Shown: one piece after another, positions 1-64,000 of the stretch | Numbering within the stretch: the first letter of the stretch is position 1 | Layout: the number at the start of each line of letters is the position of its first letter | Origin: an uncultured Veillonellaceae bacterium | GTDB lineage: Bacteria > Bacillota > Negativicutes > Veillonellales > Veillonellaceae | Assembly: GCA_945867815.1 (NCBI GenBank) | Contig: CAMBIX010000001.1 | Location: 434,001-498,000, forward strand | Direction of reading: 5' to 3' | DNA length: 64,000 bases | Notes under the pieces: model-generated | What the model saw: only the letters and a program-made list of their open reading frames with translations | Told to the model about the DNA's origin: nothing | Databases searched by the model: none | Position numbers and translations under genes: made by a program

Positions 1-443
1 TTTAGTACAACAGGAATAGTGAAATTATTTTTTATATGTCCAATAATAGCTTCTACTGACTCTTTATTGCCATCATAAGAAATAAAACGAGCTGTTGGAA
101 TACCAGCCCCTTGGAATACATCCTTGCTAACCTTTTTATTCATACCAACCGCATGAGCCATAACACCTGGACCTGTATAAGGGATGCCAGCCATTTCCAA
201 AGCACCCTGCAAAGCGCCATCTTCACCAAACTTACCATGGATGGCATTAAATACGACATCTCCATGAGCAGCCTTAATATCTTCTACGACATGATCTGGA
301 TGTAGTTCCATAGGTACCACCTTATAAGATAAGGCTTGTAAGGCTTCCACAATAGCAGCCCCTGTCCGTCTTGATACTTCCGCTTCTTTAGATGGACCAC
401 CCATCAATACAACGATTGTTTTATCCTTCATATCCTGTATCAT
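1..443 (-). CDS. ddl: D-alanine--D-alanine ligase, N-terminal part (cut by window edge)
   Basis: ATP-grasp ligase that joins two D-alanines for the peptidoglycan stem. About 147 codons are visible. The N-terminal strand is followed by a GGPSKEAEVS loop (the GGxSxE signature of Ddl), then AIHGKFGEDG and IPYTGPGV, both typical of the family's first domain. The ATP-binding and catalytic parts lie outside the window. I chose the ATG at 443 because it overlaps the murC stop as ATGA and has a GGAGG 7-8 bases upstream; a second in-frame ATG at 431 has no better site. It is translationally coupled to murC at the end of the mur cluster. Confidence 0.93.
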   Translation of the reverse strand, partial: MIQDMKDKTIVVLMGGPSKEAEVSRRTGAAIVEALQALSYKVVPMELHPDHVVEDIKAAHGDVVFNAIHGKFGEDGALQGALEMAGIPYTGPGVMAHAVGMNKKVSKDVFQGAGIPTARFISYDGNKESVEAIIGHIKNNFTIPVVL

Positions 444-1813
444 TTTTCATCCTCCAAGAGCGACACTAATTTAGGACCATATTGATTAACCGTACCAGCC
501 CCCATAGTCAACACCAAATCACCAGACTGCACTAATTCCTTAAGCTTAGCTGGCGCATCATTAATATCCGCTACGTATATAACCTTTTTACCTGTTGCTT
601 CCACTGCATCAGGAATCGACCGGCCTGTAATCCCCTGAATGGGTTCTTCGCCTGCCGCATAAATGTCTGTCATCATAAGCACATCCGCTGCGTCAAAAGC
701 ATGTTGATACTGCTTTAATAACAACGATGTTCTCGTATACCGATGCGGTTGGAAGAGGCAAACCACGCGATGTGTCCCCATGGACTTAGCCGCCCGCAAG
801 GTAGCCGCAATTTCCGTCGGATGATGGGCATAATCGTCAACCACCCATACACCCTTTACATGCCCCTTAGTTTCAAAACGACGTTTGGCTCCCTTAAACT
901 TACCAAGCGCACCTATAATCGCTTCTACTGGTACACCTAATTCATAGGTCATAGCAAATGCACCAAGCGCATTCAAAACATTATGTTTACCTGGCACCTG
1001 TAAAACCACTTGGCCTAAGTTTTTTTGCCCTTTCATAACGGTAAAATGCAGTTTGCCTTCTTCATAATGTAAATCATCATACCAATAATCATTAGCCGAA
1101 GACGAACCATAGGTGATAAAGGTGCGATCCACATCAGGCATAATTTGTTGAAGCGCCGTATTATCACCGCAAACAACAGCCACACCATCTTTAGGCAATT
1201 TACAAATGAACTCTTTGAAGGCATTCCATAAATTTTCAATAGTACCATAATGATCCATATGGTCATTTTCTATATTCGTTATCAAAACGCGATAGGGATT
1301 GAGCTTCAAAAAGGACCCATCACTTTCATCAGCTTCGGCTACACTATATTCCCCATGGCCCCATTGGCTGCTACCATTAAGGTAATCCACTTCGCCACCA
1401 ATAATAACACTCGGATCCATATCAGCTTCTACCAAAATCTGTCCAATCATAGATGTTGTTGTAGTCTTACCATGAGCACCAGCTACGGCAATGCCCTTGG
1501 TCATATCAAGTACATTTTTAACAATATCAGACCGATGTAAAATAGGCAGCCCTAACCGTTTAGCTTCTACGATTTCTGGATTATCATCATGTATAGCCGT
1601 TGACCGTACTACCACTTCCGCATTGGCTACATTCTTAGCTTCTTGTTTTAAATAAACCGTAACCCCCTGCTGACGAAAGCGTTCAATCGCTGCTGAATCA
1701 TGCACATCTGAGCCAGTTACTTCATAACCTTGACTCACTAAAATCTGAGCAATAGCACGCATGCCTGCTCCACCTATACCTATTACATGTATTCTGTGAA
1801 TACCTTCTAACAT
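440..1813 (-). CDS. murC: UDP-N-acetylmuramate--L-alanine ligase
   Basis: Cytoplasmic ligase adding L-alanine to UDP-MurNAc, the first amino-acid step of the peptidoglycan stem. 457 aa, the usual length. It shows the N-terminal Rossmann motif IGIGGAGM (about residues 11-18), the ATP-binding GAHGKTTTT near 112-120, the central DDYAHHPTEI and a C-terminal MGAGTVNQYG. The ATG has an AGGAG seven bases upstream. It follows murG by 14 bases and overlaps ddl by four, so it belongs to the mra/mur operon. Confidence 0.97.
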   Translation of the reverse strand: MLEGIHRIHVIGIGGAGMRAIAQILVSQGYEVTGSDVHDSAAIERFRQQGVTVYLKQEAKNVANAEVVVRSTAIHDDNPEIVEAKRLGLPILHRSDIVKNVLDMTKGIAVAGAHGKTTTTSMIGQILVEADMDPSVIIGGEVDYLNGSSQWGHGEYSVAEADESDGSFLKLNPYRVLITNIENDHMDHYGTIENLWNAFKEFICKLPKDGVAVVCGDNTALQQIMPDVDRTFITYGSSSANDYWYDDLHYEEGKLHFTVMKGQKNLGQVVLQVPGKHNVLNALGAFAMTYELGVPVEAIIGALGKFKGAKRRFETKGHVKGVWVVDDYAHHPTEIAATLRAAKSMGTHRVVCLFQPHRYTRTSLLLKQYQHAFDAADVLMMTDIYAAGEEPIQGITGRSIPDAVEATGKKVIYVADINDAPAKLKELVQSGDLVLTMGAGTVNQYGPKLVSLLEDEK

Positions 1814-1827
1814 ATATTAACTCCTAA

Positions 1828-2937
1828 CTATTTTGCGATTTCTAATGCTAGCTCTGCCAAATCTCTTGCTGCTTGTGGTCGACCTATTCCTTTAGCAGCA
1901 GCTGCCATATGAGCTAATTCCTCTCTATGCGTCTTAAAATACTCAATCTCAGAGATTAAGTCCTGCCCTGTCAACATTCGATCAACAATTAATCGTGCTG
2001 CACCAGCGGATACTAAAGCTCGTGCATTATATGTCTGATGATCCTCAGCTGCATATGGATAAGGTATTAGAATCGATGGGATACCACGAACTGTTAATTC
2101 AGCTAAACCAACAGCACCGGCCCTGAAAACAGCCAAATCAGCAGCGGCTAACCCTTTTGGCATATCATGCAAATAAGGCAAAATAAGGGACGATTGACTA
2201 AAAGATTGGCCATCTTTACAGCCTAATTGTTCAAGAACGCTATCATATTCTTGCTGACCTGTCACATGAATCAATTTAATATGTGGCTGATCCTTAAAAT
2301 GACGGTGCACTTCTAACATAGCCGTATTAATACTGCGAGCACCTCGCGAACCACCAGCAATTAAAACAGCAAAATCATCATCAGCTAAATTAAAATGCTG
2401 GCGCCCCATCTCTCTTGTATCAATCAAAACATCAGGCCGTACTGGATTACCTGTATACACCACTCGTTTGGCCTTTGGAAAAGCTTTTTCTGCTTCTTCA
2501 TAGCCAACAGCCACCACATCAACAAAACGACTTAAAATCTTATTAGTAATGCCTGCAATTACATTTTGCTCCTGAATCAAGGTAGGAATATGTCGTAAAG
2601 AAGCAGCCAATAACATAGGCCCACATACATAGCCACCAGTACCAATAACTACATCAGGCTTAAAATCAGAAATAATCCGCATAGCCATAAGCACAGACCC
2701 CATCGACTTACCAAGGGTAACTAAATTCTGTACTGACAAAGACCGACGCAAGCCCTGCACAGGCAAAGTCCGAAAAGGAAAACCTTCTTTAGGTACCAAA
2801 TTGGCTTCTAACCCCTTATCCGTACCTACATAAAGAAACTCTGCTTCCGTTAAGGAGGCGATTTCCCTACCAATAGTAATGGCTGGATAAATATGTCCAC
2901 CCGTACCGCCACCAGATAAAATAACTCGTTTCATCAT
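1828..2937 (-). CDS. murG: UDP-GlcNAc:lipid I GlcNAc transferase
   Basis: Membrane-associated GT28 glycosyltransferase converting lipid I to lipid II on the inner face of the membrane. 369 aa. The N-terminal GGGTGGHIYP loop binds the lipid acceptor side. The C-terminal half has AGGSRGARSIN, the HVTGQQEY stretch and the donor-site region RAGAVGLAELTVRGIPSILIPYP. The start ATG overlaps the murD stop (ATGA); a second ATG follows immediately. In many Bacillota ftsW/spoVE sits beside murG; here murD runs straight into it. Confidence 0.97.
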   Translation of the reverse strand: MMKRVILSGGGTGGHIYPAITIGREIASLTEAEFLYVGTDKGLEANLVPKEGFPFRTLPVQGLRRSLSVQNLVTLGKSMGSVLMAMRIISDFKPDVVIGTGGYVCGPMLLAASLRHIPTLIQEQNVIAGITNKILSRFVDVVAVGYEEAEKAFPKAKRVVYTGNPVRPDVLIDTREMGRQHFNLADDDFAVLIAGGSRGARSINTAMLEVHRHFKDQPHIKLIHVTGQQEYDSVLEQLGCKDGQSFSQSSLILPYLHDMPKGLAAADLAVFRAGAVGLAELTVRGIPSILIPYPYAAEDHQTYNARALVSAGAARLIVDRMLTGQDLISEIEYFKTHREELAHMAAAAKGIGRPQAARDLAELALEIAK

Positions 2938-4310
2938 CGGCCCCCTTTTACCTTTGCCTCTAACTCTTTCACTTCTTTCTTAAAGTCATCGCCTCGTTCT
3001 TCAAAGCAGGAATACCAATCAAAGCTAGAGCAAGCTGGTGATAATAAGACTACATCGCCGGCTCTTGCTAATTCTGATCCAAGCACAACAGCCCCATGCA
3101 TAGATTCAGCCCGCCAAATACGATCAACACCAGCTTCCTTAGCTGCCTTTTCAAAGCGTTCCGCTGCTTCACCTATGAGAATAATCCCTTTGGTACGTTT
3201 TTTTACTTCTTTCATAAAATCAGCGAGTGGTGTCATCTTATCATGACCACCAGCGATAAGAAATACCTGCCCATTAAAGGCTTCTAATGCCTTAATGGCT
3301 GAATCTGTATTGGTTGCCTTTGAATCGTTATAGTATTTAACTTGCTTAATCGTAGCTACGTATTCAATGCGATGTTCCACACTTTTAAAGGCAGCTATGG
3401 CTTTCTTAATAAGGGCTACTGGCACACCTAAAGCAAAAGTTAAGGCAATAACAGCTAAAATATTCTCTATATTATGTTGCCCTGGCAAATGGATATCTGC
3501 CGTCGTAATAACCGCTTCTGCCTGTCCCTGCCGTACCGCATAGCAAGTATTATCGGCAAAATAAGCTCCATCACTGACTTTTTGCTTCTGACTAATCAAT
3601 AGCACATGTCCTTGGGTGCGTTCTTGCATAGTTGCGACAATAGTATCATCTACATTCAAAACAGTAAAATCAGACCCTGTCTGATTAGCAAAAATAGTTT
3701 CTTTAGCCTTCTGATAAGCGGCCATCGTTTTATGACGTTGCAAATGGTCCGGCGTAATATTTAATACAATAGCTCCCTTAGGATGAAAGGTATGACACGT
3801 TTCTAACTGATAACTAGAAACCTCAGCCACTACATAACCATTAGCTGGTACTGTCATCACTTGTTCACTTAAAGAATCACCAATATTACCACCAATACAA
3901 ATAGGATAACCTGCTTCTTTTAAAACAGCACCTAACAACATCGTCGTTGTAGTCTTACCATTTGTACCCGTAACGGCCAAAATGGGAGCTTTAGCCACCT
4001 GATAAGCTAACTCCACTTCACCGATAATAGGAATCTGTCTCTTAGCTGCTTCAACTAGGATAGGAATGGTTAAGGGAATACCTGGCGACACAATAATAAT
4101 ATCCGTTCCGTCTAACAAGGAATTATCTTGACGACCAGTAATTACGCGGACACCCGCTCGGCTTAACTCTTGTCCATCCTTACTCGATAAGGCTATCTCT
4201 TTGTTATCATTTAAGATGACTCGTCCACCTACGGCAGACGCGGTTATAGCCGCTCCTATACCACTCGTACCAGCACCTAGAACAAGAATATTTTTATTGG
4301 TATAATCCAT
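2934..4310 (-). CDS. murD: UDP-MurNAc-L-alanine--D-glutamate ligase
   Basis: Adds D-glutamate to UDP-MurNAc-L-Ala. The N-terminal domain has VLGAGTSGIGAA, followed by the Mur-ligase P-loop VTGTNGKTTTT and the ligase motifs YNDSKATNTDS and LLSPACSSFD near the C-terminus. The reading frame can be extended to a TTG at 4337, but the ATG at 4310 has AGGTGG five bases upstream and starts right at the Rossmann strand, so I prefer 4310 (458 aa). It overlaps murG by four bases and starts 31 bases after mraY ends. Confidence 0.96.
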   Translation of the reverse strand: MDYTNKNILVLGAGTSGIGAAITASAVGGRVILNDNKEIALSSKDGQELSRAGVRVITGRQDNSLLDGTDIIIVSPGIPLTIPILVEAAKRQIPIIGEVELAYQVAKAPILAVTGTNGKTTTTMLLGAVLKEAGYPICIGGNIGDSLSEQVMTVPANGYVVAEVSSYQLETCHTFHPKGAIVLNITPDHLQRHKTMAAYQKAKETIFANQTGSDFTVLNVDDTIVATMQERTQGHVLLISQKQKVSDGAYFADNTCYAVRQGQAEAVITTADIHLPGQHNIENILAVIALTFALGVPVALIKKAIAAFKSVEHRIEYVATIKQVKYYNDSKATNTDSAIKALEAFNGQVFLIAGGHDKMTPLADFMKEVKKRTKGIILIGEAAERFEKAAKEAGVDRIWRAESMHGAVVLGSELARAGDVVLLSPACSSFDWYSCFEERGDDFKKEVKELEAKVKGGR

Positions 4311-4341
4311 TTTTACCACCTGATACAGACCTAGCAACTAC

Positions 4342-5313
4342 TTATTTTAAAATATAAATAAAGAGACCAGCGACGGAACAAATAACCGTTGCTAACCAAA
4401 AAACGAAAACAACCTTACGTTCACTCCACCCAGACAATTCAAAATGATGGTGAATAGGACTCATCTTAAAGACACGTACGCCACGAGTTTTAAAGGAAAC
4501 AACTTGGATAATGACTGACAAGGCTTCCATAACAAAGACAAGACCTACAATAACTAGCAAAAATTCAGATTTAGTCATAATAGCCATACCACTAAAGGCA
4601 CCGCCAATAGCTAAAGAACCTGTATCTCCCATGAAGACCTTAGCTGGATTCATATTATAAAACAAGAAACCCAGACAAGCCCCACATAAGGCAATAGCCA
4701 CATAAGAAACGGCAGATACACCTGCTAAAATACCAATAGACGCATACGTTACGGCCACCACTGCTGAACAACCACCAGCTAGGCCATCTAGACCATCAGT
4801 TAAATTAACTGCATTCGTTGTCCCTACAATAACAAAGAAGACAAGAACGTAATAGAACCAACCCAAATCAACAGAATAATTGGTAAAAGGAACCCACACA
4901 CTCGTTGGTAAGGTAACAATCTCTGTTGCTATGTAGCAAAAAATAGCAGACATGATAAATTGGCCAAGCAATTTTTGCTTAGCCGTTAAGCCTAGATTTC
5001 TCTTTTTAACAGCCTTAATAAAATCATCACTAAAGCCAAGTAAGGCGTGCCCCAAGGTGAGGAAGAGCAAAATCCACATAGTTACCGACCAAGGCGCGTA
5101 AACCAATACGGTAATGGTCATACCTAGTAGTAAAAATAGACCACCCATAGTTGGTGTGCCCGATTTCTTTTTATGGCTCTCTGGTCCCTCTTCACGGATA
5201 CTTTGCTGCGCGTGTAAACGCTTTAACATAGGAATAGCTAATTTACCAAAGATAACCGTTAGCACTAAGGATGTAATAAAGGCATACACCAAAGGCATAG
5301 AAATCGAAACCAT
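4342..5313 (-). CDS. mraY: Phospho-MurNAc-pentapeptide translocase
   Basis: Integral membrane transferase making lipid I from UDP-MurNAc-pentapeptide and undecaprenyl phosphate. 323 aa with about ten hydrophobic segments. It carries the family signatures KKKSGTPTMGG near the N-terminus, NLTDGLDGLAGG in the middle (catalytic Asp region), FMGDTGSLAIGG and the C-terminal PIHHHFELSGW. The ATG has AAGGAGAG six bases upstream. A 182-base gap separates it from murF, unusually long for this cluster, and that gap contains a possible extended -10 promoter. Confidence 0.97.
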   Translation of the reverse strand: MVSISMPLVYAFITSLVLTVIFGKLAIPMLKRLHAQQSIREEGPESHKKKSGTPTMGGLFLLLGMTITVLVYAPWSVTMWILLFLTLGHALLGFSDDFIKAVKKRNLGLTAKQKLLGQFIMSAIFCYIATEIVTLPTSVWVPFTNYSVDLGWFYYVLVFFVIVGTTNAVNLTDGLDGLAGGCSAVVAVTYASIGILAGVSAVSYVAIALCGACLGFLFYNMNPAKVFMGDTGSLAIGGAFSGMAIMTKSEFLLVIVGLVFVMEALSVIIQVVSFKTRGVRVFKMSPIHHHFELSGWSERKVVFVFWLATVICSVAGLFIYILK

Positions 5314-5373
5314 CGGATTCTCTCCTTACATTTATAACTTTTATACAATGAATCAAATAACTCTAACTTATAT

Positions 5374-5382
5374 AGTATAGCA
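5374..5382 (-). promoter_or_regulatory. Possible extended -10 promoter for mraY
   Basis: On the minus strand the gap between murF and mraY contains TGCTATACT, an extended -10 (TGn + TATACT) about 60 bases before the mraY start. No good -35 is visible. The same TGCTATACT string recurs before the methyltransferase gene and before nhaA, which supports its use as a promoter element. Confidence 0.4.
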
Positions 5383-5495
5383 ACAAATCTAGAGACTGAC
5401 TACCTTAATTCATAAGGCAAAAACAAATCTCCCCAATTGTCAATGGCAGTACCACCTTTTTAATTGACGCCTAAGGCTAAGAACTCACTAAAAAT

Positions 5496-6869
5496 CTAAA
5501 CCAATCCTTCTCTTAGCTCATCGATAAGCCGCTCCATACGAAGACCCCGAGAGCCTTTAATCAGAAGACAATCTCCTGCTTGGTGTATAGACATATAGGC
5601 ATCAACCATATCCAGTTGACTATCACAATGCTTAACTATAGGCACACCAGCCGTACGTGCAGCCAAGCTAATTTCTTTAGACGCTTGACCAAAAGTAAAG
5701 ACCGCATCATAGCCTTCTTTACCTAAAAGCTCGCCTACTTGCCTATGCCCTTCCTTAGTAAAATCACCTAATTCTAGCATATCTCCTAACATGGCTATCT
5801 TACGTTTACTGTCTAGCTGTCCTAGGGCCTTAATAGATTCGGCCATGGACGATGGATTAGCATTATAGGCATCATTAAAAACAACGATATCACCTAACGT
5901 CAACAATTCTTGGCGCATAGGCATACCTGTAAAAGAACCAAGCCCTTTACTAATCTTGTAATCAGGCACCCGAAGAACGCGGCCTACCGCAATAGCTGCT
6001 AAAGCATCATACACATTGTGTTCCCCAATCATAGGTAAAAACACATCAAACACATCATCAAAATTGCGGCAGCTAAATTTTATACCATCCTTTTTATAAC
6101 GCAAATTCGATGCATAGACCGTAGCCTCTTTGCCTTGTAGTCCATAGAAAATAGGTCGTGCCTGCGTCCGTTCTTTCATAGCGCAAACCCGTTTGTCATC
6201 TGCATTAAGAATAACAGTTCCTTCCGCTCCAATGGCTTCTACTAATTCAGCTTTAGCATCAGCGATTTTATCCTGTGACCCTAGTAGTTCAATATGACTC
6301 GTACCTACATTGGTAACTACGCCAATAGTCGGTTCAGCAATATCAGCTAACTCTTTAATTTGACCTAGGCCGCGCATACCCATTTCAACAACACAAGCTT
6401 CATGGTCTGGTGCTAACTGTAACAGGGTTTTAGGCAGGCCGATTTCATTATTAAAATTCTTTTCTGTTTTTAATACCTTATATTTAGTAGCTAGAACAGC
6501 AGCAATCATTTCCTTAGTCGTTGTCTTACCAGAAGAGCCTGTAACAGCTACGACGGGAATATTAAAACGTCGCCGATGATAACGTGCCAATGCTTGATAC
6601 GCTATTAATGTATTAGCCACAGCTATACAAGGAAAACCTGCTATTTCTTTACCTTCCGTAACGAGAGCCGCTATCGCTCCTTTTTCACAAGCCTTGTCGA
6701 TAAAGGCATGACCATCAAAATTAGCCCCTTCCAAGGCTAAAAATAAATTTCCCTTTCCAATGGTTCGTGTATCTGTTGATACATCAGTAAAAGATGTTTC
6801 CTTATCAAAGGTCCCAATTAAATGGCCACCTGTTGCTTCTACTACTTCTTCAATCGTAAAAACAGCCAT
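5496..6869 (-). CDS. murF: UDP-MurNAc-tripeptide--D-alanyl-D-alanine ligase
   Basis: Adds the D-Ala-D-Ala dipeptide to UDP-MurNAc-tripeptide, completing the pentapeptide. 457 aa. Visible motifs are the N-terminal VSTDTRTIGKGNLFLAL, the P-loop VTGSSGKTTTKEM, NFNNEIGLP, MGMRGLGQI and FNDAYNANPSSM, followed by MLGDMLELG; together these are specific for MurF. The start overlaps the murE stop as TAATG, with GGGGAGAG upstream inside murE, so translation is coupled to murE. Confidence 0.97.
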   Translation of the reverse strand: MAVFTIEEVVEATGGHLIGTFDKETSFTDVSTDTRTIGKGNLFLALEGANFDGHAFIDKACEKGAIAALVTEGKEIAGFPCIAVANTLIAYQALARYHRRRFNIPVVAVTGSSGKTTTKEMIAAVLATKYKVLKTEKNFNNEIGLPKTLLQLAPDHEACVVEMGMRGLGQIKELADIAEPTIGVVTNVGTSHIELLGSQDKIADAKAELVEAIGAEGTVILNADDKRVCAMKERTQARPIFYGLQGKEATVYASNLRYKKDGIKFSCRNFDDVFDVFLPMIGEHNVYDALAAIAVGRVLRVPDYKISKGLGSFTGMPMRQELLTLGDIVVFNDAYNANPSSMAESIKALGQLDSKRKIAMLGDMLELGDFTKEGHRQVGELLGKEGYDAVFTFGQASKEISLAARTAGVPIVKHCDSQLDMVDAYMSIHQAGDCLLIKGSRGLRMERLIDELREGLV

Positions 6870-8356
6870 TACGCTCTCCCCTTTAACGCTTTACGCGCTT
6901 CTTCTCTATCATCGAAATGGATTGTCTTATCTTTTAAAATCTGATAATCTTCATGCCCCTTACCAGCAATTAACACCACATCACCTGGCTGGGCTTCCTG
7001 AATCGCCTGCTGTATAGCCGTACGACGATCAACTTCTACAAACATAACGGATGTATCCCGTAAATGCGTCCGTACGCCTTCTGCCACTTGTCCCACAATA
7101 GATACAGGATCTTCCGTACGCGGATTATCCGACGTTACATAAATACGATCCGCATACTTAGCTGCTATAGCACCCATAATCGGCCGTTTAGTTGCATCTC
7201 GGTCACCACCACAGCCAAAGACAACAGCTATCTTCTTATCCGTAATCTTCTGGGCTGTCCGCAGGATATTTTCAAGTCCATCTGGCGTGTGGGCATAGTC
7301 AACAACAACAGCAAAAGGCTGCCCTTCTTCAACGAGTTCAAATCGACCCGGTACAGCTGTAAACGTCGATAAGGACTTAATAATTGCTTCCATGCTAACG
7401 CCTTCTAAAAGACAAGCCCCCACAGCTGCCAAGGTATTATAAACATTAAACAAGCCTGTCGTCCGCATATGGATGGGATAGGTCTTACCGTCATAAGCAA
7501 TATCATAATCTGATGTTTTAGAAGTAATCGTTAAATTTTCCCCTTCTAAAGTGCCCTTGCCTTGCGTACCATAAGTAATCAAAGGCGTACCCACCTTTTC
7601 AACAACACGATGCCCATAAGGATCATCAATATTAACAACGCAACCCTTGCCTGTCTTATATTGATCTTTAGCGCTTACTTGTTCAAACAATTTGCACTTA
7701 GCCGCTAAGTAATTTTCAAAGGTCTTATGAAAATCCAAATGATCCTGCGTCAAGTTAGTAAAAACAGCCGTATCATACTCTACACCAGCTACCCGTTCTA
7801 AGGCCAAGGCATGGGAGGAAACCTCCATAACACAATGAGTCACTCCTTCATCTACCATTTGGCGAAGAATATGCTGCAAATCAACCACGTCTGGCGTTGT
7901 ATTATGAATAGGATAGCTCTTATCCCCAATTAAGGTATGCACCGTACCAATAATGCCTACCTTATGACCTTGTCCGCGCAAAATATGTCCAATCATATGC
8001 GTTGTTGTCGTTTTACCATTGGTACCTGTAACGCCAATCATGCGCATTTGACGAGCTGGATAATCATAAAAATAAGGTACGCACTCTTGCATGGCCTTTC
8101 TCGTATCAGCTACCTTAATACAAGTTACTGTATCAGGCACCTGTACATTCTCTGACACTAAAATAGCTACAGCACCAGCCTGAACAGCCTTATCTATATA
8201 AGCATGCCCATTCACATGTGCCCCTACAAGACAAATAAAAAGGCTGCCTGCCTTAACCTGCCGAGAATCAGCTGTTATATGACTTACCTGATTGGTAAGA
8301 GGCCCCGTTACCTTAGCCCCAGTAATTACTTTTACAATATTCTCTACTGTCTTCAT
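6869..8356 (-). CDS. murE: UDP-MurNAc-tripeptide synthetase, meso-DAP type
   Basis: Adds the third stem residue. The motif DNPR (in TSDNPRTEDP) is the established signature of meso-diaminopimelate-adding MurE, as opposed to lysine-adding forms. The P-loop VTGTNGKTTTTHM, the EVSSHALAL stretch and VVDYAHTPDGLEN are all present. The frame is open to 8413, but the ATG at 8356 has TAGGAG eight bases upstream and begins at the conserved N-terminus, giving 495 aa. The upstream extension would read through an intrinsic terminator hairpin and overlap ftsL. Confidence 0.96.
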   Translation of the reverse strand: MKTVENIVKVITGAKVTGPLTNQVSHITADSRQVKAGSLFICLVGAHVNGHAYIDKAVQAGAVAILVSENVQVPDTVTCIKVADTRKAMQECVPYFYDYPARQMRMIGVTGTNGKTTTTHMIGHILRGQGHKVGIIGTVHTLIGDKSYPIHNTTPDVVDLQHILRQMVDEGVTHCVMEVSSHALALERVAGVEYDTAVFTNLTQDHLDFHKTFENYLAAKCKLFEQVSAKDQYKTGKGCVVNIDDPYGHRVVEKVGTPLITYGTQGKGTLEGENLTITSKTSDYDIAYDGKTYPIHMRTTGLFNVYNTLAAVGACLLEGVSMEAIIKSLSTFTAVPGRFELVEEGQPFAVVVDYAHTPDGLENILRTAQKITDKKIAVVFGCGGDRDATKRPIMGAIAAKYADRIYVTSDNPRTEDPVSIVGQVAEGVRTHLRDTSVMFVEVDRRTAIQQAIQEAQPGDVVLIAGKGHEDYQILKDKTIHFDDREEARKALKGRA

Positions 8357-8372
8357 GCTATCACTCCTATAT

Positions 8373-8394
8373 AAAAGGCAGCCCCTAGGCTGCC
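8373..8394 (-). terminator. Short intrinsic terminator between ftsL and murE
   Basis: Arms GGCAGCC and GGCTGCC (8377-8383 and 8388-8394) flank a four-base loop and are followed on the minus strand by TTTTAT. It sits immediately after ftsL, where ftsI is normally found, and may separate or attenuate expression of the mur genes. Confidence 0.7.
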
Positions 8395-8402
8395 TCTGCG
8401 TA

Positions 8403-8816
8403 TTAATCAACAATATGTTTTGTTACATTTTTACTACGTTCTACAGTCGTTCCTTGGCTATTATAAACAAATGTATTAGGCATAACCATACCTAATTTTT
8501 TCTGGGCAATCTCTTCAATGCGTTCTGGCGATTTAAGCTGAGCTACATCCAATTGCAATTGTTCATTTGTCTTTGTAGCCTGCAAAAGAGCTTGCTGGTC
8601 TTTAACTACACCATAACCAGCCCGCGTATTTATACTCTGTAGAATCAAAAAGATAAGCATTAAGAAAGCCGCCAGCATGATAAGGCTGATACTATGCCGC
8701 AACTCAGGTGTTACATCAGATAAAAAGCGAACCCGCCGTTTCTTAACCTTAGTCCGTGCCCCCGTCCTTGCGACTGCATCCTTCATCTGCCAATTACCCG
8801 CTTCTCGCGCCAACAT
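8403..8816 (-). CDS. ftsL: FtsL/DivIC-type cell-division protein
   Basis: Small bitopic division protein: a basic cytoplasmic N-terminus (VKKRRVRF), one membrane segment at about residues 43-63, then a short coiled coil (LLQATKTNEQLQLDVAQL) and IEEIAQKKLGMVMP, the usual end of FtsL/DivIC proteins. 137 aa. FtsL assembles with DivIB/FtsQ and DivIC/FtsB at the septum. Identification rests on architecture and position between rsmH and murE, since FtsL sequences are poorly conserved. The start has AGGAGG seven bases upstream. Confidence 0.85.
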   Translation of the reverse strand: MLAREAGNWQMKDAVARTGARTKVKKRRVRFLSDVTPELRHSISLIMLAAFLMLIFLILQSINTRAGYGVVKDQQALLQATKTNEQLQLDVAQLKSPERIEEIAQKKLGMVMPNTFVYNSQGTTVERSKNVTKHIVD

Positions 8817-8939
8817 ACGACTTCCTCCTACTACTTATGCCTAAAAACTACACTCTATTAACTAGCTCTATTTATTAACTAATAAAATTATCTCTATATT
8901 TAATCTAACTTTTTATCCCTATCAGCCTTTACTAACCAG

Positions 8940-9872
8940 CTATAATTTCTCAGCTATCCGCAAACGAGCACTTCGTGCCCTTGGATTCGCTTTCACTTCA
9001 GCCTCTGTTGGTTCAATCGCCTTATTACGAGCCTTAACTAAGGCCTTATGACCACATACACAAACAGGAAGTTCTGGTGGACAAATGCAGCCTGTACTCA
9101 GTTCTTTAAAAGTCTGCTTAGCAATACGGTCTTCCAAGGACTGAAAAGTAATGACCCCAATACGTCCTCCCGGCTTAAGAAAATCCACTGCATCTCTAAA
9201 AGACTGAGCTAATATGGCTAACTCTTGATTTACCTCTATACGAAGGGCTTGAAAGGTACGCTTAGCTGGATGAGGACCATCCTTACGGGCGCCAGCTGGT
9301 ATAGCCTGTTTTATAAGTTCAACCAGTTGCCCTGTCCGCCGCAAAGGTTCTTCTTCTCGCCGTTTACAGATAAACTGCGCGATACGTTTAGCCCAACGTT
9401 CTTCTCCATACTCCTTAATCAAACGGGTAAGGTCTGCTTCAGAGTAAGTGTTCACAATTTCTTCCGCTGTTAATGGATTTGATTGATCCATACGCATATC
9501 TAATGGCCCATCATGCATATAGGAAAAACCTCGTTCCGGTGTATCTAACTGGTAACTAGACACACCTAAATCAAAGAGAAAAGCCGTAACGCCACTAATC
9601 TGCCGCTTACTTAATTCGTCTTTTAAATTTTTAAAATTTGATGGAATAATCGTCACCTGACAAGCTAAATCAGATAAACGTTCAGCCGCTACCTGCCGAG
9701 CCGTCTGATCTTGGTCAAAGCCAAGTAAATGCCCCTTAGCCGATAAGCGTTCCCCTATGGCATGAGCATGGCCTGCGCCCCCTAAGGTGCAATCTACATA
9801 AATACCATCCGGATCACGAACGAAATTCTCTAGGCATTCATTAAGAAGCACACTGACATGATGAAAGGCCAC
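8940..9872 (-). CDS. rsmH: 16S rRNA (cytosine-1402-N4) methyltransferase
   Basis: Methylates N4 of C1402 in the ribosomal P site. 310 aa, the normal size. It begins with HHVSVLLNECLE, has the SAM-binding YVDCTLGGAGHA, the FDLGVSSYQLD motif, RGFSYMHDGPLDMRMD, and ends with NPRARSARLRIAEK, all diagnostic for MraW/RsmH. The start is GTG at 9872 with AGGAG nine bases upstream. It lies directly after mraZ, the standard position. Confidence 0.97.
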   Translation of the reverse strand: MAFHHVSVLLNECLENFVRDPDGIYVDCTLGGAGHAHAIGERLSAKGHLLGFDQDQTARQVAAERLSDLACQVTIIPSNFKNLKDELSKRQISGVTAFLFDLGVSSYQLDTPERGFSYMHDGPLDMRMDQSNPLTAEEIVNTYSEADLTRLIKEYGEERWAKRIAQFICKRREEEPLRRTGQLVELIKQAIPAGARKDGPHPAKRTFQALRIEVNQELAILAQSFRDAVDFLKPGGRIGVITFQSLEDRIAKQTFKELSTGCICPPELPVCVCGHKALVKARNKAIEPTEAEVKANPRARSARLRIAEKL

Positions 9873-9884
9873 AACTACTCACTC

Positions 9885-10316
9885 CTACAACAATAATCCA
9901 TCTAAATCTTCTGCTAATTCTTCCATACTATTAGATACTTGTTCATTGTAAGTATCCCACTTAGCACGACTCCAAATTTCAATATGGTCACTAACACCAA
10001 CCACAACTACGTCTTTTTCTAAGCTTGCATAAGCTCGCAGTGCACTAGGCACCAAGATACGACCTTGCTTATCAAAATCAAGCTCAGCCGCACTCCCAAA
10101 AAAGACACGTTTCAACGCACGTACGCTGCTCTTACTCGTGGACATCTTATTAAGATTATCGTACATGCGCTCAAACGTTTCTTTTGTATATACAGCAAGA
10201 CAAGAATCAAAGCCTCGCGTAACCACGCAAGACTCTCCTAATTGTTCACGTATCTTAGCAGGAATAATGAGACGACCCTTAGCGTCAATGGTATGCGAAA
10301 ATTCGCCCATAAACAT
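9885..10316 (-). CDS. mraZ: MraZ transcriptional regulator of the division/cell-wall cluster
   Basis: AbrB-like DNA-binding protein with two SpoVT-like half repeats: FSHTIDAKGRLIIPAKIRE near the N-terminus and LDFDKQGRILVPSALR around residues 80-95. 143 aa, the standard length. In characterised bacteria MraZ binds repeats upstream of its own gene and represses the cluster. Upstream here are TGG units on a 10-base spacing and a clear promoter, consistent with autoregulation. Confidence 0.97.
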   Translation of the reverse strand: MFMGEFSHTIDAKGRLIIPAKIREQLGESCVVTRGFDSCLAVYTKETFERMYDNLNKMSTSKSSVRALKRVFFGSAAELDFDKQGRILVPSALRAYASLEKDVVVVGVSDHIEIWSRAKWDTYNEQVSNSMEELAEDLDGLLL

Positions 10317-10344
10317 ATCGTCATCACCTCACCACATTTATTTC

Positions 10345-10384
10345 TTATCATCCACTATATGGTAAAGTTTACCACAATCCCCCA
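10345..10384 (-). promoter_or_regulatory. Candidate MraZ-binding repeats
   Basis: Read on the minus strand, four consecutive 10-base blocks begin TGGGG, TGGTA, TACCA and TGGAT. Three of the four start with TGG on an exact 10-base period, like the TGGG repeats known to bind MraZ in other bacteria. They lie between the promoter and the mraZ start. Binding is inferred. Confidence 0.5.
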
Positions 10385-10416
10385 CTCTCTACAACAAACT
10401 CAGCTAAATTAAGAGT

Positions 10417-10445
10417 AATTTATTAAAACTTTTTAATACTGTCAA
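10417..10445 (-). promoter_or_regulatory. Promoter of the mra/mur cluster
   Basis: Minus-strand TTGACA (10445-10440), a 17-base spacer and TAAATT (10422-10417). The -35 is a perfect match and the -10 matches four of six. It lies about 100 bases upstream of mraZ, leaving room for the TGG repeats in the leader. Confidence 0.65.
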
Positions 10446-10510
10446 TAATACGTTCTATTATATCGTCTATACCATCTTTATAATCAACTTATTTGTTTGC
10501 CATAAAATCA

Positions 10511-10572
10511 AAAAAGTCCCCACAATGCACCACTGAATGAAAATTTCACCACTCAATGTCACATTGTGGGGA
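10511..10572 (-). terminator. Long hairpin with U-tract upstream of the mra promoter
   Basis: Perfect 11-base arms (10517-10527 and 10562-10572) enclose a second paired segment (CATTGAGTG with CATTCAGTG) that pairs fully only as minus-strand RNA, using two G-U pairs. The minus strand continues with CTTTTTTG. It resembles an intrinsic terminator for minus-strand transcription. No intact minus-strand gene lies immediately upstream; the nearest is the decayed gene at 11568-12119, so its role may be to stop antisense read-through into the mra cluster. Confidence 0.6.
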
Positions 10573-10607
10573 ACGAATCTTAAGCTACCATTTATTAACT
10601 TGATTTA

Positions 10608-10616
10608 TGCTATACT
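10608..10616 (+). promoter_or_regulatory. Extended -10 promoter of the methyltransferase gene
   Basis: TGCTATACT, an extended -10, lies about 85 bases upstream of the start codon. A convincing -35 is not visible. Confidence 0.45.
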
Positions 10617-10700
10617 AAGGCCACCCTATAAAAAACATGTAAAACCTATAATAAATATATAGAACTAAAGAAGGAAATTTATACAGAAAGGATACCTACT

Positions 10701-11501
10701 ATGACTACAAAAATTACCTACCTACCAATCACTAAGGACCTACAAGAAGACGGTCAATCTTGGGATAACCGGTCAAATTTTTTTATCAATATGCATACCC
10801 GTCAAGATCGAGTAGACCAAATCAAGGACTTCGTCCAGTTCGTACAAAAACATAATCTAGCCAAAGCAGGTGACCATACCTTAGACATCGGTTGTGGCAC
10901 TGGCGACTACGCTATAGGTTTGGCCCATATGGGAGCCTGCCCCACCGGCATCGATCTGTCTAAGGGTATGATTGAAGGCGCTAAGCAATTGGCCAACAAG
11001 GAAGGTCTTTTCTTATCACTTTACCAAGGAGCTTGGTCCGAAGCAACACGGCAAAGTCTTCACTGGGACAAAACCTTTAACTTTGCTTATAGCATCTTCT
11101 GTCCCATTATGTATGATATAGACAATCTACTAGCTATGACTCGCGCTAGCAGAGGTCGCCGTTTACTCATCGCCTTTAAGACCCGAACTGATAAAATCGT
11201 TGATAGCTTATCCCAAGCCTTCTACGGGCACAAAGCCTTCCCATGGAATGATGCCTGTGCTAACAGTATTCAAGGTTTAAAAGATGCCGGCTATACACCC
11301 GAGGTGATTACTAAAGTTATACCAACAGAAGAAGTCCTTTCTCTTAATGAAGCAACCAAATACTTCTCCATGCGTATTCATGTAAACACCATGAGCCACG
11401 ATGCAATTCAAGACCGTGTACGGAAATTATTGCTGCCACAGGTTAAAAATGGAGTTATTACTAATGAAAATGTGGATACAGTCAATTATATTATGTGGTA
11501 G
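10701..11501 (+). CDS. Class I SAM-dependent methyltransferase, substrate unknown
   Basis: 266 aa. The SAM-binding motif LDIGCGTGDYAIGLA is at about residues 57-71, followed by the acidic strand end GIDLSKGMIEGAKQL, so the fold is a Rossmann-type methyltransferase (methyltransf_11/25 group). The C-terminal half (residues 130 onward) has no motif that tells me the substrate. AAAGGAT lies eight bases before the ATG. It is a single plus-strand gene with its own promoter, divergent from mraZ and unlinked to any pathway here, so function cannot be assigned beyond methyl transfer. Confidence 0.85.
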   Translation: MTTKITYLPITKDLQEDGQSWDNRSNFFINMHTRQDRVDQIKDFVQFVQKHNLAKAGDHTLDIGCGTGDYAIGLAHMGACPTGIDLSKGMIEGAKQLANKEGLFLSLYQGAWSEATRQSLHWDKTFNFAYSIFCPIMYDIDNLLAMTRASRGRRLLIAFKTRTDKIVDSLSQAFYGHKAFPWNDACANSIQGLKDAGYTPEVITKVIPTEEVLSLNEATKYFSMRIHVNTMSHDAIQDRVRKLLLPQVKNGVITNENVDTVNYIMW

Positions 11502-11567
11502 ATGCTTCCATCCACATTATCATTATCTTCATTTTTATGATTTCTTTAGTAAAATCTAACACGTTTA

Positions 11568-12119
11568 CTATATTCTTATAAGTTCTTCCCAAACCGTAAT
11601 CGATTCAGATAAATTCTCTTTATATGTATTATAAAACGACAACAAATCTTCATCAGTAATTTGAATACAATTTTTATCTTTTTCTTCATTTTTAATAATT
11701 GGCCCATAAAAATAAATCTTATATCCTGATTCTAAATATTCCTTAAAATCTAATGCATCCAATATTCCTGAATACTTTTTAGACTTAACTTGCACAACAG
11801 CTTTTTCCTTACTACCTTGCCTTCTACTTCTAAATATGCATTCAATTTTCATTGTTATTGATTTTTTTGCTATTGAATTAGAAAGCACATAATAATCTTT
11901 AGTATAACCAAGATCTAACCCCATAATAAAAGTCTTTATAGTCATAAAAATTATCTTCTTTTAAATTTTCATCATAGATACAGCTCCATCCTATAGCTAC
12001 ATATTGTTTTTTTTATTATCATTCAGTAAACAAAAATCAATCAAATCCTATCTTGTTTTACCGCTAGTCTCTGTGTCAATAGCTGTCTTTAGATTTATCC
12101 TTAGAACTTTTGGATTCAT
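11568..12119 (-). pseudogene. Decayed gene, possibly a nuclease-like protein
   Basis: One ancestral gene appears broken into pieces in different frames. An ATG at 12119, preceded by GAGGGG, opens a frame reading MNPKVLRINLKTAID, interrupted by TAG at 12048-12050. The frame then continues with DLIDFCLLND up to a run of eight A. After a frameshift it reads YVAIGWSCIYDENLKED, then shifts again into an open 125-codon frame ending at 11568 with IECIFRSRRQGSKEKAVVQVKSK and IYFYGPI. The VVQVKSK segment resembles a PD-(D/E)xK-like strand, but I do not recognise the family with certainty. The central part of the protein seems to be missing. At least three lesions are visible. Confidence 0.65.
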
Positions 12120-12256
12120 ATATATTTTTCCCCTCTAATATCAGTATTTACCGATTTATTAATTATTATACATTTTGAATCACATTTTTCTCGATACTTT
12201 CTATTATACCCAATTCCCCCCTAAATTTTCCTCCCTAGTACCTTTCCTTTCATCTA

Positions 12257-12285
12257 TTGCCTAGCTTACGCGACTAATTTATAAT
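12257..12285 (+). promoter_or_regulatory. Promoter of the ThrE-type exporter gene
   Basis: TTGCCT (12257-12262), a 17-base spacer and a perfect TATAAT (12280-12285). The -10 lies inside the left arm of a long palindrome, which suggests repressor control. Confidence 0.65.
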
Positions 12286-12302
12286 ACAATTATAAATTAG
12301 TC
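12272..12302. promoter_or_regulatory. 14-base-arm palindrome over the exporter promoter
   Basis: GACTAATTTATAAT and its exact complement are separated by ACA. The left arm contains the -10 and the right arm covers the expected transcription start, the classic place for a repressor operator. The regulator is unknown. Confidence 0.6.
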
Positions 12303-12392
12303 ATACGAGGAACCTTTTACTGAGAAATAAATTTCTCCTCATTTTTATATAAATATACTTATATCTTCACCTATAAATAAGGACACTCACTC

Positions 12393-13793
12393 ATGGACAC
12401 GCCACAAACGCAGCCGATTACCTCGGTTGATAAAATAAAAAACCTGCTCCACCCCTTGGATGCTATCCACCGCAAGATGGATTTACTCTTAACTCTAGGC
12501 CAGCTCCTTATGGAGCACGGTGCCAGCACCAGTCAAATTCAGCATGATATGATTCGTGCTGCCGCCTATATGGGCATTCCGTCTAAAAATATCAGCATTC
12601 ACCTCAGCTATACCACCTTGATGCTCAATATTAACGATAAGACCCATTCTTATACAGATTTTCGTAAAACCCTAAAACACGGCACTAATACAACGACCTT
12701 ATCTATCTTAAGCAAATTAACTTGGAAAGCCATTGAAAACGACTTTACCCTCGATGAATTTGAAAATCGTCTGCGTAATATACAAAAAATGGAACCCAAG
12801 TATCCTACTTGGGTTCTCATACTTGGCGGAGGCCTTGCTTGTGGTGCTTTTAACTTATTATTTGGTGGTACTATCCTATCCGCTTGGATTACTACCTTTT
12901 GCACGATTATTGCCTTTTATGTGCGTATGTTATGCAATCGCTGGGGCGTTAATGTCTACATCAGTGTAGCCATTGCGGCCTTTACTGGCACCATGTTAGC
13001 CTACTGTAGCCATTATTTTGCCTCTTCCATAGACATGCTCTATGCCATGATTAGCTGTTCTCTTTTCATGATACCTGGCGTGCCTCTTATTAATGCCGTT
13101 GATGATATGATGAGCAACCATATTGTTTCTGGCGTTACAAGGGCCATTCATACAGCCCTTATTGTAGGCGGTATAGCCGTTGGCATTGATATGGCTCTCT
13201 TATTTGATCAAACCAGCCGATTTAGTGAACTCAGCATTCTACCAACCACCTTGTATCCCCTACAAATGGGCGCCGCCATCGTAGCCGCTGCTGGCTTTGC
13301 GGTTATCTTTAATACGCCTCACCGGCTCTTATGGATTATTTCACTCGGTTCGGTTATTGTCATTTTTATTCGCAACGTTTTGCTTATCTATTGTGGTTTT
13401 ACCCTGCCTGGTGCTGTTCTTGTCGCCGCTGGTATTATTAGTATTCTCATGATGAACCTAGCCAAACCCTTACGGACGGCGTCTTCCGTGCTAGCCATTC
13501 CAGCCGTTATCCCTATGATTCCAGGTGTTCTCCTCTATCGTTTCTTATTCTTTATGCTTCAAATCAACCACTTAAACCCAGAACAATTACTACACGCTGA
13601 ACAAAGCGGTGTTATTGGTATTTTATCCGTTGTCTGTATTGCTATTGGTGTAGCCGCACCTTCTATTTTTGGTCAACGCTACTTAGAACGCAAAAAAGAA
13701 TCGCACCTACAAAACGCTTTATCTAAGCGTCGTAATCGCTTACAAACCTATCTGCACCAAATTGAAAACGCTAAGATACAACCGCATACATAA
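12393..13793 (+). CDS. Threonine/serine exporter family protein (ThrE type)
   Basis: Membrane protein of 466 aa. The soluble N-terminal region (about residues 25-140) contains LGQLLMEHGASTSQIQ, the conserved start of the ThrE N-terminal domain, and is followed by about ten hydrophobic segments. The middle holds LFMIPGVPLINAVDDM and the C-terminal part AIPAVIPMIPGVLLYR, the two repeated PG-V signatures of the ThrE/YjjP and YjjB halves. In many Bacillota these are two genes; here they are fused as in actinobacterial ThrE. It probably exports threonine, serine or small dicarboxylates. RBS AAGGA precedes the ATG. Transcribed alone from a palindrome-covered promoter. Confidence 0.85.
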   Translation: MDTPQTQPITSVDKIKNLLHPLDAIHRKMDLLLTLGQLLMEHGASTSQIQHDMIRAAAYMGIPSKNISIHLSYTTLMLNINDKTHSYTDFRKTLKHGTNTTTLSILSKLTWKAIENDFTLDEFENRLRNIQKMEPKYPTWVLILGGGLACGAFNLLFGGTILSAWITTFCTIIAFYVRMLCNRWGVNVYISVAIAAFTGTMLAYCSHYFASSIDMLYAMISCSLFMIPGVPLINAVDDMMSNHIVSGVTRAIHTALIVGGIAVGIDMALLFDQTSRFSELSILPTTLYPLQMGAAIVAAAGFAVIFNTPHRLLWIISLGSVIVIFIRNVLLIYCGFTLPGAVLVAAGIISILMMNLAKPLRTASSVLAIPAVIPMIPGVLLYRFLFFMLQINHLNPEQLLHAEQSGVIGILSVVCIAIGVAAPSIFGQRYLERKKESHLQNALSKRRNRLQTYLHQIENAKIQPHT

Positions 13794-13885
13794 GTCTCTA
13801 AAAATCTTTCCTGTATTAATTTCAATTTTTAATTTTCCATAGATTACTTATCTTCAATAAGACCATACCTATTCAGCAAACAAAT

Positions 13886-13920
13886 AAAAAGAGCGGATAG
13901 CTTAGCTATCCGCTCTTTTT
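13886..13920. terminator. Bidirectional terminator between the exporter gene and rpmF
   Basis: Perfect 11-base arms GAGCGGATAGC/GCTATCCGCTC with loop TTA, flanked by five A on the left and five T on the right. It can end both converging transcripts. Confidence 0.9.
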
Positions 13921-13928
13921 ATTACTTA

Positions 13929-14111
13929 TTAGTCAATAACTTTCGTTACAACCTGTTTTCCATTGTAGAAACCACAAGATGGGCATACATGATGCGGCAT
14001 CATTGGTTCGTGACACTGTGGGCAAGCCACGTAGCCAGGCATAGTCAATTTCCAATTAGCACGACGACGGTCACGACGGCATTTGGACAATCTGCGTTTT
14101 GGTACTGCCAT
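13929..14111 (-). CDS. rpmF: 50S ribosomal protein L32
   Basis: 60 aa. It starts [18 protein letters not shown], the L32 N-terminal signature, and contains a zinc ribbon made of CPQC and CPSC. It follows the YceD-family gene by 14 bases, the standard yceD-rpmF pair. Unlike many Bacillota, no plsX/fab genes follow; a terminator comes next. Confidence 0.97.
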
Positions 14112-14125
14112 TTATATTGCACCTC

Positions 14126-14638
14126 CTACTCTTCTTTTTTTAACCAATCGCGAAGGGCTGCAAATCTGGGATCTATATGCACATCCGCACACTGACAAGA
14201 ACCTTCATTAAGGTTAGCTCCACAATGGGGGCACAAACCTTTACAATCTTCTTTACATACTACTTGATATGGTTCATTCATAATTAATAATTCACGAATC
14301 ATCTCAGTCATATCGATAAGGTCATCATCAATAGGCCATTCATCGGATTCATCTAACTTATCATACGAATTAAACTCACGATATACTTCTACAAAAGGAA
14401 TATCCTGTTCATACATAAATGGTGACAAGCATCGACTGCACTCATACTCACCTTCCGTATGTACTGTCCCCTCTACTATATATCGTTGACTTTCATATCT
14501 TACATTTCCCTTTATGGTTAAATTATGTTGACTCCAAGGATACGCACTCATATCACCTAAGTCTTTAGGATCCACTTGGCATATAAAAGGAAATGGCTTT
14601 CCTTGTTGCGCTTTAATTTCAGATACTTGTAGTTTCAT
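14126..14638 (-). CDS. yceD: DUF177/YceD family protein (23S rRNA accumulation)
   Basis: 170 aa. The family is linked to 23S rRNA accumulation and ribosome assembly. It shows the central CSRCL motif around residue 69 and a C-terminal CKEDCKGLCPHCGANLN region, suggesting metal binding. It is cotranscribed with rpmF from a promoter that overlaps the end of copA. Confidence 0.88.
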   Translation of the reverse strand: MKLQVSEIKAQQGKPFPFICQVDPKDLGDMSAYPWSQHNLTIKGNVRYESQRYIVEGTVHTEGEYECSRCLSPFMYEQDIPFVEVYREFNSYDKLDESDEWPIDDDLIDMTEMIRELLIMNEPYQVVCKEDCKGLCPHCGANLNEGSCQCADVHIDPRFAALRDWLKKEE

Positions 14639-14657
14639 AATTTACCTCGACTTTATA

Positions 14658-14686
14658 AGTATATCGATTCCTACAGGCTTTGTCAA
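14658..14686 (-). promoter_or_regulatory. Promoter of yceD-rpmF
   Basis: Minus-strand TTGACA (14686-14681), a 17-base spacer and TATACT (14663-14658). This is the closest match to consensus in the window, as expected for a ribosomal protein gene. Its -35 overlaps the copA stop codon at 14683-14685. Confidence 0.85.
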
Positions 14687-16854
14687 CAAATTCTTGCGCG
14701 TTTTAAACGCAGCGAATTACTTACAACCATAACCGAACTAAAGGCCATAGCTGTACCTGCAATAATCGGGCTTAAATAGCCAAAAGCGGCTAATGGAATG
14801 CCTATACAGTTAAAAATTAGAGCCCAGAAGAGGTTTTCCTTAATATTTTTCATCGTCTTACGACTCAAGAGAACGGTTTGTACCAAGGTCCGTAAGTCAC
14901 TACGTACCAAGACAATATCGGCAGCTTCTACTGCTATATCTGTCCCCTTACCAATAGCAAAGCCAATATCTGCTACAGCTAAGGCAGGTGCATCATTAAT
15001 ACCATCCCCAACCATACCTACAATACGGCCTTCTCCCTTTAATTCAGCTACTTTACTAGCCTTATCTTGTGGCAAGACTTCAGCAATCACGTGTTTAATT
15101 CCAGCTTTTTGGGCTACGTAATTAGCCGTCCGCTTGTTATCGCCCGTAAGCATCCACACTTCAACACCTTTTGCTTCTAAGTCAGCAATCACGCCAGGCA
15201 CTTCTGGACGAAGTTTATCCGAAACAGCCCACAAGGCCTTAATGACACCATCAACAGCTAGTAAAGATACGGACGCCCCCTTTTCTTCTTGCTCGATAAT
15301 GCTTGCTACAAGAGAATCAGGTAAACACCCTAATTCGCGCATCCAACGGCTGTGCCCAATTTGCACTAATTGGTCTTTTATCTTGCCCTGCAAGCCTTTA
15401 CCAGGCACATCTTCAAAATCGCTAACATCCAAAGGCTGTTTATCTGGATATTGATCAATAATTTTAGCCACAATAGCCTTTGCAATTGGATGGGTCGTTA
15501 AACTTTCTAGTGCAAGGAACGCATCCATAATGTCTTCATCACTACCATCTAAGGTCCTCGCTTCTGTAACCTGTAGGGTGCCTGTCGTTAAGGTACCTGT
15601 CTTATCAACAACAAGCGCATTAATTTTACCAGCTTCTTCTAAATATTCTGCTGATTTAATTAAAATACCATGTTCGGCACCAAGTCCTGAACCAACCATA
15701 ATGGATGTAGGAGTGGCTAACCCTAAGGCACACGGGCAGGCAATAACAAGTACAGCCGTACCACACATAATAGCTGTCCCCCAGCTAGAACCATAGCCAA
15801 AATACCAACCTAAGGTAGTAATAGCTGCTACACCGATAACCGTTGGCACAAAATAGGCCGCTACAATATCAGCCAAACGTTGAATAGACGCTTTAGATGT
15901 TTGCGCCTGTTCAACCACTTTAATAATCTGTGAAAGCATGGTGTCATGACCAACTTTTTGTGCTTTCATAGTAAAAGCACCGGTAGCATTTACTGTAGCT
16001 CCAATAACCTGGTCGCCTGCTTTTTTATCAACAGGCAAACTTTCACCGGTAAGCATAGATTCATCTAACGAACCACTGCCTTCTAAGATAAGACCATCGA
16101 CAGGCACTTTTTCACCAGCACGCACTTGTAAGACATCATCTAGTTTGACTTCTTCTAATGGGACATCAACAAACTTACCATCTTGCTGTACATGCGCTAC
16201 ACTTGGCTGTAAGCCAATCAATTTTTGTAAGGCTTCAGATGTACGTCCCTTAGCTACTTCTTCTAGTAATTTACCTAATAAGATAAAAGTAATTAACCAA
16301 GCGGATGTTTCAAAGTACAGATTATGACTGCCAATGAGCCAATTATAAATACTATAGAAGTAAGCCACGGATGTACCCATAACAACAAGTACATCCATCG
16401 TTAAAGCACCGCCTTTAACAGCGGCCCAAGCGCCCTTGTAGAAAACAAGACCAGGCCCAAACTGAGCAATCGTCGCCATAAGGAACTCAGCCCAATGTGG
16501 TAAGAGCATAGGTCGTCCCGTAGCATAGCTGTATATCATACAAAACATAATAGGAAAAGCCATGCAAGCTGCAATAACTAGCCGAATAATCTGTGGCTTC
16601 AAATTCACCTTTTCTATCTTCTGATCTTCTTCATTAGCAAGGCTAGCCCCAAACCCAATACTTGTAATCGCCTTGATCACATCATCAGGCGTTACCTGAC
16701 TATTAGATTCATAAATAACCGTTCCCTTACGAGTTAAAAGATTAACCTTTACATCTTGCACCCCATCTAAACGACCAACCACTCGTTCTACACGAGCAAC
16801 ACAGGCCGCGCAATGCATTCCTGTAATATCAAATTCATTACGTCCTGCACTCAT
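14683..16854 (-). CDS. copA: Copper-translocating P-type ATPase
   Basis: P1B-type ATPase exporting Cu(I). 723 aa with one N-terminal HMA domain ([12 protein letters not shown], CxxC), about eight membrane segments, the actuator motif TGES, the ion-binding CPC in [12 protein letters not shown], the phosphorylation motif DKTGTLT, an HP motif (THPIAKAI) and the hinge GDGINDAP. The C-terminal [15 protein letters not shown] carries the M-S pair of the last membrane helix. The ATG has AAAGGAG eight bases upstream. It follows csoR by 49 bases, so expression is probably induced by copper through CsoR. Confidence 0.97.
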
Positions 16855-16903
16855 TATCCATTCTCCTTTCTTTATCTAACACAACTATATAGCTATCGAT
16901 TTA

Positions 16904-17173
16904 TTACTTATGAAGGGCTTTAAATACACCCATCAATTCGGAAATAGCATCCTCTTCCTTACCCTTGCGGATAGCGTCAACCACGCAAGAACGAGAATGG
17001 CTCTCCAACATCAATAGGCCCACTTGATACAAGGCCGACCTAACAGCTCCTATCTGCTGTAAGACCTCAATACAATAACGTTTATCTTCTACCATTTTTT
17101 CAATGCCTTCAATTTGTCCTTTAATCCGATGAAGCCGGCGAACCACTTTATCTTTTTCTGCATCGTTTAACAT
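16904..17173 (-). CDS. csoR: CsoR-type copper-sensing repressor
   Basis: 89-aa all-helical DUF156 repressor. The Cu(I) ligands fit the CsoR pattern Cys34, His59, Cys63 (spacings of 25 and 4, as in characterised CsoR proteins). The N-terminal RRLHRIKGQIEGI is the family's DNA-binding helix region. It lies directly upstream of copA and downstream of a GC-interrupted pseudo-palindrome in its own promoter, so it most likely represses csoR-copA until copper binds. Confidence 0.94.
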   Translation of the reverse strand: MLNDAEKDKVVRRLHRIKGQIEGIEKMVEDKRYCIEVLQQIGAVRSALYQVGLLMLESHSRSCVVDAIRKGKEEDAISELMGVFKALHK

Positions 17174-17248
17174 AGGAATAACCTCACTTATCTACATACA
17201 CTTCTTATGTATGATTTATCTTATTAATGAGTCTCTTTCTCTGTACTT

Positions 17249-17277
17249 ATGGTACACCTCTATAGGGTATGCGTCAA
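17249..17277 (-). promoter_or_regulatory. csoR-copA promoter
   Basis: Minus-strand TTGACG (17277-17272), a 17-base spacer and TACCAT (17254-17249). The spacer is filled by the candidate CsoR operator. Confidence 0.65.
17252..17272. promoter_or_regulatory. Candidate CsoR operator
   Basis: The minus strand reads GCATACCCTATAGAGGTGTAC, close to the TACCC-n-GGGTA pseudo-palindromes bound by CsoR in other Bacillota. It lies between the -35 and -10 of the csoR promoter. Confidence 0.6.
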
Positions 17278-17290
17278 TCATGGGGTATGA

Positions 17291-17319
17291 TTGAAAATTC
17301 TTTATTTACATACTATAAT
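17291..17319 (+). promoter_or_regulatory. yigZ promoter
   Basis: TTGAAA (17291-17296), a 17-base spacer and a perfect TATAAT (17314-17319). It is back to back with the csoR promoter. The two -35 elements form the ends of an inverted repeat (TCAATCAT at 17274-17281, ATGATTGA at 17287-17294). Confidence 0.75.
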
Positions 17320-17429
17320 AAAAGCTCAAAAGAATCCTTACTATCGCATGGCAATAGCATTTAGTAACTAAATCAAGCCTTTATATTCGATAATTACTTT
17401 CATGAATTTATTTTTTCAAGGAGGGGTAT

Positions 17430-18101
17430 ATGTCTAAATCAAAAAAAGAGTCATCAAAAGAAACTATACTGCCATCCTTCATCAGTATAGCTGCCCCCTA
17501 TCGTACAGACTATATCATTGAAAAATCTCACTTTATAACTTCCGTCTGCCCTTGTCAAACGGAAGAAGAAGCACAAGCCTTTATTAACTGTATCAACAAG
17601 GAATTCTGGGATGCTTCCCACAATTGCACAGCCTACGCCTTAGGCCCCCGTCAAGAACAGCAACGCTCCTCTGATAACGGAGAACCCTCAGGTACAGCAG
17701 GCAAACCTATACTTGAAGTCCTAAAGAAAAAAGAAATTACCAACACGGCCATTGTCGTTACCCGTTACTTCGGTGGCATCAAACTAGGCGCTGGCGGTCT
17801 TATCCGCGCCTATTCGCATGCAGCCACTCTTGGCCTTGATGGCGCCCAAAAAGAACTGCACGCACCACGTAAGATAGTCATGCTTACCATCGATTACAGC
17901 CTATATAATCCATTAGAACAATACTTACAACAAAAAGACATTTACTTTACTAAGGCTTTCGAGGCTGCTGTAACCCTCACCCTTCAAATACCACCTGACC
18001 AATTAGAAAACATCCACCAAGAAATTATTAACCTAACCAATAATCATCTTGACTGGCAAGAAGGTAACACACTTTTTGCAACTATACCATTAAATGCATA
18101 G
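17430..18101 (+). CDS. yigZ: YigZ/IMPACT family protein
   Basis: 223 aa, UPF0029. The N-terminal domain contains EKSHFITSVCP, HNCTAYAL, SSDNGEPSGTAGKP and VVTRYFGGIKLGAGGL, the conserved core of the YigZ/IMPACT fold. A smaller C-terminal domain (residues about 140-215) follows. The family is widespread and probably acts on translation or RNA; the bacterial function is not settled. The start has AGGAGGGG just upstream. Its promoter faces that of csoR. Confidence 0.92.
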   Translation: MSKSKKESSKETILPSFISIAAPYRTDYIIEKSHFITSVCPCQTEEEAQAFINCINKEFWDASHNCTAYALGPRQEQQRSSDNGEPSGTAGKPILEVLKKKEITNTAIVVTRYFGGIKLGAGGLIRAYSHAATLGLDGAQKELHAPRKIVMLTIDYSLYNPLEQYLQQKDIYFTKAFEAAVTLTLQIPPDQLENIHQEIINLTNNHLDWQEGNTLFATIPLNA

Positions 18102-18129
18102 TTATATCAGCATACCTATGCTTAACCTG

Positions 18130-18164
18130 AAAAGAGGGCTGTAAGTAAATACTTACAGCCCTCT
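18130..18164 (-). terminator. Terminator hairpin between yigZ and the candidate RNA
   Basis: Perfect 14-base stem (GAGGGCTGTAAGTA and complement). The T-run (TTTT) follows only on the minus strand; on the plus side the stem is followed by CTCC. It may also stop yigZ transcription less efficiently. Confidence 0.75.
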
Positions 18165-18325
18165 CTCCGGACATGGATGCTTTTATACTCGCATTGAACG
18201 TTTCAGAAGTCCTGCCTTCTTGTCCATTCCTTTTCTATGAGAAAACAAGAAATAATTCTAATAACTCACAGAAAAGCAAGTACAAAATAACTACGAGTAA
18301 CAACACTGAACGCGTTGCTTACTAC
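18130..18325 (-). ncRNA. Candidate ~195-nt small RNA
   Basis: A minus-strand transcription unit without a convincing ORF: a promoter at 18360-18332, a body, and a terminator hairpin with U-tract at 18164-18130. The 3' half can fold into a small three-way arrangement: GGACA (about 18225) with TGTCC (about 18170), enclosing hairpins AGAAG/CTTCT and ATGC/GCAT. It matches no RNA family I recognise; length alone would fit 6S RNA, but the 5' and 3' ends are not complementary. A 14-codon frame (MDKKAGLLKRSMRV) exists in it but its Shine-Dalgarno spacing is poor. Confidence 0.4.
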
Positions 18326-18331
18326 GGTCAT

Positions 18332-18360
18332 AGTATACCCATACGATTCTCAATTGTGAA
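18332..18360 (-). promoter_or_regulatory. Promoter of the candidate small RNA
   Basis: Minus-strand TTCACA (18360-18355, five of six), a 17-base spacer and TATACT (18337-18332, five of six). No gene starts downstream on this strand before the terminator. Confidence 0.5.
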
Positions 18361-18712
18361 ATAACCTTATTTCATATCAAAAGCTAGGACTATTCACTTA
18401 TTTCTATATATAATCTACTTTTAACATTTTTTACTATATACTAATTAGAATAGGTTATACATACCAATAAATAGCAGTAATACCTTCTTACTTATTAACT
18501 ACTATACTAACTAATATATCGAAATTACTCTTTATTAGTAGACCTCATATAAACCTTTTATAAACTGCCTTTTTAGTTATAAATAAAGGTCTTAACCTAA
18601 ACGCATATATATACGTGATTTACACGAAACGCATATTAAATCTCTTTCTTCTCCCTACTATCTAGCTTCTTTATAAAAATTATGTATAATAGATGTAGAT
18701 GTTGAATATGCC
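18361..18712. other. AT-rich gap with no recognisable gene
   Basis: About 350 bases rich in TATA-like strings on both strands. I see no ORF with a ribosome-binding site and no strong hairpin. A TATAAT near 18685 is the probable -10 for the LysR-type gene. Confidence 0.5.
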
Positions 18713-18751
18713 CATATTTAATTTATGACAACTTCCATCGTATTAAATATG
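18713..18751 (+). promoter_or_regulatory. Inverted repeat in the leader of the LysR-type gene
   Basis: CATATTTAAT (18713-18722) and its exact complement ATTAAATATG (18742-18751) end directly at the GAGGGGG ribosome-binding site. It could be an autoregulatory operator or an RNA hairpin affecting translation. Confidence 0.45.
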
Positions 18752-18762
18752 AGGGGGTTATC

Positions 18763-19053
18763 ATGGATACATCGTACTATCATAATTTTGTTGTATTAGT
18801 TAATGTTGGTAATATGACACATGCAGCTCGTAACCTACATGTAACACAACCAGCACTAAGTAAGCAATTACGTTATTTGGAATCCGAATTCGGTACTCCT
18901 TTGTTACATATCAAACGAGGTCAACGAAGTCACGGCTTTCAATTAACAGAAGCAGGCAAGGTCTTTTATAACTACGCCCAACAACTTTGTGAATTAGAAT
19001 CATCAACCTATCAAACAATAAAACAGGTACTACAAAAGGGAGCACTCGCCTAA
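18763..19053 (+). CDS. LysR-type DNA-binding domain only (mini-LTTR)
   Basis: 96 aa, against about 300 for a full LysR regulator. It contains the complete winged HTH: residues 15-60 match the LTTR signature (NMTHAARNLHVTQPALSKQLRYLES), then FQLTEAGKVFYNYA and the start of the linker helix. No effector-binding domain follows in any frame. The last codons run into a 25-base-arm hairpin whose loop carries the stop codon. It has a strong RBS (GAGGGGG), so it may be a functional stand-alone HTH rather than mere debris; a truncated remnant is the alternative. Confidence 0.75.
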   Translation: MDTSYYHNFVVLVNVGNMTHAARNLHVTQPALSKQLRYLESEFGTPLLHIKRGQRSHGFQLTEAGKVFYNYAQQLCELESSTYQTIKQVLQKGALA

Positions 19054-19077
19054 GTGCTCCCTTTTGTAGTACCTGTT
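19022..19077. terminator. Very long bidirectional terminator, overlapping the end of the LysR-type gene
   Basis: Perfect 25-base arms (19022-19046 and 19053-19077) with a six-base loop that contains the stop codon. T-rich tails follow on both strands. It lies between two convergent genes and can serve both. Confidence 0.8.
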
Positions 19078-19128
19078 ATTTTATTTCTACAGTTTATAGG
19101 ACAAAGCCAAACTTTGCTATCCTACAAC

Positions 19129-19299
19129 TTATTTCTGTATTAACTGATAACTCTTCATAAACATTTGCTTCATACGTTCATCCATAGGATAAGAAATCAA
19201 ATCCCCATCTCTATGTCCATGTGCTGCCTGCGCTTGTTTTTGTTTAGCTAATTTTTCTTCAGCTAGTTTCTGTTTATGCATGGTTTCAAAGGTAATCAT
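19129..19299 (-). CDS. Small hypothetical protein, 56 aa
   Basis: Highly charged, Gln/Lys/Ala-rich peptide beginning MITFETMHKQKLAEEKLAKQKQ, predicted helical at the N-terminus, with HGHRDGD in the middle. The ATG at 19299 is nine bases after GGAG; the frame can be extended five codons upstream, but without a site. It has a possible promoter at 19414-19386 and shares the long terminator with the LysR-type gene. I do not recognise a family. No membrane segment or cysteine is present. Confidence 0.5.
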   Translation of the reverse strand: MITFETMHKQKLAEEKLAKQKQAQAAHGHRDGDLISYPMDERMKQMFMKSYQLIQK

Positions 19300-19385
19300 T
19301 CTATATCGCTCCATTCTTATAAAAGAATTAGTAGGCCATTTAGAGAGGACAAATTATAACTACCATTTATCCTCTTTTCACCTTT

Positions 19386-19414
19386 AGTATAACCAGCATA
19401 AAGGCAAGAAACAA
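19386..19414 (-). promoter_or_regulatory. Possible promoter for the 56-aa gene
   Basis: TTGTTT, a 17-base spacer and TATACT on the minus strand, about 80 bases before the start codon. The rest of the gap 19415-19624 shows nothing I can name. Confidence 0.4.
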
Positions 19415-19624
19415 GAAGATTTTTACACACTTCGTCAAAAGCTTCAACTATATTCTATAGACTATTTATAGCCCTCTTACAAACGAACAATGTGTTTATA
19501 TAATAGACATTTTTTATTTAAACGATTCACATACGCTCCTTACTTTATTACATTTGCTCTTTTTGAGATTCACAGCTTTCTTTCCCAATATGTAAATATA
19601 TAGGTACGCCCTTTCTATAAACAA

Positions 19625-19673
19625 CATAAAGAACGCTTACTAGAAAGTCTCAAAATTCTCTAGCAAGCGCTCT
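19625..19673 (-). terminator. Terminator of the histidine operon
   Basis: Minus-strand 15-base stem (arms 19659-19673 and 19630-19644) with two G-U pairs, followed by TTTATG. It begins within the last codons of hisC. The G-U pairs indicate that the structure acts as minus-strand RNA. Confidence 0.7.
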
Positions 19674-19674
19674 T

Positions 19675-20751
19675 TTATTCACCTAAAAATTCTTTTATAT
19701 AGCCTTGTATAGCCTGATTATCGTCTGCCTTACCAATAGTAATCCGTAACCAATGAGGCTGTAACCCCCGCCGCACCTGATATCCATGCTGCAAAAGATA
19801 ATCAGCTAACTCCTCTGCCTCCTCAAAGCGCATATAAATAAAATTACTTTGCGAGTCATAATGATCAATAGCCACCTTGCTTAAAAAGGCCAACCATTTA
19901 CGACGTTCCTCGTCATTAGCCTTAACAACCTTATGCAAAAAAGCTTGATCACCTAGGGCTGCCTGTGCTGCCACCTGCGAAATCGTATTCACATTATAAG
20001 GCAGTCGTACCGTCTGCATGTAATTCGCGAGTTTGACAGACGCCGCTACAAAACCAACTCGATAAGCCGCTAAGCCATAGGCCTTAGAAAAAGTCTTCAT
20101 AACAATAAGATTGTCATACCTATCTAATAAAGGCAAGGCACTTGGTGCCTCTTCTTGGCAAGTAAATTCTAAATAGGCCTCATCCATAAGGACAATTACA
20201 TCCGATGGTAGTTGCGCCATCAAATTAGTAATGCAAGCCTTGGATTCATATACCCCTGTTGGATTATTAGGATTGCAAATCCATAGCAGTTTCGTTTTAT
20301 CCGTTACTGCCTTAATAATCTCATTTACATCAATATGTCCTGTATCTTTATTAACAGGGACTTTCTTTATAGAAGCGCCTTCAATTTCACTATTAAAAGC
20401 ATATTCAGAAAAGGCCGGATCCATAACAAGCACTTCATCGCCAGACTGTAAAAAGACACGGCAAATTAAAGCAATTAATTCATCTAAGCCCGTACCAATA
20501 ACCAATCGGTCTTCTGGTTGCTTATAAAAGGCCGCTAATTCTTTTCTTAAAGCGCTCGCATTGCCATCTGGATAATAATTACCTCCCTGCCGTATAACCG
20601 CCTCAACCGCTTTATAAACGGCTTGTGAAGTACCATAAGGATTTTCATTAGCTGACAGACGCACTAGACGGCTTAAATTATATTTTTTCTTTACCTCTTC
20701 AAGGGAAGCTTCCGGCACATAAGGTTTTAACGTTTTTATAACTTCTTTCAT
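19675..20751 (-). CDS. hisC: Histidinol-phosphate aminotransferase
   Basis: PLP enzyme converting imidazole acetol phosphate to histidinol phosphate with glutamate. 358 aa. It shows LSANENPYG near the N-terminus, CNPNNPTG, MDEAYLEF and the PLP lysine in TFSKAYGLAAYRVG. It is the last gene of the his operon and starts 10 bases after hisE ends. Confidence 0.95.
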   Translation of the reverse strand: MKEVIKTLKPYVPEASLEEVKKKYNLSRLVRLSANENPYGTSQAVYKAVEAVIRQGGNYYPDGNASALRKELAAFYKQPEDRLVIGTGLDELIALICRVFLQSGDEVLVMDPAFSEYAFNSEIEGASIKKVPVNKDTGHIDVNEIIKAVTDKTKLLWICNPNNPTGVYESKACITNLMAQLPSDVIVLMDEAYLEFTCQEEAPSALPLLDRYDNLIVMKTFSKAYGLAAYRVGFVAASVKLANYMQTVRLPYNVNTISQVAAQAALGDQAFLHKVVKANDEERRKWLAFLSKVAIDHYDSQSNFIYMRFEEAEELADYLLQHGYQVRRGLQPHWLRITIGKADDNQAIQGYIKEFLGE

Positions 20752-20761
20752 ACCCTATCTC

Positions 20762-21097
20762 CTACCGATTAACAATGGTCTTTCGTTCACCTAATTTACT
20801 CGTAAGGCCTTCCCGACTAGCTAATTCTTCTTTAATATCTTGATAGCTAATCCCTTGCTGAACCCAAAGTACGGCCAAATGATAAAGTAAATCAGCCGAT
20901 TCATAAATAAGTTCTTGTCTATCTGGATTTTTAGCAGCAATAACAACTTCTGTCGCTTCTTCGCCTACTTTTTTTAAGATTTTATCTAGGCCTTTTGTGA
21001 ATAAATAATCTGTATAAGAGCCTTCTTTAGGATTCTTTTTCCTATCTTCAATGCAGGCAACTAATTCTTCTATTGTTTGTTGTTTATTTTCTTCCAT
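20762..21097 (-). CDS. hisE: Phosphoribosyl-ATP pyrophosphatase
   Basis: 111 aa. It hydrolyses phosphoribosyl-ATP to phosphoribosyl-AMP. It has the MazG-like helical motifs [26 protein letters not shown] and [12 protein letters not shown]. In many bacteria it is fused to hisI; here they are separate genes five bases apart. Confidence 0.95.
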
Positions 21098-21102
21098 ATC
21101 TA

Positions 21103-21417
21103 TTAATCCTCTATTTTATTAAAAAAGCAAGTCCGAGCGCCTGTATGACAAGCTGGTCCCTTAGGTATCACTTGCACTAGGAGCGTATCCCTATCACAAT
21201 CTAAGGCCATAGATACAACCTTTTGTATATGACCACTAGTTTCTCCCTTATGCCATAGTTCCTGCCTTGACCGCGACCAAAACCAAGTTTCTTTCGTTTC
21301 TCTCGTTTTTTTATAACTGTCTTGATTCATCCAAGCCACCATTAAGACTTCTTTCGTCTGACTATCTTGGACAACCGTAGGCAAAAGCCCTTGCCCCTTT
21401 ACAAAATCTGGTTCCAT
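21103..21417 (-). CDS. hisI: Phosphoribosyl-AMP cyclohydrolase
   Basis: 104 aa. It opens the purine ring of phosphoribosyl-AMP. Visible are [30 protein letters not shown] and the metal-binding [11 protein letters not shown] with a later [10 protein letters not shown], the standard PRA-CH pattern with its zinc cysteines. It starts five bases after hisF ends. Confidence 0.96.
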
Positions 21418-21422
21418 TATTC

Positions 21423-22187
21423 TTATATCCTCCGTACGGCAATGCCTTCAGCAGCTAAGGCCTCTTTTACATCATCAACCGTCAGTTGTCCAAAATGAAA
21501 AACAGAAGCGGCCAAGGCGCCTGTAACCGATGTTTCTTTAAAAACATCAACAAAATCTTGTATGTTACCAGCTCCGCCAGATGCAATCATAGGTACTTGT
21601 ACAGCCTGTCCAAGGGCCTGATAGGCCGGTATAGCAAAGCCATTCTTAGTTCCATCTGCATCCATAATGGTAACTAGTAATTCACCAGCCCCTAAGCTTA
21701 CCACCTTTTTAGCCCAAGCAACAAGTTCATAATCAGTTGCTACCTTGCCTCCATGTGTATACACCTTATAAATACCTGTATCGGCTTGGTATTTTGCATC
21801 AATAGCAACGACTATACATTGACTGCCAAATTTCTCAGCCCCCTCTTTAATCAATATAGGGTGAGCTACCGCTGCTGAATTTAAAGAAATCTTATCAGCT
21901 CCTGCCTGTAAAAGGGCTTCCATATCTTCTAAACTGCTTATGCCCCCACCTACTGTTAAAGGCATGAAAACCTCTTTTGACACAGCTTCTACTACATCAA
22001 CTAAGGTTTTCCTCTTTTCATTTGTAGCTGTAATATCCAAAAAGACAAGTTCGTCAGCCCCTTGCGCCTCATATTCGCGAGCAATTTCAACAGGACTGCC
22101 AACATCCACTAAATTAACAAAATTAACGCCTTTTTTTACTCGTCCATTATCTACATCTAAGCAAGGTATAATTCGTTTAGCTAACAT
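21423..22187 (-). CDS. hisF: Imidazole glycerol phosphate synthase, cyclase subunit
   Basis: 254-aa TIM barrel forming IGP and AICAR with HisH. It begins with [21 protein letters not shown]; the catalytic Asp is in CLDV and a second in [23 protein letters not shown] and [10 protein letters not shown] are the phosphate-binding loops. It overlaps the end of hisA by seven bases. Confidence 0.97.
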
Positions 22188-22903
22188 TGGGCATTCACCT
22201 CGGCAATCTCTTCTAAGGTAATCGTACCATCAAATAAAGCCCGCCCTATAATAGCATTCTTAACGCCTTCTGCTTGTAAAGCCTTAATATCGGCTAAAGT
22301 TCGAATACCGCCCGACGCAACGATTTGTGCCTTAGGAAATTGCTTTTGTAGCCCAGCTAGCAAGGATATATTAGGACCTGCCATCGTACCATCCGTATCA
22401 ATATCTGTCACAATAAAAGATTTAGCACCAGCTTCTATCATCTGTCCAATGAGAACATCCATAGCCATGTCCGATTCCTTTAACCAGCCTTCCGTAGCCA
22501 CACGGCCATTTTTGCCATCAACGCCAATAACAATACGGTCACCGCCATAGATAGACAGCATGCGTTTAGTAAAAGCCGTATCTGTAACAGCAATAGATCC
22601 TAAAATAAGACGGTCTACTCCAGCTTCTATATAAACCTTAATGGTCTCCTCTGTACGAATACCACCACCAATTTCTAAACAGCCTGTAAAAGCCTGACGA
22701 ATATCTTTCACGATGGCCATATGCTGAGGAAATCCTTTTTTAGCTCCATCTAAATCAACTAAATGAAGGGCACCAGCCCTGCTGGCTTCTATTTTTTTAG
22801 CCTGTACTAAAGGACTTGCCTCTATAACTGTCTCTTTGGCAAAATCCCCCTTATATAAACGGACACTCTGTCCACCACGCATGTCAATGGCTGGAAATAT
22901 CAT
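22181..22903 (-). CDS. hisA: ProFAR isomerase
   Basis: 240-aa TIM barrel isomerising the aminoaldose ProFAR to PRFAR. It has [19 protein letters not shown] (catalytic Asp near the N-terminus), [10 protein letters not shown] and [14 protein letters not shown] with the second Asp. The C-terminal phosphate loop is [10 protein letters not shown]. It is paralogous to the neighbouring hisF. Confidence 0.97.
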
Positions 22904-22939
22904 AGTAACTCCTCTTTTAGCTCTCTATCACTCTATCTA

Positions 22940-23557
22940 TTACAAACTATTAACAAAAGCCTTCAATAAGTCTAAACCTACTTTACCGCTTTTTTCAGGA
23001 TGAAACTGCATCCCATAAACAGCCCCCTTTTGCACAATCGCCGGCACATCTACTCCATAGTCCACCGTTGATACAATATAGGTTTCATCACATTGCGCAT
23101 AATAGGAATGGACAAAATAAGTATACTGGTTATCCACAAAGGAATACATAGAATCCGTCTTATGAAGACGATTTTGATTCCATCCCATTTGAGGTACAAG
23201 AAGACCTTTAGCCGCTAAAACCGACCTAGGTAGTTCCACTACCTGCCCAGGAATTAAATCCAATCCCTTTGTCAATCCATATTCTGTAGAACTTGTAAAC
23301 AATAATTGCATACCTAAGCAAATACCTAATAAAGGCTTGCCTGCTGCTACCGCCTTTTGTATAGTGGAGACTAATCCCTTAGATTCTAAAATCTCCATAG
23401 CTGGCTTAAAAGCACCAACGCCAGGGATAACAAGACCATCAGCGGCCAATATTGTTTCTTCTCTGTCTGTCACTTGGGTCGCTACACCTAATTTATGAAA
23501 GGCCTTTTGTACATTAAATACATTACCAGCCCCATAATCTACAATTGCCAGCATCAA
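22940..23557 (-). CDS. hisH: Imidazole glycerol phosphate synthase, glutaminase subunit
   Basis: 205-aa class I glutamine amidotransferase supplying ammonia to HisF. The oxyanion strand is [10 protein letters not shown], the nucleophile Cys lies in [10 protein letters not shown] and the His-Glu pair in MQFHPEKSG. Its start overlaps the hisB stop (ATGA). Confidence 0.97.
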
Positions 23558-24141
23558 ATAACTCCCTTCGTTGAGTTAACCCCTTCTATCTCCTTATTTA
23601 TTGTCACGGCTTGGCGCAAAGCCCGTCCAAATGCCTTAAACATACTTTCAATAATATGATGCGTATTGCGGCCATACATATTCTCAATATGCAAATTCAT
23701 ACGTCCCGTGACGGCTACTGCCTGAAAAAAATCTTCCGTTAATTCCGTTTCAAAGTTACCTAACATAGGCGTCATCAGCTCGCCACGAAAGACTAAGTAA
23801 GGACGTCCACTTAAATCAATAACCACACGAGTTAAAGACTCATCCATAGGCACTAAGGCATGACCAAAGCGTTCAATTTGTTTTTTTTGACCTAAGGCTT
23901 TGTCTAAGGCCTCTCCTAGCACTAGTCCTACATCTTCAACCGTATGATGGGCATCCACGTCTATATCCCCTTGAGCCTTAACCATAAGTCCAAATCGACC
24001 ATGCTTAGCCAACAAGGTTAGCATATGATCAAAAAATCCAATACCCGTATGTATATCAATCAGACCTTGCTTATCTAAATCCAAAGAAACTAAAATATTA
24101 GTTTCTCCTGTTTTTCTTTCTATTCTTGCTGCTCGACTCAT
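23554..24141 (-). CDS. hisB: Imidazoleglycerol-phosphate dehydratase
   Basis: 195-aa monofunctional form without the phosphatase domain found in enterobacterial HisB, so histidinol phosphatase must be separate (hisJ nearby). Metal-binding histidine motifs are [23 protein letters not shown] and [15 protein letters not shown]. Confidence 0.97.
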
Positions 24142-24160
24142 ACCTATCTCCCTGCTTCTC

Positions 24161-25441
24161 TTATTTTCTAAATCGTGATTCTACTGCCCGTGCATGCGCT
24201 TCTAAGCCTTCTACCCGAGCAAGAGCCGTCACGTGAGGTGTCAATTCAGCTAAGGTATCCTTAGTGAAATAAGAGAAACTTGTATGTTTTACAAAATCAT
24301 AAACCCCTAAGGCTGATGAAAAACGAGCTGTCCCCCCTGTTGGTAATACATGGTTAGGTCCAGCTGCATAATCCCCCAGTGGTTCTGATGCGTATTTACC
24401 TAAAAAAACAGACCCAGCATTTTCAATCATAGATAAATATTGAATCGGATTATCTAACTGCACTTCCAAATGTTCCGGCGCTACCTCATTCATAAGAGCA
24501 AACATATCTTGAATAGAGGGCATAACCGCTATAAAAGAGCGATCAGCAATCGCCGCTCCTGCAATATCTTTTCTAGGCAATACAGCTAGCTGGCGATCAA
24601 CTTCTTGAGATACGGCTTGAGCTAAGGATTGATTATTCGTAATTAAAATAGCCCGTGCCCGTTTATCATGTTCAGCTTGTGATAATAAATCCGCTGCCAA
24701 GTCAACTGGATCTGCTGATTGGTCAGCTACTATACCAATTTCAGACGGGCCTGCCACCATATCAATAGATACCTGCCCAAAAACTTGTTTCTTAGCGGTA
24801 GCTACATAAATATTGCCAGGACCTACAATCTTATCAACACGAGGAATACTTTCCGTCCCATAAGCGAGAGCGGCTACAGCTTGAGCACCGCCAACCTGAT
24901 AGATTTGTGTAACACCAGCTATTTTAGCAGCGGCCAATACAGCAGGAGCTATGCCATTAACTTGAGGTGGAGTAACCATAATAATGTCTTTAACACCCGC
25001 TATTTTAGCTGGCAAAGCACACATCATAATCGTTGACGGATAGGCCGCTGTACCACCTGGTACATAAATACCAACACGGGCTAAGGGTGTTACCTTTTGC
25101 CCCCGCAAAACACCTGGTTTAGACGCATCCATAAAGCCCCGTTCTTTTTCTTGTTCATGAAAAGAGGTAATATTGGCCTTAGCCACTTCAAGAGCCTTAA
25201 TAACAGCTGGGTCTACTTTTTTATAAGCTGCCTCTATGGTCTCTTTATCTACCTTAAAATCATCAATGGTAACCTTATCAAATTGTTGACTATACTCTTT
25301 TAATGCTTGGTCACCTTTGTCTCGAACCGTCTTTATAATAGTCGCTACTCGCTCTTCAATAACCCGGTCACTGGTATCCGCTGTATAATCAGAAACAATT
25401 TTCTTCATATCTTCTAACGACTTATCTTTATAAATTTTCAT
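24161..25441 (-). CDS. hisD: Histidinol dehydrogenase
   Basis: 426 aa. It oxidises histidinol to histidine in two NAD-dependent steps. It contains [55 protein letters not shown] and SQAEHD; the catalytic region APEHLEVQ and the C-terminal FVKHTSF are intact. Confidence 0.97.
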
Positions 25442-25468
25442 GATGCCTACCTCAACTCTCTATCCCAA

Positions 25469-26086
25469 TTATTTAATATACTTTTTCAACAAATTAGTAA
25501 ATTGTAGGATGTCCTTTTTCTTCTGTTTCAAAGCCAATGGATTAACAACTAACCGCGTCGATACCCGTTCTAATCGATCATAAATCAACAAATGATTTTC
25601 TCGTAAGGTTGTCCCTGTTTCTGTAATATCTACAATAGCATCGGTTAACCCTACTAAAGGCGCTAATTCAACAGAACCTTTAATTTCTATTATCTCTACA
25701 TCTAAACCTTTTTGCCCGAAATAATCTTGGGTAATCCGTGGATACTTGGTTCCAATAACTAAGCGTTTAGACTTCTGTAAATCAAAGCCTTCCGTCGATG
25801 CCAAGATAAATTGACAAACTCCTGTATTTAAATCAAGCAACTCATATTGCCTATGCCCTTGTTCATGCAAAACATCACTACCGACAACGCCCATATCGAC
25901 AACGCCACGATTTAAGTAAGTAACAACATCATCCCCTTTGACAAGGATGACTTCTAAAGACTCATTTAAAGGCAAAATTAATTTTCTCTTTTTATTATGT
26001 AAGGCTGTACAATCTATACCTGCCCGTTCAAGCAAGGGAATAAATTGTTCTTCCACACGCCCCTTTGTTAAGGCAATTCTAAGCAT
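25469..26086 (-). CDS. hisG: ATP phosphoribosyltransferase, short catalytic form
   Basis: 205 aa. It makes phosphoribosyl-ATP from ATP and PRPP, the committed step. The short form lacks the regulatory ACT-like C-terminal domain and needs HisZ, which is encoded directly upstream. Motifs are ALTKGRVEEQ at the N-terminus, GVVGSDVLHE and the PRPP loop DAIVDITETGTTLREN. Confidence 0.97.
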   Translation of the reverse strand: MLRIALTKGRVEEQFIPLLERAGIDCTALHNKKRKLILPLNESLEVILVKGDDVVTYLNRGVVDMGVVGSDVLHEQGHRQYELLDLNTGVCQFILASTEGFDLQKSKRLVIGTKYPRITQDYFGQKGLDVEIIEIKGSVELAPLVGLTDAIVDITETGTTLRENHLLIYDRLERVSTRLVVNPLALKQKKKDILQFTNLLKKYIK

Positions 26087-26092
26087 CTAATC

Positions 26093-27229
26093 TCACTCCC
26101 CTGCTATAAGTAATGGCAACCCCACATCCTGTGCTTGTTTTTTAGCTTTCTCTAAGGACTCGGTTAAAGCTAACTTATAATTTGGATAGGTCTCCATTAA
26201 AGCTAACGCATCGGTCCAAGTCGCATCCGTAAAATAAATGTACCCATTCACGTCTGCATCCATATCTACCTGTACCAAACTTGTTAACAAGTCAATATCA
26301 AGACCCATACCAACAGCCTTTTCTGGCTCTTCTTTAAAATTAGCTAAGAGCTTGTCATAACGGCCACCACTCATAATATATTCAGACAAGCCATCTACAT
26401 AGGCCTTAAAAACAAGACCGGTATAATAGTCTTGCGGGGCCTGACAAGACAAATCAATACGAACTTCTTGGTCTGGCAATAGCGCTACCTGCTTAGCTAA
26501 TTGCAAAATTTCCTTAATAATAGCTTCCGCCTGCGGCGGCAAGGCTACCTTTTCTAAGGTGCTTGTTACCTCTTCTAAACTGCCAAAAAGGAAAGGCCAT
26601 TCCTGCAAAAAGGGATAAATTACCGTCATTTCATAAGGTGCAATGCAGGCTTCATAAGCAGGTATATTTTTATTGAATAAAGCTTGTTTAATCGTATTTT
26701 GACTGCTTTTATCCATGCTAATGCTATCTAATATAACATCCACTAATTCTGCATGACTTAGTTCGATTTGAGCTTGTCCTTGTAAAAACTGCCGACTAAT
26801 GAGATTCATCAAACACAAGCATTCAAGTTCCGCTTTCCGTGAAGCAAAGCCAACAAGTTCTACCCCAGCCTGCGTCATTTGATTGCGTTCACCAGCATGT
26901 TCCTTTTTGATGGCAAATAAATCACCTAAATAACAAAACCGATTAGGTAAATCAATAGCATTCGTTGTTAAAAAACGAGCAATTGGTAAGGTTAAATCAG
27001 GCCGTAAGACTAAAGTTTCATTTTTTCCATTATAAAAACGATAAGTACCTTGCGCTTCATTCAATTCATAGGAAGAAAAAACACTTTCATATTCAACTAA
27101 AGGCGTTTCTATTCTTGTATAGCCGCGTTCAGCCAATAAAGACATAACCGCTTGACTTACCTTACTTTTACGCCAAGCTTGCTGCCCATAACTATCCCTA
27201 AACCCTTGCGGTAATTTTTCTTGTTTCAC
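26093..27229 (-). CDS. hisZ: ATP phosphoribosyltransferase regulatory subunit
   Basis: 378-aa HisRS paralogue that forms the octameric ATP-PRT complex with short HisG and confers histidine feedback. It keeps the class II fold (PQGFRDSYG, RIETPLVEYE, LRPDLTLPIARF) but lacks the tRNA-binding anticodon domain. It is the first gene of the operon. The start is GTG at 27229, with GAGAGGAG eight bases upstream. Confidence 0.95.
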   Translation of the reverse strand: MKQEKLPQGFRDSYGQQAWRKSKVSQAVMSLLAERGYTRIETPLVEYESVFSSYELNEAQGTYRFYNGKNETLVLRPDLTLPIARFLTTNAIDLPNRFCYLGDLFAIKKEHAGERNQMTQAGVELVGFASRKAELECLCLMNLISRQFLQGQAQIELSHAELVDVILDSISMDKSSQNTIKQALFNKNIPAYEACIAPYEMTVIYPFLQEWPFLFGSLEEVTSTLEKVALPPQAEAIIKEILQLAKQVALLPDQEVRIDLSCQAPQDYYTGLVFKAYVDGLSEYIMSGGRYDKLLANFKEEPEKAVGMGLDIDLLTSLVQVDMDADVNGYIYFTDATWTDALALMETYPNYKLALTESLEKAKKQAQDVGLPLLIAGE

Positions 27230-27264
27230 AGGCTAAGCTCCTCTCACTTTTTATTATATGTATT

Positions 27265-27292
27265 TTATCACTTTACTTTGATAAAGTGATAA
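27265..27292. promoter_or_regulatory. Palindromic operator over the his promoter
   Basis: Perfect 11-base arms TTATCACTTTA (27265-27275) and its complement (27282-27292) with a six-base centre. On the minus strand it begins inside the -10 and covers the transcription start. A TrpR-like HisR/YerC repressor is a reasonable guess for a Bacillota his operon, but the regulator is not in the window. Confidence 0.7.
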
Positions 27293-27317
27293 TAAACTAA
27301 TTTTAACGCCTTGTCAA
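27289..27317 (-). promoter_or_regulatory. Promoter of the histidine operon
   Basis: Minus-strand TTGACA (27317-27312), a 17-base spacer and TATTAT (27294-27289), about 60 bases before hisZ. The -10 overlaps the palindrome. Confidence 0.85.
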
Positions 27318-27383
27318 GTTTCCCCTTTTATTGCTCATCTCTCATCGCTTAATCTTTTATGCCTTATATCCCTATCTTATCTT

Positions 27384-28262
27384 CTATATCCTCTCATACA
27401 TATAATAGGCATGCCCTACATTGCCTAGACTATGGGCGTCAGACCCATAAACAAGAGGCACGCCTCGTTTCCTTGCTTCCTGTAAAATATAGGCTGACGG
27501 ATAGCTGTCATTACAATACGGCTTATAAAGACCAGCCATATTAAGATCCAAGCCCCACTGTCGTTCCTTAGCCTTATCTAATATCTTACCTATAAGACTA
27601 TGTGCCTCTTTACTTTCCAAAGGATTCATCGCCCCTAATCTAGGCCATTGCCAATAGTCTTGATATTTCTTAATTAAATCTAAATGGCCTAAGCGACAAG
27701 ACTTCGGAAATGAACCTTTCATTTGTACGGCCTCATAAACAGCCTGATAGTAAGCTGCTATCAATCGATTTGGCATAGCTAAATAAGAGGCAAAACCTTT
27801 TTGACACTCTTCAATGGAATAATCTAAACACCAAAACTGCCCCTTTTCATCTGGCAAGAAATGAACAGATACAATCAAATCTTCAATATGGGAAGCAAAA
27901 CGCTTCAAAAAATCCTGTCGATCCGATTCAAATCCTGCTAAATAGTCTAGTTCAAATCCAATGTGAATATGGATTTGCTTTTTATACGCCCTTTGTAGGT
28001 CTTGAGCTAAAGCTAAATAGGCTTCCACTTGCTCCCAAGTTAAGGAGGCGGTTTCATATCCTTCTCTATCACCCGCATAGGATGATAAAAACGTCTTAGG
28101 CAAGGGAGCATGTTCCGTCAAAGAATAGTCCGTAAAGCCTAAGTCTATAGCCTTTTCAATCATGGTTGCCGTCTTGTCACCACTACCATGAGGACATAAT
28201 TCTGTATGTGTATGCCCATCCCACTTACTAGCTAAACACATCATTTTATTGCTAGTCATCAT
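27384..28262 (-). CDS. hisJ: Histidinol-phosphatase, PHP family
   Basis: It removes phosphate from histidinol phosphate, the step missing from the monofunctional HisB. The PHP metal motifs are DGHTHTELCPHG near the N-terminus, SLTEHAPLP, GFELDYL, VSVHFL, RLGHLDLI and YGSDAHSLG at the C-terminus. The frame reaches 28286, but the ATG at 28262 is eight bases after AGGAGAG and the longer form would place that site inside the coding region; so 292 aa. It lies upstream of the his operon, which has its own promoter. Confidence 0.92.
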   Translation of the reverse strand: MMTSNKMMCLASKWDGHTHTELCPHGSGDKTATMIEKAIDLGFTDYSLTEHAPLPKTFLSSYAGDREGYETASLTWEQVEAYLALAQDLQRAYKKQIHIHIGFELDYLAGFESDRQDFLKRFASHIEDLIVSVHFLPDEKGQFWCLDYSIEECQKGFASYLAMPNRLIAAYYQAVYEAVQMKGSFPKSCRLGHLDLIKKYQDYWQWPRLGAMNPLESKEAHSLIGKILDKAKERQWGLDLNMAGLYKPYCNDSYPSAYILQEARKRGVPLVYGSDAHSLGNVGHAYYMYERI

Positions 28263-28531
28263 ATAAGGTTCTCTCCTCTTCCACAAAATTTACCCCTATC
28301 TATTCACCTTATTATTACAAGAATCTACTTACAAACACTATTTTACACTCCCCCTATTGTAACTATCATCACCAGCTAGTCTAATTAATAAATAAGCTAA
28401 CTACAGCGTCTACCTATTAACCAATTATACCACCTGTTTATGTGATGCTTAAAACACTATACAAGCCATTTCCAGTAGGTTAGAATATAGATAAACGTTT
28501 TCAATTATTATATAGAGAAAGAAGGAATACT

Positions 28532-29389
28532 ATGGCTCACGAAGCAGCAAGTATGGTACGTCCCCCTGTTGAAATAAATACCTTAACCGTTCCTCTTACA
28601 GAATCCGGTTTAGGCGCTAATTGTCAAATGTGCAGTATGTTCTCTGGTGACCCTAATCGCCCTCTTGAAGCAGAAGAACTAGCTGAATATTTAGACCAAT
28701 TACAATCGATATACGGCCCTGCCTGTCAATCAGTAGACCGCATCTTTTTACTTGGTCTTGATCCCTTTAGCCTACCTACGGCAACCTTTGTAGAACTCTT
28801 GGAAGTAATTAACGAATTTTTACCCAACTTACGCGTTATTACTGCTTATGCTGATATCGAATCCATTAAAAGCAAGTCAGATGCCGAATTAGCCCAACTA
28901 GCTAAACTTCATGTGGATCAAATTTATGTCGGCGTCGAATCTGCTATTGATGAAATAAAAAATAAGCTCTACAGCGGTCTTAGCGTAGCCGAAACAAAGC
29001 AACAACTATTAGCCCTAAATGAAGCTGGCATCACCCATAGAGATATGTTCCTCTTAGGTGCCGGTGGACAAGGCCACGCCCAAGAATCTGCAGAAGCTAC
29101 AGCCCGTTTTATTAATGCCACTAAACCAGACATGGTTTTCTTTACTAGCATGACACGTATGCCTAGTGATGGCATTAATCCTAAAACGAATACATTAACA
29201 TTTATACCTGCTGGTAAAAAAGAAATTCTTTTAGAAGAAAAAGCCATTATCCAAGGTATTACGATTCCTAAGGTCTATTTCTGGGCTGCTCATCCTCTGG
29301 CTCCTGTTCGCTTAGAAGGTAAGCTGGAAGAAGAAAAAAAGCACATGGTAGCCGCTATCGATGAAAAGATAAAGGAGCTTGAAAACTAA
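28532..29389 (+). CDS. Radical-SAM-like protein with incomplete cluster motif
   Basis: 285 aa. The sequence follows the layout of radical SAM proteins of the kind that begin PPSE...TEGCPWNKCTFC: here it reads PPVEINTLTVPLTES, then GANCQMCSMF. Only two cysteines (31 and 34) of the three-cysteine 4Fe-4S motif are present; the first is replaced within SGLG. The barrel-like strands RIFLLGLDPF, ITAYAD, QIYVGVES, DMFLLGAGGQG and MVFFTSMTRMP are well preserved. It may be an inactive or altered-cofactor homologue. AAGGA precedes the ATG. Monocistronic on the plus strand, with a structured hairpin downstream. Confidence 0.7.
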   Translation: MAHEAASMVRPPVEINTLTVPLTESGLGANCQMCSMFSGDPNRPLEAEELAEYLDQLQSIYGPACQSVDRIFLLGLDPFSLPTATFVELLEVINEFLPNLRVITAYADIESIKSKSDAELAQLAKLHVDQIYVGVESAIDEIKNKLYSGLSVAETKQQLLALNEAGITHRDMFLLGAGGQGHAQESAEATARFINATKPDMVFFTSMTRMPSDGINPKTNTLTFIPAGKKEILLEEKAIIQGITIPKVYFWAAHPLAPVRLEGKLEEEKKHMVAAIDEKIKELEN

Positions 29390-29407
29390 AACTAATATGG
29401 TAAATAA

Positions 29408-29477
29408 GGTAGGGTCTATTCTTCCCTCGCGAGCTAATACTTCGTAAGGCTCTTTAACGGGAAGAATAGACCCTACC
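29408..29477 (+). repeat. Structured intergenic hairpin, family member
   Basis: Perfect 19-base outer arms (29408-29426 and 29459-29477). Inside lies GAGC...GGCTC with an apical TAC-TTC-GTA hairpin, then TTTAACGGGAA. The same core, with different stem sequence, occurs in the elements at 60793-60982 (minus strand). It follows the radical-SAM-like gene in the same orientation and could act as its 3' end. Confidence 0.75.
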
Positions 29478-29637
29478 TTTAACTTAGTACATATATATTC
29501 TCTCTAGGGCTGATACTCTGCAAAACTCTTTAATGGGAAGAATAGGCCCTACCTTTAACTTAATACATATATATTCCCTCTAGGGTTGATACTCCACAAA
29601 GCTCTTTAATGGGAAGGATAGACACCACCTTTAACTT
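29424..29637 (+). repeat. Three tandem 76-base repeats
   Basis: The 3' part of the hairpin (CTCTTTAA-GGGAAG-ATAG-CC-ACCTTTAACTTA) recurs with a 76-base period (GGGAAG at 29459, 29535 and 29611). Copies two and three have lost their own 5' arm, and their 3' arms remain largely complementary to the single 5' arm of copy one. This fills most of the gap between the plus-strand gene and secF. Confidence 0.8.
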
Positions 29638-29642
29638 ACGAT

Positions 29643-29681
29643 AAAAAATAGACCCGATACATTTTGTATCAGGTCTATTTT
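29643..29681 (-). terminator. Terminator downstream of secF
   Basis: 15-base stem (29646-29660 with 29666-29680) containing one U-G pair as minus-strand RNA, and a T-rich tail. A/T runs on both sides make bidirectional use possible. Confidence 0.8.
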
Positions 29682-29687
29682 TACATT

Positions 29688-30596
29688 TTAATTTTTTTCA
29701 GCTACTATGCCTGCGTTACGCACATCATTCTTATTATGGCTCTTCCAAATGGTCCACAAGGAAGTGGCTACGCAAATAGAGGAATAAGCACCACTAATAA
29801 AGCCGACGATCATACACAAGGAGAAGTTCTTCGTTGTATCCCCACCAAAGAAATATAAGGAACAACAAGCAAAGAGTACCGTTGTTAAGGTATAGACACT
29901 CCGGTGTATACTCTGGGCAATACTATCATTAGCCAGTTTGGCGAAGGAGTCCGTCCGCTTATGGGTATGGGTATTTTCACGAACACGGTCAAAAATAACA
30001 ACGGCTTCGTTCATGGAGTACCCAATAACAGTTAGTATGGCGGCTAAGAAGGAAGAATCAATTTCTAATTGGAAGAAAGAGAACACCCCTAATACAATAA
30101 TCAAATCATGGAAAATAGCAGCCAAGGCTGACAAGGCAATTCGATATTCAAAACGCAAGGAAATGTAAATGGCCAAAGCAATAAAAGCAACAGCTAAGTT
30201 AATTAAAGCATGTTCTGTTACTTCAGAACCAATAACAGCCCCTACGGATTCTACACGTTTAACAGCAGCCTTTCCTACATCTTTATTTAGACTGGCCACG
30301 ACGGCATTACTTTCACTAGCCGATAAGTTACGCGTACGAATAATAATATCACTACCTGCTTGATGTCCTTCTGTTGATTCCTGAATAACAGAATTACCTA
30401 GACCAAATTTTTCTAAGTCAGACCGTACTTGTCCTACACTTACTTGATCTTGGAACTGAACTTCAACAATGGTACCACCAGTATAATCAATCCCTAAATT
30501 AAAACCCTTAGTAAAGATGGATACTAAACTTAAGATAACAAGAATCGAAGATAGAGTGAACCACCAACGGTGATGTTTTACAATATCAAAACGCAT
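29688..30596 (-). CDS. secF: Protein translocase subunit SecF
   Basis: 302-aa membrane protein that works with SecD and YajC to drive Sec translocation with the proton-motive force. Six membrane segments; GIDYTGGTIVEV after the first, the periplasmic P4-type domain, SLRFEYRIALSAL, and the EAVVIFDRVREN signature at about residues 195-205. The start overlaps the secD stop as TAATG. Confidence 0.96.
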   Translation of the reverse strand: MRFDIVKHHRWWFTLSSILVILSLVSIFTKGFNLGIDYTGGTIVEVQFQDQVSVGQVRSDLEKFGLGNSVIQESTEGHQAGSDIIIRTRNLSASESNAVVASLNKDVGKAAVKRVESVGAVIGSEVTEHALINLAVAFIALAIYISLRFEYRIALSALAAIFHDLIIVLGVFSFFQLEIDSSFLAAILTVIGYSMNEAVVIFDRVRENTHTHKRTDSFAKLANDSIAQSIHRSVYTLTTVLFACCSLYFFGGDTTKNFSLCMIVGFISGAYSSICVATSLWTIWKSHNKNDVRNAGIVAEKN

Positions 30597-31981
30597 TAGT
30601 CGTTTCCTCCTTTCTTCTCTTCTGTCTGTTCTGTACTTACCTTTTCATCAACTGCTTGTCCTACCTCTTGTGCCTCTTCTTGCGCCTTACGCAAAGCGCG
30701 GCGGGAGCAACGCATGTGATGATTTTGTTTTGGTGTAGCAAAAGATGCTGTCGTCAATTTAGGTGATACATTAACACCAAACCAGAATGGATGATTAGTA
30801 AAGTTACATTTTGCTAACATACGCAATAAGGTATGACTCATAGTTACGGCCGTAAACATACTTACGATAACACCAATAGCTAAGTTAATAGCAAACCCCT
30901 TAACAGCCCCTGAACCTAACAAGGCCAACACAGCAGCTGTAATCATAACGGATACGTTAGCATCCAAAATGGTTGAAAAGGCACGGTCAAAACCTGACTC
31001 AATAGCCATTCGTAGAGTTTTACCTGTATAAACTTCTTCTTTAAAGCGTTCAAAAATAAGGATATTGGCATCTACCGCAACCCCCATGGACAAGATAATA
31101 CCCGCAATACCTGGTAAGGTTAATGTCGCATTTAATACATGAGGTCCTAAAATAAATAGCAATAATAGTACATAAATTAATAAAGCCAGTGTTGCAATAA
31201 GGCCAGAGAGTCTATACAAAACTAGCAAGAAAGCAATGATAAGTAAAATACCAACAGCAAAGGCAACAAGCGACTTATCCTTGGAATCTTGACCCAGGGT
31301 AGGCCCTACCGTACGAACTTCCATAACTTTTAGTTGCACTGGTAAGGCACCAGAACGAAGCAAAATAGCTAAATTTTTAGCCTCTTCCAAAGACTGACTC
31401 CCTGTAATAACAGCATTACCACCTGTAATCGGTCCGCTAACAACAGGATTCGTTAATAGCTTACCATCCAAATAAATCCCTATTGGACGCCCTACACTAG
31501 CTGTTGTTAAAGCAGCAAATTTCTGAGTCCCTGCTTCATTAAAGGTAATGGCTACTTCTGGATTCCCATTTTGTGCCTTTTCTTCCTTAGCATCCTTCAA
31601 ATCATTACCGGTTAAAACAACTTGACCTTGTTCATTTTTAAATTCCAACATAGCTGTTTTACCAATTGTCTTAATGGCTGCATCTGGGTCTTTTACACCT
31701 GGCAATTCAATAATAATCCGATTCTTACCTTCTCGTTGAATAACTGGTTCTGTCAAGCCCATTTGGTTAATACGTTTACTCAACACCTGAATGGCTTGCT
31801 GCATGGTTTCATCATTAACTTTATTTTCTGTTGTATCTTCTGCTTGAAGTACAATATGTGTACCACCTTGCAAGTCTAACCCTTGCTTAATCGAACCAGC
31901 CAATGGGCCAATCAAAAAATAAAACAAGCCCACAATGACTATAATGGCTCCTATAAAGGATAACCTGGCTCTTCCGTACAA
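30596..31981 (-). CDS. secD: Protein translocase subunit SecD
   Basis: 461 aa, the short Bacillota form. After the first membrane segment it reads GLDLQGGTHIVLQ (the DLQGG motif), then the extracytoplasmic P1 domain including RIIIELPGVKD, and a six-helix RND core with GVAVDANILIFERFKEE. The C-terminal tail is rich in Lys/Glu (KAQEEAQEVGQ), probably cytoplasmic. It lies downstream of the folate gene and yajC. Confidence 0.96.
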   Translation of the reverse strand: MYGRARLSFIGAIIVIVGLFYFLIGPLAGSIKQGLDLQGGTHIVLQAEDTTENKVNDETMQQAIQVLSKRINQMGLTEPVIQREGKNRIIIELPGVKDPDAAIKTIGKTAMLEFKNEQGQVVLTGNDLKDAKEEKAQNGNPEVAITFNEAGTQKFAALTTASVGRPIGIYLDGKLLTNPVVSGPITGGNAVITGSQSLEEAKNLAILLRSGALPVQLKVMEVRTVGPTLGQDSKDKSLVAFAVGILLIIAFLLVLYRLSGLIATLALLIYVLLLLFILGPHVLNATLTLPGIAGIILSMGVAVDANILIFERFKEEVYTGKTLRMAIESGFDRAFSTILDANVSVMITAAVLALLGSGAVKGFAINLAIGVIVSMFTAVTMSHTLLRMLAKCNFTNHPFWFGVNVSPKLTTASFATPKQNHHMRCSRRALRKAQEEAQEVGQAVDEKVSTEQTEEKKGGND

Positions 31982-31994
31982 TGTACGTTCCTCC

Positions 31995-32561
31995 TCACCT
32001 TACTAACTGAATACATTGACTCTGTGTATAAATCCAGCCCATGTACTGATCTGTCCCTTCCATGGGCAATAACTCATCATTTAATTGACAATCCCAACAA
32101 ACGCCCACACGCTTATACCTAGGAATCGACGTCAAAAACCGGTCATAATAACCAGCCCCCATACCTAAGCGGCCACCACTTCTATCAAAAGAAACGCCTG
32201 GCACATAAACACAATCTAATTCATCTACTCGGCCCTTTTCATAACCAGCTGCTGGTATGCGAATACCTAACACATCAGGTACAACCGCGTCTAAAGACGA
32301 CAATCTAGCTAGTTCTAGCTGATAACCTTCCTTACAAACAGGTACATACACCCGTTTACCATTAGCTAAGGCATGAGCAAGTAAACTATCTAAATTGGCT
32401 TCCTTAGGCATAGACAGATAGGCCATAAAGCAATGGGCCTCTTGGTAGGCCTCGCTCTGCTGAATTTGTTGACATAAGAGGGCTGACCACATATCTGCCT
32501 GCTGCTCGTTCACTTGTTTACGAACAGCCAAGCCCCTCTTCCGAATGTCTTTCTTATCCAT
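31995..32561 (-). CDS. 5-formyltetrahydrofolate cyclo-ligase
   Basis: 188 aa. It converts 5-formyl-THF to 5,10-methenyl-THF with ATP. The family core PGVSFDRSGGRLGMGAGYYDRFL is at about residues 126-148, and the N-terminal RKRGLAVRKQV and MAYLSMPKEANL fit. It sits between yajC and secD, with one base to yajC, so it is probably cotranscribed with the Sec genes although functionally unrelated. Confidence 0.93.
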   Translation of the reverse strand: MDKKDIRKRGLAVRKQVNEQQADMWSALLCQQIQQSEAYQEAHCFMAYLSMPKEANLDSLLAHALANGKRVYVPVCKEGYQLELARLSSLDAVVPDVLGIRIPAAGYEKGRVDELDCVYVPGVSFDRSGGRLGMGAGYYDRFLTSIPRYKRVGVCWDCQLNDELLPMEGTDQYMGWIYTQSQCIQLVR

Positions 32562-32562
32562 A

Positions 32563-32856
32563 CTAAGCCTTTTTATTATCAGCTTTACGATTTAATATTT
32601 GAGCAATACTTGTACGAGACACACGAATTTCCGTATGTTCCGCAATCTCTAACGTAACAACATCATCTTTTAATTCATTAATGACACCATAAATGCCACC
32701 AATGGTAATAATACGTTGCCCTTTTTTTAGACTATTCAACAAGGTATTACGTTCTTTTTGTTGTTTTTTCTGTGGACGATATAACAAGAAATAAAAGATA
32801 ACAATCATCAACAATATCGGCCAACCAGCACGTAAATAGCCCATTAACACATCCAT
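32563..32856 (-). CDS. yajC: Preprotein translocase subunit YajC
   Basis: 97-aa single-pass membrane protein: one segment (ILLMIVIFYFLLYRPQKKQQKER) followed by the conserved cytoplasmic NSLKKGQRIITIGGIYGVI. It is the SecDF partner and is encoded close to secD/secF. Confidence 0.95.
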   Translation of the reverse strand: MDVLMGYLRAGWPILLMIVIFYFLLYRPQKKQQKERNTLLNSLKKGQRIITIGGIYGVINELKDDVVTLEIAEHTEIRVSRTSIAQILNRKADNKKA

Positions 32857-32877
32857 ACTATACCTCCTAAATTAATA

Positions 32878-32886
32878 ACTATAGCA
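32878..32886 (-). promoter_or_regulatory. Possible extended -10 promoter of yajC
   Basis: Minus-strand TGCTATAGT about 20 bases before the yajC start, again of the TGCTATA type seen elsewhere. No -35 is evident. Confidence 0.35.
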
Positions 32887-32983
32887 ACTTATAATAACTA
32901 TACTAGTAAACAAACTCTATTACCCTTACTAGTTCTATAAGATACAATCTAACAAAGCACTACATAACTAGGCCCAAGAAAAT

Positions 32984-34114
<1,131 letters not shown>

Positions 34115-34177
34115 CTATAACCTGTCAAATCAATAGTATACCATAATAAAATAGTATTCGGTATAAGATTTATAAAT

Positions 34178-35200
34178 TTATCGTATAAACATAGCATCCC
34201 CAAAGGAGAAAAAGCGATATTTTTCTTTTACAGCTTCCTTATAAGCAGCCAAACAATGTTCCCTGCCAGCTAAGGCACTAATTAACATAAGAAGAGTAGA
34301 TTGTGGCAAATGAAAATTCGTAATCAGTGCATCCACCATCTTATAAGTATAACCTGGATAGATATAGATTTCTGTACTCCCACTACCAGCCTGTAAGACG
34401 CCATCTACCGTAGCCGATTCCAAGGTCCGTACAGACGTTGTACCTACCGCAATAATTCGTTTACCTGCCTTACGGGCTCTATTGATGGCATCAGCTGCCT
34501 CTTGTGAAACAGAATAAAATTCCTTATGCATTTGGTGCTCTTCAATCTCTTCTTCTGATACAGGTCGAAAGGTTCCCAGTCCTACATGTAAGGTAACAAA
34601 GACTTCTTCTACCCCTTTAGCCTTTATACGGTCTAATAAGTCAGGTGTAAAATGAAGCCCTGCCGTCGGAGCTGCTGCTGACCCCTTATACTTCGCATAA
34701 ACCGTCTGGTAACGATTCTGATCTTCTAACTTTTCGTGAATATAAGGTGGTAAAGGCATTTCGCCAATCTGCTGGATAATATCATCAAACTCACCATCGC
34801 AGGTAAATTGAATAATACGTCCACCAAAATCTGTTTTTTCTAACACTTTTCCCTGTAAACCCTTATCAAAAGTTAACTCTTGCCCTATAGGACATTTTTT
34901 ACCAGGCTTAACCAAACATTCCCAACGATTTGTCCCACAAGGCGTTAAAAGCAAAACTTCTACCTTACCGCCACTGTTCTTTCTATGCCCATACAAACGA
35001 GCTGGTATAACCTTTGTATTATTAAATACTAACACATCATTATCTGTTAATTCGTCAATAATATCATAAAAATGAGCTCGATGCTGAACCTTACCACTTA
35101 CCTTATCTAATAGCATTAACCGCGAAGTATCTCTAGGTTCTGCTGGATGTTGGGCAATTAATTCTTGTGGCAAATCATAATCAAAATCTGTTAATTTCAT
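34178..35200 (-). CDS. queA: tRNA preQ1(34) S-adenosylmethionine ribosyltransferase-isomerase
   Basis: 340 aa. It transfers the ribosyl part of SAM to preQ1-tRNA to form epoxyqueuosine. The N-terminus FDYDLPQELIAQHP, the central VFNNTKVIPARLYG and SAAAPTAGLHFTP, then HVGLGTFRPV and the end TNFHLPQSTLLML are all canonical. It pairs with tgt. Confidence 0.97.
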   Translation of the reverse strand: MKLTDFDYDLPQELIAQHPAEPRDTSRLMLLDKVSGKVQHRAHFYDIIDELTDNDVLVFNNTKVIPARLYGHRKNSGGKVEVLLLTPCGTNRWECLVKPGKKCPIGQELTFDKGLQGKVLEKTDFGGRIIQFTCDGEFDDIIQQIGEMPLPPYIHEKLEDQNRYQTVYAKYKGSAAAPTAGLHFTPDLLDRIKAKGVEEVFVTLHVGLGTFRPVSEEEIEEHQMHKEFYSVSQEAADAINRARKAGKRIIAVGTTSVRTLESATVDGVLQAGSGSTEIYIYPGYTYKMVDALITNFHLPQSTLLMLISALAGREHCLAAYKEAVKEKYRFFSFGDAMFIR

Positions 35201-35239
35201 AATACCTTCTATTATTTTTAACTACCTATAAACAAATAC

Positions 35240-36859
35240 TTAATAGGCTCTCTTAATCTCTACATTCGTATAATAATGATGCAATATTTTCTGATAATAG
35301 GTTGCATCTCCTGCAGGTGCCTGTTCTGCTAAGGCGGCAGCCCCCCATTGAGATAAGCCAAGGCCATGTCCCCAGCCATAGCCTTTTATATATACGGTAT
35401 CATTACCACCAGTAAACGTATGCTTAGCTCGTCCACCGGTCTCTGGCGATGCTGGTGGCTGCTCATTAATATAAAAATCAAATAAAGATGATTTTAAACC
35501 TAAAATAGCCATAAGCTTATCACCGGCAATAGTCCGTCGCCCATTACTGCCAACAAAAACAACCTGTTTAACACGACCCGATACGCCTCTATCAGCCGTC
35601 TGTATCGGTCTTGGTCCTAAAGGACTTAATTCGATAGAATACAAAGAACCAACACCCTTACCAGCCGACGCCAGTTTATATTCTAATTGCTGCTTTGTTA
35701 AATTAACCGTCCAAGCTGATGAACCACTATGTGCGTAATCCCTAACACCTCGTAAATAAGGTAAAACCGTTCCCCATACGTTTTCACTGTTCTCCGTATA
35801 GCCGCCGCCATCAGAATGAAAGACCGCATCAATCGGTTGCCCATTATAGTACATAACTTGCCCTCTTGTAGCATCCACGGCAGCATTAGTAGCTACATAT
35901 TCGCTATCTTTACCACCATACACTTGATTATAAGTCGTTGGTTCTACATCGTAGGCCTTATTTTTATTTTGATTCATATTATACAAGGCATAGGTTCTAG
36001 CAGCTACCGCCTGTGCTTCTAAAGCAGCCTTAGGCCAACTAGGAATAGCCTCTCTAGGCACAACACCATACAAATACTCTTCTAAGGGCACTACATTAAC
36101 AAGTCGCATAGCCCCATTAACCGCCGTTACTGATAAAACACCACGATAGGTATGCCCTAAGGTACGAAACAAAGTCTTTTCACGTCCTTGTGGCGACATG
36201 AAAAAAGCATACTGGCCAATAGCTCGTCCATTAGCATAGACCTGGTTACCACTAACCGTAATTGTTAACGGCACCTGTGGTGAACTTTGTAAAACCTTAC
36301 TATAAGCCAAGGTGTAAGCACCTAGTGGTGTAATTGGCATAACGGTTAAAGCCGACTGGCGACTACCTAACAGCACGCGTACATTAGGTTCCTTACTTTC
36401 GACTGGTGCTACTAACTTATCCGTTGTTACGGGATAAGACGGTAATACCGCTGTTTTGGGGTTCCTTGCAGCTATTGGTCTTGTTGCCTTCGAAACAGTT
36501 TTAAGACGATTCGATTCATACTTTGTTTTATTTGAAGATAGACTACGCAACTCCTGGGCCCTGTCAAGGCCGTACTTACGAGCATACGTAGAAGCAACCT
36601 TCTGTTGTGAACTCGTTCGACGGCTTACCGCTCGATTAGGCTCTTTACGTTGATTTCGTTCCACCCAGGATACACCATAAGGAGCACCATATTTCGCCTC
36701 ATAACGAGCCTTCCTAGCCTGTTCTTCCTCGGTGCCTCCACTTCTTCCTTGCTGCTGCACAGCTACTGTATAGGCCTGTGTTTGCACGGGGAGACTAGAA
36801 ACAAGACCGGCTAAACCTAATAAACAGGCCATCATAAGGATTTGCTTTTTCTGTCTCAT
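35240..36859 (-). CDS. SpoIID/LytB-domain cell-wall protein
   Basis: 539 aa with an N-terminal signal peptide ([21 protein letters not shown], likely cleaved after QTQA). A low-complexity Arg/Ser-rich linker (about residues 40-150) precedes the SpoIID domain: LNRV-type start [39 protein letters not shown] and the C-terminal [19 protein letters not shown]. SpoIID proteins are peptidoglycan lytic transglycosylases, first known from engulfment in sporulation. No sporulation genes occur here, so a vegetative wall role is likely. It overlaps the ruvB stop by four bases. Confidence 0.88.
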
Positions 36860-37869
36860 ACAGCACCCTTCTTTGGATATGGCAAGCCTAAATGTTCATA
36901 AGCCAAAGGCGTAGCGACTCGGCCCCTCACCGTCCTTGCCAATAAACCTAATTGTAATAAATAAGGTTCATATACATCCTCAATTGTTTCTCGTTCCTCA
37001 CTAACGGAAGCAGCAATCGTATCAATACCTACAGGCCCACCATTAAACTTACTTATAATAGAATGCAGTACGCGCCGATCAAGTCGATCTAACCCTAAGG
37101 AATCTACATCCAGCCGTCTTAAGGCATCATCAGCAATAGCTGCTGTAATAACCCCCTCACCAACAATCTGGGCTACATCCCGTACCCGCTTTAATAAACG
37201 ATTAGCAATACGTGGTGTTCCTCTAGAGCGTTTAGCAATTTCTCTAGCCCCTGCCTCCTCAATAGGAATATCTAAAATTTCGGCAGCTCGCGTAATAATA
37301 AGTTCTAATTCATTTTCCTTATAATACTCTAAACGGCTAATAACACCAAAACGATCCCTTAAAGGTGCAGCCAAAGCACCAGCCCGCGTAGTCGCCCCTA
37401 CCAAGGTAAATTTGGGCAAATCAATACGTACCGACCGTGCACTAGGTCCTTTACCTATGACTATATCTAAAGCATAATCTTCCATAGCCGAATAAAGCAC
37501 TTCTTCGACACTCCGAGATAAGCGATGAATTTCATCAATAAATAACACATCTCGTTCATCCAAATTAGTTAACAAAGCAGCTAAATCACCAGCCCGCTCT
37601 ATAGCCGGTCCAGAGGTAATGCGAAAATTAACTCCTAACTCATTAGCAATAATACCTGCCAAGGTTGTTTTACCTAGTCCTGGTGGACCATATAACAAGA
37701 CATGGTCTAAGGCTTCTTGGCGTTTCTTAGCGGCTTGTATAAAAATATCTAAATTTTCCTTGGCCTTTTCTTGCCCAATATATTCCTTAAAATATCGTGG
37801 ACGCAGACTATACTGCCAAGTATCTTCGTCTTTTTCATCCATCGAAACCAAACGCGTCTCTTCGTCCAT
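36856..37869 (-). CDS. ruvB: Holliday junction branch migration ATPase RuvB
   Basis: 337-aa AAA+ motor. Walker [12 protein letters not shown], Walker [12 protein letters not shown], sensor 1 [11 protein letters not shown], the arginine finger region PLRDRFG, and a C-terminal winged helix with [13 protein letters not shown]. It acts with RuvA and RuvC, both encoded directly upstream. Confidence 0.98.
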
Positions 37870-37871
37870 GC

Positions 37872-38480
37872 TTATTTACCCTTTCCTAAGGCTGCTAAAG
37901 CCTTCTTAAGCAACTGGGCTGTATCCCCTGTCCCCATATCTAAACTAGCTAACACAGGGGCTACTTCTTCTTCCCTATAGCCTAAGCTAAGCAAAGCCGC
38001 TAATACTTCATTTTCTGGCTGCTCACCAGCTAAAATTGATACATCAGCCTGTGATACGGTATCCGCTGCTAATTGACCTATCGTGCCAATTTTATCTTTT
38101 AATTCTAACACTAGGCGTTCTGCTGATTTTTTACCTATACCTGGTAATTTTACCAAAGTCTTCACATCTGCATTCGCTACAGCCAAAGAAAAAGCCTGCG
38201 GTGATAAACCCGATAAAATGCCCAATCCCACTTTAGGACCTATACCTGATACGCCGATTAAGAGTAGGAAGAGCTTGTATTCTTCTTCTGTTATAAAACC
38301 ATATAACTGCAAGGCATCTTCTCTTACATTCATATAGGTATAAAGCATAGCCTCCTGACCTTGCTCCAACTGCGCCAAAGTCGCTTGCGACGCATACACG
38401 CGATAACCAACACCATGCACATCAATAAAACAAGCATCTAAAAAAATATGCGTTACCTGCCCTCGCAAATATCCAATCAT
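37872..38480 (-). CDS. ruvA: Holliday junction DNA helicase subunit RuvA
   Basis: 202 aa. It begins with [10 protein letters not shown], has the N-terminal OB fold (GVGYRVYAS), two HhH motifs ([13 protein letters not shown] and [19 protein letters not shown]) and a C-terminal domain III ([12 protein letters not shown]) that contacts RuvB. It is two bases from ruvB. Confidence 0.97.
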
Positions 38481-38495
38481 TATCTCTTACCTTTT

Positions 38496-38996
38496 CTATA
38501 CTTGAATCCGTCGTTTTAATCGGTCTGCATGAGAACTATGAGCGGTACAAATAGCAGCTGCTAAAGCATCCGCCGTATCATCAGGACGAATTTTTTCACG
38601 AATGCCCAATATATTCATAGTCATATAGGTTACTTGCTCTTTGGTCGCCTTACCATAACCAACCACGGCCTGTTTAATCTGTAAAGGAGTGTATTCATAT
38701 ATAGGCAAGCGCTGCTGATGAGCGGCTAACAAAATAACCCCTCTCGCCTGTCCCACAGTAATCGCCGTTGTTACATTTCGATTAAAAAACAACTCTTCTA
38801 CACCGAACTTATCCGGCTTATATTCTTCTAATATATCACTTAATTCATTAAATAAAATCTCTAATCTAGCGGCATCGCTTTTATCAGGCGTTGTGGTAAT
38901 CGCTCCATAAGTAACAGGTATAAGCCGGCTGCCTTTTACATCAATAATGCCATAACCACAAATGGCTGTTCCTGGGTCAATACCGATAATCCGCAT
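38496..38996 (-). CDS. ruvC: Holliday junction resolvase RuvC
   Basis: 166 aa, RNase H-like fold. The catalytic acidic residues are in IIGIDPGTAICGYG (Asp7), GVEELFFNRN (Glu pair) and RPDDTADALAAAIC near the C-terminus. It is upstream of ruvA, giving the order ruvC-ruvA-ruvB. Confidence 0.97.
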   Translation of the reverse strand: MRIIGIDPGTAICGYGIIDVKGSRLIPVTYGAITTTPDKSDAARLEILFNELSDILEEYKPDKFGVEELFFNRNVTTAITVGQARGVILLAAHQQRLPIYEYTPLQIKQAVVGYGKATKEQVTYMTMNILGIREKIRPDDTADALAAAICTAHSSHADRLKRRIQV

Positions 38997-39002
38997 CTAT
39001 CC

Positions 39003-39887
39003 CTAAGCCTCTTCTTTCTCGTACTTAGTCCATACATTAGCTAGCTGAGCCATTTCTTCAAGTAACAAGGTTTCTCCCCGTCGCTGTCCATCAATACCAG
39101 CCTCTTCTAAAATAGCTGCAATCGCTTCTTTACTTAAGCCAGTCGTCCGCATTGAATTAGCGAAGGTCTTACGCCGTTGAGCAAAAGCCGCTTTAGCCAC
39201 CCGAAAGAAACGTTTCTCTTCCAATACATCAACAGGTGGTCTATCTCTTAAAATACACTTAATAACTGCACTTGTCACTTCCGGTGCCGGTAAGAAAGCC
39301 TTTGGCGGCACATCGAGCACAATCTCTGGCTTCGTATAATACTGAATAGCTACAGATAAGGCGCCATAGAGCTTACTGCCTGGACCTGCAATCATCCGTT
39401 CTGCCACTTCCCGCTGTACCATCATAACCATACGCTCTATAGGCAAATGACTTTCTAACAAAGAAAGAACAATCGGTGTTGTAATATAATAAGGCAAATT
39501 TGCCACCACTTTAAAAGGCTTATGCCCCATAATATCTGGCAAATTAACTTTTAGTACATCCCCTTGAATAATATCCACATTGGTATAACCATCTAAGGTA
39601 TGCGCCAAAATATCTGGTAAGCGCTTATCTAATTCAACAGCCTTAACCTGAGCACCAGATTCTGCCAATCCCTGCGTTAAGGTTCCAATACCTGGACCTA
39701 TTTCAAGTACTTGATCGGTCTCGCTAAGATCAGCCGCCTCTACAATTGTATCAACGACGGACCGACGAATTAAAAAATTTTGGCCTAATTTCTTACTCAT
39801 GTGCAAGCCAAAGCGCTTACATACATAATGAACCACCTCTGGGCTGGCAATCACTGGGTGTATCGGCTTTGCTTGGTCTATTGGCAT
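39003..39887 (-). CDS. rsmA: 16S rRNA dimethyladenosine transferase (KsgA)
   Basis: 294 aa. It dimethylates A1518 and A1519 near the 3' end of 16S rRNA. SKKLGQNFLIRRSVVD, the SAM loop LEIGPGIGTLTQGLA, the catalytic NLPYYITTPIV and FAQRRKTFANSM all match. It overlaps rnmV by ten bases, the usual pairing in Bacillota. Confidence 0.97.
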   Translation of the reverse strand: MPIDQAKPIHPVIASPEVVHYVCKRFGLHMSKKLGQNFLIRRSVVDTIVEAADLSETDQVLEIGPGIGTLTQGLAESGAQVKAVELDKRLPDILAHTLDGYTNVDIIQGDVLKVNLPDIMGHKPFKVVANLPYYITTPIVLSLLESHLPIERMVMMVQREVAERMIAGPGSKLYGALSVAIQYYTKPEIVLDVPPKAFLPAPEVTSAVIKCILRDRPPVDVLEEKRFFRVAKAAFAQRRKTFANSMRTTGLSKEAIAAILEEAGIDGQRRGETLLLEEMAQLANVWTKYEKEEA

Positions 39888-40429
39888 ATTTTTACAATCT
39901 CCTTATCTTCTAGCGCCTCTTCAAAGGCGTCTCTTGTAACATTATAATGATTCAATCGATATAAAAATTGCTTCCCATTCCCATAACCAATACCTAGCTT
40001 AGCCCCTAAGTCACTACGCCGTGCTACACTATCAGGTTGTCCTACTAAATGATGCTGTATTAAATCATCCATAGTAAATAAATCACTGGAAGACCATGAA
40101 TGTGTATGCAGGGCCGCTAAGGCTTTGCGAATAGACCCTGGCGATGCTTGTTCAATTCCTATATCTTCATTAGCAAAGGCCTCGTCTCTAGGCACAAAAG
40201 CATGTAAGGCATTAGGAAACTTCTTACTCAAAAACCGACGAATGCGTTCGCCTGCTGTATCAGGATCCGTTAATATAATAATGCCCCTTTTTTCATAGGC
40301 AACAGCAATTTGCTTAAGCACCGCTTTACGCAATGTAAATCCTTCGGTCGCTATGCATTCCGCATCAACCGCCTTGGCTATTTGCTGTATATCCGACTTA
40401 CCTTCAACCACCAATACTTCCTTTAACAT
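39878..40429 (-). CDS. rnmV: Ribonuclease M5
   Basis: 183-aa TOPRIM nuclease that matures 5S rRNA. The N-terminal EVLVVEGKSDI holds the TOPRIM Glu and IIILTDPDTAGERIRR the DxD. The C-terminal domain has GIGYGNGKQFLYRLNHYNV. The context (next to rsmA and a G5/3D protein) matches the conserved Bacillota yabE-rnmV-ksgA locus. Confidence 0.95.
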   Translation of the reverse strand: MLKEVLVVEGKSDIQQIAKAVDAECIATEGFTLRKAVLKQIAVAYEKRGIIILTDPDTAGERIRRFLSKKFPNALHAFVPRDEAFANEDIGIEQASPGSIRKALAALHTHSWSSSDLFTMDDLIQHHLVGQPDSVARRSDLGAKLGIGYGNGKQFLYRLNHYNVTRDAFEEALEDKEIVKICQ

Positions 40430-40473
40430 CCATCAGCCTCCATGCTTACCATGATTAGTAATCTATCCTCTCT

Positions 40474-40502
40474 ATTATACAAAAAAAATAAGGTGCGGTA
40501 AA
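40474..40502 (-). promoter_or_regulatory. Probable rnmV promoter
   Basis: Minus-strand TTTACC (40502-40497), a 17-base spacer and a perfect TATAAT (40479-40474). The -35 lies inside the upstream terminator stem. Confidence 0.55.
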
Positions 40503-40518
40503 ATCACCACACCCTATT
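40481..40518 (-). terminator. Terminator of the G5/3D gene
   Basis: A 13-base stem with two G-U pairs as minus-strand RNA (arms 40506-40518 and 40487-40499), followed by eight T. It overlaps the -35 of the next promoter. Confidence 0.9.
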
Positions 40519-40571
40519 TCTATATTTTAGCAAAACTCTTATAAAAGTCAGACCCTAAAAGAAGTCATATA

Positions 40572-41576
40572 TTAAGACAATACATACACTTCTACATTCC
40601 GACGACCAAAGTCCATAGCTTCACCATAAGTATCCATTAGTAAGTCAATACGATTACCTTGAATAGCTCCCCCTGTGTCAGCCGCAATAGCTTCACCATA
40701 ACCTGGTATATACAAGCGTGTACCTAAAGGAATAACACTTGGGTCAACAGCAACTACCCCTCGTTGAGCAACCATACCACTAGCAGTAATACCATTACCA
40801 TCACCATCAGCTGGTGTATAAGCTGTCGCATTCATCGTAATCACTTCACGATAAGCAGACGTACCAGAGTCAGTAGCTACTGCATTTTGCTTGGTCCCTA
40901 CCTTAATAATTCGTGGAACCATCTGAGTAATTACTTTCTTATTGGTAATATCATGAATAACAGCCTTACCATTTTCATAATAAACCGTTTCTGTTACTTC
41001 TTCTGTACCAACAGAACCAGCTTGTGCTACCTCTTCTTGACCTGATGGTAAGTTCGCATCTGGTTCACGTACTGTCTGTACTTCGATTGGTCGTTCATAG
41101 GAATTAACAGCATGACCAGTAATATGAGCAATAGTTACCTTGCTACCTGTCTTAAGTAATATCTTATCATCACCTAAAGGCATATACTTAGGCGCTGTGT
41201 AACCTAAGGAATCAGCCAAGGCACGAGGACTTGTCTTCGTCGTCATAACTGTTTTAGTCTGTCCATCAACAGTTACGGTTACTGGAAATGCTCTAATTAC
41301 AGAAATCACTGTACCATTTTCAATAGTACTTGTATTCGGTTTAGCTTCATCTTCTTTAGACAGGGTTACACCCGCTGCCTTCAAGATGCCATCAGTCGAT
41401 GTTAAATGTGTTTCAATAGTGTGTGTCTGTCCGTCTGCCACAACGGTAACGGTCTTATTATTCCACGCAAAACCAGTTAGGGTTACAAACACAACCATTA
41501 CGAGTATGAAAAGCATAGTCATACGACGTTTACTCTTAGTTAAGAGTTGCTTTCCTGTTATCAAATGTTTTGTCAT
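40572..41576 (-). CDS. YabE-like G5/3D-domain cell-wall protein
   Basis: 334 aa. An N-terminal membrane anchor or signal (about residues 18-40: RRMTMLFILVMVVFVTLTG) precedes two DUF348 repeats (KTVTVVADGQTHTIE and FPVTVTVDGQTKTVM), a G5 domain (residues about 190-235, ETVYYENGKAVI) and a C-terminal 3D domain (ATAYTPADG, IPLGTRLYIPGYG, ADTGGAIQGNRIDLLM) with its three aspartates. This is the architecture of YabE/Rpf-like muralytic enzymes. It stands at the conserved place upstream of rnmV, with its own strong promoter and terminator. Confidence 0.92.
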   Translation of the reverse strand: MTKHLITGKQLLTKSKRRMTMLFILVMVVFVTLTGFAWNNKTVTVVADGQTHTIETHLTSTDGILKAAGVTLSKEDEAKPNTSTIENGTVISVIRAFPVTVTVDGQTKTVMTTKTSPRALADSLGYTAPKYMPLGDDKILLKTGSKVTIAHITGHAVNSYERPIEVQTVREPDANLPSGQEEVAQAGSVGTEEVTETVYYENGKAVIHDITNKKVITQMVPRIIKVGTKQNAVATDSGTSAYREVITMNATAYTPADGDGNGITASGMVAQRGVVAVDPSVIPLGTRLYIPGYGEAIAADTGGAIQGNRIDLLMDTYGEAMDFGRRNVEVYVLS

Positions 41577-41597
41577 TTCGTCCCTCCTGTGGTTGCC

Positions 41598-41626
41598 ATT
41601 CTACCATGCAGGGATAGGGTTGTCAA
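41598..41626 (-). promoter_or_regulatory. Promoter of the G5/3D gene
   Basis: Minus-strand TTGACA (41626-41621), a 17-base spacer and TAGAAT (41603-41598). The start codon is only about 20 bases from the -10, so the leader is very short, with AGGAGGG in it. Confidence 0.85.
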
Positions 41627-42040
41627 ATTTCGTATATGTGTTCATTTTATAAACACTTTTAAAATATAGGTTTATTCATTTACAACCTAGTATTTGTTCT
41701 ATTTAATTTGTACGCATACAATAGACATAGTAATAAACTCTCTTCTTCAATTCTTCTCTTGATTTAATTTTTTCTTTATATTCTTAATCAATTCTCATTA
41801 TTGTCAATTAATAAGTGCTAATCAATTTATAAGGGTCTATCTTTCCCTTACGCATGGGATAGAGTCTTATTATGCCTTTAAGTCATAGCTTTATTTTAAA
41901 AATTTATTTTGCCATAACTTTCTATACTAAGGTAAGCTCATTTTAGCAATTTAAATTTTATTTAAATGTCCGCCTTGAAGAAAGTCAAAAAATCACGTCC
42001 TGTTAGTTAATTCTTATTTTTAACGTTTTGCATAAATAAG
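41627..42040. other. AT-rich gap between ppk and the G5/3D gene
   Basis: About 410 bases with no ORF that has a ribosome-binding site. The only structure I see is an imperfect hairpin at 41831-41868 that resembles a worn member of the structured hairpin family. Confidence 0.5.
41831..41868 (+). repeat. Imperfect hairpin, possible decayed family member
   Basis: AAGGGTCTATC and GATAGAGTCTT pair with one mismatch and one G-U pair as plus-strand RNA, enclosing TTTCCCTTACGCATGG. The GGGTCTAT...TTCCC part resembles the outer arm at 29412-29426 and CCCTTACG the element at 47526-47583. Confidence 0.4.
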
Positions 42041-42100
42041 AAGAAAATCTATGCATTATAAATATTAATAACTTCTTAAAATACCTATAACGCATAGATT
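42040..42100 (-). terminator. Terminator of the polyphosphate operon
   Basis: 15-base arms (42086-42100 and 42046-42060) with one G-U pair on the minus strand and a 25-base loop, followed by TTTTCTTCTTATTT. Confidence 0.65.
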
Positions 42101-42140
42101 GTATTGTCTTATTTTTCTATTTTGCTCTATTTGTTCGTTA

Positions 42141-44291
42141 TTATTTATGTATTTGTTCGTCTTTCATAGACGTATTATACATTGGCTGCATACGTTCAAT
42201 CACAGTTTCTTTGGGTATTTCTTGTGCTTCCTGTGCTTCTTTCATAAGAATTTCCTGCACATTCACCTTATCTTCCTTAGCTACTAATTTACGATAAGAA
42301 CCATCAGCTCGCATAACATGAGCCTTCTGATTATCTCGTAAATACAAGTCTAATATATGACGAATACGAGCCTTATGACGAGCATCTTCAATAGGAATCA
42401 TTAATTCAACCCGTTCATTCAAATTACGTGGCATCCAGTCTGCACTAGAAATAAACACGTCATGACGACCGGCATTTCTAAAATAGAACAAGCGATGATG
42501 TTCCAAGAAACGTCCTACAATTGAGCGGACCTGAATATTTTCACTAACTCCTTCCATACCTGGCCTCAAGGTACAAATACCTCGTACGATTAAATCAATT
42601 TTAACGCCCTTAGAAGAGGCTTCATACAGTTTAGCAATAACGCCCTTATCCAGCAAGGAATTCATCTTAGCAATTATATAGGCTTCTTGCCCTGCTTCTG
42701 CACAAGCAATTTCATTATCTATGTGCTCTATGATTTTTTCCCTTAAATTTAAAGGGGCTACAATTAATTTGTTCCATAAAGGTGGATCCGAATACCCTGA
42801 AATCAGATTAAAGAAGGCCGATGCGTCTTCCCCATATTCATCATTACAAGTAAAAATCCCGCAATCTGTATACATTTTAGCTGTTTTACCATTATAGTTG
42901 CCTGTTGCTAAATGCACATACCGCCGAATAGCATCTGGTTCCCGTCGAACAACCATGGTAATCTTAGAATGCGTCTTTAACCCTTTTAAACCGTAAATAA
43001 CATGGCAGCCCGCCTTTTCCAGGCGTCGAGCCATAATGATATTATTTTCTTCATCAAAACGGGCCTTAACTTCCATTAAAACGGTTACTTGTTTACCCCT
43101 ATCAGCGGCTTTAACCAAGGCGGCAATAATTGGAGAATCACCACTTACCCTATATAGAGTCTGCTTAATAGCCAGCACCTGCTCATCTTCAGCGGCTTGA
43201 GCTACAAAATTTTCTACTGCCTTAAAAGTTTCAAAAGGATGATGAACAAAAATATCATGCTTACGAATGGCCGTAAACAAATGAGCCCTATCTTCATGCA
43301 CAAGTTCCGCTGGTATACAAGATGTAAATGGCTTATAACGTAAATGGTCATAACCAGCTATGCCACAAAGAGGAAAATACATAGTCGTATCCAAAGCACC
43401 AGGAATCATATACACATCTTTTTTGGATAACTGTAAACTCTTTAATAAGAAAGCTAGTAGGTCTCGTTCCTTGCTTTCCACAACTTCTAGGCGAACTACA
43501 TCACCATGACGACGCTGTTTTAAGGAGCGTTCCATTTCCCTTAATAAATTTTGACTTTCCTCTTCATCAATTTCTAAATCCGCATCCCGCGTAACACGGA
43601 AGGTTAAGGAAGATAAAACGCGATAGCCATTAAAGAAGGCCTGACTATAAAAATTAATAACATCTTCTAAATAAACAAATTTATGAATTTTCTTAGAATG
43701 ACAAGGAATTTCAATCATGCGGGATAAAACCGATGGAATCGGCAAAATAACCGTTTTAGGCTGCGCATCTTCCTCATCAAGTGCTTCTCTTTTTTCAATG
43801 CGTATAACCGTATTAATCGTTTTATTAGCTAAGAAAGGAAAGGGATGACCAGAGTCAACAGCTAAGGGGGTAACAACGGGGTAAATTTCCCGTTCAAAAT
43901 GCTCTTTTAACCAATCTTTTTCCTCTCCACTTAAATCATCAGGCCTAACAAAGAAAATATTTTCTTTTTCTAAGGCCGCTAGTACCTTCTTCATATAAGC
44001 ATATTGAACCCGTACTAGCCGTTTAGCTGATTCATCAATGGCCTTTAACTGAGCTGGCGCATCCATATGAGCTGCATCATAACGGACAATACCATTAGCG
44101 GCCTGATGTTTTAATCCCGCTACACGAATCATAAAAAATTCATCTAAATTCGAACTCGCTATTGCTAAAAATTTCAATTTCTCTAGCAAGGGATTGGATG
44201 TGTCAATAGCTTCTTGGACAACACGCTGATTAAACTTCAACCAAGACAATTCGCGATTAAAATAATATTTTGAAGATTCAAAGACATTCAT
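42141..44291 (-). CDS. ppk1: Polyphosphate kinase
   Basis: 716 aa PPK1. It reversibly polymerises the gamma-phosphate of ATP into polyphosphate. N-domain YYFNRELSWLKFNQRVVQEA, the head domain, then the two PLD-like catalytic domains with THSKITMVVRRE (phosphorylated His), YVHLATGNYNGKTAKMYTD and, later, FYFRNAGRHDVFISSADWMPRNL. It overlaps the upstream Ppx-like gene by four bases. Synthesis and breakdown of polyphosphate are therefore co-expressed. Confidence 0.97.
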   Translation of the reverse strand: MNVFESSKYYFNRELSWLKFNQRVVQEAIDTSNPLLEKLKFLAIASSNLDEFFMIRVAGLKHQAANGIVRYDAAHMDAPAQLKAIDESAKRLVRVQYAYMKKVLAALEKENIFFVRPDDLSGEEKDWLKEHFEREIYPVVTPLAVDSGHPFPFLANKTINTVIRIEKREALDEEDAQPKTVILPIPSVLSRMIEIPCHSKKIHKFVYLEDVINFYSQAFFNGYRVLSSLTFRVTRDADLEIDEEESQNLLREMERSLKQRRHGDVVRLEVVESKERDLLAFLLKSLQLSKKDVYMIPGALDTTMYFPLCGIAGYDHLRYKPFTSCIPAELVHEDRAHLFTAIRKHDIFVHHPFETFKAVENFVAQAAEDEQVLAIKQTLYRVSGDSPIIAALVKAADRGKQVTVLMEVKARFDEENNIIMARRLEKAGCHVIYGLKGLKTHSKITMVVRREPDAIRRYVHLATGNYNGKTAKMYTDCGIFTCNDEYGEDASAFFNLISGYSDPPLWNKLIVAPLNLREKIIEHIDNEIACAEAGQEAYIIAKMNSLLDKGVIAKLYEASSKGVKIDLIVRGICTLRPGMEGVSENIQVRSIVGRFLEHHRLFYFRNAGRHDVFISSADWMPRNLNERVELMIPIEDARHKARIRHILDLYLRDNQKAHVMRADGSYRKLVAKEDKVNVQEILMKEAQEAQEIPKETVIERMQPMYNTSMKDEQIHK

Positions 44292-45862
44292 TTACTTTCG
44301 CCGCCTCGTTTCCACTCTACTGCCAAACCAAACACAGAATTAAAATAGCCTACATCACGCATAAAGGTTAGTTGCTCTAAAAATACATTTTGCTTTGTAT
44401 TAACCGTAACAATCAGCTTCTTTTCTTGTTCTAAAACAGTTACATCAATCGATTGTATTTTTTGTTCATAAGAAGCATCTAAATCTTTAGCCAGGCGAAT
44501 GATGGCAACCAGTTTCATAATCTGTCGTTTATCTACTTCATCCAATTCTCTAAATTGTGCATCCGCATCACTAGGATAGCCCTTATAGTGATAATAAACA
44601 ACATTAGCGACAACTCGCTTTTCATCATCTGTCAGGCCAAAAATATCAGAGCCCATAACAATATGATAGGCATGTTCACTATTATTACGCAGACTCACGA
44701 ACTTACCTACTTCTGACAAGACAGCAGCTATCCGATATAAATATAAAGAACGAGCTGATACGCCATGCCCTTCTAAAGCTTTACAAAACTGGAGCCCAAA
44801 TCGTTCGATTTTCTTTGTGTAAGCCTCATCAATCTGATAATGCCGAGCCATAGACCAGGCTAATCGCACATTCTGTTCTCGCATGATTTCTAAAAACGGA
44901 TGATGACTACGTTCGGCTCCATAATAAAGAGAAATCCCATCGACTAGACTTAAAGGACTCGTAACAATTATTTGTGGCTGCGCCATCTGACAAATAACAT
45001 GGTATAAAAGAAGAGTTGGCACCAATATATTAGCCCGGTGTTCTTGAATATGATAGCGATTAACCATTTTGGTTACACTAACGCCATGGAAGGACTCTAC
45101 AAAATCAGTTAACACCGATACATCCACTTCTTGTTCTTGCCCATTGGTTACTGGATACCCCATAAAACCAGATAATTGCTGGGCTTCATCACCAGCTAAA
45201 ACTAAATAACGAATAGGATAGGCTTTCATCTCATCTTCAAGGGGAGCCAGCATACTATGTAAGTAATCATGGATAGCACATGGGAAAGATAAAGACGCCC
45301 GTTGATTCCTTGAAAACAATTCTAATACACGCAAAGAACCTAGATGAATATTTTCTTGTAATTTTAAACTTCCCTTATACCAAATAGAAATCCCTACTCC
45401 GCCCGAAGTAATATCCAAGAATAAAACGGCTTCATCCGACCGTTGCTGGGTAATCCCCTTTTGATATAAATGATAATACAGGCCAAAATACTTATAATAA
45501 ATTTCCTTAGGCATATCAATAACTGTCATCATAAGGCCTGTTTGAACATAGATCTGGTCTAATATATTACGCCGATTTTCTGCCTCACGAACAACGGCTG
45601 TACCAACCACCTGATAATCACTAATACCATAATCTTTTAAGAGTTGTACATAACCTCGTAAGGTACGACATATTTCATCAATCGTCTCAAAAGATAAGGA
45701 ATGATTGCGAAAGACCTCTTCCCCAAAGGTCACATCCCGTTCAGCCCTCTCTAAGAGCTGCAGATTAACTAGTGATGTATATTCAAAAATCGACACACTC
45801 ATTCGACTAGCCCCTACATGGATAATACCAAACCGCATAGGTGCCTTTACTGCTGCCTTCAT
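44288..45862 (-). CDS. Ppx/GppA-like paralogue with degenerate active sites
   Basis: 524 aa, same layout as the neighbouring Ppx: two actin-like lobes and a C-terminal HD-like domain. The key residues differ. The phosphate-1 loop DLGSNS of the neighbour is here HVGASR. DLGGASVE becomes DITSGGVGI, and the HDIG of the HD domain is SEVG. It may be a non-catalytic regulator of the polyphosphate enzymes. The frame is open to 45901, but the ATG at 45862 has AGAAGG seven bases upstream and lies 18 bases after the ppx stop. It is coupled to ppk1 by a four-base overlap. Confidence 0.8.
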   Translation of the reverse strand: MKAAVKAPMRFGIIHVGASRMSVSIFEYTSLVNLQLLERAERDVTFGEEVFRNHSLSFETIDEICRTLRGYVQLLKDYGISDYQVVGTAVVREAENRRNILDQIYVQTGLMMTVIDMPKEIYYKYFGLYYHLYQKGITQQRSDEAVLFLDITSGGVGISIWYKGSLKLQENIHLGSLRVLELFSRNQRASLSFPCAIHDYLHSMLAPLEDEMKAYPIRYLVLAGDEAQQLSGFMGYPVTNGQEQEVDVSVLTDFVESFHGVSVTKMVNRYHIQEHRANILVPTLLLYHVICQMAQPQIIVTSPLSLVDGISLYYGAERSHHPFLEIMREQNVRLAWSMARHYQIDEAYTKKIERFGLQFCKALEGHGVSARSLYLYRIAAVLSEVGKFVSLRNNSEHAYHIVMGSDIFGLTDDEKRVVANVVYYHYKGYPSDADAQFRELDEVDKRQIMKLVAIIRLAKDLDASYEQKIQSIDVTVLEQEKKLIVTVNTKQNVFLEQLTFMRDVGYFNSVFGLAVEWKRGGESK

Positions 45863-45879
45863 TACGTAACCTTCTTTCC

Positions 45880-47421
45880 TTATGATAAAGTCGGTTTCCA
45901 AATAACTACTAACTTACGCTTATAATCTCGTTTAAACTGCTTTTGTAACTGATTAATCGCCACATCGGCAATCGTTGTATGCGTTCCCTTTTTCTTCCAA
46001 ATAGTCACCTCAACTTTATCATTGGTAATTGTCGATGTAAGTGACATGGCGGGCTGTTCATGACTCTCATCAATCGCTTCTGCTAGAGCTAATATGGTTG
46101 ATACCCGCATGACCTCTTCCTGTTGCTCTGGCGTTAATAACTTACCATAATCAGTCCTTTTAACAAAACGACCATTAGCCCCATGAGAGCAAGCAGCAAT
46201 AAATGCGCACATGGCTTGCTCTACATGAGTCAGCCCATATAAATTACAATTAACAATCACATAGGCGCTGTGCTTAGCATGGTTATAATAATTGATTTCC
46301 TTACCAATATCATGTAAAAGAGCTGCCACCCTGAGCAAATCTCCCGTTCGTTTACCATAACCATGTATAGATGCCCACTCCTCATACAAGGTATTACAAA
46401 TATTGGCAATATATTTAGCATGAATCAAATCATTTTGCGGACTGGATAAGAGTACGTTTTCCGTTGAATGGAGAAGAATATCATCAATAATGCCTGATGG
46501 ATTCATATAATTTTCTCCATAGTACTTATAAAATAAACCTTCTCTAAGGCCACAGCCACTGACTAAAATGCATTCAGCTCCCACATAAGACAGTAATTCA
46601 TTTACTACCGTAACACCGGCAATAATAATATCAGCCCGTTCAGTAGATAGGCCAGATATCTTACGCCGCTGAGACAAATTCCGTCCTCTTACTAGGCCTA
46701 TAACCTCTTGTAAACGCTCAGCTGTTAATTGATAATTATGTAATTTAGTCACAGGATAAGCATATTTGCGCTGATCTATTTTAGCTATATTACGAATAGT
46801 CCCACCAATACCAATCAAAGGAAGCTTTGTATGCTTTAACCAATCCTGTTTAGCAAGCAATTTACGAATATGAGCTACCATAGACTCATATTCCTTATCA
46901 GTGAATTCCTTGCCTGACTGAAAAGCTCCTGTTAAGGTTAAGGCGCCCATAGGCAAACTAACCGATTTAACAACGCGACGATTTCTAACAAGGGATACTT
47001 CAACACTAGCTCCACCTAAGTCAAAAAGGACGAAATCTCTAAGGGCGATAGTATTAATAACACCTAAAAATCCATAATTCGCCTCTTCTTCACCACTAAT
47101 ACAGCGGATAGGAATACCGGTCTGCTCCCGTACCATATCAATGAAAGCTTGTCCATTTTTAGCTAAACGTACCGCCGCCGTTGCTACCGCAATAATTTCA
47201 TCACAATTCATGGCTTCGGCCATATGAGAAAAAGCTAACAAAGTCTTTATCGCCCGCATCATAGCCGCTATAGTCAGCTTTTGCTTCTCCCACATACCTT
47301 CGCTCAAACGGATACTCTCCTTTTGCTGGTAAATCAACTGATAACTACCATTATCCGCAATCTCTATAATGACAAACCGTACCGAATTTGACCCTAAATC
47401 AATAAAAGCAATATGTTTCAT
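45880..47421 (-). CDS. ppx: Exopolyphosphatase/GppA phosphatase with HD domain
   Basis: 513 aa. The N-terminal ASKHA fold has IDLGSNSVRFVI, CISGEEEANYGFLG (catalytic Glu region) and FDLGGASVEVSLV. A C-terminal HD domain has ALLHDIGKEI and KHSAYVIV. It degrades polyphosphate or pppGpp; the two activities cannot be told apart by sequence. It is the first gene of the three-gene polyphosphate operon, with its own promoter. Confidence 0.9.
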   Translation of the reverse strand: MKHIAFIDLGSNSVRFVIIEIADNGSYQLIYQQKESIRLSEGMWEKQKLTIAAMMRAIKTLLAFSHMAEAMNCDEIIAVATAAVRLAKNGQAFIDMVREQTGIPIRCISGEEEANYGFLGVINTIALRDFVLFDLGGASVEVSLVRNRRVVKSVSLPMGALTLTGAFQSGKEFTDKEYESMVAHIRKLLAKQDWLKHTKLPLIGIGGTIRNIAKIDQRKYAYPVTKLHNYQLTAERLQEVIGLVRGRNLSQRRKISGLSTERADIIIAGVTVVNELLSYVGAECILVSGCGLREGLFYKYYGENYMNPSGIIDDILLHSTENVLLSSPQNDLIHAKYIANICNTLYEEWASIHGYGKRTGDLLRVAALLHDIGKEINYYNHAKHSAYVIVNCNLYGLTHVEQAMCAFIAACSHGANGRFVKRTDYGKLLTPEQQEEVMRVSTILALAEAIDESHEQPAMSLTSTITNDKVEVTIWKKKGTHTTIADVAINQLQKQFKRDYKRKLVVIWKPTLS

Positions 47422-47447
47422 CCTGCTTCCCCCTTGCTCTTATTTTA

Positions 47448-47476
47448 ATCTTACAAAAATGTACTTCATATTTCAA
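47448..47476 (-). promoter_or_regulatory. Promoter of the polyphosphate operon
   Basis: Minus-strand TTGAAA (47476-47471), a 17-base spacer and TAAGAT (47453-47448), about 27 bases before the ppx start, with a purine-rich AAGGGGG leader. Confidence 0.7.
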
Positions 47477-47520
47477 GTCTTTCCGATAAGAAATATAAAT
47501 TTTACTTATATATAAATATA

Positions 47521-47583
47521 AAAAAGGCAGCACTTATTTCTCCTTAAAGAACCTTTCAGCTCGTAAGGGATATAAGCACCGCC
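47521..47583 (-). terminator. Structured terminator after tatD, hairpin-family member
   Basis: As minus-strand RNA the 12-base outer stem (47583-47572 with 47537-47526) pairs throughout with three G-U pairs. Inside are CCTTA/TAAGG and GAGC...GTTC, and the element ends in TTTTT. The inner strand CCTTACGAGCT and TTCTTTAAGG resemble the cores at 29408 and 60793. Confidence 0.8.
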
Positions 47584-47593
47584 TTCCACACCT

Positions 47594-48364
47594 TTATTGT
47601 ATTTTAAACAAGCGTTTAGCATTCTCCAGAGCCGTCTTCGCCACCTCTTCTGCCTCCATCCCCTTCAAACGCCCAATCTCTTCCGCAATATACTGCGTTT
47701 TACTTGGATCATTACGCTTACCTCTAAAAGGAGGTGGTGTCAAATAAGGTGAATCCGTTTCTATCAATAAACGGTCCATTGGCACTTCTTTAGCAACCGC
47801 TTTCACCGTTTTAGAATTCTTGAAGGCTACTGGTCCAGCAAAGGAAATATAAAAATTATGCTTTATCAATTCTTTGGCCATTTCCCAACTACCAGAATAA
47901 CAGTGTAAAATACCGTAATTATCCTTACCTTCCTTACAAAGAATATCCATAAGGTCGCCATGGGCCTCCCGATCATGAATAAGAATCGGCAGGTCATGTT
48001 TACGAGCCAAAGCTAACTGTCGAATAAAGAGCTCCTTCTGCGTATCATGGTCACAATTTTCATCATTATAATAATCAAGACCAATTTCACCAATAGCAAC
48101 GACCTTGGGTTGCGAAGCTAATTCATCTAATAAATCCCAATCCGATTCGTTTTTAGGTGCTCCTTCTTCTGGATGAATCCCTACTGCCGCATAAATCTGT
48201 GGATACTTAGCAGCCATAGCGATAGCTGACTTAGATGTTTCTATATCTACACCAGGGCAGACAATATATTGCACGCCTGCTTCAAAGCAAGCAGCCAACA
48301 TAGCCTCTCTATCTTGGTCATAGGCTTCATCATTCACATGGGCATGGGTGTCAAATAATTCCAC
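47594..48364 (-). CDS. tatD: TatD family metal-dependent hydrolase/DNase
   Basis: 256-aa TIM barrel. Metal ligands appear in FDTHAHVND, VGIHPEEG, GEIGLDYY, PILIHDREAHGD, HCYSG and ETDSPYLTPPPFRGKRNDP. TatD proteins are 3'-5' exonucleases linked to DNA repair. It follows metG directly (stop and start one base apart), the standard Bacillota metG-tatD order. Confidence 0.95.
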   Translation of the reverse strand: MELFDTHAHVNDEAYDQDREAMLAACFEAGVQYIVCPGVDIETSKSAIAMAAKYPQIYAAVGIHPEEGAPKNESDWDLLDELASQPKVVAIGEIGLDYYNDENCDHDTQKELFIRQLALARKHDLPILIHDREAHGDLMDILCKEGKDNYGILHCYSGSWEMAKELIKHNFYISFAGPVAFKNSKTVKAVAKEVPMDRLLIETDSPYLTPPPFRGKRNDPSKTQYIAEEIGRLKGMEAEEVAKTALENAKRLFKIQ

Positions 48365-50398
48365 TTATTTCACCACACTTCCCGGTTCTAAGCTTTCTAC
48401 ATTAGTTACTTCCAAGTGATCACTTACATCAGAAGCCGATAAAATCATGCCGTAAGATTCTATCCCCATTAGCTTTCGTGGTGATAAATTAGCCAAATAG
48501 ATAACTTTTTTACCAATCAGTTCTTCCGGTTCATAATAATTAGAAATACCACTAACAACTGTCCGTTCTTCTACCCCAACATCTAAGGTAAATTTCAAGA
48601 GCTTTCTCGATTTCTTCACTTTTTCGCAAGTTAAAACCTTAGCTACACGTAAATCTAATTTTTCAAAATCCTCATAACTAATCATAGGTTTAATTGGTGG
48701 CAGGCTTGGTGCTTCGTCCATACCTTCCGTAACCCTTGCTCCTGTATCATTAATCATCTTTTTATCGGTTGTATCCTTATGAGCATCCTTTTTATCAGCC
48801 TTGGGGTCTTTGTTCTTAGTTACCGCTTCTTCCACATCAACCATTTCTGGCATGTCAAAACGCGGATAAATTGGTTTACCTGGCTGTACCACCGTATTAT
48901 CAGCTAATTGCCCCCATTTAGCCGCATCACCTAATACAGCCTTATCATAATCAGCAAGACCTAACTGTTCCCAGATCTTAGGCGCTCCATTCGGAATAAT
49001 TGGCCCCACTAAAATAGCTATGATACGCAAGGATTCTGCCAAATGATACATAACCGTTTCCAAACGAACCTTATCAGCCTCTTCCTGACTTTTAGACAAA
49101 ACCCAAGGCATAGTTTCATCTATGTACTTATTAGTACGCCCAATCAAAGCCCACACAGACTTAATGGCCTTATTAAGCTCCATAGATTCCATATATTGTT
49201 CATAATCATGTGTCGTTTTTACTGCCAGCTGAGCTAAGTCTTTATCCTCTGCTGTTAAGGAGTCATGTTTATGTAAAATGCCACCATGATATTTCTTAAT
49301 CATAGCCACGGTCCGATTTAATAAGTTGCCTAAGTCATTAGACAAATCAGCATTTACTTTTTGTACAAAAGACGGCAAAGTAAAGTTACCATCGTGACCT
49401 AATTGAATTTCACTTAATAAATAATAACGCAATGTATCTGAACCATACGTATCCAATAAAGGCATAGGGTCAATAACATTACCTAAGGACTTACTCATCT
49501 TAGTACCATCAACAACTAACCAGCCATGTCCAAATACCTGTTTAGGTAAAGGTAATTCTAAGCTCATCAACATAATCGGCCAAATAATGGAATGGAAACG
49601 AACGATTTCCTTACCAACCAAATGAATATTAGCTGGCCAGAACTTTTTATAAAGAGAATTATCTTCATCTAACATGCCTAAGGCACTAATATAGTTAACC
49701 AAAGCATCAAACCACACATAAATAACATGCTTAGGATCAAAAGGAACCTTAATACCCCAATCAAAACTTGTACGCGTTACACATAAGTCTTCTAAGCCTT
49801 GCTTAACAAATTGAATCATTTCGTTACGGCGAGATAGAGGCTGAATAAAATCTGGATGAGACGCAATAAAGTCTAACCATTTATCAGCATAATTACTCAT
49901 TTTGAAGAAGTAAGCTTCTTCCTGTACGCGTTCAACTGGTCGACCACAATCTGGACACGTATGATTAGGACCTAATTTCTGTTCTGTCCAAAAAGTTTCG
50001 CATGGCGTACAATACCAACCTTCATACTGAGACTTATAAATATCGCCCTTATCATAGGCTTTTTGAAACAAATACTGGACTACCTTTTCATGACGAGGCT
50101 GCGTCGTACGAATAAAATCATCATTAGATATATTTAATTTCTTCCATAATTCCTGAAAGCCAGTAACAATTTTAGTTGTATATTCTAAAGGTGTAATACC
50201 TAATTCTTCAGCCTTGCGCTGAATCTTTTGCCCATGTTCATCTGAACCTGTTAAAAAATGCACATCATACCCAGCTAGTCGTTTAAAACGAGCTACCATA
50301 TCCGCAATGGTCGTACAATAGGTATGCCCAATATGTAACTTAGCACTTGGATAATAAATTGGTGTCGTTATATAAAAAGGTTCTTTCTTTTCTGTCAT
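48365..50398 (-). CDS. metG: Methionyl-tRNA synthetase
   Basis: 677 aa class I synthetase. HIGH-type motif KLHIGHTY, zinc knuckle CTPC...CPDC, the KMSKSLGN loop, an anticodon-binding helical bundle and, after a charged linker (about residues 530-570, many Lys/Asp), a C-terminal EMAP-like tRNA-binding domain (YEDFEKLDLRVAKVL) that dimerises the enzyme. The start overlaps the rsmI stop (ATGA). Confidence 0.98.
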   Translation of the reverse strand: MTEKKEPFYITTPIYYPSAKLHIGHTYCTTIADMVARFKRLAGYDVHFLTGSDEHGQKIQRKAEELGITPLEYTTKIVTGFQELWKKLNISNDDFIRTTQPRHEKVVQYLFQKAYDKGDIYKSQYEGWYCTPCETFWTEQKLGPNHTCPDCGRPVERVQEEAYFFKMSNYADKWLDFIASHPDFIQPLSRRNEMIQFVKQGLEDLCVTRTSFDWGIKVPFDPKHVIYVWFDALVNYISALGMLDEDNSLYKKFWPANIHLVGKEIVRFHSIIWPIMLMSLELPLPKQVFGHGWLVVDGTKMSKSLGNVIDPMPLLDTYGSDTLRYYLLSEIQLGHDGNFTLPSFVQKVNADLSNDLGNLLNRTVAMIKKYHGGILHKHDSLTAEDKDLAQLAVKTTHDYEQYMESMELNKAIKSVWALIGRTNKYIDETMPWVLSKSQEEADKVRLETVMYHLAESLRIIAILVGPIIPNGAPKIWEQLGLADYDKAVLGDAAKWGQLADNTVVQPGKPIYPRFDMPEMVDVEEAVTKNKDPKADKKDAHKDTTDKKMINDTGARVTEGMDEAPSLPPIKPMISYEDFEKLDLRVAKVLTCEKVKKSRKLLKFTLDVGVEERTVVSGISNYYEPEELIGKKVIYLANLSPRKLMGIESYGMILSASDVSDHLEVTNVESLEPGSVVK

Positions 50399-51279
50399 GC
50401 CTGTTCCTCCTCGGCCAATGCTTTTTCTACTGCATTATATAAATCACGACGCCCTAAGCCTTGCTCCCGGGCAATTTGCCGTATAGCCTCTTTTTTAGCC
50501 ATTCCCGTATTTATTAATTGTAACACAGATTCAATGGGTGTCACGGCTCTCTCTTCTAGTAACTGATTTTGTCCTTTCTCGCTAGTAAGCTCATCTTCTT
50601 GACAACTACTAAGTAAAAGGACAAATTCACCCTTATATACGATTTGCTCTGGTTGCTCTATAAGAGCCATTAATGACCCCCGCCAAAAACTTTCAAATCG
50701 TTTGGTTAACTCTCTAGCAATAGTTAACTGCCTATCACCTAAGACTTCATATAAAATACGTAAGGTCTCCTTTAAGCGATGCGGTGCTTCATAAAAAATA
50801 AGGGTTCCCCTATACTTAGCCACCTCATGCAAACGTTCCCTAGCATGAACTGACCGTTTAGGCAAAAAGCCAATGAAAGTAAACTCCCTAGTATCTAAAC
50901 CTGAGGCAATCAAAGCCGTCAAAGCCGCATTAGCCCCTGGCAGAGGCGTTACCTCATAACCAGCTTTTACCGCTTTATTAGCTATATCGGCCCCAGGATC
51001 AGAAATAGCCGGCATACCGGCATCACTAACAAGAGCAATCTGCTTTCCTTTCGCCAGTAAACTTAATAAGTAATCTCCTTTTTCTTCCTTATTATGTTCA
51101 TGATAAGAAATAAGCGGCTTTTCTATTTGATAGTGATTTAACAATTGCCTTGTATGGCGCGTATCTTCCGCCGCTACATAATCGGCCTCACTTAATATAC
51201 GTACGCCACGATATGTCATATCTTCCAAATTTCCTATAGGTGTTGGCACCAAATACAAGTGGCCTCTAATCTCTTCCAT
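50395..51279 (-). CDS. rsmI: 16S rRNA (cytidine-1402-2'-O) methyltransferase
   Basis: 294 aa. It methylates the ribose of C1402, the base whose N4 is modified by RsmH from the mra cluster. YLVPTPIGNLEDMTYR, AAEDTRHTRQLL, ISYHEHN, VSDAGMPAISDPG and PGANAALTALIASG are all present. The ATG at 51279 begins at the conserved N-terminus, but its AGGAGG is 12 bases away; an in-frame ATT lies at the ideal distance, so the true start codon is uncertain by two codons. Confidence 0.95.
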   Translation of the reverse strand: MEEIRGHLYLVPTPIGNLEDMTYRGVRILSEADYVAAEDTRHTRQLLNHYQIEKPLISYHEHNKEEKGDYLLSLLAKGKQIALVSDAGMPAISDPGADIANKAVKAGYEVTPLPGANAALTALIASGLDTREFTFIGFLPKRSVHARERLHEVAKYRGTLIFYEAPHRLKETLRILYEVLGDRQLTIARELTKRFESFWRGSLMALIEQPEQIVYKGEFVLLLSSCQEDELTSEKGQNQLLEERAVTPIESVLQLINTGMAKKEAIRQIAREQGLGRRDLYNAVEKALAEEEQA

Positions 51280-52093
51280 ACCAATGACGCACCTCCTCAC
51301 TATACGCTGTCGCTCCCTCATAAATATAAAGAGGTGGCTCGACCTGCAAACTAACAGAGCCACCTTTTAAGGCTTCCAACAAAACAAGTTGAGCAGGCTC
51401 ACCTAACCGGCTATGTACCATTCGCAAGCGCTTAGGTTCTAACCCCACCTGTCTTAAAGCTACCATAAGTTCAACTAAACGGTCCGCCTTATAAATAAGC
51501 CAAGCCCGACCACGATACTTTACTAATCGCCGTATAGCCGCTACCAAATCAATTAAAGTCATAGTCACTTCATGACGAGCCTCTTTAGGACCTGACTCTT
51601 GGGATACTTTGCCTTGCCCTAGAGCAAAATAAGGCGGATTTACAACGACCCCATCAAAATAACCCTGCCAAGACTTATTTTGCTTACTTAAGGAAAGATA
51701 GTCGCCCCTTACCACATCAATAAAAGACTGTCGTTGATTCATATCTACATTTCGTTTAGCTAACTCGGCCATAATCGAATTTTGCTCAATCGCTGTTACA
51801 TGGCCAGCCCCCAAGGCTGATGCTACGAGAGAAATAATACCTGTACCTGACCCTAAATCTGCATACCGACGTTTATTATGCCAAGGTACAAAATGAGCCA
51901 ATAAAACCGCATCAATAGAAAAGCAAAATTGATCCGTCCGCTGCCATACTTTCATCCCCTCAATACAAATATCATCTAACCGTTCCTTGTCTGACTGTGG
52001 CTGACCCCAAGGCTTATCTCCTAAAGAGCTACCACCAGCCACCTTAGTCGAACCTAGATTTTCATCAAAGAGACCACACTCTTTAATGCTCAT
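51266..52093 (-). CDS. tRNA1(Val) A37 N6-methyltransferase-like protein
   Basis: 275 aa, YfiC/TrmN6-type class I methyltransferase. It has QRTDQFCFSIDAVLLAHF, the SAM loop ADLGSGTGIISL, the acidic AIEQNS and the catalytic NPPYF of N6-adenine methyltransferases. The frame extends to 52138, but the ATG at 52093 follows GAGGTG and gives the usual N-terminus. It overlaps ricT by 11 bases and rsmI by 14. Confidence 0.88.
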   Translation of the reverse strand: MSIKECGLFDENLGSTKVAGGSSLGDKPWGQPQSDKERLDDICIEGMKVWQRTDQFCFSIDAVLLAHFVPWHNKRRYADLGSGTGIISLVASALGAGHVTAIEQNSIMAELAKRNVDMNQRQSFIDVVRGDYLSLSKQNKSWQGYFDGVVVNPPYFALGQGKVSQESGPKEARHEVTMTLIDLVAAIRRLVKYRGRAWLIYKADRLVELMVALRQVGLEPKRLRMVHSRLGEPAQLVLLEALKGGSVSLQVEPPLYIYEGATAYSEEVRHWYGRD

Positions 52094-52928
52094 CAGGCAC
52101 CTCAACATCACGCCAAGATTTATCAACAATCCGGCCACCCTCTAACTGGACTTTCACCGTCTTACGATACCGGTTAATTTTTAAGACTTTTCCCTGTCCA
52201 TCTTCGGTAAGTACGGCTTTCCCCACGCCCGGTGGTTCTACCATATCGTCATCCTCTTCTCTTGGCTGCTTATATAATTCGCCACCCTTATGATACAACT
52301 CATCTTCATAATTAAGACAGCACATCAAGCGGCCACACACACCGGAAATTTTCTGAGGATTCAAGCTTAAGCTTTGATCTTTAGCCATTCGTATAGATAC
52401 AGGGGAAAATTCACCTAAAAAAGAAGCACAACACAAAGGGCGACCACAAGCGCCAATACCATTTAATATTTTAGCTTCATCTCGAACGCCTACTTGCCGT
52501 AATTCAATACGTGTACGGAATTGAGCGGCTAAATCTTTTACCAATTCACGGAAATCAACCCGCCCATCAGCCGTAAAGAAAAAAACAATCTTACTACCAT
52601 CAAAAGTATACTCTACATTAATTAACTTCATAGGTAATCGGCGCCGTTCAATACACGTTAAACAAATATTAAAAGCCTTATCTTCCCGGCTATGATTGCG
52701 CTCCACCTGCCGCAAATCTTTTGGTGACGCCTTACGAATCACCGTCTTTAGCGGTGATACAATGCTGCGTTCATCTACATCATGAGAAGCAATCACCACT
52801 TCTCCACATTCAAGACCACGCGCTGTCTCCACAATCGCATGATCCCCTAGTGTTAATTCTATCTGTCCTGGAGAAAAATAATAAATTTTCCCCGCCTTCT
52901 TAAAGCGGATACCTGTTATGGTTACCAC
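52083..52928 (-). CDS. ricT: RicT/YaaT, PSP1-domain protein
   Basis: 281 aa. The PSP1 domain runs from about residue 50 to 225 with the cysteine-rich NGIGACGRPLCCASFLGEFSPVSI and KISGVCGRLMCCLNYED. In Bacillus the RicAFT complex carries 4Fe-4S clusters and controls RNase Y-dependent RNA maturation. I chose GTG at 52928, six bases after AGGAGG; the longer frame has no site. It sits between holB and the trmN6-like gene, the usual Bacillota order. Confidence 0.92.
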   Translation of the reverse strand: MVTITGIRFKKAGKIYYFSPGQIELTLGDHAIVETARGLECGEVVIASHDVDERSIVSPLKTVIRKASPKDLRQVERNHSREDKAFNICLTCIERRRLPMKLINVEYTFDGSKIVFFFTADGRVDFRELVKDLAAQFRTRIELRQVGVRDEAKILNGIGACGRPLCCASFLGEFSPVSIRMAKDQSLSLNPQKISGVCGRLMCCLNYEDELYHKGGELYKQPREEDDDMVEPPGVGKAVLTEDGQGKVLKINRYRKTVKVQLEGGRIVDKSWRDVEVPDEH

Positions 52929-53970
52929 GTCGTTCCTCCTCAAGTACTTGTTCAACAGCTAAACAAAAGCCATCAACAACAAGTGAATTTTTTATATGTA
53001 AACGCAAAGCATCTTGTGCCTGCGTTGCTGCTTGAACAGCCTGCTGCACCGCCTTAGGCGGCCAATTCGTTAACATAGACGCCAATTCTTGCCTATACAT
53101 GGGATATAAACTAATTCCCATCGGCGCCCCAAAACGAAGAGCCTCTAAATCACGGAGCAAACCTTGTATATGGGTAAATAAAGTCATTAATTCTTCATTC
53201 GTCACATTTTCTAATCGCAAGGAAAGACGAGCGAAGGGTATCTGACTTTTTCCTAAAATACGTAAACAATCTAAAGCCAAATCTAAACCATCAATGCTAC
53301 CTGTTTCTGCCAATCGCAAAGCCCTAGCTGGATTGCCCTGACTGGCGGCCACTATCGAATCAATCGCTCCAGTATACTGTTTATCTAACAATAACTGTTT
53401 AATCAACTTATCCTCAACAGGCCGAAAGGGCACCGCCATACACCGTGACCAAATGGTTGGCAATACAAGCGATGGTTTGGTAGTAAGCAACATAAAATAT
53501 ACATTGCCTGGTGGCTCTTCAATGGTCTTCAATATGGCATTAGCAAAGACAGCATTAGCCGTTTGAAAATCTTCAATGATGACGACCCGAACCGCCTCAT
53601 CAGCTAATTGCAAGTAGTCATCTAACAATTGATGCCATTGATTAATAGATAGGTTTTTTTTTATAGGACGTAACCAAAAAGCATCCCCCTTATCTACATA
53701 GATAGGCAAATCACTTTCACTTATAGCCTTGACCCCTTCGCCATCTTCTGTTCGTGCTTGCCGACTTTCCTCTAAAAAGCGTTTCCCCGCATCACTAGAG
53801 AAAACCTGCCGCCCAACTAAAGTCGAAGCTAAACCAATAGCCGCACTTAATTTACCTAAGCCCTTATCTCCGTAAAAAAGCAAACTATGAGGCAGCTTAT
53901 TCTCTTCTACCAAATGTAAGAGACGGTTAATCTCTGCCGTCTGCCCTACAACATTAGAAAAATACCCCAT
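52900..53970 (-). CDS. holB: DNA polymerase III subunit delta'
   Basis: 356-aa clamp-loader subunit. N-terminal VVGQTAEINRLLHLVEENKLPHSLLFYGDKGLGK holds a P-loop-like sequence with an altered Thr/Ser (GKLS). IIEDFQTANAVFANAILKTIEEPPGNVYFMLLT is the DEAD-region equivalent with the conserved EEPP. Delta' subunits commonly lack ATPase function. It overlaps ricT by 29 bases. Confidence 0.92.
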   Translation of the reverse strand: MGYFSNVVGQTAEINRLLHLVEENKLPHSLLFYGDKGLGKLSAAIGLASTLVGRQVFSSDAGKRFLEESRQARTEDGEGVKAISESDLPIYVDKGDAFWLRPIKKNLSINQWHQLLDDYLQLADEAVRVVIIEDFQTANAVFANAILKTIEEPPGNVYFMLLTTKPSLVLPTIWSRCMAVPFRPVEDKLIKQLLLDKQYTGAIDSIVAASQGNPARALRLAETGSIDGLDLALDCLRILGKSQIPFARLSLRLENVTNEELMTLFTHIQGLLRDLEALRFGAPMGISLYPMYRQELASMLTNWPPKAVQQAVQAATQAQDALRLHIKNSLVVDGFCLAVEQVLEEERRGNHNRYPL

Positions 53971-54003
53971 ACTGACTCCTTTTACGCTATTATTTTATCA
54001 CAT

Positions 54004-54690
54004 TTATAATCTATCTAACACATGACTCTCTTGTATAGCTATCATAAGGTCTTCATGAATGGCTTCTTTCGACCGCATGGACTGGTGACTATCAGTACAA
54101 GCAATCCGCTTCCATCCATACCTAGCAACCAGTTCATCATAAGAGGCATGTACAGCCTTTAGATAGGCATGATCTTGTTCATGAATATCACCTGTTGTCC
54201 CCCCTGTTTTATGATGACGCTTAGCCATCAAGGCTTCTGTTACCACTAAGGGCACATCCAATAGGCAAACTACATCTGGTCTCGGCAAGCCAAACTTACA
54301 AAACTCAAAATCTTCCAACCAATCCAAAAAACGAATCCGTTCGGAAGCTTCTTCATACTTAACCATTTGATGCACCATGTTAGATGTTGTATATCTGTCA
54401 GCAATAATCACATGCCCTGCGTCATACCATTCTTTCCAAGTCGTTCGATAAGAAGCAAAGCGGTCAACCGCATATAAGCTACTAGCCGCATAAGGATTAA
54501 CATCGTTCGGATGCTTACCAAAGTCTCCAGCCAAGTACATCTTAATAGGACCACAAGCAGGACTGTCATAATTAGGAAAGCTAATCGTATGCACCTTATA
54601 GCCCCTAGCCTGCAAGGTCTCTGCTAATAATTGGGTCTGCGTCGCCTTTCCGCTACCATCGCCGCCTTCAATCGTAATTAATCTACCCAT
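54004..54690 (-). CDS. tmk: Thymidylate kinase family protein
   Basis: 228 aa. It phosphorylates dTMP to dTDP. P-loop IEGGDGSGKATQTQ, the DR motif VDRFASYR, DRYTTSNMVHQM and LLDVPLVVTEALM. The form with GKATQ and an insertion near the LID (RHHKTGGTTGD) is unlike the E. coli enzyme. ATG at 54690 overlaps the decarboxylase stop (TAATG) and follows GGAGAG by seven bases. It is paired with holB, as is usual. Confidence 0.9.
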   Translation of the reverse strand: MGRLITIEGGDGSGKATQTQLLAETLQARGYKVHTISFPNYDSPACGPIKMYLAGDFGKHPNDVNPYAASSLYAVDRFASYRTTWKEWYDAGHVIIADRYTTSNMVHQMVKYEEASERIRFLDWLEDFEFCKFGLPRPDVVCLLDVPLVVTEALMAKRHHKTGGTTGDIHEQDHAYLKAVHASYDELVARYGWKRIACTDSHQSMRSKEAIHEDLMIAIQESHVLDRL

Positions 54691-56147
54691 TATACATCTC
54701 TCCGCTTCCATACACGAATTGTTTCTAACGTGGAGTCACTTGCTCCGTTAGGCTGATACCCTAAGGCTTGCCGCTGATGAATATAATCAATCACGTCTCT
54801 TGTAATCTCTTCACCTCGACAAATAAAAGGAATACCTGGCGGATAATAACTAATCGTTTCAGCCGCTATTAAGCCTTGCGCCTTGCTTAAAGACACAACC
54901 CGATAATCACCTTCAAAGACATCTCGTGGAGTTTTCTTAACAAGTGGTTTTGGTAATTCAACAGCTAGTTCCTTTTGCCCTCTGCTAACGGAAAATTTAG
55001 CCGCTACATGAGAGACCGCTTGGACCAAGGCTTCAATCGATTCCTTCGTATCTCCAATGGTAATTAAGACCAATACATGACTACCTTGCATTAATTCGAC
55101 TTCTATTTTTTCCTTACGGAGTAAAGCTTCTGCTTTCTGCGCCTGTAACCCTAATTCAGCAAAATCAATAATTACTTTTGTCCTATCAAAGGAATAACAT
55201 ACATCAAAATCATCTTTATCTGGAACTCGTATACCTGGTATTTTTTTCAATTCCTGCCGCAACGTATCTGCTAGCTCTATCGTACGAGCTAACAAGGCCT
55301 CACCTTCCATGGCCAGTTGATACCTAGCCATATCCAGAGATGCTAAAAATATATAATTCGGGCTTGTACTCTGTAATAATTGATAAGCTTCTACAATACG
55401 CCGCTGTGGCAAGAGCTTACCTTGTAAATGTAACATAGAGGTCTGCGTCAAGGAACCCACTAACTTATGCGTACTCTGAGATACTGCATCTGCGCCAGAT
55501 GCTAAAGCTGACTGAGGCAATTTAGAAGAAAAGCCTAAATGGGGACCATGAGCTTCATCAACAAGTACGGGAATACCTCTCGCATGAGCGATAGCAACAA
55601 TACCCTTAACGTCTACCCCTATACCATAATAATTAGGATGCACTAAAACAATGGCTTTCACTCTAGGATTAGCTTCTAACAAGTCCTCAATTTCTTCTGG
55701 TGTCGTACCTAAAGGAATGCCATAGGTCGAATCATACCGACCCATCGCATAAATAGGTCGAGCGACACTTAAGACTAAACTGCTGCTAATAGACCGATGG
55801 GCCTCTCGAGGAATAATCACTTCATCCCCTTCATGGAGGGTACCTAATAGCATAGCCTGAATAGCTCCTGTCGTCCCATTTATAGAAAACAAGGTCTTAT
55901 CGGCCCTATATAAGTGAGCGGCTAATTGCTCTGCCTCCAGCAACGCACCTTCTGGTTCATGTAAATCATCTAAGGCATACATCAGACCCAAATCATAGGG
56001 CAAGGCTGGACCCATCCATTTTTTTAATAAGGCGGGCGCCTCCTGCCCTATTTTATGACCAGGCGTATGAAAAGGAATAAAATGCTCCTTAGCATAAGCC
56101 TCCAAGGCCTCTACAAAAGGCATACGTGCTTGCTTCTTATCAATCAT
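54690..56147 (-). CDS. Orn/Lys/Arg decarboxylase family protein
   Basis: 485-aa PLP enzyme, the short form without the N-terminal wing domain of the E. coli inducible enzymes. PFHTPGHKIGQ at the N-terminus, FSINGTTGAIQAMLLG, VDEAHGPHLGF and the PLP lysine in QSTHKLVGSLTQTSML. The C-terminal part has YYPPGIPFICRGEEIT. It probably makes a polyamine such as cadaverine or putrescine; the substrate cannot be read from sequence. First gene of the overlapping chain to tatD. Confidence 0.88.
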   Translation of the reverse strand: MIDKKQARMPFVEALEAYAKEHFIPFHTPGHKIGQEAPALLKKWMGPALPYDLGLMYALDDLHEPEGALLEAEQLAAHLYRADKTLFSINGTTGAIQAMLLGTLHEGDEVIIPREAHRSISSSLVLSVARPIYAMGRYDSTYGIPLGTTPEEIEDLLEANPRVKAIVLVHPNYYGIGVDVKGIVAIAHARGIPVLVDEAHGPHLGFSSKLPQSALASGADAVSQSTHKLVGSLTQTSMLHLQGKLLPQRRIVEAYQLLQSTSPNYIFLASLDMARYQLAMEGEALLARTIELADTLRQELKKIPGIRVPDKDDFDVCYSFDRTKVIIDFAELGLQAQKAEALLRKEKIEVELMQGSHVLVLITIGDTKESIEALVQAVSHVAAKFSVSRGQKELAVELPKPLVKKTPRDVFEGDYRVVSLSKAQGLIAAETISYYPPGIPFICRGEEITRDVIDYIHQRQALGYQPNGASDSTLETIRVWKRRDV

Positions 56148-56272
56148 AATGACCCTTACTCTTTATCTTATCACTATATACATCTAGTCTAGACATCTAT
56201 TATATACGTCTAATCCATACCACTTATCTATAACAAAATCAGTTGCGCCTACACTAAGCTAAACTATATTGC

Positions 56273-56770
56273 TTACTTCTTAAAACCTAAAATAAAGGCT
56301 TCTCTTAGGGCCTGCCCTTTTTCATTAACTGGTTTTAATTCCTCTAAAGCTCTCCAAAGAGAAGGCTGCAAATGATATTGACGAATGCATTCTGGTTTGA
56401 CCCACGCATAATCCAAGTGTTCATGGGATAAACGTACATCTGGTTTATCTGTCTCAGCTACAAAGATAATCCCCGTCAAAAAATGCCGTGAAGTCCTTGC
56501 ATAAGACCAAAGACCAGCTATATCCAGTAATTCAATAGATAAACCGGTCTCTTCCCTCACTTCTCGTTTAGCTGCGGTCTTAAAATCTTCACCAAATTCA
56601 AGACCCCCACCAGGAAACTCCCATGGGTGCAAACCTTCTCTATCTTTCTTCTGTAATAGCAAGACAGCCCCATCATAAAAAATCATACACTTAACAGATG
56701 TTGTCATCCGCCAAGCCGGTGTGGGTATGTAATTACGCAGTCCCTTTCGTGGCTCTTTAAATCGTCGCAA
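56273..56770 (-). CDS. NUDIX hydrolase
   Basis: 165 aa. The nudix box GGGLEFGEDFKTAAKREVREETGL (given here in full as the key region, residues about 53-75) has the G-E-REVREETG catalytic set. Substrate unknown: candidates are nucleoside di- or triphosphates. The start is TTG at 56770 with AAGGAG eight bases upstream. Single gene between terminators. Confidence 0.85.
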   Translation of the reverse strand: MRRFKEPRKGLRNYIPTPAWRMTTSVKCMIFYDGAVLLLQKKDREGLHPWEFPGGGLEFGEDFKTAAKREVREETGLSIELLDIAGLWSYARTSRHFLTGIIFVAETDKPDVRLSHEHLDYAWVKPECIRQYHLQPSLWRALEELKPVNEKGQALREAFILGFKK

Positions 56771-56787
56771 TTCAATCGCTCCTTATA

Positions 56788-56830
56788 GAAAAAGAAGGAA
56801 GGCGATAGATAATGCCATCGCTTTCCTTCT
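56788..56830 (-). terminator. Terminator downstream of pth
   Basis: 14-base stem with one mismatch (56793-56806 with 56817-56830) followed by TTTTTCT on the minus strand. Confidence 0.75.
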
Positions 56831-56840
56831 CTATTGAATC

Positions 56841-57413
56841 TCAATGCCGGCGTTTCGGATTATACCGGTTCATACCTTGATTAATACCTAAGGTTAATGT
56901 GCCTAGTAAGGCTTTAACCATATTTTGTATACCAGAAGCCACCTTTTCTTCTTGGTCTTTAGGAAAGGGCGCTAATACGTGATCAACAACAGTCCATTGT
57001 GGCAAAGGACGTCCAATACCAAAACGAAAATGGGGAAAGGCCTCCGTGCCCATATGGGCAATTAAAGACTTAATCCCATTATGTCCGCCCGCGCTTCCAC
57101 CTGGCCGAATACGCAATTTACCTACTGGTAAATCCATATCATCATAAACACAAAAGACATCAGCCGGTGCTACCTTATAGTAACGCATAAGTGGCCCTAC
57201 CGCTTCCCCACTACTATTCATATAGGTCTGCGGTTTAACAAGAAGAACCTTCTCGCCCTCATGCATAAAGGAACAAACCAAGGCCTTTTGCTCTTCCTTC
57301 CAAGGCGTATGCTCCACCGTTTCGGCTAGCGCATCAATGACCATAAAACCAATATTATGCCTTGTGCGTTCGTATTCCTTACCAGGATTACCTAATCCGA
57401 CAATAATCTTCAC
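56841..57413 (-). CDS. pth: Peptidyl-tRNA hydrolase
   Basis: 190 aa. It releases peptides from peptidyl-tRNA. IVGLGNPGKEYERTRHNIGFMV (catalytic His), KPQTYMNSSGEAV, DDMDLPVGKLRIRPGGSAGGHNGIKS and FGIGRP are diagnostic. It starts ten bases after prs, as part of glmU-prs-pth. Confidence 0.97.
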   Translation of the reverse strand: MKIIVGLGNPGKEYERTRHNIGFMVIDALAETVEHTPWKEEQKALVCSFMHEGEKVLLVKPQTYMNSSGEAVGPLMRYYKVAPADVFCVYDDMDLPVGKLRIRPGGSAGGHNGIKSLIAHMGTEAFPHFRFGIGRPLPQWTVVDHVLAPFPKDQEEKVASGIQNMVKALLGTLTLGINQGMNRYNPKRRH

Positions 57414-57422
57414 AAGAGCCTC

Positions 57423-58376
57423 TTATTTATCAAACAAATTACTTACAGATACTTCATGGAAAATACGCATGATAGCTTCACCCAATAAAGGAGCCATAGA
57501 TAAAGTCGTAATATTTGGCAACTGATGTTCTTTTGGTAAGTCAATTGTGTTTGTTACAATTAATTCCTTAATATTGGAGTTAGCAATCCGTTCGCAAGCA
57601 GGATCCGTTAATACGGCATGCGTAACAGCTGCGGTTACCGATTTAGCACCAAATTCTTTCAATGCTTTAGCTCCTTCAACTAAGGAACCAGCTGTATCTA
57701 CAATATCATCAATAACGATACAGTTCTTACCTTCTACATTACCAATTAGGTTCATAACCTTAGCTACACCTGGTTCTGGACGGCGTTTTTCAATAATAGC
57801 AATCGGTGCATCAATGCGGTCAGCTAAGTCACGAGCCCGTGTAACCCCACCAAGGTCTGGCGATACAACAATTAAATCATCCATATTCTTAGTCTTAATA
57901 TATTTAGCAATTGTAGAAGCTCCTTGCAAGTGGTCTACCGGCACATTGAAGAAGCCTTGAATCTGACCGGCATGCAAATCTACAGTAACAACCCGTGTAA
58001 TACCGGACGTCTGCATTAAATCAGCTACTAATTTAGCGGTAATTGGTTCACGACCACGCGTCTTGCGGTCCTGCCGCGCATATCCATAATAAGGCACAAC
58101 AGCAGTAATATGGCGAGCCGATGCACGTTTTAAGGCATCAGCCATAACTAATAATTCCATTAAATTGTCATTAACTGGATAGCTGGTCGGCTGAACAATA
58201 AATACGTCCTTACCACGTACACTTTCATCGATCATAACCTGAACTTCGCCATTGTTAAAACGGCCTACTAAAGCTTCCCCTAGCGGTAAACCTAAATAAT
58301 CACAAATTTCTTTTGCTAATTTAGGATTTGCATTACCTGTAAAAATTTTAAGCTTCTTACCGTCTTCAAACGCCAT
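57423..58376 (-). CDS. prs: Ribose-phosphate pyrophosphokinase (PRPP synthase)
   Basis: 317 aa. It makes PRPP, which feeds the histidine operon, nucleotides and NAD. FTGNANPKLAKEI, RFNNGEVQVMIDESVRGKDVFIVQ, YGYARQDRKTRGREPI, VVTVDLHAGQIQGFF and the PRPP loop VIDDIVDTAGSLVEG. The frame extends to 58421, but the ATG at 58376 follows AAGGAG by eight bases. Confidence 0.97.
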   Translation of the reverse strand: MAFEDGKKLKIFTGNANPKLAKEICDYLGLPLGEALVGRFNNGEVQVMIDESVRGKDVFIVQPTSYPVNDNLMELLVMADALKRASARHITAVVPYYGYARQDRKTRGREPITAKLVADLMQTSGITRVVTVDLHAGQIQGFFNVPVDHLQGASTIAKYIKTKNMDDLIVVSPDLGGVTRARDLADRIDAPIAIIEKRRPEPGVAKVMNLIGNVEGKNCIVIDDIVDTAGSLVEGAKALKEFGAKSVTAAVTHAVLTDPACERIANSNIKELIVTNTIDLPKEHQLPNITTLSMAPLLGEAIMRIFHEVSVSNLFDK

Positions 58377-58476
58377 CGTACTAACTCCTTCTTGTGCACT
58401 TACCGATTCATAATTAGTCAAAAATTTACTTACTCTTGTATTGTATACTATTCGACGTTATGTGTAAAACATCTTT

Positions 58477-59853
58477 TTATTTCTTTTTATAAGTATCGTC
58501 TGTTACCCAATGTTCTTTAACGATTTGACGAGCTCTACCAACAGCTAAAGCCTTAGCTGGTACATCCTTAGTAATGGTAGAACCAGCTCCAATATAAGCA
58601 TAATCGCCAACACTAACAGGTGCTACCAAGTTCGTATTACAGCCAACAAAGGCACCATCGCCAATCTTAGTACGATGCTTAATTTTACCATCATAGTTAA
58701 CGGTAATCGTACCACAGCCAATATTAACAGCACCACCTACATCGCTATCACCAATGTAAGATAAGTGAGGGAATTTTGTCCCTTCCCCAACCTGACTGTT
58801 TTTTACTTCTACAAAGTTGCCAATATGAACCTTATCACCAATAATTGTATTCGGACGCAAATGAACATACGGTCCAATATCAGTCCCATTGCGTACTTCG
58901 CAGTCATGAGCATATGTATAATGAATAATATCATCATTACCGACTACCACGTTAGTTAGACGTGTCTGCGGTCCAATTTCACAATTTTCTCCAATAATGG
59001 TGTTGCCCTCTAAAATAGTTCCTGGTTGTAAAACTGTATCACGACCAACGACAACCCCTGGTTCTACATACGTCGTAGCTGGATCAATTAAAGTAACCCC
59101 ATTAGCCATAAGTTCTTGGTTTTTACGATTGCGAATGATTTGCTGTGCCTGTGCTAACTGCGCTCTCGAATTAACCCCTAACGATTCATCACTATCCTTA
59201 GTCATATAGGCACTAACCCGCTGGCCAGCGTCTACTAAGATACTAATAACATCCGTAATATATAATTCACCTTGTGCATTATTGGTATTTAATTGGTCAA
59301 GACAAGGCCACAATTTCTTACTATCAAAAGCATACATGCCCGTATTGATTTCATGAATGGCTAAAATCTGGGACGTACCATCTTTCTGTTCCACAATACG
59401 AACAACACGCCCTTCTTCATCACGTACAATCCGACCATATCCCGTTGGGTCATCCATATAAGCCGTTAATACCGTAGCCGCTGCACCTGTATCTTCATGT
59501 TCCTTTAACAAAGCTTGTAACGTATCGGCTGTAACAAGTGGGGTGTCACCACACAATAGAATAATTGTGCCATCAAACTGACCTAGTTCTGGTAAGGCCT
59601 GTTTGACTGCATGGCCTGTACCATTTTGTTCCTTTTGAAAAACAAAGGTTGCCTTAGATCCTAGTGCTTCCTTTACCTGTTCACTACCAAAACCAACAAT
59701 GACCACATTTTTCTTTGTGCCTATGGATTTTACGGTGTCTAATACACATTCAACCATGGCCTTGCCGCCTACTTTATGTAATACCTTAGGCAGCTTAGAC
59801 TTCATACGTGTCCCTTTGCCAGCTGCCAAAATAATCGATGCAACGTCTTTCAT
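58477..59853 (-). CDS. glmU: Bifunctional GlmU
   Basis: 458 aa. N-terminal uridyltransferase (ILAAGKGTRMKSKLPKVLHKVGG) and C-terminal left-handed beta-helix acetyltransferase (GDKVHIGNFVEVKNSQVG, NVNYDG-type TVNYDGKIKHRTKIGD). It makes UDP-GlcNAc for MurA/MurG and the envelope. AGGAGG lies before the ATG, just downstream of a small hairpin. Confidence 0.97.
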   Translation of the reverse strand: MKDVASIILAAGKGTRMKSKLPKVLHKVGGKAMVECVLDTVKSIGTKKNVVIVGFGSEQVKEALGSKATFVFQKEQNGTGHAVKQALPELGQFDGTIILLCGDTPLVTADTLQALLKEHEDTGAAATVLTAYMDDPTGYGRIVRDEEGRVVRIVEQKDGTSQILAIHEINTGMYAFDSKKLWPCLDQLNTNNAQGELYITDVISILVDAGQRVSAYMTKDSDESLGVNSRAQLAQAQQIIRNRKNQELMANGVTLIDPATTYVEPGVVVGRDTVLQPGTILEGNTIIGENCEIGPQTRLTNVVVGNDDIIHYTYAHDCEVRNGTDIGPYVHLRPNTIIGDKVHIGNFVEVKNSQVGEGTKFPHLSYIGDSDVGGAVNIGCGTITVNYDGKIKHRTKIGDGAFVGCNTNLVAPVSVGDYAYIGAGSTITKDVPAKALAVGRARQIVKEHWVTDDTYKKK

Positions 59854-59863
59854 CGTTCCTCCT

Positions 59864-59908
59864 TATATAGCCAAGCTATATACATCTATAAACCACTAAT
59901 TTATAGCA
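59864..59908 (-). promoter_or_regulatory. glmU promoter region with leader hairpin
   Basis: Extended -10 TGCTATAAA at 59908-59900. Then an 8-base-arm hairpin (TATATAGC/GCTATATA, 59864-59882) that ends right at the AGGAGG of glmU. It could affect ribosome access. Confidence 0.4.
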
Positions 59909-59973
59909 TATCACAATATAAGCCATCTTCAAAAAAAATTTTAAGAAAAATGAAAAATCCTAGCCAAACCATC

Positions 59974-60017
59974 AAAAAAAGCCTGTAAGGAAAATACAAT
60001 ACATTCCTTACAAGCTT
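59974..60017 (-). terminator. Terminator of the PG-binding/3D gene
   Basis: 14-base stem with one U-G pair as minus-strand RNA (arms 60004-60017 and 59979-59992) followed by seven T. Confidence 0.9.
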
Positions 60018-60096
60018 CTCTTTAGAAAGGCCTTTCTTTTATATATAAGAACACACCTTATCTATTCCATTTTTATCTATCGTTACTATATATGAC

Positions 60097-60684
60097 CTAT
60101 AAGACATAAACCGCTACAGGCCGCCGTCCATAATTAATAGCCTCTACGTGATTATTCATACCTAAATCAATACGATTACCAACTATAGCACCACCTACAT
60201 CATCAGCTGTAGCATAACCATAGCCTTCAATATATAGCTTTGTGCCTAAGGGAATCACACTAGGATCAACGGATACATAGCCACGCTGTAAATAATGGCC
60301 ACCAGCTGTATAGTTGGAATTACCTGGATCCTCTGATGAATAGGCTGTTGCATCCATTAATAGCATACGGCGGTAATTATTCGGTAGCCCACTATAAGAA
60401 TGAGTAAACCGTTTATTATTCTCCCGAATAGCGGTCATTGTCCGCCAATCCACATAACCAGTCACAGGCAAACCCTTTTGCTGTTGAAAAGCCCGTACAG
60501 AATATTCCGTATTATTACCAAAAATCCCATCTGCCTGATCTACCAAATAACCTTGATTAATCAGCATCGATTGTACTTGTTGAACTTCACTGCCAGAATC
60601 TCCTCGTCCTACATTGGCAAAAGCCACAGAACAAAGCCCTAACCAGGCTGTGAGGAGTGCTGTCATTAGTATTTGTTTTCTCAA
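60097..60684 (-). CDS. Secreted peptidoglycan-binding/3D-domain protein
   Basis: 195 aa. Signal peptide RKQILMTALLTAWLGLCSVAFA, a PG_binding_1 domain (about residues 25-85: GSEVQQVQSMLINQGYLVDQ, DGIFGNNTEYSVRAFQQ) and a C-terminal 3D domain (DATAYSSED, IPLGTKLYIEGYG, ADDVGGAIVGNRIDLGM) with the three aspartates. It is a likely muralytic transglycosylase. The frame starts earlier (60717), but TTG at 60684 follows GAGGTGG by five bases and gives a proper signal peptide. It is a second 3D protein besides that at 40572-41576. Confidence 0.88.
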   Translation of the reverse strand: MRKQILMTALLTAWLGLCSVAFANVGRGDSGSEVQQVQSMLINQGYLVDQADGIFGNNTEYSVRAFQQQKGLPVTGYVDWRTMTAIRENNKRFTHSYSGLPNNYRRMLLMDATAYSSEDPGNSNYTAGGHYLQRGYVSVDPSVIPLGTKLYIEGYGYATADDVGGAIVGNRIDLGMNNHVEAINYGRRPVAVYVL

Positions 60685-60792
60685 GATGTCCACCTCATAA
60701 TCTAACATCCTCCTCATTTTATCCTACTTTAGTGCTTTTGTCAAAAATCATATGTCTTCTATTATTAGACAATCCCCTCGGCATCATGTCAA

Positions 60793-61090
60793 GAAGCACC
60801 CTGCCATTCTCGTAAGGAGACTTTATCGAAGATAACCAGCTAGCTCCTAAGAGAACGCATAAAGTGTTTCCATACTCTGGCATTAAGATTCCCTAGGCAT
60901 TATATCAAGAAGCACCCTACCGTTCTCGTAAGGAGCCTTTATCGAAGATAACCAGCTCCTGAGAGAATGCGTAGGGTGCTTCCATACTCTGCGTTAAAAT
61001 CCCTAAGCAGGCACTATGTCACGAAGCGGTTCACGTTTCTCGTAGGCGAATTGACGCAGGCATGAGCCCAAGAAATATGTGAACCGCTTC
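60793..61090 (-). repeat. Tandem array of three long structured hairpins
   Basis: Elements at 60793-60870, 60909-60982 and 61023-61090, spaced by about 115 bases. Each has a 12-base outer stem beginning GAAGC, an asymmetric internal loop, a 5-base stem (TTCTC/GAGAA or TTTCT/AGAAA), a second internal loop containing GTAA or CGTA, then further stems. The outer stems differ (GCACCCTAC against GCGGTTCAC) but stay complementary within each copy. The spacers are also related (CATACTCTG...CCCTA). They lie after nhaA in its orientation and lack a T-run, so they are not ordinary terminators. Confidence 0.8.
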
Positions 61091-61116
61091 CGTATTTTAT
61101 ACCATAGAAGCTTTCT

Positions 61117-62271
61117 TTATTTTTTAAGTGCCGCCAATCGCAACACAATGTATCCTAGCACACCGGACAAAATAGAGCCGACAAAAATCCCTACCTTGGC
61201 CAGTTCCTGTGGCGCCCCAGCCATACCTGGCGTAAATGCTAACAAAGAAATAAACAAACTCATAGTGAACCCAATACCACAGCATAAGGCAATGCCATAC
61301 ACTTGCAGCCAAGACGTCTGTGCCGGCATAGGCACCACCTTTGCTTTCACTAGGGCAAATAAAGAACCAAATACACCAATTTGTTTACCAAAGAATAAGC
61401 CAAGCACAATACCTAAGACAACAGGATTAGCCAATGAATCTACATCAAAGGCCGCAAAAGATACCCCTGTATTAGCTAAGCCAAATAAAGGAATAATCAG
61501 CAAAGCAACCCAGTTATTTAACGCATGTTCCCATTCCATGATAGGCGATACATGCCGACCCTGCCGAATACCAGAAAAAGGAATTGTCATAGCTAAAATA
61601 ACACCCGCTAAAGTCGCATGTAATCCGGAATTAAAAACACAATACCAAAGGCCAATACCTAAAACGATATAAGGTATCGGGCGAATATAGCCACTTTTAT
61701 TCATATAAATAAGAAGACCAGTAATAACAGCCGCTCCTACCAAATACAGCCAAGCAATACTACTTGTATAAAAAATAGCAATCACCACAATAGCCATTAA
61801 GTCATCCATAACTGCTAAGGCTGTTAAAAAAGACTTCATAGCTAAAGGTACTCGCCTACCTAATGCCGTCACAATCGCAATAGCAAAAGCAATATCTGTA
61901 GCTGTTGGTATGGCCCAGCCTCTCACATCAATAGCATTGCCACTATTAATAGCATAATAAATAAGAGCCGGCACCAGTAATCCACAAAGAGCAGAAATAC
62001 CAGGAAGCATACGCTTAGCATTGGTATTTAACTCTCCATTAATCATTTCACGCTTAACTTCTAAGCCCACAAATAAAAAGAAAATGGACATGAGCACATC
62101 ATTAATCCATAAATGAACTGGTAAAGGCCCTAACTGCATTTCTAGTGTTTCTTCATATATATGATAAAGCGGGGTATTCGCAATCACAAGACCTAAAGCG
62201 GCCGCTATTAATAAAAGCACCCCACCTGCTGACGAAGACGTTACCAAAAACAACAATCGCCGCATAAACAA
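61117..62271 (-). CDS. nhaA: Na+/H+ antiporter NhaA
   Basis: 384 aa with about 12 membrane segments. It shows VNDVLMSIFFLFVGLEVKREM-like sequence (INDVLMSIFFLFVGLEVKRE), GWAIPTATDIAFAIAI and ALAVMDDLMAIVVIAIFYT with the two adjacent transport aspartates. It exports Na+ or Li+ in exchange for protons. The start may be TTG at 62271 (five bases after AAAGGAG) or the ATG at 62265; the difference is two residues. A leader of about 240 bases precedes it; I see no known riboswitch in it. Confidence 0.95.
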   Translation of the reverse strand: MFMRRLLFLVTSSSAGGVLLLIAAALGLVIANTPLYHIYEETLEMQLGPLPVHLWINDVLMSIFFLFVGLEVKREMINGELNTNAKRMLPGISALCGLLVPALIYYAINSGNAIDVRGWAIPTATDIAFAIAIVTALGRRVPLAMKSFLTALAVMDDLMAIVVIAIFYTSSIAWLYLVGAAVITGLLIYMNKSGYIRPIPYIVLGIGLWYCVFNSGLHATLAGVILAMTIPFSGIRQGRHVSPIMEWEHALNNWVALLIIPLFGLANTGVSFAAFDVDSLANPVVLGIVLGLFFGKQIGVFGSLFALVKAKVVPMPAQTSWLQVYGIALCCGIGFTMSLFISLLAFTPGMAGAPQELAKVGIFVGSILSGVLGYIVLRLAALKK

Positions 62272-62512
62272 TCAAACTCCTTTCTTATTATCCTACACAC
62301 ATACTATAGCTAGCTATTTATAAAAAATCATTATTAAGTCGATTTCCTAATGCCAATCTATCAGTATTGACTGCCAACTACTACCATACTTATTTAGCCT
62401 AAGGAACTCTATGCAGACCACTAAATAAGCTATATAATGTATCATACGCTTCTTACCGTTCTATATACATCGACATAGCCTTTGTATCTAAATTTATAAA
62501 TATGCTTCATAT

Positions 62513-62521
62513 AGTATAGCA
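62513..62521 (-). promoter_or_regulatory. Possible extended -10 promoter of nhaA
   Basis: Minus-strand TGCTATACT immediately after the upstream terminator and about 240 bases before nhaA. No clear -35. Confidence 0.45.
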
Positions 62522-62524
62522 TAA

Positions 62525-62553
62525 TTAAAAAAGAGTATAAACATCTTTTATAC
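62525..62553 (-). terminator. Terminator of the MalY/PatB-like gene
   Basis: 7-base stem GTATAAA/TTTATAC (62535-62541 with 62547-62553), five-base loop, then TCTTTTTT on the minus strand, just after the stop codon. Confidence 0.75.
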
Positions 62554-62555
62554 AA

Positions 62556-63770
62556 TTATTTATCAATAAAAACATACTCACGCATACGCTGAATCGCCTC
62601 TTCTAAGCGTGACAAGGGCAAAGCCGTATTAACCCGTATCGCACATGGATGATGAAATTGTCGACCATCCTGCCAAGCCACTCCTACATCCCAAGCTCGT
62701 TTTAAAAGCCTATCTAAGCTAAGCCCATAGTGTTCACAATAAGCTCTGCAATCTAAGAACAACATATAGGTTCCTTCTGGCAGACTCACATCAATCAAAG
62801 GAACCTCTTTACGCAAATAATCATAAAGGGTATGGGCATTTTTACTTAAGACGCTTTGTAACTCCCTTACCCATTTCTTCCCTTCTTGGGAATAAGCGCC
62901 TAGTAAAGCATGCATAGATAAAACATTCATATCATTATAATGACAAAGAGAAGATTCCTTATCTACCCTATCTCGGATCCATGAGTTATAAATAATGTGA
63001 TAACTACCAATAAGGCCCGCCAAATTAAAGGTCTTTGATGGCGCATATAAGGCCACTGTCCGCTGTCTAGCATCTTCTGATACAGACTGCGTTGGCACAT
63101 GTTGATGCCCATCTAACAGCAAATCAGACCAAATCTCATCAGAAATAACATACACATCATACTTTTTAAATAAATCCATAGCCGCCTTAATCTCATCTCT
63201 AGTCCAAACACGACCCGTTGGATTATGCGGAGAACAAAAGATAGCTGCATGAATATGATGTTCCTTAATAAGCGCTTCCATATTCGCTAAATCCATCCGC
63301 CATATACCAGACGCATCCTTCTGAAGCGGTGAATGAACAATATGATAGCCATTATTGGTCAAAGTATGCGTAAAACCAACGTAGGTTGGTGAATGGACTA
63401 AGACCGCATCCCCCTTAGAACAAAAAACAGATAAAGCAGATACTAGACCACCTAAGACACCATTTTCATAGCCAATTTCCTGACTTGTGATGCCTTCTAC
63501 CCCATTATGTTCCCTTTGCCAATTACTAATAGCCGAATAGTAAGGAATCCAAGGGCGAAAATAACCAAAGGCTGGATGATCAATCCGCTTTCTCAAAGCC
63601 TCTTGAACAGACGGCACTACAGGAAAATTCATATCTGCAATCCACATAGGAATAATGTCAAATCCATCCTTTGGTGCATCTGGTGCAAAACCAGGTGCTC
63701 GTCCTACCCCATCAATAGCAATGGCATCCTTATTATGACGTTCTAATATAGTTGTAAAATCGTATTTCAT
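62556..63770 (-). CDS. MalY/PatB-type PLP-dependent C-S lyase
   Basis: 404 aa. Fold type I aminotransferase-like enzyme of the cystathionine beta-lyase group. PMWIADMNFPVVPSVQEAL near the N-terminus is the PatB signature; FCSPHNPTGRVW, VISDEIWSDLLL and the PLP lysine in APSKTFNLAGLIGS follow. It probably cleaves cystathionine or cysteine, releasing H2S or homocysteine. AGGAG lies seven bases before the ATG. Single gene. Confidence 0.9.
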   Translation of the reverse strand: MKYDFTTILERHNKDAIAIDGVGRAPGFAPDAPKDGFDIIPMWIADMNFPVVPSVQEALRKRIDHPAFGYFRPWIPYYSAISNWQREHNGVEGITSQEIGYENGVLGGLVSALSVFCSKGDAVLVHSPTYVGFTHTLTNNGYHIVHSPLQKDASGIWRMDLANMEALIKEHHIHAAIFCSPHNPTGRVWTRDEIKAAMDLFKKYDVYVISDEIWSDLLLDGHQHVPTQSVSEDARQRTVALYAPSKTFNLAGLIGSYHIIYNSWIRDRVDKESSLCHYNDMNVLSMHALLGAYSQEGKKWVRELQSVLSKNAHTLYDYLRKEVPLIDVSLPEGTYMLFLDCRAYCEHYGLSLDRLLKRAWDVGVAWQDGRQFHHPCAIRVNTALPLSRLEEAIQRMREYVFIDK

Positions 63771-63860
63771 ATGTCAACTCCTATTTTATACATAAACTAA
63801 TAACAGAACCCTACCTAGGTAAAGCCTATTTTCCTAGGCAATTTTCTTTATATACAAGTA

Positions 63861-63893
63861 TAGCAGTCATTCCTTATAAGGAACAACTGCTAT
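63861..63893. terminator. Hairpin upstream of the MalY/PatB-like gene
   Basis: TAGCAGT/ACTGCTA arms around the self-complementary TTCCTTATAAGGAA, followed by TTTTCAC on the plus side. On the minus strand it lies just after the partial gene at the right edge and may end it. Confidence 0.45.
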
Positions 63894-63924
63894 TTTCACC
63901 TATCTATTTACTTGTCCATGCTAA

Positions 63925-64000
63925 TTAGTAACACCACATATTTCGTACATAATACGGCCAACCTAAGTACTTCATACCATAGGCAAATACCCTATTGTAA
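63925..64000 (-). CDS. C-terminal end of an unidentified protein (cut by window edge)
   Basis: Only about 24 codons are visible, ending FAYGMKYLGWPYYVRNMWCY and TAA at 63925-63927. The aromatic-rich end, with YGMKYLG, hints at a cell-wall enzyme such as an NlpC/P60 or transglycosylase type, but this is too short to assign. Confidence 0.35.
   Translation of the reverse strand, partial: YNRVFAYGMKYLGWPYYVRNMWCY

Follow-up and report, generated by a model that had tools for sequence, protein, structure and literature searches.

A short interval between yigZ and a LysR-type gene of an uncultured Veillonellaceae bacterium very probably encodes, on its minus strand, a trans-acting base-pairing small RNA (sRNA) of about 195 nt, which would work independently of Hfq and block the translation of mmdB. 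The parts of this gene, its complementarity to mmdB and the recurrence of the complementarity in three species were all obtained by computation. The interval is located in a stretch of 64,000 nucleotides (contig CAMBIX010000001.1, positions 434,001 to 498,000), which we call the window, and its features are collected in Table 1. A first-pass annotation had already suggested a minus-strand sRNA at this place; the promoter, the terminator and an antisense to mmdB in three species support it, and the target is a new addition.

Table 1. Features of the sRNA locus and its neighbours, in positions of the window.
Feature	Positions	Strand	Remarks
yigZ (UPF0029/DUF1949 family)	17430..18101	+	convergent neighbour
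Intrinsic terminator	18129..18166	-	stem of about 15 bp, arms 18133-18147 and 18150-18164, UUUU
Predicted sRNA, about 195 nt	18131..18325	-	ends predicted from sequence; start placed 7 nt past the -10 box
Antisense segment	18166..18199	-	34 nt, against mmdB -7..+26 (G000:C8:36806); 16-bp core at 18171-18186
Structured domain (prediction)	18182..18287	-	three-way junction; outer helix takes in some of the antisense segment and encloses two hairpins
Possible second-target segment	18242..18285	-	against the radical SAM start, 28514-28556 (+); single genome
Promoter TTCACA-17-TATACT	18332..18360	-	-35 TTCACA 18355-18360; -10 TATACT 18332-18337
LysR-type HTH protein, 96 aa	18763..19053	+	divergent neighbour; effector domain missing

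Measured between the end of yigZ and the start of the LysR-type reading frame, both on the plus strand, the gap has 661 bases, which matches the 660 bases of the first-pass annotation. The same annotation took yigZ as the sole adjacent gene, and this was wrong, because the plus-strand LysR-type gene stands on the far side. Its product is truncated in two species (96 aa in the window, 95 aa in Veillonella magna), and it has 296-307 aa in 18 yigZ loci and 297 aa beside the moved locus of Veillonella montpellierensis; the 245 aa counted in genome G007 are cut by the end of the locus. In five g2 genomes the yigZ locus showed no such gene. The 96-aa protein may possibly regulate the sRNA locus. In the window, the end of its reading frame falls within a long hairpin at about 19020-19080, which looks like a two-way terminator.

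The proposed minus-strand promoter is present, agrees with the consensus at 10 of 12 letters, and has the extended form TATTTCACA-N15-GGTATACT. A scan of 1.6 kb gave 6 promoter-like sites against 5.4 expected, and the promoter taken alone is not above chance. Yet its position and orientation are conserved in relatives. Across 28 family genomes the extended form occurred without any mismatch at two places only, the window locus and that of V. montpellierensis. The -35 box is overlapped by a perfect palindrome of 18 bp, TGAAATAACCTTATTTCA, at 18357-18374; as a conserved element it was rejected, since relatives retain one half, which belongs to the promoter, and not the other.

The transcript would end at the intrinsic terminator, whose stem has four U next to it on the minus strand; the plus strand lacks a U-run. 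The terminator had been called strong, with its U-run on the minus strand only: the strand is right and the stem is indeed strong, but the U-run is short, and for this reason the consensus scan did not list it. The reading that this stem serves only as terminator of yigZ was rejected on the missing plus-strand U-run in the window; the hairpin of V. magna could serve both strands. The body of the RNA holds no ATG reading frame of at least 35 aa, and the best one preceded by a Shine-Dalgarno-like AAAAGGA has 14 aa, so the earlier view that no credible ORF is present was borne out. The three-way fold also returned in our prediction: a three-way junction together with the terminator has -76.5 kcal/mol and a z of -8.2, and the body minus the terminator has z -4.45. 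A comparison with 6S RNA and Rfam had been proposed: in the window none of 4227 families reaches its gathering cut-off, and in the interval, searched at E<=10, nothing comes near a cut-off and 6S is not matched. 6S RNA and all other Rfam families were therefore rejected, having no covariance-model match.

The target was found by searching the whole genome of the same organism with the interval. At E<=0.001 the one foreign match was the start of mmdB (G000:C8:36801-36830), the others being the locus itself and its own inverted terminator. With the RNA alone as query and a relaxed threshold, mmdB matched at E 9.4e-5 and the next match had E 0.62. By its matches to PF03977 (E 1.2e-155) and TIGR01109, the 372-aa mmdB product is a beta-family member of the Na+-transporting decarboxylases. 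It is preceded by genes which, from their translations and from the known methylmalonyl-CoA decarboxylase operon, we take to be mce, mmdA, mmdD and mmdC. The sodium-pumping decarboxylase is a central energy enzyme of Veillonella relatives.

In the duplex, 16 uninterrupted pairs run across the mmdB start codon, followed on one side by a 2-nt mismatch and 11 pairs (one of them G-U) and on the other by a 1-nt mismatch and 4 pairs. Folding of whole-RNA duplexes allowed large internal loops and discriminated poorly, so local complementarity was scored instead. The window RNA scored 59.0 against its own mmdB, compared with a mean of 21.8 and a maximum of 33.5 for 100 dinucleotide shuffles of the target, and mmdB ranked first of 66 start regions (window plus mmd operon). 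Because mmdB is on another contig (G000:C8) and not opposite the RNA, this is not a cis-antisense RNA. By sequence, its features are those of a trans-encoded sRNA: an intergenic unit with its own promoter and intrinsic terminator, neither a credible coding sequence nor a small-protein relative, and complementarity to a distant mRNA that exceeds background and recurs in relatives.

When the 301-base interval was used as a BLAST query, 3 of 60 genomes matched, which were the window genome itself (G000), V. magna DSM 19857 (G011) and V. montpellierensis DSM 17217 (G026); in the last one the match was at its mmdB only. Absence of the interval in close relatives had been named beforehand as an argument against the RNA. 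V. magna passes this check and keeps in the same gap the same antisense segment, a TATACT box and a minus-strand terminator of other sequence; most other relatives keep the promoter before a small-protein gene. In windows of 20 nt, the window and V. magna RNAs are identical at 18-19 positions only over the antisense segment, and elsewhere at 10-14, as for shuffled 20-mers (mean 11.6, maximum 14). The V. montpellierensis RNA is on another contig beside the LysR gene, the locus having moved together with it, and has the exact promoter and an ORF of 54 aa besides the antisense segment and a terminator whose sequence differs from that of the window. Outside the antisense segment the three RNA bodies are unalignable.

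Both of these RNAs are also complementary to the mmdB of their own genome. In V. magna the segment has 28 nt and scores 59.5 (shuffle maximum 38.0), and mmdB is first of the 144 start regions of the contig, the next scoring 35.5. In V. montpellierensis it has 40 nt, reaches the Shine-Dalgarno sequence and scores 66.5 (shuffle maximum 31.5). None of the three RNAs pairs better with the mmdB of another species than with its own: 59.0 versus 58.5 and 58.5 for the window, 59.5 versus 57.5 and 59.5 for V. magna, 66.5 versus 52 and 59 for V. montpellierensis. The third base of mmdB codon 8 gives TTG in two species and TTA in V. montpellierensis, and the RNA follows it, a G-C pair becoming A-U. This single fully compensated pair suggests only modest covariation, and common descent would account for much of the shared sequence.

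The antisense was detected in only 3 of the 28 family genomes. In six of the seven genomes of g3, the genus label of V. magna, we found no promoter at yigZ, no small protein and, within the sensitivity of BLAST, no second copy of the mmdB start. Nor did queries with the g4 or g3 start region reveal a convincing second copy in other species. A scan of the genome collection returned 79 matching stretches, of which four are in Veillonella (two in V. magna, two in V. montpellierensis) and the other 75 are presumed to be chance. Short matches in two genes presumed from their translations to be ribonucleotide reductase-like (L089) and dinB-like (L090) were likewise judged to be chance, because they are inside coding sequence.

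The shared segment could also be a piece of the mmdB start that was copied into the gap and stayed as a relic without RNA function, possibly read on the plus strand as a short peptide MDAFILALN..., but we consider this unlikely. An in-frame ORF with an MmdB-like start does exist on the plus strand (18173-18364, 63 aa), and MDAFMLALN... stands at the corresponding position of V. magna. However, the ATG has no Shine-Dalgarno sequence, and the similarity of the window and V. magna peptides stops at residue 9, which is the end of the RNA duplex. Moreover, 18-19 of 20 positions of the fragment are preserved amid unalignable surroundings, and in three species a promoter and a terminator of the minus strand flank it.

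We favor an sRNA directed at mmdB, and the following mechanism may be drawn for it. Pairing of sRNAs around the start codon is an established way to block translation initiation. The pairing found here spans the mmdB start codon, and therefore an initiation block would be expected. The 3' region of the sRNA, beside the terminator, would pair with the translation start of mmdB and keep the 30S subunit from binding, and the long duplex would probably be cleaved. As a result MmdB, the membrane sodium-pump subunit, would be lowered independently of the remaining subunits encoded by the mce-mmdA-mmdD-mmdC-mmdB operon. It is from the sequence that we infer transcription, repression of mmdB and this discoordinate effect.

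The calculated energies are compatible with such pairing. Opening the two partners costs 14.1 and 12.3 kcal/mol in the window, 13.9 and 12.7 in V. magna, and 12.0 and 12.1 in V. montpellierensis, against duplex energies of -46.2, -45.4 and -50.5 kcal/mol, which leaves a net energy of about -20, -19 and -26 kcal/mol, respectively. What speaks against it is that the window and V. magna RNAs have most of their antisense segment paired in the predicted folds, with the part complementary to the coding region folded away. In these two RNAs the core CAUCCAUG needs only 1.5-2.1 kcal/mol for opening, which makes it plausible that the duplex begins at the start codon and then zippers. The exposed CAUCCAUGU would be the likely first contact; the remaining antisense segment would be held in the structured domain and freed on zippering.

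Independence from Hfq is deduced from the genomes. No Hfq (PF17209) was identified in 18 Veillonellaceae genomes searched out of the 28 of the family, the window genome included, and therefore an Hfq-free mode with long pairing is expected; an Hfq-dependent sRNA would need a host with Hfq, which the search did not find in the window genome. Outside the family, the same model was positive for 6 of the 12 order genomes searched and for 5 of the 14 controls, with E. coli and B. subtilis among them.

Another alternative is a real sRNA whose main target is not mmdB and whose 5' domain acts on other mRNAs, for example that of the radical SAM gene (PF04055) at 28532, or on a protein; this is somewhat less likely still than the relic. 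The radical SAM start was second of the 66 start regions with a score of 43.5 (next 30.5, mean 23.2), and an imperfect pairing of 44 nt covers its Shine-Dalgarno sequence and ATG (-18..+25). In addition, the body folds better than shuffles even minus the terminator, as given above. However, the 5' domain is unconserved in V. magna and V. montpellierensis, and an orthologue of the radical SAM gene was not found in the loci examined, the V. magna contig included. By a Gumbel estimate from the shuffle mean and standard deviation, a score of 43.5 is expected about 0.2 times per genome by chance.

The syntenic locus of many relatives carries a small-protein gene. yigZ is present in 27 of the 28 family genomes, and in 18 of these (six g2, twelve g4) a variant of the promoter is found downstream of it on the minus strand, directly before an ORF of 56-72 aa. 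Of 61 genomes of the order, a profile of the small protein, in which the V. montpellierensis ORF was included, matched 20, namely the 6 of g2 and the 14 of g4 (G023 weakly), and matched neither the window genome nor the seven g3 genomes, V. magna among them. A second profile from 17 proteins of relatives, excluding V. montpellierensis, still finds the V. montpellierensis ORF with E 3.6e-9, and shows nothing significant in all frames of the window and V. magna RNAs (best E 0.51). Thus the V. montpellierensis RNA carries both the small-protein ORF and the mmdB antisense, as a dual-function RNA would, and the window RNA carries the pairing segment only. The proteins form an uncharacterised family of 54-72 aa (loci L206-L225), found among the order genomes in Veillonellaceae only, with a motif RL...W-HP-T-E; they had no match in Pfam or NCBIfam.

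That the window element is itself the mRNA of a very short peptide descended from this gene is very improbable: the syntenic promoter drives the 56-72 aa protein in relatives and a 14-codon ORF, MDKKAGLLKRSMRV, follows AAAAGGA, but the 17-protein profile has no significant match in either RNA and the 14-codon ORF is absent from V. magna.

Among the protein-coding versions, eight genomes were scored for mmdB antisense (three g2, five g4) and gave 19.5-27.5 against shuffle means of 21.5-23.3. The value of G004 (27.5) was above all 40 shuffles (maximum 26.0), but the same site was below the maximum in G001 (34.5) and G010 (31.0), so we do not claim an antisense for these versions.

The regulator gene sgrR adjoins sgrS in enteric bacteria. 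There the SgrS/SgrT pair has a small 5' ORF in some species, and some keep the pairing RNA without the ORF; the conserved part of SgrS is the pairing region just before the terminator, complementary to the start region of a transporter gene, according to PMC4021124. The window RNA is similar in that its pairing part precedes the terminator, is alone conserved and is complementary to a transporter start. Our locus also resembles SgrS/SgrT in having a small ORF in some species and not in others, and a regulator gene (LysR-type) adjacent. Unlike SgrS, it has no Rfam match, its host has no Hfq found, and the pairing covers 28-40 nt compared with about 13 conserved nt for SgrS (PMC4021124). Most relatives here keep the small protein without detectable mmdB antisense. 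With no covariance-model match in Rfam, the RNA was not assigned to SgrS.

By analogy, the best reading is that the sRNA shares a history with the small-protein gene, as SgrS does with SgrT. A further guess from this pair is that the small protein, too, acts on the decarboxylase. A broader picture, which we regard as doubtful, is that one promoter position beside yigZ/LysR has different products according to species, namely the mRNA of a small protein, a dual RNA with this protein plus the mmdB antisense, or an RNA with the antisense alone. Protein and RNA would then be alternative restraints on the same sodium-pumping decarboxylase, and the species would show how a protein regulator and an RNA regulator convert into one another, stage by stage, in a lineage without Hfq.

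Staphylococcus aureus RNAIII forms a long duplex over the ribosome-binding site independently of Hfq; the window RNA is similar in its long Hfq-free duplex and differs in RNA, size, target and organism. 6S RNA has about 190 nt and a long interrupted helix, and the window RNA is similar in both; unlike 6S RNA, it lacks the Rfam match. VcdRP of Vibrio cholerae is also a dual RNA, with a small protein and a base-pairing segment, and acts on carbon metabolism (PMC8672173), but it belongs to another organism with other targets, and the window species has no protein part.

Our literature search on Veillonella and Negativicutes with sRNA, Hfq, non-coding RNA and decarboxylases returned no description of a base-pairing sRNA in Veillonella. 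The main text of a transcriptome study of V. dispar (PMC10100942) contains neither an sRNA nor an Hfq term, and the accessible part of an oral metatranscriptome paper lists for Veillonella only the cobalamin riboswitch and the L20 leader (PMC7160235). The present candidate would come with a named target and a precisely placed pairing site. The target gene is central to sodium-coupled energy conservation in lactate and succinate fermentation, and in the family no Hfq was found. Together with its relatives, so that cases with the protein, with the RNA and with both stand side by side, it also allows a comparative study of how small-protein genes and regulatory RNAs interconvert.

The MmdB tree places the three species that carry the RNA (mmdB loci L034-L036 of G000, G011 and G026) in one group with g2. 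In the YigZ tree V. montpellierensis groups with g4, unlike in the MmdB tree, and the disagreement may possibly reflect an exchange of mmdB.

Follow-up and report, generated by a model that had tools for sequence, protein, structure and literature searches.

The window analysed here, a stretch of 64,000 nucleotides from an uncultured Veillonellaceae bacterium, contains three tandem hairpins between a minus-strand nhaA-like gene and a 3D-domain gene, the gene names being those of an earlier note made from the sequence alone. The features of the locus are given below, where R1 is the covariance model of the repeat family to which the hairpins belong (family A) and R2 that of a related family (family B).

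60716..60744, minus strand: sigma-70-like promoter TTGACA-17-TAAAAT, read by eye from the sequence
60778..60882, plus strand: family A copy 1; R1 50 bits, E 6e-9; fold z -3.2; outer stem decayed
60894..60994, plus strand: family A copy 2; R1 82.9 bits, R2 48.6 bits; fold z -9.0
61008..61102, plus strand: family A copy 3; R1 92 bits; fold z -4.7
61117..62271, minus strand: nhaA-like gene; ORF of 384 aa; name from the earlier note

The putative promoter would serve the next minus-strand gene (ORF 60097-60717), which lies beyond the hairpin array. Three multiply bulged hairpins of common architecture had been described here, and we confirmed them at 60793-60870, 60909-60982 and 61023-61090, with their starts 116 and 114 nt apart and the plus-strand fold z-scores listed above; in 200 dinucleotide shuffles per hairpin, none folded equally well. 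Although the hairpins are as first given, the conserved unit reaches 15 nt further upstream and 9 nt further downstream, and the full units span approximately 60778-60882, 60894-60994 and 61008-61102. The outer stem proposed as common to the three elements is present in copies 2 and 3, where it differs by paired changes as had been reported (GAAGCACCCTAC/GTAGGGTGCTTC in copy 2 vs GAAGCGGTTCAC/GTGAACCGCTTC in copy 3), but it is decayed in copy 1 (GAAGCACCCTGC vs GCATAAAGTGTTTC). Copy 2 has a core of the same type as that of family B. Copy 3, about 14 nt from the stop codon of the nhaA-like gene, belongs to another subfamily (GGTTCAC stem), and its hairpin is 60% identical to that of the adjoining copy 2. 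None of the three window hairpins has a T-tract, in agreement with the earlier view that a plain terminator does not explain the tandem elements.

A dispersed repeat with conserved ends

R1 was built from 25 genomic copies (alignment A1) gathered by a DNA search of the organism's own genome, and it recovered about 90 family A copies at 65 loci (41 single, 20 double and 4 triple) of the 1.97-Mb genome; counts over these copies are not independent, since the copies share ancestry. The consensus, TTAGCACTATGTCAC-GAAGC...GCTTC-CRTACTCTG, has a median length of 96 bp and carries conserved wings of 15 nt before the hairpin and 9 nt after it, beyond which conservation ends abruptly. In the 25 copies, 94.5% of stem cells were paired (shuffles, 78%; slid controls, 26-50%), and double changes occurred in 12 of the 16 stem pairs, so the covariation anticipated by the earlier note held up against controls. 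The copies group into subfamilies, and whole stem blocks differ among them. No two copies are more than 93% identical, and the closest relative is a neighbouring copy for 10 of 86 copies and lies at another place in the genome for the other 76. Contigs C15, C16 and C17 end in near-identical family A sequence (L108:33-263, L109:33-126 and the end of L111), and it is because of this repeat that the assembly (17 contigs) is broken at those ends.

Related hairpins with T-tracts

Two elements further upstream in the window had been taken for the same element as the tandem hairpins. Both are real relatives with a common core, but they belong to family B, which behaves differently, and a model pooled from all five elements would confound the two families:

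29407..29479, minus strand: family B hairpin (the element at 29408); R2 78.8 bits, core match; just after a plus-strand gene
47522..47586, plus strand: family B hairpin, weak and shortened (the element at 47526); R2 28.8 bits; a T-run comes after it on the minus strand

R2, the model of this family, identified about 50 copies in the organism's own genome. The family B core is approximately [stem]C-GTA-GGGAGC-CT-TTACC-GAA-GGTAA-CCA-GCTCCC-GA-G[stem]; the inner core is common to family A, while the outer stem is fully variable and there are no conserved wings or ends. T-tracts (6 T in 8) were present in 28 of 44 cases in sense and 25 of 44 in antisense. With T-tracts on one or both strands, family B looks like a set of predicted bidirectional terminators in which the core is embedded, whereas family A does not. 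These terminator hairpins are probably the ancestors of family A, or else have a core in common with it. Adjoining the hairpin at 29407-29479 are two very weak family B-like matches (window 29482-29615, minus strand), possibly decayed tandem copies. Lagging-strand genes carry an excess of family B hairpins (22/60 vs 16% expected, P about 6e-5), the opposite of family A.

Range in other genomes

Across the 61 genomes of the order, its own included, R1 gave a single weak and wingless match beyond the organism's own genome, in G009. R2 matched six sister-genus genomes (G007, G001, G004, G010, G013 and G016; 6-17 matches each), with isolated weak matches elsewhere in the family; at a strict threshold it found nothing beyond the own genome and the sister genus among 380 genomes of the class. 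The covariance-model search suggested by the earlier note thus yielded many homologues within the genome itself and relatives in the sister genus, but next to nothing for family A in the rest of the order. With 7 of 380 class genomes and 2 of 102 genera carrying the repeats, their range is limited within Negativicutes, as had been supposed. Sister-genus units are about 200 nt long, with an extra outer palindrome enclosing the same kind of inner hairpin; these nested palindromes include a third subtype with apical CAAACGGTATTTCATAATGTTTG (e.g. L181-L187, L217-L221). In another genus, hairpins that stand singly, have no wings and carry a TCTCGTAG core (L061:1501-1615 in G009, L126:1501-1573 in G021) are perhaps ancestral terminator forms.

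No Rfam family matched at the gathering score, as had been expected, and relaxed thresholds gave only chance-level snoRNA matches (E about 4). Database comparison gave no phage or plasmid match for the repeats, and a phage or plasmid origin was rejected on that ground. A gapped-pattern scan returned five matches in 85,000 genomes and one in a viral scan, of which the best scored 18.6 bits with the model; all six are probably due to chance. In the literature on Veillonella or Negativicutes we found no described repeat of this kind.

Orientation relative to genes and replication

The analysis worked with genome stretches taken around the copies; gene calls were ORF-based and replication direction was proxied by GC skew. 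For 88 of 97 family A copies and 55 of 60 family B copies, the gene on the 3' side of the element has its end facing the element, and most family A copies lie just after stop codons, often at 0-55 nt. Read in element orientation, GC skew is negative at 63 of the 65 family A loci; genes lie on the G-rich (leading) strand in 84.4% of cases (P = 0.0014). For family B the corresponding polarity is 38:22. On contig C1, the copies change strand at 235-281 kb, and the GC skew flips at 233-254 kb. Replication polarity is also kept at three family A loci between divergent genes and at two where the genes point the opposite way, and sites between convergent genes favour the replication direction by about 12 to 1. 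There are two exceptions: locus L106 follows gene direction and locus L083 is reversed. Sister-genus repeats have the same polarity in 25 of 26 cases, with different sequences. At most loci where the two are separable, the orientation of family A tracks replication and not transcription; part of the strand bias could come from a preference for the ends of leading-strand genes. A crude terminator finder, with a baseline of 27%, gave no decisive sign of terminator depletion near family A.

Array composition and turnover

Arrays are head-to-tail with short spacers (6-22 nt in 20 of 26). Adjacent family A copies are 69.5% identical, compared with 63.4% for random copies; with neighbours hardly closer to each other than random pairs, local tandem duplication was rejected as the origin of most pairs. 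Together with their distant closest relatives, this low identity makes most arrays look, on sequence comparison, as if they were joined from independent copies, although some adjacent copies, a minority at 80-93% identity, have the look of duplicates. In six sister-genus species an orthologous site downstream of the same gene carries arrays that vary in number and type from each species to the next, and some units are chimeric; position is stable there while array content turns over. A second sister-genus site (L196:10829-10953) was dropped as a case of turnover because the indel there is not this element.

Paired changes and strand preference

If RNA were the selected molecule, G-U on the selected strand should outnumber A-C in the stems. 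Family A has 40 G-T and 43 A-C mismatches, that is, no strand preference; the corresponding counts are 11 vs 19 in family B (weakly sense) and 19 vs 2 in the sister genus, favouring the other strand. The equality in family A therefore gives no support for RNA selection, with the caveat that the copies are related by descent. Paired stem changes can also be produced and maintained by template switching (PMC8794818), although the conserved asymmetric bulges need a constraint besides it. That paired changes by themselves indicate selection for an RNA is consequently not supported, in view of the subfamilies, the mismatch counts, the replication-linked orientation and template switching. More generally, dispersal and template switching yield paired changes too, so that a structured RNA is not proved by covariation alone.

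Comparison with known elements

The pneumococcal repeats BOX, RUP and SPRITE are small, highly folded interspersed repeats of few genomes that are enriched downstream of genes, SPRITEs lying close to gene 3' ends; they are considered parasitic and non-autonomous, and their leading-strand share is 61-63% (PMC3049150). Family A is BOX/SPRITE-like in its many copies, strong folding, intergenic position and patchy range. It is nonetheless unrelated to these repeats in sequence by inspection, has 97% of its loci in one polarity, lacks target duplication, forms head-to-tail arrays of unrelated copies and is not AT-rich (47% GC in a 40% GC window).

REP/REPIN elements, which are associated with RAYT, are likewise short palindromes in many copies, mostly downstream of genes, with subfamilies that have alternative paired stems (PMC3733652, PMC3116915). 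The family A unit, however, is larger and multiply bulged, and its arrays are head-to-tail rather than inverted pairs. GTAG or CGTC was found at the hairpin foot in none of 86 family A copies, the foot being mostly TCAC, and REP membership was rejected on these motif counts. The Y1 transposase (PF01797; RAYT, IS200/IS605) was absent from the organism's own genome and from the six sister-genus genomes, with positive controls, and an origin from RAYT or IS200/IS605 was rejected for lack of PF01797. Y1 transposases occur in genera that lack the repeats, and the two repeat-bearing genera lack Y1. IS200/IS605-type Y1 transposases are common in genus g4 (G003, G012, G015, G020, G021, G040, G042 and others), with up to 14 matches.

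Single-strand transposition of IS200/IS605 involves hairpin ends and is tied to the lagging-strand template at replication forks (PMC6006769); family A is similar in its hairpin and its link to the lagging-strand template, but it comes without the transposase. Scans of either end noted no full-length element with family A ends, only copies and degraded ends, and no transposon matching the inverted GAAGC/GCTTC arms. Nor was there the target site duplication of a classical MITE, flank repeats of 4 nt or more numbering 4 compared with 6.4 expected.

Integron attC sites fold from a single strand into bulged hairpins whose middle varies, and their arrays line up unrelated units head-to-tail. Family A has such hairpins in such arrays, but it has no gene cassettes between copies and is scattered over 65 loci; the attC boxes RYYYAAC/GTTRRRY were found at the ends of 0/86 copies, and attC membership was rejected on these counts. 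Intrinsic terminators, too, are stable hairpins just after stop codons, and family B carries their T-tracts, whereas family A has hardly any and possesses conserved wings; with a T-tract in only 6-8 of 86 copies, a plain terminator was rejected for family A. We class family A as a small interspersed palindromic repeat, set apart by its polarity, its arrays and its missing transposase.

Discussion

We lean, with modest confidence, towards reading family A as a small interspersed palindromic repeat with the behaviour of a non-autonomous mobile element. This rests on some 90 copies with sharp ends and on a polarity that extends to the skew flip, to loci between divergent genes and to the sister genus; it rests equally on dissimilar array neighbours with distant closest relatives, on array turnover in the sister genus and on the paired changes. 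Against it stand the lack of target duplication and of a Y1 transposase and the two loci (L106 and L083) that break polarity; with no pair of copies above 93% identity, there is also no sign of recent movement. Among the possibilities raised by the earlier note (a structured RNA, a 3'-UTR element or a mobile palindrome), the last fits best.

Dispersal, polarity and array composition are direct observations; insertion and the enzyme behind it are our inference. The unit would fold as a bulged hairpin while one strand is single-stranded at the replication fork. In family A orientation the reverse complement lies on the G-rich, lagging-strand-template side, and the folded strand would be there, as it is for IS200/IS605 (PMC6006769). 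Some enzyme may then copy or insert the folded unit at the fork, often beside gene ends or existing copies, insertion presumably being best tolerated at gene 3' ends. Once established and transcribed, the hairpin may act as a cap or terminator for the upstream mRNA, a predicted secondary effect. The copies may be relics left after loss of the enzyme, or a different enzyme may be used; both are possible. A bolder version, which we advance only as a speculative and rather improbable proposal, is that the hairpin spreads without a Y1 transposase, the folded single strand being inserted at the fork, beside stop codons and earlier copies, by an undescribed recombination enzyme or replication mechanism, with family B as the terminator-embedded counterpart.

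Alternatively, the elements could be structured RNAs in 3' UTRs, transcribed with the upstream gene and stabilizing, processing or terminating its mRNA, in which case selection on the RNA would give the paired changes. The position of 88/97 family A and 55/60 family B copies downstream of a gene ending towards them, often 0-55 nt past the stop, agrees with this, as do the T-tracts of family B and the conservation of the core between families and genera. Yet family A has neither a T-tract nor a wobble preference for either strand, and its orientation tracks replication where the flanking genes diverge or point the other way; we regard this explanation as a serious one, but unlikely. Paired changes would also arise without any selection if the elements were quasi-palindromes in which replication errors rewrite one arm from the other, the copies being relics of an old repeat. 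Template switching is known to create and maintain paired stems (PMC8794818), and it would suit copies that differ by whole stem blocks and the equal G-T and A-C counts in family A. Free correction, however, should erase the asymmetric bulges and the core, which persist in family A, family B and the sister genus, and it leaves the spread, sharp ends and arrays unexplained, so that we consider it improbable.

The 63:2 polarity, its flip at the skew switch and the position downstream of genes might instead reflect a polar site in the DNA with a cellular function, such as the handling of forks or supercoils, whose orientation is kept by selection. Such a site would hardly be expected in merely about 90 copies, with a stem sequence free to vary, and to be absent from most of the family; moreover, the polarity persists in the sister genus although the outer sequence there is unrelated. 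We judge this the case only with very small probability.

In summary, the repeat is probably best read as mobile. Small palindromic repeats are usually attributed to RAYT or IS transposases, and here family A and its sister-genus relatives show a near-perfect replication polarity without that transposase, with head-to-tail arrays in which most copies are unrelated. This raises a testable question: can hairpins be spread by the replication process itself, or by an enzyme not yet known?
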